Shown: positions 1 to 23,674 of the stretch, piece by piece
Position numbering within the stretch: position 1 is the first letter of the stretch
How the letters are laid out: each line of letters opens with the position of its first letter
DNA from: a virus
Virus record (IMG/VR): IMGVR_UViG_3300027800_000048
Coordinates: 1-23,674 of that record
DNA: 23,674 nt
Direction: 5' to 3' (one strand)
Made by a program: the position numbers and the translations under genes
Notes under the pieces: generated by a model
Told to the model about the DNA's origin: nothing
Seen by the model: the letters and a program-made list of their open reading frames with translations, nothing else
The model's database searches: none

Positions 1-58
1 CTGTGCAGTCGTCAACAGCAACAGCGGCAGCAGTGGCGGCAGCAAGTAAATTCGTCAT
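1..58 (-). CDS. Start of an unidentified gene, truncated by the window edge
   Basis: An ATG at 58-56 is preceded by a good Shine-Dalgarno (AGGAG, nine bases upstream), and the frame stays open to base 1. Only about 19 residues are visible (MTNLLAAATAAAVAVDDC...), rich in alanine and mildly hydrophobic. It follows the endolysin gene after a 61-base gap with a TTGACA element. The N-terminus could be a membrane segment or an ordinary helix; with so little sequence I assign no function. The start itself is well supported by the ribosome site. Confidence 0.6.
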   Translation of the reverse strand, partial: MTNLLAAATAAAVAVDDCT

Positions 59-87
59 AGTAAATTACTCCTATAATATTTTGGCTT

Positions 88-116
88 ATCTAACAATATA
101 TGGTTAGTTTTGTCAA
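88..116 (-). promoter_or_regulatory. Candidate sigma70-type promoter before the left-edge gene
   Basis: On the minus strand a perfect TTGACA (116-111) is followed after 17 bases by TTAGAT (93-88), or after 18 by TAGATA. The -35 matches fully but the -10 is poor (about 3 of 6). It sits immediately after the endolysin stop codon and upstream of the ATG at 58. It could give separate expression of the next gene; confidence is limited by the weak -10. Confidence 0.35.
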
Positions 117-119
117 GTC

Positions 120-581
120 TTATCTGCAATATTTAGTATATTTATTGACAAAGTCTTCTACTCTACCTTTGCCTTTAGATGTGTTGTAAACCTCTTTCCA
201 TATATTTGCCAATCCATAGACATTATTAGCAGAAGGTAGTGGGAGAACTGACCTCCTATATTTTAGTCTAGCTATTACTATGCTATACTCTGGGTCATCT
301 TTAAGCCTTTTAAGATCTGGGCCGGACATTGAGAACTCAGCCCAAAGAACTGACTGCAGACTTTGTCGATAGCGTATGTAATTGTTCCAGATATCGTGCA
401 TAGTATTAGGTTCAATCTGCCACCAACCGAGCCCAGGACCACCACCTAATTGTTTTGTATACTTACAGAAATCACTTTCTACGGCACATGTACCCATCAG
501 TAGTTCAGTAGCTGCTGGGGAATACATCTGTAAGCGCATTAGAACGTCTGTAATGAGCAATCTCAAATCATCTTTATCCAT
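120..581 (-). CDS. Endolysin, lytic-transglycosylase/lysozyme-like
   Basis: About 153 residues from ATG 581; a GTG at 590 in the same frame would add three residues and overlap the previous gene's stop. The motif GTCAVESDF holds a probable catalytic glutamate (E35 from this ATG), followed by GGPGLGWWQIEP. This E plus glycine-rich G-W-W-Q pattern is that of SLT/lysozyme-like muramidases that cleave the MurNAc-GlcNAc bond of peptidoglycan. There is no signal peptide or membrane segment, so it would need a holin to reach the wall. It is the last gene of the left-end unit, one base after the metallophosphoesterase stop (from ATG 581), suggesting coupled translation. The visible ribosome site is weak (GTGG). 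A virion-associated muramidase is an alternative, but the short single-domain form fits a lysis enzyme better. Confidence 0.7.
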   Translation of the reverse strand: MDKDDLRLLITDVLMRLQMYSPAATELLMGTCAVESDFCKYTKQLGGGPGLGWWQIEPNTMHDIWNNYIRYRQSLQSVLWAEFSMSGPDLKRLKDDPEYSIVIARLKYRRSVLPLPSANNVYGLANIWKEVYNTSKGKGRVEDFVNKYTKYCR

Positions 582-582
582 A

Positions 583-1761
583 TCAACCACAATGTATTGG
601 AGCTGTAATAGTCACACCATGTTTAGGATCAACTAACCAAAAAGGTTGCTGAGGTGGTTCGTATCCAAAGTTTCCTGCGTCAGCAAATTCATTATAACCA
701 CAAATTGAGCCCGCCATGATCTGATTGCCTAAAAACTTCTGAGTATGAAAGTGGCCACAACAGAGAACGTCGTATGGTTGATCAACTGCTGACTGCCTAT
801 CACGTTTCTTTGTATCACCTTTTATAACAGGGAGAAGTGGGCCTGACCAGCCTGAACCCCCTCTAAACTGATTACCGTGAGTCAGCATGAAAGTAGTATC
901 ATATACTTTCACTAGTTTATCTGGGGACTCTGAAATACTAAAGGTAATTCTACTATCATTCTTTAGAGCAGAGGCTGTCATCTTGTAAAAGAGGTAGTCA
1001 AAGTTATCACGAACCGCATTCTTAAACTTCAACTTCTGCGACATCCTACCATGATTACCAACCACGCAAGGAACATAGACAGATCCATAGACATTAGTAA
1101 TAAGACGAATACCGGCAGCTAAAAGTTCGCTATAGTAGACAAGGGTGTCAGCAATGGGAAAGTCATTGGTAGCCTGCAGCTCCTCATGAATAACACCACT
1201 AACCATGTCGCCTGCGAGCATGAGCACTAAACCTTCAATCTCTATGCCGGTAAAGTAGGAGTTACGAAGTTTTATAAGGGATTGAAAATAGGTTTGAATG
1301 CGCTGAGTAGCAATCTCTCGGTTGTAAGCATTAATGCCATTGATCTGTTCAGGGTCAACGACTTCGTCAAAGTGTGTGTCAGAGAGCATGGCACAGGCCA
1401 TTGCTTTATTCTTAGTTAGGGATTTATTAATTAACCACTCAGGACTATCAGATTCCTGTTTAGAGACATTGTTGACAAGGTCAACAACTTTGTTGAGCCT
1501 ACCTAACTCATCTCTGAGTTCTTTGTTTTTACTGTTGAGTGATATGAGCTTATCTAGCAACCTTGCTTCTGATGCGGCCCCTGTATGTTTCAGCAGTACG
1601 TGCAAATTCTGCAGCATCTCATGCAGCACTCTCGCATTATGCTCGCTGCAAGTGCCTTTGAGTTCATCAGCTAACTTATCCCTTGACAGTATCTTTGATT
1701 CTTTCTCGTACTTAGATTTTAGCTTTAAAACTTTGCCCCAAACCTCATTGGTTAGCTTCAA
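583..1761 (-). CDS. Calcineurin-like metallophosphoesterase with N-terminal coiled coil
   Basis: 392 residues from a TTG start with AGGTGG about six bases upstream, overlapping the previous gene by 17 bases. All core motifs of the binuclear-metal phosphoesterase fold are present: D-T-H at 128-130, G-D at 184-185, G-N-H at 235-237, a histidine in LTHGNQ (H295) and G-H-F-H at 336-339. Residues 1-110 are charged and helical, partly coiled coil, possibly with a small helix-turn-helix. The family includes Mre11/SbcD nucleases, phosphodiesterases and RNA 2',3'-cyclic or protein phosphatases, so the substrate cannot be named. A DNA or nucleotide role is plausible in a phage, but the gene sits in the left-end lysis-like unit, not with replication genes. 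The catalytic residues look intact. Confidence 0.8.
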   Translation of the reverse strand: MKLTNEVWGKVLKLKSKYEKESKILSRDKLADELKGTCSEHNARVLHEMLQNLHVLLKHTGAASEARLLDKLISLNSKNKELRDELGRLNKVVDLVNNVSKQESDSPEWLINKSLTKNKAMACAMLSDTHFDEVVDPEQINGINAYNREIATQRIQTYFQSLIKLRNSYFTGIEIEGLVLMLAGDMVSGVIHEELQATNDFPIADTLVYYSELLAAGIRLITNVYGSVYVPCVVGNHGRMSQKLKFKNAVRDNFDYLFYKMTASALKNDSRITFSISESPDKLVKVYDTTFMLTHGNQFRGGSGWSGPLLPVIKGDTKKRDRQSAVDQPYDVLCCGHFHTQKFLGNQIMAGSICGYNEFADAGNFGYEPPQQPFWLVDPKHGVTITAPIHCG

Positions 1762-2125
1762 CCTTCACCACCTTTTTGTAATCAAGAGTTTTATAGAATA
1801 GGCCGCAGGAGAACGGAAAACTTTTTACTCCCCATTTAGAGAACTTAACTATGCAACCTTTGTTAGAACAATACTTTCTAAACTCACACTTTTCTCCAGC
1901 GTAAACTATGACACTGAACGCTCCATTAATATTTAATGCTAATGGCTTGGGCTGGACATCTACAGATTGCGCTATTGATGTTGTCAAGTTCCTCATCAAA
2001 TCGTTCATCTGATATAACTCCTCTATAGTTGGTAAGGAGTATACTTCTGAAAAAGGTGATTCCGAGGTAAACTTCACAGCTTCTGTCCCCGCAAACGTCG
2101 ATTCCAGGGCATCTTGTAGAGTCAA
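1745..2125 (-). CDS. Hypothetical protein with four-cysteine C-terminal module
   Basis: 126 residues. The start is a TTG with a near-ideal AAGGAG seven bases upstream; the first in-frame ATG is 39 residues further in. The N-terminal half is acidic and helical. The C-terminal half has cysteines 80, 86, 91 and 107 (C-x5-C-x4-C-x15-C), which could bind zinc or an Fe-S cluster. I do not recognise the family. It lies between a membrane coiled-coil protein and the metallophosphoesterase, and its end overlaps the latter's start, so the two are probably translationally coupled. A 71-codon ORF in another frame starts at 2141, but it lacks the strong ribosome site. Confidence 0.65.
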   Translation of the reverse strand: MTLQDALESTFAGTEAVKFTSESPFSEVYSLPTIEELYQMNDLMRNLTTSIAQSVDVQPKPLALNINGAFSVIVYAGEKCEFRKYCSNKGCIVKFSKWGVKSFPFSCGLFYKTLDYKKVVKVEANQ

Positions 2126-2140
2126 GTGTAATCTCCTTCA

Positions 2141-2521
2141 TTATTTTTTACCTGCTATGAGTTGATCTAGCTTACCAGAAATGTTACAGGTTGTGCCTTT
2201 TATCTCTGAAATTTCTCCTCTAATGTCCTGCATCTCCTCAAGCCATTTTATATGGAGCGCTGCCACTTGTTTGTCAACCAAAGCCGCAACATCTCTTTGA
2301 CAGGATTGTGTAATTGTTAAATGCTCTTTTTCAGTTAGAAGTCCTGCGCTTTTTAATGATTTAATGTCGGTTTCTAAAGTTTCTAGTCTACTATACAGAC
2401 CAAAAATCTTCCAAAGAGCAATAACGAATGAGAGTAAATACCCACTTCCCAGTACCTTCATCCATGGAATAGTAGACTTAATATACTCTATATCTTCTGG
2501 GGACAAAGGTTTCATATCCAT
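2141..2521 (-). CDS. Single-pass membrane coiled-coil protein, possible holin
   Basis: 126 residues. A short N-terminal segment (MDMKPLSPEDIEYIKSTIPW) is followed by one hydrophobic segment at about 22-42 (VLGSGYLLSFVIALWKIF), then a long charged, heptad-like helix to the C-terminus. Two cysteines (about 74 and 112) lie in the helix. The ribosome site AGGGA, seven bases before the ATG, sits inside one arm of a 34-bp palindrome. This is the first gene of the unit that ends with the endolysin, so a holin or other lysis role is a reasonable inference from position. One TM with a long soluble tail is unusual for textbook holins, so a spanin-like or membrane-anchor role is possible. Confidence 0.7.
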   Translation of the reverse strand: MDMKPLSPEDIEYIKSTIPWMKVLGSGYLLSFVIALWKIFGLYSRLETLETDIKSLKSAGLLTEKEHLTITQSCQRDVAALVDKQVAALHIKWLEEMQDIRGEISEIKGTTCNISGKLDQLIAGKK

Positions 2522-2525
2522 AAAA

Positions 2526-2559
2526 TAATCCCTAAATTTAATATTAAATTTAGGGATTA
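2526..2559 (-). repeat. 34-bp perfect palindrome over the ribosome site of the 2521 gene
   Basis: The sequence TAATCCCTAAATTTAA-TA-TTAAATTTAGGGATTA equals its own reverse complement. In the minus-strand transcript it folds to a long AU-rich hairpin whose 3' arm contains AGGGA, the only Shine-Dalgarno for the ATG at 2521, followed by TTTT. It may sequester the ribosome site, act as a DNA operator at the promoter start region, or work as a weak terminator. The dyad is seen directly; function is inferred. Confidence 0.6.
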
Positions 2560-2587
2560 CTTTATCACGTTAGCAATAACTTTGCAA
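2559..2587 (-). promoter_or_regulatory. Candidate promoter for the left-end (lysis-like) unit
   Basis: Minus strand TTGCAA (2587-2582), a 17-base spacer, then TAAAGT (2564-2559); each hexamer matches 4 of 6 consensus positions. It lies in the 132-base gap after the tail-spike gene, the largest break in the left half. The predicted start point falls inside the 34-bp palindrome. The rest of the gap (2588-2653) has only a small 5-bp hairpin after the spike stop codon. Confidence 0.4.
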
Positions 2588-2653
2588 CAACTAAAAAACT
2601 TAATTGCTACAGAGCTATTCTGATCTTTCTCTCATATCAGAAACTAAACTTTC

Positions 2654-4456
2654 TTAGTTAGTACCAGGGACTAAACCTTCAAACTGTGAATTGACTGAGT
2701 TATATATGAGCATTAATTTTGATCTATCTTCAGGAAGTGAAGAGTCAGAGGCTATATTGATATTACCTACACCATCTTTAACCACCACTGTGTGATCAGT
2801 GTCTTTGGCCTGGAGAATCAGTATATGACCATCGCTGAAAACACCTGCAATAGTAGTTAGGTCGTCAGTAGCGGCCCCTCCCTCTGTTTCTACCCTCACA
2901 AAAGATTCGTCATCTATCGTCAACACCCCCCCAGAGATGGTGCGGGATACTGGAGCCCCTAACGCCAAACCTTTTATATTCACTGCTTTAGTGTTAAGCA
3001 CCCCTTTGTCAAACCAGGAAGCCTCATCATTACTAACCCCAGTAATTACAGGAATACTAACCATGTTCCCTAACAAGGAGTTACCAGCAGCAAAAACATT
3101 TGTAACATTTTCATTCACCAGTACAGCAGACACACCAAACCCTTCAACATAGTTTCCTGTAAAATCAAGTCCTGCGTGGCCGGCGTCGATAGGGACAAAG
3201 ACAATAGCATGTGGTACCCTTCCACCCGTATTACTGCTTGTGGCTGTAGCTGTAAATCTTGTTCCTGCTATACTGATACCACTCCCGTGAGCTAAATACA
3301 TACAGTGAGTAGAGTTCGATGTGCCGTACATCTCAATATACCCACCTGAAAAACTCAAGCCTTTTACTGGAGATTTTACAAAAACCACTTTATCAGATGA
3401 ATAAACATCAAAGTTACACCCAATAAAATTTATTGCGCTAGATGTTCCAACTTCACCTATTCTAACATAGGCACTTCTGTTAGTTGCAAGTATGGTACTT
3501 GGGGCAGTGAAAATACATTTTAGAAATACATTATTATGGACATTAAGTCTAAGGTCAAGATGTAATACTGTGGGATCGTGAACTACCAGCATCTCCCACA
3601 AGTTTCCAAAACACCCCTCCTCAAGATACACACCAATTTTTGGTTGATATATGTAAAGGTCTTTAAAATGTGAGCCGTTAGCGTTTGTTCCAGAAATCCC
3701 ATTAATTTTATAGTGACACCACAAACTCATCCCAGAGAGAGTCAATGCTCGCGTTGACTCAGTTTCTGACCCGAGCTTGAACATTCCTGCAACAAGTGTA
3801 ACGTCTGCGTTAGAGGTGCCTTGCTCCTCACCTACATAATTAAGCGTAGTGCCGCCCGCAGAAGCCACTGAGCTGTTATTTGTGCTCTTCCCACTCCCGT
3901 CTCCTTTAATATTCAACCCTAGTCCTCGCACTACTGGGAATTGCTCGACCCTGTACACACCAGCAGTAATTCTTACAACCGGCTTCGCTCCATCAGGATA
4001 ACCATTAGCACAATCTATGGCAGCCTGTATTCCAGGCCCAGAATCTTCTGAAAAACTGCCAGCTACCGCCCCCCACCACTGTGGATATACTTTGGATATC
4101 TTCCCTTTTACATTTATACCTCCATCAAAATGCTTACTCTTGGTGGCTCTGAAACCTTTGAGAAAAGTAACAGTTACACCAGACCCACCTACGAGCATTC
4201 CCCCATCTTCAAACGTCACCTTTCTATCCGCAGGAAAGGTTAGATTAGAAGTGAGTGTGTGGGGGGCTGTGATGACTACCCGGCATCCAGCGTAATCAAT
4301 CCCAGCAGCATCCGCTATCGTGGGTATAGGCAACACCCAACCTGAAGGTCTAATGGCATAAACACCTGTCACTGGCATTAACAGCCCATCTTGTACCATA
4401 GTGTTTAAAAGCTCCTCATTCGCTCTCAGCCTTGCCAATCTTTCAGCTCCGGTCAT
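2654..4456 (-). CDS. Tail spike/fibre with pectate-lyase-like beta-helix, probable depolymerase
   Basis: 600 residues. ATG 4456 has TGGAG seven bases upstream. The motif YPQWWGAVAG at about 124-133 followed by DSGPGIQAAID at about 138-148 is the typical entry to the pectate-lyase-3/right-handed beta-helix fold of phage tail spikes. The body is rich in short G/N/S/T/V turns with repeated beta-strand character, as expected for a solenoid. Residues 1-45 likely form the virion anchor and 50-120 a small beta cap. Such proteins bind and often cleave surface polysaccharide; the substrate cannot be read from sequence. It is the last gene of the tail operon, where receptor-binding proteins are usual. 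Confidence 0.8.
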   Translation of the reverse strand: MTGAERLARLRANEELLNTMVQDGLLMPVTGVYAIRPSGWVLPIPTIADAAGIDYAGCRVVITAPHTLTSNLTFPADRKVTFEDGGMLVGGSGVTVTFLKGFRATKSKHFDGGINVKGKISKVYPQWWGAVAGSFSEDSGPGIQAAIDCANGYPDGAKPVVRITAGVYRVEQFPVVRGLGLNIKGDGSGKSTNNSSVASAGGTTLNYVGEEQGTSNADVTLVAGMFKLGSETESTRALTLSGMSLWCHYKINGISGTNANGSHFKDLYIYQPKIGVYLEEGCFGNLWEMLVVHDPTVLHLDLRLNVHNNVFLKCIFTAPSTILATNRSAYVRIGEVGTSSAINFIGCNFDVYSSDKVVFVKSPVKGLSFSGGYIEMYGTSNSTHCMYLAHGSGISIAGTRFTATATSSNTGGRVPHAIVFVPIDAGHAGLDFTGNYVEGFGVSAVLVNENVTNVFAAGNSLLGNMVSIPVITGVSNDEASWFDKGVLNTKAVNIKGLALGAPVSRTISGGVLTIDDESFVRVETEGGAATDDLTTIAGVFSDGHILILQAKDTDHTVVVKDGVGNINIASDSSLPEDRSKLMLIYNSVNSQFEGLVPGTN

Positions 4457-4513
4457 TTCACTGCTCCAGTATTATGATATTCTAAAAATATAAGTGTGAA
4501 GTCGCCGCTATAG

Positions 4514-5005
4514 CTACTCATGAGGAATGCTCATCATATCGGCCATAATCTCATTGAAGATCTCCTCGTAATACTCCCACGTAGGGGAGAATCCAAACAT
4601 CTCCACTACAGCGATATAAATTGAATCAATCTCATAGTCGCGCACGCTCGGGGTTACTTCCATCTGGGCGGTTATGGTAAATAGATTCCCAGCAATCGCA
4701 GTGAGTGCCCATGTGTTGGGTATAAATCTAGCTTGATACTCTGCCGGCACACTATTATCAAGTATAAGGTCAACTCTAAAGTACTGTGAAGGTTCTACTG
4801 ATACAGTCGCGTGAAAGGTTTCAAGGTAGTCATATCTATCTCCTACTACCCTCCATGCAACATTTACAAGCCGAGAAGAGTTTATCAGATTCCTTCTATA
4901 ACGCCCACCTCCACCATCAAGCTGAACTCTTAATACATCGGATGTTCCAATAGATGTTGAGTACTCAGAGGTTGTTGGTCTTATTAATAGTTTATAACTA
5001 GCCAT
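4514..5005 (-). CDS. Minor tail protein of unknown function between hub and spike
   Basis: 163 residues, ATG 5005 with GGAG nine bases upstream. The N-terminus (MASYKLLIRPTTSEYS...) and the alternating hydrophobic pattern suggest a compact beta-sandwich; the C-terminus is acidic and helical (EEIFNEIMADMM). No signal peptide or membrane segment. Its place between the J-like hub and the spike suggests a tail-tip part, such as an adaptor for the spike. I do not recognise a named family. The 66-base leader contains a 12-bp palindrome, TCACTGCAGTGA (5024-5035). Confidence 0.7.
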   Translation of the reverse strand: MASYKLLIRPTTSEYSTSIGTSDVLRVQLDGGGGRYRRNLINSSRLVNVAWRVVGDRYDYLETFHATVSVEPSQYFRVDLILDNSVPAEYQARFIPNTWALTAIAGNLFTITAQMEVTPSVRDYEIDSIYIAVVEMFGFSPTWEYYEEIFNEIMADMMSIPHE

Positions 5006-5071
5006 TATACATGTCTCCTGGTATCACTGCAGTGAAACATTATATTTTGATACCCTTGACACAGTCTCATA

Positions 5072-7657
5072 TTATTCAGTGACTAATCCATTAATAAAGT
5101 CAGTGTCATGTTCATAGAATCTAGCATCATAATTACTACAGTTAACACTATAGCTCTTATTTTCCTGCGGTGTAATTTCATTAACTAAGAAATTCTTAAT
5201 CTTATTATCTGTCTCTGCTACCAGATAATAAGTTGTTTTTGCATAAGCATCTTCAGCAGTAGATAATGGCAGAGCTGGAGCATGGGATAAAATGATAGTA
5301 TACTCACTATTACCTGGATTGCAACTTATATTTTCTACACTGCCGTCGCTAAGTTGTAAAAATATGCTGTAATCTACCCCAGTTTCAAATATTGTAGGTT
5401 GGGAAGTTGTTACTATAAGCCCATCCTGCGAAACAATCTCACCATCTTGCATATCAGGTCTTGTATTATCAGCTAATAATATGCGATGACCAGTAACAAG
5501 ATAGCCAGCCTCACTAGTAGCTGTAAATTCAACATCTACATTTTGGTAATTTATTTTATTATAAGCTCTCCAAGCGTGAAAGTGACTCTGCACTATATTT
5601 CTAACTCCAGGAATATCTAAAGTTTCTGGATTAATAGCGCTTCTATCTTCAGGTATATAATAGGAGGTTATAGCATCATCGGCTGGATCAGTATAAGTTA
5701 ATTCAACACCATCGCTATCTTTTCTAGGTCCAAAATATACTGTTCTAGCCTCTGTTCCAGGTAATTTATTCCTGTGGTTGAACAATAGGACACTGTCCTC
5801 AGTACTCCTCTCAAAATATAACTTAATTTTACTCGCCTGTCTGTATGCCCTACAAAATACAGCTTGAGCTATAGTAGCCAAAGTCTCTTCAAAACTTATA
5901 TTGACTTCAGAAAAAGTGTAGCAGAATTCGGCAGCTAGGGGGGTACCGAAATATTCAACTACCTCCTCTACGGTGGAATAGATCAGATCAAAATCTACCT
6001 CCGCTGGAGTGCGCCTCCCCATTCTAGGGTCTAGGCAGACTGCAGAAATAATGTCAGCAGCATTTCTGGTGCTATGAAGAGAGGATGAGAAGGTAGATCC
6101 AGAGATGCGTTGTGGGAGTTTTCTAGTTACAAGTAATTTTAACTTTCGTTCTTTAATACTCAAGGCACTCTGATTGACCACAGTCCTGGTAAGAACAGTA
6201 GTGATATCCCCGAAGTGTGGCTGCGTGACGGATTTAACAGACATCAAATCGCGGAATTGGATTTCGTCAACGACCACCCCATTGAAGTCGTAATCCTTGG
6301 GGGTGGTGCGCATCACCCTTACCTTGCAACGACCTGGAGTAATGAGAGCTGCCTTGACAGTTACACCTTTGACCTGATGGTCTGTCGATGACCCAATAAC
6401 GGTCCCCATGAAAGTTTCTAGTGCCCCAGCATTATCCCCGTCTCCATCTATCGGTTGCACTTCCATCTTGAACGACGCAGAGCGTGAGGTTTGGTTTGAC
6501 CCATCATCTGCATACATGCCTTGCGTAGCAACAACATTAGCATATACTGACTTGGTAGTGTTTGGCAAGGTATACCAATCTGTCCATCTATCCGCGGTAG
6601 TAGTTATCGTCGCTACGGCTGCGGTTGAGGTTCCTGAGGTTTCAAGACAATTCCATAAAGTATTCTCTGCTTCTGGGTTAACGAGAACAAGCGTGTTTGA
6701 GGTAACGGACAGCAGTTCATAAGTGCCGTCAAGATTGATCACACTTTCTGGGCATATTAGAGGAACGGGAGTAACATTGAGAAATGCCCCCTCAATGGTG
6801 ATCGCGTCACCATCTTCAAACTTATCAGTAAAATCTATACTAGAATCATTACAAAAAATCGTGTCTGGCCAAGTAAAAACAAGGGTATTCTTTGTATCGA
6901 CCCTGTTCTCATTTGGTGCTCTCAACACTTGCCCGTTGACAGACTCGGAACGGTCAATATCAAGCACAGGTTCAGCAATCGGATCACCAACCGTGTAAAA
7001 AGGCACTCCACTGTTTGGTGATGTGTTTGGGCCGTACACCTCAAGCCCTGCTCCTGAAATGTTATCTACTGGGGTTATCCCCTCTACAGCTTCATGTATT
7101 TCATACGCACCGACACCAACACACAGATAACTGATCTCGATTTCTCGATTACCTACAAAAATAGAGTAGGGGAGAGCAAGAAGGTCAGGCACGGACCATA
7201 CAGTACCATAAATTGAAGGTATTCTACCATTTAATCTTGGAGTATTAACTCGACCAGAAAGCACACCATTTGGTGACTGGACCTGTTGGTTACGTGTAGT
7301 TGGAGCGTTCGGCACACTAGGAGCTAGAATTTTAGACACTGCCATAGAAACCACCATAACGGCTAGGGCCTTTCCTATGACTAACCACGTCCCTGGGTCA
7401 GTCCCAGGATAAACTACTGCATAAAGCTGACCTTCCAATGACTGCAGTCTTTTAATACCTTCCTCTAATACCAAAACCCCTTCATGCCCTATAGGTGTAA
7501 CATCTCTACTTTCTGCTATTTGCTCATGATATATCCTAGCAGTCTCAGGTAAAACCTCATATCTCTCCTTCAAGCTAGCACAAATATCTTCAGTTTTAAT
7601 GTGCTCCCAAGTGCTTGGTTCCAAGACATTATCAATGAGAGTCAAGGTCTTCAACAT
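5072..7657 (-). CDS. Central tail hub / host-specificity protein, lambda J-like
   Basis: 861 residues, ATG 7657 with GAGG eight bases upstream, overlapping the peptidase stop by seven bases. Residues about 93-113 are strongly hydrophobic (VIGKALAVMVVSMAVSKI), as in the lambda I-type region, followed by SPNG...GRIPSIYGTVWSVPDLLALPY, a pattern typical of J-family hubs. The middle (about 470-720) has the DPRMGRRTP... and LATIAQAVFCRAYR... segments seen in tip-attachment proteins. The protein closes the distal tube, contacts the tape-measure end and carries receptor-binding parts. At 861 residues it is shorter than lambda J (about 1130) and lacks obvious fibronectin repeats at the C-terminus, so receptor binding may fall to the downstream spike. 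The I-like N-terminus suggests an I-J fusion. Confidence 0.8.
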   Translation of the reverse strand: MLKTLTLIDNVLEPSTWEHIKTEDICASLKERYEVLPETARIYHEQIAESRDVTPIGHEGVLVLEEGIKRLQSLEGQLYAVVYPGTDPGTWLVIGKALAVMVVSMAVSKILAPSVPNAPTTRNQQVQSPNGVLSGRVNTPRLNGRIPSIYGTVWSVPDLLALPYSIFVGNREIEISYLCVGVGAYEIHEAVEGITPVDNISGAGLEVYGPNTSPNSGVPFYTVGDPIAEPVLDIDRSESVNGQVLRAPNENRVDTKNTLVFTWPDTIFCNDSSIDFTDKFEDGDAITIEGAFLNVTPVPLICPESVINLDGTYELLSVTSNTLVLVNPEAENTLWNCLETSGTSTAAVATITTTADRWTDWYTLPNTTKSVYANVVATQGMYADDGSNQTSRSASFKMEVQPIDGDGDNAGALETFMGTVIGSSTDHQVKGVTVKAALITPGRCKVRVMRTTPKDYDFNGVVVDEIQFRDLMSVKSVTQPHFGDITTVLTRTVVNQSALSIKERKLKLLVTRKLPQRISGSTFSSSLHSTRNAADIISAVCLDPRMGRRTPAEVDFDLIYSTVEEVVEYFGTPLAAEFCYTFSEVNISFEETLATIAQAVFCRAYRQASKIKLYFERSTEDSVLLFNHRNKLPGTEARTVYFGPRKDSDGVELTYTDPADDAITSYYIPEDRSAINPETLDIPGVRNIVQSHFHAWRAYNKINYQNVDVEFTATSEAGYLVTGHRILLADNTRPDMQDGEIVSQDGLIVTTSQPTIFETGVDYSIFLQLSDGSVENISCNPGNSEYTIILSHAPALPLSTAEDAYAKTTYYLVAETDNKIKNFLVNEITPQENKSYSVNCSNYDARFYEHDTDFINGLVTE

Positions 7658-8001
7658 AGGTAATACCTCACTCGTTTAGCCCCAACACCAACAACTTCTA
7701 TTGGTTGGTACTGAACTCCTTTTTCTGTAATATGCAAAACTTTGCCCCTTACAAATACACCAACATGTGGAGTGGCTTTATGATATTGAAAAAAAACTAA
7801 GCATGGGTCTGATGGAGTCTCTAACCTCTTAAATCTACGCAGATTAGATGTGGTTACTTTGTTAGTCTTCGTGGATAGAGAAAGCTCGTTACTCAAGTCC
7901 TGCCCCGTTAGGTCTAACCATACATCAACCGCAAAACTCGCACATCCGTAGGAATGAATATTGTATTTTCTACCAAAGTATTTGTCAGTAGAAAAACTCA
8001 T
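7651..8001 (-). CDS. Tail-tip cysteine peptidase, NlpC/P60-like (lambda K-like)
   Basis: 116 residues, starting in an ATGA overlap with the upstream gene and overlapping the hub gene start by seven bases. The motif SYGCASFAVDVWLDL supplies the nucleophile C20, and PHVGVFVRGKVLH supplies H79 and H90; this C...H...H order is that of NlpC/P60 and related cell-wall cysteine peptidases. In lambda-like phages such a domain sits at the same place, between minor tail proteins and I/J, and helps open the wall at DNA entry or takes part in tip assembly. It lacks the N-terminal JAB/MPN domain of lambda K, so it is a minimal form. Confidence 0.75.
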   Translation of the reverse strand: MSFSTDKYFGRKYNIHSYGCASFAVDVWLDLTGQDLSNELSLSTKTNKVTTSNLRRFKRLETPSDPCLVFFQYHKATPHVGVFVRGKVLHITEKGVQYQPIEVVGVGAKRVRYYLC

Positions 8002-8498
8002 AAAAAGCCTCTCAACATTGGGAATCTTACTAATGAGTACAGCTCTCCAGTTTTACTAATATTAAGGCTGGGCGCAGCGGCTTCGAATGTTGCCCCCTCA
8101 GGAGCGAGGGATATATTTGATATCTCGTATACTACAGGACCAAACAAGATTGTTTCCAAGTCATCGCTTCTATAAGTACGGTAAGTGAGTGTGGGTTTTT
8201 TAGTCATCCCATTTGCTAATATTACTGCATCTATTTCCTTGGGTATAACCTCACCTAAATCTCCAAAGGTGATATTTATTTTTTGATCCAAATCAGCCCT
8301 ATTTTCACCTAGTGTGATGGCGAGTGGATAATAAGCATAAATATAGTTATTGCCGTCTTCGTGCTTAACTGTGCAGCCGTTTGAATAGTTTCTGACTATT
8401 CTGTAAGTCGCAGTAAAGTTTGGATGCTGGAATTCAAGACATTCCACCTCAGCTACTCCACCGGAAGAATTTAAAAAGTATTCTGAGTATTCACTCAC
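7998..8498 (-). CDS. Minor tail protein, DUF1833-like
   Basis: 166 residues from a GTG start with AGGAA nine bases upstream. The ending PSLNISKTGELYSLVRFPMLRGFL and the mid-section beta pattern resemble phage DUF1833 proteins as I recall them, which lie between tape measure and tail peptidase at the lambda M/L position. They are thought to form the tail-tip ring between tube and hub. No signal peptide or TM. The gene overlaps the peptidase by ATGA. The family label rests on recall of the C-terminal motif and on position. Confidence 0.7.
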   Translation of the reverse strand: MSEYSEYFLNSSGGVAEVECLEFQHPNFTATYRIVRNYSNGCTVKHEDGNNYIYAYYPLAITLGENRADLDQKINITFGDLGEVIPKEIDAVILANGMTKKPTLTYRTYRSDDLETILFGPVVYEISNISLAPEGATFEAAAPSLNISKTGELYSLVRFPMLRGFL

Positions 8499-8575
8499 AG
8501 TATGTAGTTCCTATTATGCAGTAAGAAATAATGGAGGTGATGACACAGTTTCTAAACCCTAAACAAAACACACCC

Positions 8576-11500
8576 TTAGCGCCTTCTACTAGTAGTAGTA
8601 GATATTGCCAAGGACTTGCTTACTCTACTATTAGGATCTGCTATACTAGCGGCGATAAGATTTGGGGCTGTCTTTCTTACAGTAGAGTGGGCTTCGTCCC
8701 TAGCTATGATTCTAACCTCATCAGCACTTAACTGTTCTACCTCAAAAGCCTTACTTGTGCCATAGTTATTTACAACAACCTTCGTTCCAGTTCCCCTCCC
8801 GCCTAATGCTTGCATTTGGGACTTTGTAAAAACCCCTTCACCTTTTTGCAAGACAGCAGGGAACTCATCAGGAAGTAGACCACTGTGATATCTTGGAGCA
8901 TTAGTAAAAGTTGCTGAAGGTAAAGCTCCGCTGTAATAGTTATTATCTTTACCTACAACGCCACCTGTGTGATAAGTGAACAAGCCCCCAATGCTGCCTA
9001 AAATAGAACCAAAGTTAAATCCAGTATCCGGATTTACCCAAGTACCTGATGCTCCTGTAGCCCCAGCGCCTAATGATGCAAGTAATGGGGTTAAGACAGC
9101 TTGCTTAATAGCAATCCTAGCAATGTCACTGATTATGGAATTAGCTAGGTCAGTAAATGAGAGTTTGCCAGTAGTAACAAACTCTACTATAACATCTTCC
9201 ATCCCTTTAAAAACATTGTCAGTAGCCGACTTAACATCCCTGAACATTTCTTCAGTAGTGTATCCAGCTTCAGACACAGCCTTAGCCATTGCATCCCAAG
9301 GTGAAGTGTTGGATATTGTGGATTGGAGATTAGTAGTAACTGTTTTTAGTTCCCCACCTTTTGCGATTAGTTCTTGCTGGGCTTTAGCCGCTGCTTCATA
9401 CTGCTTAACTAGATTCTCTTGCTCATTGACAATAGCCTTTGTCTTATCATCTACCTGATCCTGGGTAAGTTTGAGGGGATTTTTTGACAGGCCATCTCTA
9501 ATCTTCTGCAACCTTTGCATTGACTGGCCATACTCATCACCTAATCTACCAAGCTCTGCGTAAGAAGACCCTACAATTTGGGTATAATCGGCCTGTACTT
9601 TACCAGCCTCAATCATAGCCTGATTACGTTTATAGGTTTCTGCCTCGATCTTTGTCATACCAACAGTAGCGTTCTGCTTAACAAAAGATTCAATATCCCC
9701 CATTAGCGTTTTTGCATTCTGATTCCATTCTCTGGCAGAGGCATTAGTATCCTTCATCTTTTCTACATAAAGATCATAGGTAGCCATCAACTGCTTCATA
9801 GCCTGAGCAGCCTCTTTATTAGCTTCAGCCTCAGCTCTTCTACCTGCAGTGGCTGCTCTATTAGCTAGTATCTGGTCAGAGGTTAGAGCTATATCCTTTT
9901 TCTTGGCTGCTTCAAGTTCAGGGCCAAAGGACTTCTTAATTGCCTGTTCAGACTCACTTAAAACTTTATTATACTCTTCAGCCGACATTCCAGCAGCATC
10001 AAGCTTCTTTTTCTGGTCAGCAATAGTTTCAGAAATTCTTGCCTGGACTTTTTCAACCTCACTTTTACCTACAAGATCTGCTTGCCGAGTATAGTAGTCA
10101 AGACTCTTTAATGCCTCCTCTCCTGCAGAACTCTGGGCTTCTGTCAACTTACCAACAGCCCCAGCAGCTTTACCTGTTGCCTGAGCAATGTTGTTCTGAG
10201 CCGCAGCTGTTTTTTCAAGTTCAGCAACAACCTCTCGCTCTGCTTGTAGCCTCTTAGTAACATCATCGAGTTTATAATTGTGGTAAGACTTCGTTACTGG
10301 ATTAGACGCCTCTTGCACCGATCTTTGTTGATAGTTTAGAGCCTGTTGGAGTACCTTTACTTTCTCTCTAGCTTCTTCTAATTTACTAATGGACTTATCA
10401 TTTATGCCCAAGGCATCAAGTAAAGCACCACCTCCAAGAGTAGCAACTGTGCTCCCTAGTGCTGCTCCCTTCATTCCACCAAACCTCGCACCGACTAAAC
10501 CACCAATAAGTGCTAGCTTTCTGTTAGTGTCTGCATCTGTAGAATCGAGAATTTTTATAGTAAAAGTTATAGTTTTGGCCGCTGCTGTTGTCAGCCAAAT
10601 TAACTTATCAACAATAAAAGTGAACGAGTCCTTTGTGTCTTGTGAATTGACTACGTCTCTTAGCTCCTTCATCATTCTTACAGAAGAAGCATTATCATAC
10701 GAGGTTACAAACAAGTTATTAATAGAAGCAACAAGAAGATCAAGATTATACTTACCAGACTCTCCTAAGCTCTCTATAACCCTCTGTAAGTAGGTAAACT
10801 GCCTACCACCCTCTCCACCAGCATCAGAAACTTTATTCTTGTAATCCCCGATAGTCTTATTAAAGTTAGTAAGAGCCTGCTCTGCTGAGGCGATACCCGG
10901 AGCAATTGCCTTCAGACCCCTCAACCCACCAGAGTCCTCTAAGAAAGCAGCTCGCATAGAGGCAGGCAACTTATCTGCTGCTTTCTGTAAGTCACCAAAC
11001 ATAGTGACTAGATCTTTAGTTTTGCCAGTAGTTGTATCTATAGCAGTAAACCCAAGCTGATGAAATTGCTCTTGAACCTTTTTTGTTGGGTTTACAAGTT
11101 TGGTCATAGCAGTGGTTAATCCTGCACCTGCCTTAGCTGCATCAATACCTTTATCGTGCATGACACCAAGAACAGCCGCCACTTCTTCAATGCTACTACC
11201 AAACAATACATTCTGAGAAGTTGCGTTCTCGAACGCTCTCATCATGGTAGGGATGCTCGCTTGAGAAATATCAGCTATTTTGGATACTACGTTTGCTGTA
11301 GTTATGACATCTGTGTTATAGGCTGAAGCAAACTTCTGAACTTGGGCAGTGATATCTTGTAGCTTAGTGCCTGAATAATAGGCCATAGCAGACAACTGCT
11401 CAAGCATAGTAGTAGTCGTACCACCTTCTTGCTGAATAGGTTTTAATGCCTCTGCTGCTGATACCCCTGCACGAGAAAACTCTAGTAGCCCCTCAGCCTG

Positions 11501-12796
11501 TTCAGTTAGACTTTGAGGAGAGTTCCCAATCGTTAACAGTTGCTTCTCTAATTGCTCAGTTGTTATTGCTGCTCCACCTGCACTTGTCTCTAGGAAAGAT
11601 ATTTTTCTGGCAATGTCATCGAATTCGGCACCAAGCTGCACAGTCTTGATTGTGGCTGCTACCGTAGCAAAACCGGCGATCATGGGCAGCATCTGCCCAT
11701 AGGTCAACCATAGCCCCCCCATAGCGCCAGAAGCCCCCCGCATAAGGTTGTGAAAGACACTGGATTTTTTACCAGCATTATCCCAGGCTTCTCCTAACTT
11801 TCCTAAAACCCCTACCTGATTTTTTAGTTTGTCTGTTGTAGGATCATAAAGTTTTGACTCTGCCTTCATCTGCTCAGAGTAATCATACCCCCCTGCTTTA
11901 CTACCAGCCGAAAGTCTTTCTCTTCCAGTCTGAGCATAAGGAGTAATGGTAGGTACTCTGTTTGCTAAGTTCTGCTTCTCTAACTCCTGCTGCGCGAAGA
12001 ACTGCTGTTCTACAGAAGCAATGACAGCTCTTCTAGCTGCAACTTCCTCTGCTAAGGCAGCTTTAGTTTCTTTGCTGAAGGCCGCTCGCATTTTAGCAAT
12101 CTCAGCTTCCTTCGCAGCTAACTGAGATTCTACTTCATTGAAAGTTTCTATGTCCTTTAATTGTTTACCATAATCAAACCCTTTTTCATAATTACCCATC
12201 TTACCAGAAGCGTTGAGTTTCTGGTAAGCAGCAATCTGGGCTTTTACTGCAACAGTCTCAGCAGTCAATGCAATGGCAGCTTTGTCTGTTAGGAGTAGTT
12301 CTCTAGCTTTTGCATCAACATAAGCACCTTCAGTACGCAGTAACCCATCACGAGCAGCTTCTTCAGCGCGTAGAGCTACTGAGGTTGCATGTGTTGCCTG
12401 AGAATTGGCTGTAGCAATAGTTGAGTACTGACCAGAAGTAGTAATAAAATCAGAGAGTTGCTGACGGCTATAAGCTAGGTTACGCCCAACTTCTTTTATA
12501 GAGGATTCAAATTCTTTTAGACCAGAGTTCATCTTACCACTTGACCAAATACTGTCAAGGGAAGTTTTGAATCCTGCTAACACATTCTTTGATTGGGAAA
12601 TAGACGAGGTTAACTTCTCTGCTTCTCTTGCAAGACCAGCCATAACGCTGGACATAGTTTTAAACTCAGAGTTTCCTTTCTGAGAGGACTTAGCTAATGC
12701 GTCAGTTGCGTCAGCAGCCTCTCTTAAATCTCTTGCTAGTCTGTTTACCTTTTCAGCCCCAGTTACATCGGCCCCAATTTTAAGAAGTGTAGCCAT
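8576..12796 (-). CDS. Tail tape measure protein
   Basis: About 1406 residues. I chose ATG 12796 (MATLLKIGADVTG), with GAGG six bases upstream, over the in-frame ATG at 12808. Long helical, Ala/Lys/Glu-rich regions at about 1-330 and 850-1180 are coiled-coil type. A hydrophobic stretch at about 360-390 (GLWLTYGQMLPMIAGFATVAA) leads into a TP901-type tape-measure core (TTEQLEKQLLTIGNSPQSL..., GVMHDKGIDAAKAG). About 1180-1260 resembles the lambda H C-terminal domain (TEEMFRDVKSATDNVFKGMEDV), and LQKGEGVFTKSQMQALGG lies near the end. It sets tail length, forms the tail core and is ejected with DNA. At about 1.5 A per residue the tail would be roughly 210 nm (estimate). It follows the G/GT chaperones as expected. 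Confidence 0.92.
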   Translation of the reverse strand: MATLLKIGADVTGAEKVNRLARDLREAADATDALAKSSQKGNSEFKTMSSVMAGLAREAEKLTSSISQSKNVLAGFKTSLDSIWSSGKMNSGLKEFESSIKEVGRNLAYSRQQLSDFITTSGQYSTIATANSQATHATSVALRAEEAARDGLLRTEGAYVDAKARELLLTDKAAIALTAETVAVKAQIAAYQKLNASGKMGNYEKGFDYGKQLKDIETFNEVESQLAAKEAEIAKMRAAFSKETKAALAEEVAARRAVIASVEQQFFAQQELEKQNLANRVPTITPYAQTGRERLSAGSKAGGYDYSEQMKAESKLYDPTTDKLKNQVGVLGKLGEAWDNAGKKSSVFHNLMRGASGAMGGLWLTYGQMLPMIAGFATVAATIKTVQLGAEFDDIARKISFLETSAGGAAITTEQLEKQLLTIGNSPQSLTEQAEGLLEFSRAGVSAAEALKPIQQEGGTTTTMLEQLSAMAYYSGTKLQDITAQVQKFASAYNTDVITTANVVSKIADISQASIPTMMRAFENATSQNVLFGSSIEEVAAVLGVMHDKGIDAAKAGAGLTTAMTKLVNPTKKVQEQFHQLGFTAIDTTTGKTKDLVTMFGDLQKAADKLPASMRAAFLEDSGGLRGLKAIAPGIASAEQALTNFNKTIGDYKNKVSDAGGEGGRQFTYLQRVIESLGESGKYNLDLLVASINNLFVTSYDNASSVRMMKELRDVVNSQDTKDSFTFIVDKLIWLTTAAAKTITFTIKILDSTDADTNRKLALIGGLVGARFGGMKGAALGSTVATLGGGALLDALGINDKSISKLEEAREKVKVLQQALNYQQRSVQEASNPVTKSYHNYKLDDVTKRLQAEREVVAELEKTAAAQNNIAQATGKAAGAVGKLTEAQSSAGEEALKSLDYYTRQADLVGKSEVEKVQARISETIADQKKKLDAAGMSAEEYNKVLSESEQAIKKSFGPELEAAKKKDIALTSDQILANRAATAGRRAEAEANKEAAQAMKQLMATYDLYVEKMKDTNASAREWNQNAKTLMGDIESFVKQNATVGMTKIEAETYKRNQAMIEAGKVQADYTQIVGSSYAELGRLGDEYGQSMQRLQKIRDGLSKNPLKLTQDQVDDKTKAIVNEQENLVKQYEAAAKAQQELIAKGGELKTVTTNLQSTISNTSPWDAMAKAVSEAGYTTEEMFRDVKSATDNVFKGMEDVIVEFVTTGKLSFTDLANSIISDIARIAIKQAVLTPLLASLGAGATGASGTWVNPDTGFNFGSILGSIGGLFTYHTGGVVGKDNNYYSGALPSATFTNAPRYHSGLLPDEFPAVLQKGEGVFTKSQMQALGGRGTGTKVVVNNYGTSKAFEVEQLSADEVRIIARDEAHSTVRKTAPNLIAASIADPNSRVSKSLAISTTTSRRR

Positions 12797-12827
12797 TAAA
12801 TACCTCATTTATTAGGGCTATGGAACT

Positions 12828-12854
12828 AAGCCAGCCATTACTTCTGGCTGGCTT
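12828..12854 (-). repeat. Stable hairpin at the chaperone-extension stop codon
   Basis: Ten-base perfect arms (AAGCCAGCCA and TGGCTGGCTT) flank a seven-base loop. In the minus-strand RNA the loop holds the TAA stop of the T extension, and the tape-measure ribosome site lies about 20 bases downstream. No U-tract follows on the minus strand, so it is not a standard terminator for these genes; on the plus strand it runs into TTTT. It may insulate or attenuate tape-measure expression. Confidence 0.55.
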
Positions 12855-13595
12855 TTCTGTTTGCTTCTTGTTCTTCTTGTTGTAAAGATATTACTTTAGA
12901 AGCGAGAAATCTTACTTTCTCATAAAACTCAACTCGCTCCTCCTGGCCAATTTCAAAGTAATCCATACCTTTGTCTACAGCTAAAAAGTTTATGGCAAAG
13001 GCCCCGCCACTTCCAACTAAATACTGATCTGAGCAGAATGAATACAATCTTTGAAAAGGTAGATTGCATTCTAGGGTAGGAGGACGACAACTGCTGCATG
13101 GAGGTTCTGTTTCATAAAGTTTATTAGTCTTAATACAAACTTCACAAGATGTCCTTCCTACCCCAGAGTAAAATTCTGCCCAGAGTTCTAGTTTTTTGTT
13201 GCCTCGTCCTCCCCAACAATCTCATCAGTCAAGGCTTTTCTAAAGGTATCAATCCACATAGAGAAAGTTTTATCTCCATCTCCAAGCACTGGATCTTCGT
13301 CAAGATACAGATTAATATTCTTGCGATTACACTCAATGACTTCATCATCAAACCCACGGAAACCCTTCCAACCAACAACAGATGCTGCACGAACTGCCCG
13401 TTGCTGAAGAGTGGGATTGAACTTCAACTCAGTTGTGAAAGAGTCTTCGCCATTAGCTTTACCAACCCAGTCAGTAAACTCAGACTCAATCTTCTGAATC
13501 TCCCCAGGTTTAAGGTGCTTAATTTTGAGTTCGGCCTTGTCAGGGTCGCCGGGAATAGGAAAGGTACGGATAATTACACTTGTTAATTTAGGCAT
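12838..13595 (-). CDS. Tail assembly chaperone GT, made by -1 frameshift
   Basis: The upstream ORF (135 codons) ends AAA-AAC-TAG on the heptamer A AAA AAC (13197-13191). Slipping one base back, the ribosome continues at 13191 with LELWAEFYSG and stays open to a TAA at 12838, adding 117 residues for about 252 in total. The extension contains C-x2-C-x12-C-x2-C (fusion residues about 151, 154, 167, 170), a likely zinc knuckle, followed by a helix ending ASQK. Position before the tape measure, sizes and -1 direction match lambda G/GT, in which T recruits the tube protein and G coats the tape measure. The extension has no strong start of its own; its only early start codon is a TTG at 13047. Confidence 0.82.
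13188..13595 (-). CDS. Tail assembly chaperone G
   Basis: 135 residues, ATG 13595 with GAGGAA about five to six bases upstream. An N-terminal beta region (MPKLTSVIIRTFPIPG) is followed by helical, charged sequence (HLKPGEIQKIESEF...). It stands between major tail protein and tape measure, the place of lambda G, and ends precisely on the slippery codons. It is the zero-frame product and should be in excess over GT; it would bind the tape measure to keep it soluble during tail assembly. Identification is by position, size and the frameshift arrangement rather than by strong sequence recall. Confidence 0.85.
   Translation of the reverse strand: MPKLTSVIIRTFPIPGDPDKAELKIKHLKPGEIQKIESEFTDWVGKANGEDSFTTELKFNPTLQQRAVRAASVVGWKGFRGFDDEVIECNRKNINLYLDEDPVLGDGDKTFSMWIDTFRKALTDEIVGEDEATKN
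13191..13212 (-). promoter_or_regulatory. Programmed -1 frameshift signal: SD-like stimulator plus A AAA AAC
   Basis: The minus strand reads GGAGG (13212-13208, within GGGGAGGA), ten bases, then A AAA AAC (13197-13191) in the correct X XXY YYZ phase, directly followed by TAG in the zero frame. Internal Shine-Dalgarno elements about 10 bases upstream of a slippery site stimulate -1 frameshifting in bacteria (as in dnaX). No strong downstream stem is evident by eye. Confidence 0.8.
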
Positions 13596-13609
13596 TTTGA
13601 TTCCTCATA

Positions 13610-13697
13610 GTCTTGGTGGTTTAGTTTAACTTCTGAAAAATGACCCTCCGCAGCTTGCCAATATCCACCAAGACAAGGGCAACGCTTTGGAGGGTCA
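13610..13697 (-). other. Interleaved inverted repeats (pseudoknot-type leader) before the chaperone gene
   Basis: Two perfect inverted repeats interlock. Pair A is GTCTTGGTGG (13610-13619) with CCACCAAGAC (13665-13674); pair B is TGACCCTCC (13641-13649) with GGAGGGTCA (13689-13697). In the transcript the loop of stem B can pair over ten bases with a segment six bases before the chaperone Shine-Dalgarno. This A-B-A'-B' order is that of a pseudoknot or of mutually exclusive terminator and leader structures. The pairing is seen directly; the function is inferred. Confidence 0.6.
13636..13697 (-). terminator. Rho-independent-type terminator after the major tail protein
   Basis: Minus strand: a nine-base GC-rich stem TGACCCTCC/GGAGGGTCA, an inner TTGCC/GGCAA stem and a long loop, followed directly by TTTTT (13640-13636). 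It starts about a dozen bases after the MTP stop codon. It would end or attenuate the highly expressed tube transcript; some read-through is needed to express the chaperones unless another promoter exists. Confidence 0.7.
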
Positions 13698-13709
13698 AAG
13701 GGTTATTAA

Positions 13710-14477
13710 TTAGAAAGTTGCTTGAACCTCGATAGGCACACCACCATGAAGCTTGATCGTGGTAGCAGCAGTAGTAGTGGGCAAAACAGCCTCATCGCCA
13801 ACTGCATCAACAAAGGTCATGGTAGCGTCAGAAACAGTAGCAATTTTAAGATAATAAACAGTGTCAAGGTGCCCGGTAACTCCATGAACAATGACAGTAT
13901 CACCTACTGCAAAGCCAAGGTCAGCAACAAAACCGTAGTTGGTCGTGTCAGCAGAAGTGGCAGACGCAGAAACACCCGCACCACCAGCAGTCAACGAGAA
14001 AGTAGCAGACGAAGTATTCACAGCATGTTTATCATACATGATGTGGCTACCGCCAATTACAATACTGATGGAAGAAGAAAAGATTTGATTCTTTGAAGCT
14101 TTTGGGCTATCGAAAGTACCAACCATAACGTAGCCGCCAGGATCAGTAATAAGATCAAGGGCTACGAAGTCAGTGGAGTCTAGCCAGAACCACATATCCT
14201 GGATCTGAGCACCAGTACGAGCGCAAGTAGATAGATAAGTCTGCGAAACATCACCTTTCGCAAAGTAATAGTTAGACTCAATGTCAGAATACGATGCACC
14301 CGTAGCGTACTTGGTGCCGATTCGAGTACCGATGACATCTACACTCTCCGTATTCTGAGTAAATCCCAGAGGCAGCGTCATATCCTGCAGACCTTTAACT
14401 ACGAGCTGAGTGCTCTTACCGCTGTGTACAGTAAGCATACTCGCTTGAGCAGCTACATAACCACCATTAATTGCCAT
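13710..14477 (-). CDS. Major tail protein (tail tube)
   Basis: 255 residues, ATG 14477 with a strong GGAGGT seven bases upstream, fitting high expression. The N-terminal 150 residues (VKGLQDMTLPLGFTQNTESVDVIGTRIGTKYATGASYSDIESNYYF) look like a tube-fold subunit with an extended loop. Residues about 155-255 are rich in A/S/T/G/V (SATFSLTAGGAGVSASATS...) and may be an added surface domain. It is flanked on both sides by terminator-type hairpins, so it may form its own transcription unit, and is followed by the G/GT chaperones. It polymerises into the tail tube around the tape measure. Location is strong evidence; the surface-domain reading is inference. Confidence 0.85.
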   Translation of the reverse strand: MAINGGYVAAQASMLTVHSGKSTQLVVKGLQDMTLPLGFTQNTESVDVIGTRIGTKYATGASYSDIESNYYFAKGDVSQTYLSTCARTGAQIQDMWFWLDSTDFVALDLITDPGGYVMVGTFDSPKASKNQIFSSSISIVIGGSHIMYDKHAVNTSSATFSLTAGGAGVSASATSADTTNYGFVADLGFAVGDTVIVHGVTGHLDTVYYLKIATVSDATMTFVDAVGDEAVLPTTTAATTIKLHGGVPIEVQATF

Positions 14478-14518
14478 CTTGCATACCTCCGTTATTTTGT
14501 TTTGTTTCGCAAGAAATT

Positions 14519-14539
14519 AAAAAGAGGCCAAGATGGCCT
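14519..14539 (-). terminator. Short terminator-type hairpin in the major tail protein leader
   Basis: Minus strand AGGCCA-TCT-TGGCCT (14539-14525), one base, then TTTTT (14523-14519). A six-base GC-rich stem with a U-tract fits a Rho-independent terminator for the neck operon. It lies only about 40 bases before the MTP start, so it could also be a 5' hairpin stabilising the MTP messenger if transcription starts just upstream. Confidence 0.55.
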
Positions 14540-14548
14540 TATACAACA

Positions 14549-14583
14549 ATTATAGACTACACTAACATTAGTAGTTCTGTCAA
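14549..14583 (-). promoter_or_regulatory. Candidate promoter region for the major tail protein
   Basis: Minus strand has a perfect TTGACA (14583-14578) and a perfect TATAAT (14554-14549), but 23 bases apart, too far for one standard promoter. TTGACA may instead use TGTAGT after 16 bases. The box lies four bases past the tail-terminator stop and before the strong MTP ribosome site. Which -10 is used cannot be decided from sequence. Confidence 0.35.
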
Positions 14584-14586
14584 GTA

Positions 14587-14994
14587 TTAAATGACCATGA
14601 ACCTAATAATATTAGCTATACCTTTATATCCTGGATATGGGTTTATTTCAACAGACTTCATGTCTACATAGTTAACCCCACTAATAGTTTTAAACAACAA
14701 ACCACCAAGCAACATATTTGAATACAGTGTGGTCCCGTTTAAACCAGTGTTGGTTTTAAATACAGTAGAGACAGTTACAGTTCCATGAACTTCTGCATCA
14801 GTCCCCGTAACATCTGTTGCTACTAAGGTGTCCCCGTAATTAACTGAGACAGTGACAAAGAATGTACCTGCAAAATGCTCAAGATCAACTACAAACTTAT
14901 TTGGATAGTTAATCGGAATAGCAGAATAACTAGCAGTATGTAGACCTTTTATTGTTTCAATGATTGTGCTTCTGACTTCATCAAGAGATATCAT
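14587..14994 (-). CDS. Tail terminator protein (lambda U-like)
   Basis: 135 residues, starting in an ATGA overlap with the preceding gene. The N-terminal helix ISLDEVRSTIIETIKGL, followed by a mixed beta region and a late strand (MKSVEINPYPGYKGIANIIRFMV), fits the alpha/beta tail-terminator fold. It directly precedes the major tail protein, the usual place for the protein that caps the completed tube and joins it to the head. The gene is the last of a tightly coupled neck cluster. The name rests mainly on order and size. Confidence 0.6.
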   Translation of the reverse strand: MISLDEVRSTIIETIKGLHTASYSAIPINYPNKFVVDLEHFAGTFFVTVSVNYGDTLVATDVTGTDAEVHGTVTVSTVFKTNTGLNGTTLYSNMLLGGLLFKTISGVNYVDMKSVEINPYPGYKGIANIIRFMVI

Positions 14995-15458
14995 AAATCA
15001 CCAAGGTCAACATCAATAATTCTGCTACTCAACCTTTCTTTGAAGCGTTCAAAAGCCCCAGCAGGTTCATTCACATCTCTAACTGGCCCATACTCGACAA
15101 CATCCCACTGAGGAGAACCATTAGTAATTGTTAGATCTTTTGTTAAGTATCCTTTGTAATCGTCGGGGATAGCACCAGCATTAGCAACTCTTGCAATATT
15201 TACCGCTGTCTCATGTCCCCGTTCAAAAGCTTCATTAGCACTGGCTGGCTTTGGCAATATCTCAAAGGTGTCTTCTGCTTTCAGCCCTATTCTATAGGAC
15301 GCTACAGTAGAACCACTATACTGTGGAGTCTGCATGAGAAGGATATCAAAGTCATCCTCAATAGCTTCTTTAAGCGCCTGACCACCACGTTTGTACAGAG
15401 TAACTGAACTGATCTCTCTTAGTTGCTTGGCGAATTGAGAAGCATTTAGCTTTATCAT
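14991..15458 (-). CDS. Tail completion / neck protein (HK97 gp10 or lambda Z-type)
   Basis: 155 residues from ATG 15458 (MIKLNASQFAKQL), which overlaps the upstream TGA stop as ATGA; a longer frame from a TTG at 15482 exists but the coupled ATG is preferred. Features are an N-terminal amphipathic helix, a central SGSTVASYRIGL segment, then FERGHETAVNIARVANAGA and a C-terminal WDVVEYGPVRDVNEPAGAFERF. The V-E-Y-G-x-x-x-x-x-x-P-x-G-x-F pattern is characteristic of gp10/Z-like tail completion proteins as I recall them. These bind the tail end that meets the head. Confidence 0.7.
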   Translation of the reverse strand: MIKLNASQFAKQLREISSVTLYKRGGQALKEAIEDDFDILLMQTPQYSGSTVASYRIGLKAEDTFEILPKPASANEAFERGHETAVNIARVANAGAIPDDYKGYLTKDLTITNGSPQWDVVEYGPVRDVNEPAGAFERFKERLSSRIIDVDLGDL

Positions 15459-16288
15459 GGTCGGCAATGACAGATACTGCAACCATCAGCATCAACAGAG
15501 ATTGATAAGATTCTAAATGATCCAACAGTATCAGACACTTTTGGAGCAATAGTTGGCTTAATGGTTATGGTCTTATCTCCAGGCTTTAACTCAGCAAATC
15601 TCTCAGAGGTGTTGTCATAGTATAGATAAGCTTCTTCAACAAACGCCTGTACACTTTGTGTAGCAGGAGCTATGCTTGTGTCCGCGACAGGGTCATAAGT
15701 TCCAGCACTTGAGAATGTTAACGTCTGCAATGGGGACTCTAACAGGGTTACGTCAGCTACAAGGAATCCAGCATTGTCAACGAATGGAACATTTCTTACT
15801 CTGTAATAATTGCTACTGTTGTGTACAACAATCTTTCCTTTTGCTACTGCTTCGTTTCTAGCAAAGTAAAAAGAAAAGTTTGAGAATATTTCTGATTCTT
15901 GTTTCTCAAGAGTAACATCTTTTATAAAAATTGGATGGCCGTAAACATCTCTAGTTGGCAGCGAACCAGAAAGAATCTGGTAAACAGAGGCAACCTTGGA
16001 TGTAGCACCAACCGGCAACACTGGGTACTTAACTCGTATCACTTCTCCTTTCCACATATCTTGGTTGCCGTAACCAACAATGAAATTCTCACTGTTTAAG
16101 GTAACGACATTATTAGCAAAAACTGCAAGCTCAGGTTGCAGTTCAAGAATTCTTCGTCTTGATGATTGTCCAGAGTTTGTGACTTCGTTAAAAACAGTCA
16201 GTCTACCTTTAAGGGCTGGCGTAAGCACATTATATGGGTCTGTGAAAGACTCTGTTGCAAATCGTTTTACAGACTTATGCAAGTTCAT
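15455..16288 (-). CDS. Head-closure / neck protein, unidentified family
   Basis: 277 residues, ATG in a TAATG overlap with the previous stop. It is beta-rich (FIVGYGNQDMWKGEVIRVKYPVL, KGKIVVHNSSNYYRVRNVPF) with no signal peptide or TM. The gene order connector, this protein, gp10-like, tail terminator gives it the head-closure (stopper) position. At 277 residues it is larger than usual stopper proteins (about 100-130), suggesting an extra domain. The C-terminus ends GCSICHCRP with three closely spaced cysteines, unusual for this class. Function is assigned by position only. Confidence 0.6.
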   Translation of the reverse strand: MNLHKSVKRFATESFTDPYNVLTPALKGRLTVFNEVTNSGQSSRRRILELQPELAVFANNVVTLNSENFIVGYGNQDMWKGEVIRVKYPVLPVGATSKVASVYQILSGSLPTRDVYGHPIFIKDVTLEKQESEIFSNFSFYFARNEAVAKGKIVVHNSSNYYRVRNVPFVDNAGFLVADVTLLESPLQTLTFSSAGTYDPVADTSIAPATQSVQAFVEEAYLYYDNTSERFAELKPGDKTITIKPTIAPKVSDTVGSFRILSISVDADGCSICHCRP

Positions 16289-16794
16289 TATTCAGTTACC
16301 GGATCAATTTCAGGAACAATTCTATTGATAAGCGAAATTGCATTGTAACTTACTGTAGCACCTAGTGCTACACTTAGCTCGTTCTTAATAGTTGCTAGGT
16401 TAGCTCTAATGTTATTGCTCACGCTAAGAAACGTAGACTCGGCAGAGAAACGAACAGCAGTAGTCTTGCCATCTGATTCCTGCTTCATAGCTGTTAGCGA
16501 CAGGCCAGATAAACAAACTTCAGCTACAGTATAAGTAGCAAACTCTTTTATTAAACCAAGTAAGGTGTCTTGGGTTTCTGTTGGGGAAGGTAAAGCATCA
16601 AGCTCATCAAAATAAGCATAGAGAGTCTTACCTGCACTATCAGAAGTAGACCGCAAAGCTCGCTGAAGAGCAGAAGCGTAAGTAGCTAAGGCGAGAGTAG
16701 TGTCCTCTACCTCGTACTCGCTTACACCAAGTACAGCTCTCACATCAGCGTATGTTGTATAGTCAAGGATATTGATCAACTCAACCACCACCAA
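16288..16794 (-). CDS. Head-tail connector (adaptor) protein
   Basis: About 168 residues, almost wholly helical, opening with LDYTTYADVRAVLGVSEYEVEDTTLALATYASALQRAL, which fits gp6/gp15-type adaptors that dock under the portal. The start is uncertain: the longest frame begins at a TTG (16794) inside the previous gene, with GTG codons at 16791 and 16788 and another TTG at 16779, one base after that gene's stop and preceded by GGTGG. The last fits translational coupling best. The stop overlaps the next ATG. Confidence 0.65.
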   Translation of the reverse strand: MVVVELINILDYTTYADVRAVLGVSEYEVEDTTLALATYASALQRALRSTSDSAGKTLYAYFDELDALPSPTETQDTLLGLIKEFATYTVAEVCLSGLSLTAMKQESDGKTTAVRFSAESTFLSVSNNIRANLATIKNELSVALGATVSYNAISLINRIVPEIDPVTE

Positions 16795-16960
16795 GCATGC
16801 CAGGGATTACTTTCAATCCCCAAGCCGCACAAAGGGCCACAATGATAGGTACAGGGATCTCAACAAGCTGCTCTTTCTTTACAGACAGATAAGCCCATAC
16901 ACCAGCGACTATAGCAGTCACACCTATTTGAGCAATAGAGGGAGCGATTGTGCTGAACAT
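16781..16960 (-). CDS. Small two-helix membrane protein, 59 residues
   Basis: A short gene that length cut-offs would miss. ATG 16960 has AGAGG upstream and starts one base after the TGA of the preceding gene. The product is MFSTIAPSIAQIGVTAIVAG..., ending PGMLGGG. Two hydrophobic segments (about 9-27 and 35-56) are joined by a charged turn (VKKEQ), predicting a helical hairpin. It fills the gap exactly and overlaps the connector frame. A membrane protein amid head-completion genes is unexpected; it might be a holin/pinholin-like or exclusion peptide. I recognise no family; the coding call rests on spacing, ribosome site and composition. Confidence 0.65.
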   Translation of the reverse strand: MFSTIAPSIAQIGVTAIVAGVWAYLSVKKEQLVEIPVPIIVALCAAWGLKVIPGMLGGG

Positions 16961-16961
16961 G

Positions 16962-17219
16962 TCAAACCTCTTTTACAAGATTAGCCTTCATCTGGCTTTT
17001 AAGCCAATTGTCTTCAATCACAGGCACAGCATGTTCAGGATTAATAGGAATGTATTTGGCCTGAAACGGGTGCCAGAGAGAGTTGTTCGTACAATAGACC
17101 TTAATAATTTTTACTTCTTTAACCTTGGGCATCTCAACTGCTGGAGTCTCTTCTACTTCATCAACTGGAACAGAACTCACAACAACTGGTTCAACTGGTT
17201 TATTTCTGGGGCGAGCCAT
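16962..17219 (-). CDS. Small conserved-looking protein between capsid and connector genes
   Basis: 85 residues, ATG 17219 with AAGG six bases upstream. The N-terminal half is low-complexity P/V/E/K (KPVEPVVVSSVPVDEVEETPAVEMPKVKEV), the C-terminal half compact (YCTNNSLWHPFQAKYIPINPEHAVPVIEDNWLKSQMKANLV). The position equals that of lambda FI or similar small head accessory genes. The W-H-P-F...I-P and N-W-L-K-S-Q segments resemble short phage proteins found after major capsid genes, but I cannot name a function. Its stop lies one base before the next ATG. Confidence 0.7.
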   Translation of the reverse strand: MARPRNKPVEPVVVSSVPVDEVEETPAVEMPKVKEVKIIKVYCTNNSLWHPFQAKYIPINPEHAVPVIEDNWLKSQMKANLVKEV

Positions 17220-17299
17220 AACACACCTTATATAAGTAACCCATCGGGGTGCGCTGCTAAGATATACTCAAAGTCAAGCGTGATAGGTGTTGTTTAAGG

Positions 17300-17338
17300 T
17301 TAACCCAACTGTCAAGGGTTACTTGACAGTTGGGTTAA
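17300..17338 (-). repeat. 17-bp-arm hairpin after the major capsid gene
   Basis: Perfect arms TTAACCCAACTGTCAAG (17300-17316) and its complement (17322-17338) with a five-base loop, beginning ten bases after the capsid stop codon. This is a very stable stem, but without a U-tract on either strand it does not fit a classic intrinsic terminator. It may stabilise the capsid messenger 3' end or slow polymerase. Both arms contain CTTGACA/TGTCAAG. The rest of the 128-base gap (17220-17299) has a further TTGACT without a convincing -10. Confidence 0.65.
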
Positions 17339-17347
17339 GTACTAAGA

Positions 17348-18565
17348 TTAGCTGTTGGTCAGGCTAACTACCGAAAAAGAATCATCGAAGATACGCACCG
17401 TTTTCATGCCGAAGGACGATACGAAGGCAGAACCCCGACGAAGCACAAACCTCTCAACATCACTATAGGAAGCATTGCTGTTAACAAACTTCTGCATAGC
17501 AAACCGAGAATCCAGACCCATCAAAGTGTTTGCAGGCCAAGAGTAGTCAGACGGCACTACATAGATCTTGACGTTGTCAACAAGGTTAGGATAGATGAGA
17601 GAGAACGGAGTATCAAGTCGATCAGTGCTGTTGTTCTGTACATTGGTCGGGCGATCAGTACGACCCTCAATAGCTAACATACCAGCATAGTCAGTAACGA
17701 TGTAGTCGATCTGTCGTTTCTGTAGACCAGTATACAACCACTTCATGTAAGCCTTATGAGTGATTACACCATCAGCAGCAATAGCACTGTCGAAGGTGTC
17801 GGCATTGAGCTGGGCAAGGGCAGCAGTACCATACGAGCCTGCATCCAAATCACCCTGCAAGATGTCGAGCAAGTCCTCACCAACACGCTTATACGCCTCT
17901 ACCTCAGACTGCCGACGCATTGCCAGAGCTACCATATCAATGGTAGTGCCTTGCAGGGCCTGATCAGAGATCATGACTGCAATCGGAGTCTCAGGAATGG
18001 TAATGCTCTTCTCAGAGGCTTTGATGGTCATCATCACTGCAGGCTCTGCCAACTGAGCACGGGCCTGATTACGAGCCTCTTCCGGACCACGTTTACGGGT
18101 ATAGTCAATGACCGGCTGCTCAACCCGAGAGTTGGCGACAGTGGTGGTCATAGCCACCATGTTGTTAAAAGCAACAACAGGGGACTGACGATCATAATTC
18201 ATCTGGTTCTCTACCAGCTCAATGATAGCAGCAGGGAACAGAACACGGGACTGAACCGGGTTAATCTCAAGACCCTGAGCAGCTACGTTGAAACCAACTC
18301 CACCAGGAGCAGTGCCGAAAATGACATCCGCCATAGTGGTTGGTTTCAGACCCAAACTGTTGTCACCAGTAAAGTTCAGACCAGCAGACGCACACAACTG
18401 AGTGAACGAATCATATTTAGAGTCAGCAACCGTAGGCATAGTTGCATTAATGTACTGACGGAGGGTTTTACCCTGCCGCTGCGCCTCTTGATAATGATCA
18501 AGAGTTACACGGGCCTCAACCCGCGCACCAGTTTTGTCAACAAACGAACAAGTATCCATTGCCAT
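17348..18565 (-). CDS. Major capsid protein
   Basis: 405 residues, ATG 18565 with AGGAG about ten bases upstream (a second ATG lies two codons in). Residues about 1-110 form a helical N-arm; then LEINPVQSRVLFPAAIIELVENQMNYDRQSPVVAF, a central IPETPIAVMISDQALQGTTIDMVALAMRRQSEVEAYKRVGEDLLDILQGDL (spine-helix-like), QIDYIVTDYAGMLAIEGRTDRP and a C-terminal beta region ANTLMGLDSRFAMQKFVNS...DSFSVVSL. This layout is that of HK97-fold capsid proteins. The order portal, protease/scaffold, decoration, this gene is lambda-like. The S49 protease probably processes the scaffold; whether the N-arm is cut cannot be seen. Confidence 0.88.
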   Translation of the reverse strand: MAMDTCSFVDKTGARVEARVTLDHYQEAQRQGKTLRQYINATMPTVADSKYDSFTQLCASAGLNFTGDNSLGLKPTTMADVIFGTAPGGVGFNVAAQGLEINPVQSRVLFPAAIIELVENQMNYDRQSPVVAFNNMVAMTTTVANSRVEQPVIDYTRKRGPEEARNQARAQLAEPAVMMTIKASEKSITIPETPIAVMISDQALQGTTIDMVALAMRRQSEVEAYKRVGEDLLDILQGDLDAGSYGTAALAQLNADTFDSAIAADGVITHKAYMKWLYTGLQKRQIDYIVTDYAGMLAIEGRTDRPTNVQNNSTDRLDTPFSLIYPNLVDNVKIYVVPSDYSWPANTLMGLDSRFAMQKFVNSNASYSDVERFVLRRGSAFVSSFGMKTVRIFDDSFSVVSLTNS

Positions 18566-18589
18566 TGTATGTTATCTCCTATAGTTAAA

Positions 18590-19078
18590 TTATTGTTTCT
18601 CAACAAGAACAAGCGTAGTGTCTGCGCCAGATCCGGAGATAACTTTCCAATGTTTGCGGTGCATGTACGGAAGCAGCTCTGCGGTAGTATCGACAGCAGT
18701 CCCAGCCACACCAGCATAAACACCACTTACAGAAACCTTACCATAACCAAGAGTTTCAGCGGTTTTTGCAGCAGCAGGAGCAGCAGCTTCTACCATATAA
18801 CCAAAAGTGATAGCGCCATCGCAGCGTACCCATTTTCGTCCACCAATCTGGACAGTGCCAAAGGCATAGCCATCCTGAGTGAAAGCATCAACACTTGCAA
18901 GAAATCCATCAATACCATCGCCATCAGCACACAAGGCATAGGTATTGGCGGCAGCAAGTTTAACAGGTTTGCCAATATCGGCATCAGTGAGATTACCACC
19001 AGCAGCTACAGTGCCAGTACCAAGTTTGGCCGAAACCAGATCATTCAGATTGGCCAATTCGTCAAAAGTCCACGCCAT
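18590..19078 (-). CDS. Probable head decoration protein
   Basis: 162 residues, ATG 19078 with AAGGAG eight bases upstream. Small, beta-rich and Ala/Gly/Val-rich, with GKPVKLAAANTYALCADGDGIDGFLASVDAF...GYAFGTVQIGG in the middle and LVLVEKQ at the end. It lies between the protease/scaffold gene and the major capsid gene, the position of lambda D, and the C-A-D-G-D-x-I-x-G-F pattern is one I associate with phage head decoration or cement proteins. It would bind the expanded shell and stabilise it. The name is inferred from place and composition. Confidence 0.65.
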   Translation of the reverse strand: MAWTFDELANLNDLVSAKLGTGTVAAGGNLTDADIGKPVKLAAANTYALCADGDGIDGFLASVDAFTQDGYAFGTVQIGGRKWVRCDGAITFGYMVEAAAPAAAKTAETLGYGKVSVSGVYAGVAGTAVDTTAELLPYMHRKHWKVISGSGADTTLVLVEKQ

Positions 19079-19101
19079 TTTAATATCTCCTTATTTAAGA
19101 T

Positions 19102-19662
19102 TTATCGCGTGATGTTAGCGGCCCGAAGTTGGCCCTCATGAATAGAGTCCTGCACCAGAGGAGATTGCTCACCTTTGGGTTCTTCAACGGAGGCTTGTCG
19201 TTTCTTAAACAGTCCACCCGTTTTAAATTCTTTGTCATAAGCGTCAGTAACAGCTTCATACTCTGCAAGCAGAGACTCAGTACTGAACTTGGTCAGATCA
19301 ACAGAAGATTGGAAGTTCAGCGCAATACGCCGATTCGTAGTAACTTCGGCTACGATCTGCTTCAGGGTGACAGCTTGAGCCTCGAACTTGGCTGAAGCTG
19401 CAGCAATGGTTGCTTCAAGATTTGCAATTTTCTGGTCCTTCTCTACCAGAGCGTCAGTAAGAGTGGAAAGTTGTTTAGAGATATCCTCAGTTTTAACTTC
19501 CAAGGCCAGTTCAGTCTCTTCAGCCACAACCGGTTCCGTGACTTCCTCTTCAGAAGTGTTCTCTTCTGCGTTCAAAATTTTATCTACTTCTTCTTGGGTG
19601 CAGCCAATTTCATCGAGGCTTTTGCCCGAATCCAAGGCAGCTCTAAGTGCCTGTTTGTTCAT
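19102..19662 (-). CDS. Nested capsid scaffolding protein (internal start in the protease gene)
   Basis: 186 residues from ATG 19662, in frame within the protease gene (its Met288), so it shares the 3' end. GGAGG lies seven bases upstream, a stronger ribosome site than that of the parent gene. The product is acidic and helical with a central coiled coil (DISKQLSTLTDALVEKDQKIANLEATIAAASAKFEAQ) and a basic tail segment (FKKRQ), the composition of scaffolds. The same arrangement is established for lambda C/Nu3. It would direct procapsid assembly in excess over the full protease and then be degraded by it. Confidence 0.75.
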   Translation of the reverse strand: MNKQALRAALDSGKSLDEIGCTQEEVDKILNAEENTSEEEVTEPVVAEETELALEVKTEDISKQLSTLTDALVEKDQKIANLEATIAAASAKFEAQAVTLKQIVAEVTTNRRIALNFQSSVDLTKFSTESLLAEYEAVTDAYDKEFKTGGLFKKRQASVEEPKGEQSPLVQDSIHEGQLRAANITR

Positions 19663-20523
19663 AGAAAAACCTCCATGAGTTTGTGTGGTGGTGGAACGTT
19701 GAGTTTGAATATATTGCATAACATCATCATATGATAACACAGCATCTGCAAGCCCAACCCTGACTGCTTCTTCACCAATGAATGTTGCTCCATTCAGGGC
19801 TTCAGTCTTCAAATTAGGTCGGGCTTTCTGCATTGACGTGCTAAAAATTGTTGCTATCTGGTTTACTTGGTCCTGCAAATGAGAAAGCTCTTTGTCACTT
19901 AAATTTTTGTGGGGTGAACCAACGGCTTTAAGCTCAGAAGATTTGATTTCAGTCACCAAAATTCCCTCGTCCTGAAGTTGTTTTTCACGCGAAACGTGAA
20001 CCAACTTAACCCCAAGACTGCCACTTTCCGATTCGGGGGAGACAAAAATCTTCCTTGCTTGTGACCCCAACCAGTACGCACCACTGCAGCACATACTTGA
20101 AGTATAAGAATAGACAGGTTTGATAGCATCAGCCTTCTTGATAGCCTCAGCCCCGTCAACAACTCCAAACGCGCTTCCACCGGGAGAAGAAAACATGAGT
20201 AGAACATCTTGGACTTCAGGGTTGGTTGCAGCGTGCATGACATTTCTACGAATTTCATCATACGACGCATAACCAAAAATACGAGTCAACCAATTTCCAG
20301 ATGAGAGAATACCACCAGAAATCTTGTATACTGCAGTGCCATTGATCACATCATAGTCTGCACTATTTGCATAATCCTCTTCATCCTCCTCGTCATCGTA
20401 AGCAGCCTTTCTCTCAAGGTACTCTGCAGAGTCAATGAAGGCTTCAATCCGAGCGTAAGAGTCGAATAACTCTTCTGTTCGGAAAGGATGAATTGCTGTG
20501 ATCTCTATAATATTTTTAGTCAT
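19102..20523 (-). CDS. Head maturation protease, S49 family (lambda gpC-like), fused to scaffold
   Basis: 473 residues. Residues about 60-270 form a ClpP/SppA-fold domain: FSSPGG (111-116), the nucleophile in M-C-C-S-G-A-Y (S147), and a probable general-base lysine in S-E-L-K-A-V-G-S (K199). The 52-residue S-to-K spacing agrees with the S166/K218 dyad reported for lambda gpC. An acidic tract (DDEEDEED, 43-50) precedes the domain. Residues 288-473 are the scaffold part, also made separately. It sits in the procapsid and digests the scaffold. ATG 20523 overlaps a TTGACA...TATAGG promoter candidate, with AGGATAAGG just upstream. Confidence 0.88.
   Translation of the reverse strand: MTKNIIEITAIHPFRTEELFDSYARIEAFIDSAEYLERKAAYDDEEDEEDYANSADYDVINGTAVYKISGGILSSGNWLTRIFGYASYDEIRRNVMHAATNPEVQDVLLMFSSPGGSAFGVVDGAEAIKKADAIKPVYSYTSSMCCSGAYWLGSQARKIFVSPESESGSLGVKLVHVSREKQLQDEGILVTEIKSSELKAVGSPHKNLSDKELSHLQDQVNQIATIFSTSMQKARPNLKTEALNGATFIGEEAVRVGLADAVLSYDDVMQYIQTQRSTTTQTHGGFSMNKQALRAALDSGKSLDEIGCTQEEVDKILNAEENTSEEEVTEPVVAEETELALEVKTEDISKQLSTLTDALVEKDQKIANLEATIAAASAKFEAQAVTLKQIVAEVTTNRRIALNFQSSVDLTKFSTESLLAEYEAVTDAYDKEFKTGGLFKKRQASVEEPKGEQSPLVQDSIHEGQLRAANITR
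19670..19674 (-). promoter_or_regulatory. Internal Shine-Dalgarno deciding the nested scaffold start
   Basis: Minus strand GGAGG, seven bases (TTTTTCT) before ATG 19662, inside the protease reading frame. A perfect anti-16S match at ideal spacing within a coding sequence is the main evidence for a separately initiated scaffold. Confidence 0.75.
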
Positions 20524-20530
20524 ACCTTAT

Positions 20531-20559
20531 CCTATAGAATAATAAAATTACTTTGTCAA
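20531..20559 (-). promoter_or_regulatory. Promoter candidate directly before the protease gene
   Basis: Minus strand TTGACA (20559-20554), 17 bases, TATAGG (20536-20531). The -35 is perfect and the -10 matches 4 of 6. The predicted start point falls at or next to the ATG at 20523, which would give a nearly leaderless message. It lies in the 55-base gap after the portal stop, which also has an AT-only stem (ATTATTT/AAATAAT). Confidence 0.45.
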
Positions 20560-20578
20560 GGATTATTTTTAAATAATT

Positions 20579-22057
20579 TTACTTTCCTGAAGTCGAATTC
20601 GATTTGGGTTGCTGGTCTTTGGGAGTTGTTGCTTTTCCGGCAGCAGTATCGTTGACTCCATCAGGAGAAACTGAGGTGTTGCTATACGGATTTCCTGTTT
20701 CTGGAGCCGTATTTGCTCTGAACCCTGTGCCAGATAGTGGGGTGTAGTTACCAGAGGGTAGTGAGCCTGTAAGAATCAAAGAGCACTCTTCATCAGAAAT
20801 TATACCAAGCGACAACTGCTCAAGGAACAACGACTGCTTCAGTGCCTCGAAACTCCACAGCTCATCTTTTGGTCTTAATGAAGGCGGAGCATACTTGAAG
20901 ATCACAAAACAATCATGACCGAGTAGCCTAACACCTGTAGTTAACTGAGCAGAAAAGTTTTGGTTGAGTTTTTCTTGAACCCCACCTTCTACTGTACGCA
21001 GGTAAAGCATTGATTCTGTGGAAGAATTTCCGCTCGCGATTCCTCTGCCGAGGATGGAGGGCAACGTCCGTGACCCCGCTGACACGCGAGCATTTACCAT
21101 TGCTCGCTGCTCTTTTGCTGCTTCGTGGCTGCTGATATTACCCGCAGACAAATGCTCGACCTTGACCGTGTCAAATACCGTTAAAGCATCTTCAGGTTGC
21201 AACCCATTCAACTCTCGTTGGATGTTGCTGACTAACTCATCAGCAGCAGCTTTGAGCTTAACACTATCATAACGAACATCAGCCGGTAAACTTTCAACCC
21301 ACTTGGCTTGATCAATGGAAGCAGCCACTCTTGGGAGTGAGGCTTTGGCAAACGCCCGTCTTAAAGTATTGGCTAGTTCAAGGTCAGCGAGAACAGGTTG
21401 GATTGCAGCATTGAAAGGGGATGTGGAGTAGGCAGTTTCAGGGTCTTGATCAAGGCAGGTGATCTCGATTAGAGGAGAATCCAGGTAAACATTCACCCCA
21501 TTGATAGCTAAATAGGGCCGAACCTTGTCACCAGACTCTTCATATTTGAGTTCACGGGTAGAAAAAATGTTGATTCTTTCTGGAGTTTTGCCTTTACCAA
21601 GGACTAATTCGCTGCCAAAGCTGCCTGAAATATTGAGACACTTGATTGCACTTTCAGATAAGCTCCTAAAATCACTAGGGAAATTGAATCCTGTATAGTT
21701 AGGCTTGAGTTTATCCAACCGATTAGCGAGTGTAATTGCTGCAATTGTTGCTGGTACATCTATCTTACCTTCTAAGTTATAGGCTATGACTGTGTAACTG
21801 TCTGTAATTGCGAATCTTGCAAGCGAGGATGAAGCGAGTGACAAGTCAGGAGACTCGTCAATGAACTTCTTGATAGTGCCTTTAGCTGTACTTTCGGTAC
21901 GAAGCGTTGTTAGATCAACATTCGTTCTATTGACAGAGCCATCACTAATGGTTCCGTTCGACTTCTTGAGAAATACTGGAGCAACTACAGGCCCAGTTTT
22001 AGTTGGGAACTTCTCTTCTACAGTTGCTGCTGTCTTTGTCTTAGGTGCTCTTGCCAT
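20579..22057 (-). CDS. Portal protein
   Basis: 492 residues, ATG in a TAATG overlap with the lipoprotein stop. The wing-like segment (ISGSFGSELVLGKGKTPERINIFSTRELKYEESGDKVRPYLAING) and the crown/stem-type helices (LELANTLRRAFAKASLPRVAASIDQAKW; SSHEAAKEQRAMVNARVSAGSRTLPSILGRG) fit portal proteins, as does the late FEALKQSLFLEQLSLGIISDEE. Twelve copies form the head vertex through which DNA passes, docking terminase outside and the connector inside the neck. The last about 60 residues are low-complexity S/T/P/N. The gene lies between terminase and head protease as in most siphophages, apart from the intervening accessory insert. Confidence 0.85.
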   Translation of the reverse strand: MARAPKTKTAATVEEKFPTKTGPVVAPVFLKKSNGTISDGSVNRTNVDLTTLRTESTAKGTIKKFIDESPDLSLASSSLARFAITDSYTVIAYNLEGKIDVPATIAAITLANRLDKLKPNYTGFNFPSDFRSLSESAIKCLNISGSFGSELVLGKGKTPERINIFSTRELKYEESGDKVRPYLAINGVNVYLDSPLIEITCLDQDPETAYSTSPFNAAIQPVLADLELANTLRRAFAKASLPRVAASIDQAKWVESLPADVRYDSVKLKAAADELVSNIQRELNGLQPEDALTVFDTVKVEHLSAGNISSHEAAKEQRAMVNARVSAGSRTLPSILGRGIASGNSSTESMLYLRTVEGGVQEKLNQNFSAQLTTGVRLLGHDCFVIFKYAPPSLRPKDELWSFEALKQSLFLEQLSLGIISDEECSLILTGSLPSGNYTPLSGTGFRANTAPETGNPYSNTSVSPDGVNDTAAGKATTPKDQQPKSNSTSGK

Positions 22058-22497
22058 TATCGTCTAGCTTTTGCTACTTCGTTGACAATTTTAATTAAGT
22101 CTTTAATGACAACAACTCTTTGACTTTCTGGGATTTTTTCTATATTTATTAATTCTTTTATTTTTTCCTTGACAATAATTATTAATAAATTAAAGGCAGC
22201 TTTATCTGAATTTTTTAGATTCAGTTCCTTTGTCTTGTCCTTGACAATCGCATCAACTGTGTTTAGGAGAGCTGCATCATCCATCTCAGTGTCATTGAGG
22301 TTAGAGAGTAGTACACTAGATACAATGTTTGCAGGCTCAACAGCAACAGGGTAACTGTCAAAGGCTAAAGAAATGGACAATCTGAGGGTAGCTTCTTCGA
22401 CAGGGTCAACAACACCATTACCAATTGTATTTGGCTTGGAGGTAGAGCAGGCTGACAGCAGAAGCAAAAGTAGGGGTATAATGAGGATCGACTTCAT
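22057..22497 (-). CDS. Outer-membrane-type lipoprotein, unidentified (moron-like)
   Basis: 146 residues, ATG 22497 with AAGGA six bases upstream. A signal peptide (MKSILIIPLLLLLLSAC) ends in a lipobox L-S-A-C with the lipidated cysteine at 17; the +2 serine predicts outer-membrane sorting in Gram-negatives. The mature part is a helical Lys/Ile/Leu/Glu-rich protein (IVKDKTKELNLKNSDKAAF...). A lipoprotein between terminase and portal is not a virion part in known phages. Phage lipoproteins known elsewhere block superinfection (T5 Llp, TP-J34 Ltp) or act as o-spanins. With its own promoter and dyad, a host-altering role is plausible. It is coupled to the portal by TAATG. Confidence 0.75.
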   Translation of the reverse strand: MKSILIIPLLLLLLSACSTSKPNTIGNGVVDPVEEATLRLSISLAFDSYPVAVEPANIVSSVLLSNLNDTEMDDAALLNTVDAIVKDKTKELNLKNSDKAAFNLLIIIVKEKIKELINIEKIPESQRVVVIKDLIKIVNEVAKARR

Positions 22498-22543
22498 AGT
22501 TTATCCTTGACTAATAGAGTAATTTAGTCAAGGATAAACTATG
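22495..22543. repeat. Perfect 20-bp inverted repeat at the lipoprotein promoter and start codon
   Basis: Arms 22495-22514 and 22524-22543 are exact complements (CATAGTTTATCCTTGACTAA and its reverse) around a nine-base spacer. One arm covers the -10 element of the lipoprotein promoter, the other its Shine-Dalgarno and ATG. It can be a dyad operator for a dimeric repressor or, in a longer transcript, a hairpin hiding the ribosome site. No repressor gene is visible in the window. Confidence 0.65.
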
Positions 22544-22559
22544 TTGTTTAGGTTGTCAA
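22531..22559 (-). promoter_or_regulatory. Promoter candidate for lipoprotein and portal
   Basis: Minus strand TTGACA (22559-22554), 17 bases, TATCCT (22536-22531), the -10 lying in one arm of the 20-bp inverted repeat. The predicted start point is near 22524, about 27 bases before the ATG. It lies just after the endonuclease stop codon. Confidence 0.5.
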
Positions 22560-22586
22560 GAAAAAAGTTTGGGGGAGTTAAGAATA

Positions 22587-23207
22587 TTATTTGTTGGCTA
22601 AGTCTTTTAGGTAGGTTTGCATATCTTCACCTCTTACATATGCCTGCATGTATTGATAAGCTGAAGAGTTTGAGTCACAACCTGACCAATCCAAAGCTTG
22701 TTCAGCAGCCAGTCTATGGGCGACTGCTTCGGTGAAGTCTCTAGAGGCTTTCAAGTTTACATGTTTATGATTAAAGCGTATATTGGCACACCAAACTTTA
22801 TCTCTGGGATGCCAGTTTACGCCATTAACTCCACTTTTATTATTCTTTGCCATCTTACAGTTTCGACTGTTGCAACTATGAGAAACTTCTCTAATATTGC
22901 TCCAGATGTTATTGCTGGGGTTGTGGTCGATATGGTCCACAGGATTTTCAGGTAAATATCCCTCCAGCCATAAAAATATAATACGGTGTAATTTGTACTG
23001 GATGTCATCTATCTTAGTCACTAGATAGCCATTAAGATCCTTAGCACCTACAACTTCCCCTATACTAGTATTCCAGGCAGGTTTAGTCTTTCTAGTGACT
23101 ATGCCGGTTAATGGGTCATAATCAAATAGTTCTCTAACCCTTGCTTGAGTTAGCTTCGGCTTCTCTCTTTTCTCTACGTTTTCGCTGCTGATTTGTTTCG
23201 TCGTCAT
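22587..23207 (-). CDS. HNH homing-type endonuclease with AP2 DNA-binding domain
   Basis: 206 residues from ATG 23207, with GAGG seven bases upstream; the frame is open further up but the upstream codons belong to a zinc-ribbon gene in another frame. DYDPLTGIVTRK (29-40) opens the domain; the HNH core is LHRIIF (H74), DHIDHNPSNNIWSNIREVSHSCNSRN (H92, H95, N100, N104, about 91-116). Residues about 125-172 (SGVNGVNWHPRDKVWCANIRF...LAAEQAL) are an AP2-type DNA-binding module. Free-standing enzymes of this build are mobile in phage genomes and often sit beside terminase or portal genes. Some HNH proteins near terminase instead aid packaging, but the AP2 module favours homing. Catalytic residues look intact. 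Confidence 0.85.
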   Translation of the reverse strand: MTTKQISSENVEKREKPKLTQARVRELFDYDPLTGIVTRKTKPAWNTSIGEVVGAKDLNGYLVTKIDDIQYKLHRIIFLWLEGYLPENPVDHIDHNPSNNIWSNIREVSHSCNSRNCKMAKNNKSGVNGVNWHPRDKVWCANIRFNHKHVNLKASRDFTEAVAHRLAAEQALDWSGCDSNSSAYQYMQAYVRGEDMQTYLKDLANK

Positions 23208-23310
23208 TCCAAAACCTCGATTTACAGATTGCGCAAGTTTTTGGTAGTGTAGGTGACTTAGGCCACCATTCTGCACCACATCGCTTGCAAGTTAGTTGTT
23301 CTATAACCAT
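23134..23310 (-). CDS. Small zinc-ribbon protein, 58 residues
   Basis: A short gene overlapping the endonuclease start by 74 bases in another frame. ATG 23310 is preceded by AAAGGAGG. The product begins MVIEQLTCKRCGAEWWPKS and has two C-x2-C pairs (C8/C11, C26/C29) 14 residues apart, with W-P near the first and a basic Arg/Lys tail (QQRKRREKREAEA). This is a classic zinc ribbon; similar tiny proteins are common in phages and plasmids and are presumed to bind nucleic acid. Function is unknown. A promoter candidate lies directly upstream. The cysteine spacing makes coding likely despite the size. Confidence 0.72.
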   Translation of the reverse strand: MVIEQLTCKRCGAEWWPKSPTLPKTCAICKSRFWNDDETNQQRKRREKREAEANSSKG

Positions 23311-23333
23311 GGAACCTCCTTTAGGTTTAGAAT

Positions 23334-23362
23334 ATATTACTAACTAGTAAGAATAAAGTCAA
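23334..23362 (-). promoter_or_regulatory. Promoter candidate for the zinc-ribbon/endonuclease pair
   Basis: Minus strand TTGACT (23362-23357), 17 bases, TAATAT (23339-23334), in the 66-base gap between the terminase stop and the zinc-ribbon ribosome site. -35 matches 5 of 6 and -10 matches 4 of 6. Confidence 0.5.
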
Positions 23363-23376
23363 CAACTATTTTTACA

Positions 23377-23674
23377 TCAGAGATCACTTTTTAGACGAAA
23401 ACCTTGAACGAGACTTGACAAAGGCAATGACATTGCAGACCCTTTTTCAATTAATCTCGCAGCTGTACATAGATACACGCAACTGTGTGCCAGATGATCT
23501 TGGGTCTTACTGCCATATAACTTTTGCCAAATATATCGAGTCTCTATACTACGGGGATCGCGTACTCTTCGTAGAGCAGAGTAGTGGTCCCTTATCAGAG
23601 CGTTGTTATCACCATTTTTAAATTTTACTTTACCTTCCATTACCTTTGTAATATGGTCGTCAAAGAATGGATTC
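23377..23674 (-). CDS. Terminase large subunit, C-terminal fragment (cut by window edge)
   Basis: The frame is open to the window end, so the methionine at 23640 is probably internal: upstream codons read NPFFDDHITKV. About 98 residues are visible. DPRSIETRYIWQKLYGSKTQDHLAHSCVYLCTAARL matches the end of a TerL RNase-H-like nuclease domain, where D-H-x-x-H-S/A-x-x-Y carries the last metal-binding aspartate. TerL pumps DNA into the head and cuts it. The position upstream of the portal agrees. The N-terminal ATPase would lie outside the window. The alternative is an 87-residue hypothetical protein, but the motif and the open frame argue against it. Confidence 0.65.
   Translation of the reverse strand, partial: NPFFDDHITKVMEGKVKFKNGDNNALIRDHYSALRRVRDPRSIETRYIWQKLYGSKTQDHLAHSCVYLCTAARLIEKGSAMSLPLSSLVQGFRLKSDL

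Follow-up and report, generated by a model that had tools for sequence, protein, structure and literature searches.

An element that is probably a genuine RNA control element, of putative function, lies between the tail tube gene and the tail assembly chaperone gene of an unclassified phage. Three features can be read directly from the letters: a terminator-like hairpin, complementarity between its loop and the leader of the next gene, and a layout that recurs with unrelated letters in two relatives. From these we infer termination efficiency, pairing in the cell and an effect on translation. The best explanation, to which we assign a probability of about one half, is a terminator (stem B) combined with a pseudoknot in the read-through leader that controls chaperone initiation, possibly together with mRNA protection.

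The window, that is the whole stretch of 23,674 nucleotides analysed here (an IMG/VR fragment), matches a section of a 79.7-kb viral contig letter for letter from end to end. Its structural genes are encoded on the minus strand in the order portal, protease, major capsid protein, tail completion genes, tube, chaperone and tape measure (Table 1). The name 'tube' is putative and comes from gene order and synteny only. A domain search gave no Pfam match for this protein, a profile search of solved structures (PDB) gave nothing useful for the call, and the structure prediction was poor (pLDDT 39) and of no help to identity. The chaperone call is backed by a weak PHROG 313 match and a -1 frameshift site, after which the reading frame is extended by about 120 codons in a gpGT-like arrangement. 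The A AAA AAC heptamer also occurs at an equal distance from the chaperone stop in the relatives L031 (16076) and L032 (12516) and is lacking in L014.

Table 1. Genes and RNA features at the tube-chaperone junction (window coordinates)
Feature	Position	Strand	Basis or remark
Putative tail tube (major tail) protein gene, 255 aa	13710..14477	-	stop codon 13712-13710; between putative tail-terminator gene and chaperone
Terminator stem B, 5' arm UGACCCUCC	13689..13697	-	begins 12 nt past tube stop codon
Inner stem, 5' side (GC G UUGCC)	13678..13685	-	MFE fold
A, apical-loop segment GUCUUGGUGG, 5' pseudoknot partner	13665..13674	-	complementarity to A'
Inner stem, 3' side (GGCAA GC)	13653..13659	-	MFE fold
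Terminator stem B, 3' arm GGAGGGUCA	13641..13649	-	inverted repeat
Terminator U-tract UUUUU	13636..13640	-	sequence and fold
A' CCACCAAGAC, 3' pseudoknot partner, predicted only in read-through RNA	13610..13619	-	complementarity to A
Chaperone Shine-Dalgarno GAGGA	13602..13606	-	sequence
Tail assembly chaperone gene (gpG-like), 135 aa	13188..13595	-	PHROG 313 tail assembly chaperone, E=3e-4; orthologues in L014, L032
Slippery heptamer A AAA AAC	13191..13197	-	directly before chaperone UAG; -1 frame continues to about 12838

In the RNA sense the UAA stop of the tube gene is followed by 12 nt, the 5' arm of B, AAAGCG, UUGCC, CUU and segment A, and then by AUAUU, GGCAA, GCUGC, the 3' arm of B (B') and UUUUU. 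After 16 further nucleotides come A', UAU, the Shine-Dalgarno (SD) sequence, AUCAAA and the AUG (ATG at 13595), so that the linker from stem B to A' is 21 nt. An earlier note on this DNA had described two perfect inverted repeats of 10 and 9 bp interleaved as A-B-A'-B', and both are found exactly where it placed them, with A and A' complementary at 10 of 10 positions and the arms of B at 9 of 9. An inner stem that it had not described (UUGCC 13682-13678 with GGCAA 13659-13655, plus GC/GC) places A in an apical loop of 18 nt. The leader hairpin is strongly predicted (-39.5 kcal/mol, z -3.0). The suggestion that stem B and its TTTTT form an intrinsic terminator is supported by nine base pairs, six of them GC, leading directly into UUUUU; judged by its sequence, stem B is a terminator of the ordinary kind in a conserved position. 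The U-tract also has an alternative pairing with the SD region (AUUUUUCA, 13641-13634, with UGAGGAAU, 13607-13600).

The interleaved repeats are the sole pair of their kind (at least 9 and at least 9 perfect base pairs within 110 nt) anywhere in the 79.7-kb genome. Dinucleotide-shuffled genomes of 80 kb contain 0.18 such pairs on average, with one pair in 10 of 60, so a genome-wide search alone would not call the window repeats significant. Given terminator B, none of 6000 dinucleotide-shuffled leaders equals the loop-leader match of the window. The statistic used in these shuffle tests is an opening cost, which replaced one confined to the apical loop of the MFE fold; the latter missed the focal sites because weak pairs occupy the loop. 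Taken alone, the repeats of the window are modest evidence, and their recurrence in relatives is the deciding evidence.

Protein searches found only two relatives in which an orthologous tube gene is followed directly by the chaperone gene: L014 (tube 63% and chaperone 42% identical to the window) and L032 (39% and 34%). In the capsid-protein tree L032 lies far from the window (path of 1.8 changes per column). In the phage collection neither a DNA search for close homologues nor tblastn with the tube and chaperone proteins gave a match, no relatives were found in genome contigs, and a plasmid search with the L032 tube gave no relative. The evidence base is three phages, none close enough for base-by-base covariation. 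L031, the phage nearest to L032, carries a third tube orthologue (33% identical); there, inserted reverse-strand genes of about 1.1 kb separate tube from chaperone, and the element is not kept. The chaperone gene beyond this insertion has a promoter-like TTGTCA-17-TACTAT of its own (L031 15640-15700) and a GGCGGUU/AACCGCC hairpin whose loop AUGGUG is a candidate to pair with CACCAU beside the start codon.

The L014 terminator is CGCCGCCCC...GGGGCGGUG-UUUUU, and its apical loop ACCGUGGGGGCC is complementary to the downstream GGCCCCCAAGGU at 11 of 12 positions. In L032 the terminator is UGUUGCC...GGCAACA-UUUUUU, and the loop AGCGGUG pairs with CACCGCU located 10 nt 3' of the stem. Both relatives have 7-8 consecutive loop-leader pairs of a sequence unrelated to the window, and no loop or leader sequence is common to the three phages. 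The layout is kept: the stem begins 12, 10 and 13 nt past the tube stop in the window, L014 and L032, and the hairpin measures 57, 56 and 52 nt. As few as 46 of 6000 shuffled leaders reach the match of L014 (p 0.008) and 26 of 6000 that of L032 (p 0.004). In a 3x3 cross-matrix each hairpin matches only its own leader, foreign leaders giving weak values. A hairpin loop complementary to a strand outside it is present in all three phages, and pairing is kept while sequence changes, as topology in three unrelated sequences rather than as covariation in a base-by-base alignment. The pseudoknot proposed earlier gains from this, since an identical topology made of wholly different letters is seen in both relatives that allow the check, which is of the compensatory-change type. 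A and A' would most likely form a selected pseudoknot or kissing loop, present only in read-through RNA.

Other hairpins and other phages served as controls. The seven lowest p values of 111 strong terminator-like hairpins in these genomes include those of all three focal sites; the remaining four belong to hairpins elsewhere than the tube-chaperone junction. Phages of the Vibrio SHOU24 and 264E42 types, the Pseudomonas phages PMBT3, UAntarctica and Lana, and L033 and L035-L037 carry compact hairpins at this position, in the main with U-runs and short loops, next to a tube gene not recognisably related to that of the window. Where the terminator scan picked up hairpins in those phages, none had loop-leader pairing beyond chance. 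By these controls, the pseudoknot goes with this tube-gene family and the terminator with the whole group. In PMBT3 (L021 10558-10640) and UAntarctica (L023 14096-14176) the hairpin is enclosed by an outer helix that occludes the SD of the chaperone gene; the arms of this helix are UCCUUGGGG/UCCCAAGGA and UAACUCC/GGAGUUA, and the changes between them are apparently compensatory.

The simplest alternative is a plain intrinsic terminator whose loop matches the leader by coincidence and to no purpose. Junction terminators lacking such pairing are common in the group, shuffled genomes yield interleaved repeats at the rate given above, and there are only two replicates. Against this, both relatives in which orthologous tube and chaperone genes directly adjoin have the match, and Fisher's combination of the two, with the discovery window left out, gives about 4e-4. 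A coincidence of this kind is rather unlikely, at perhaps one chance in five.

The fold energies bear on how the two repeats relate. Pseudoknot energies were obtained by adding stacking and a fixed Dirks-Pierce-type penalty of 9.6 kcal/mol to the energy of the nested fold. On this scale the knotted form of the window reaches -40.1 to -41.3 kcal/mol against -39.5 for the nested form (a gain of 0.6-1.8), that of L014 reaches -56.5 against -53.2 (a gain of up to 3.3), and that of L032, where the linker that has to run back along the hairpin is 10 nt long, is slightly less stable than the nested form (-30.0 against -31.4). In the window and in L032 the U-tract may pair with the purines of the SD, which would leave A' in a second loop and give a kissing arrangement. 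The earlier note had also considered a switch that links read-through with translation. Taken as two mutually exclusive states, such a switch would set A-A' in competition with B and so govern read-through. There is a formal competition between A-A' and parts of the hairpin. However, A' is transcribed beyond the U-tract, is absent when the decision is made and cannot influence termination at B. Moreover, forcing A-A' without B in the window costs stability (-32.3 against -39.5 kcal/mol), the direction is the same in L014 and L032, and B is predicted to be favoured over A-A' by 4.5-9.6 kcal/mol in all three phages. A termination switch is thus highly improbable, the least likely of the readings considered.

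The loop was further said to pair with the segment just before the chaperone SD. This holds in the window and in L032, where A' adjoins the SD, and fails in L014, where A' ends well upstream; the distances from A' to the ATG are 14, 18 and 50 nt across the three phages, the last being that of L014. The predicted exposure of the SD changes with the knot from 0.20 to 0.40 in the window and from 0.53 to 0.38 in L032 and is unchanged in L014. The change differs in sign between phages, and no direction of the effect is favoured. Eight other leaders were scored by nested folding. In five of them (L019, L020, L021, L023 and L024) no gene in the comparison has a less accessible SD than the chaperone gene; this is not so in L022, L025 and L033, nor in the three pseudoknot phages. 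These models suggest that structure may restrain the chaperone start in several phages of the group, and not in the three pseudoknot phages by the nested-fold measure. In L014 a second leader structure stands beside the pseudoknot: base-pairing of GCCAUCGA with UCGAUGGC at 5182-5219 spans the start codon of the chaperone gene and leaves the SD in the loop.

The variable spacing between A' and the ATG would be expected if the SD were not the target, as when the pseudoknot is mainly an RNA-stability device that blocks 3'-to-5' exonucleases arriving from the downstream gene and stabilises the tube message with no action on chaperone translation. The position of the hairpin, 10-13 nt past the tube stop in three of three phages, agrees with such a role; the terminator hairpin by itself already protects, which argues against it, and we consider it about as improbable as a coincidental match. 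A pseudoknot that serves as a translational operator, a candidate site at which a tail protein (tube or chaperone) would repress chaperone synthesis by analogy with gp32 in T-even phages, is very doubtful. A knotted leader here precedes a gene for an assembly protein required in defined amounts, and the structure goes together with a single tube-protein family, but the three elements have no sequence motif in common.

Further hairpins occur at other minus-strand genes of the window. At 22495-22543 a hairpin with a 9-nt loop has 20 perfect base pairs, or 24 bp if mismatches are included; its 3' arm contains both the Shine-Dalgarno (AAGGA) and the AUG of a gene for a putative lipoprotein of 146 aa (22497-22057), and its 5' arm is overlapped by a promoter-like TTGACA-17-TATCCT. 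This looks like masking of a start site. A near-perfect palindrome of 22-23 bp at 2520-2565, whose 3' arm has AGGGA and reaches the AUG of a 126-aa gene (2521-2141), is the second case of this start-masking layout in the genome. At 17300-17338 a perfect 17-bp hairpin with a 5-nt loop lies about 10 nt past the stop of the major capsid gene and has no U-tract.

According to the preferred reading, terminator plus read-through pseudoknot, stem B would terminate the majority of tube-gene transcripts, like the terminators found at this junction in most relatives, and tube mRNA would exceed chaperone mRNA. In the RNA that escapes, the apical loop of the terminator would pair with the chaperone leader and form an H-type pseudoknot. 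The folded leader would then set, upward or downward, the efficiency with which ribosomes start on the chaperone gene, and may in addition protect the tube message on its 3' side. Against this reading stand the small sample of three phages, the fold energy and short linker of L032, the distance of A' from the SD in L014, the mixed signs of the predicted SD exposure and the loss of the element in L031. Siphophage tails contain many tube subunits and require fewer assembly chaperones, made from adjacent genes, and it is plausible that the element sets the ratio of tube to chaperone. If so, this ratio would be set or fine-tuned by a terminator hairpin that acts again in RNA escaping termination. 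A more tentative proposal, which we hold to be possible and less probable than the preferred reading, is a recurring sequence-free device in which a terminator provides half of a pseudoknot over the next leader and so marks read-through RNA for altered chaperone translation or decay; such a mark could be sensed by a tail protein and tune tail assembly. A small element kept by topology rather than by sequence would be invisible to sequence-based RNA family searches.

Rfam gave no credible match at E<=5 in the window stretch, where one chance microRNA match of 15 bits falls in the tube gene, and none at the gathering score in L014 and L032. No paper with such an arrangement was found in the open-access literature, in line with the earlier note, which knew of none here. 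Terminators and leader pseudoknots are both known; a terminator loop that knots into the leader of the next gene, and that persists as topology while its sequence does not, seems to be a new form of these. Like phage intrinsic (Rho-independent) terminators, the element has a GC-rich stem and U-tract right after a highly expressed structural gene; it differs in its unusually long two-part hairpin, with an apical loop of 11-18 nt that matches the downstream leader. The leader of gene 32 in T-even phages likewise carries a pseudoknot upstream of the ribosome site. There the product of the gene itself nucleates on the knot, and no terminator forms part of it, whereas the knot proposed here includes one; no sequence relation is claimed. 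In the S15 and alpha operon leaders an H-type pseudoknot near the SD controls initiation. These are bacterial genes with a known protein ligand, and their pseudoknots are not terminators; the present knot, likewise of H type and near an SD, would be terminator-derived and belong to a phage gene. The nearest parallel in gene position is offered by the long SD-hiding hairpins of PMBT3, UAntarctica and the SHOU24 type, which also fold the chaperone leader. They do so through nested helices that enclose or follow the terminator, whereas here the loop itself pairs with the leader.
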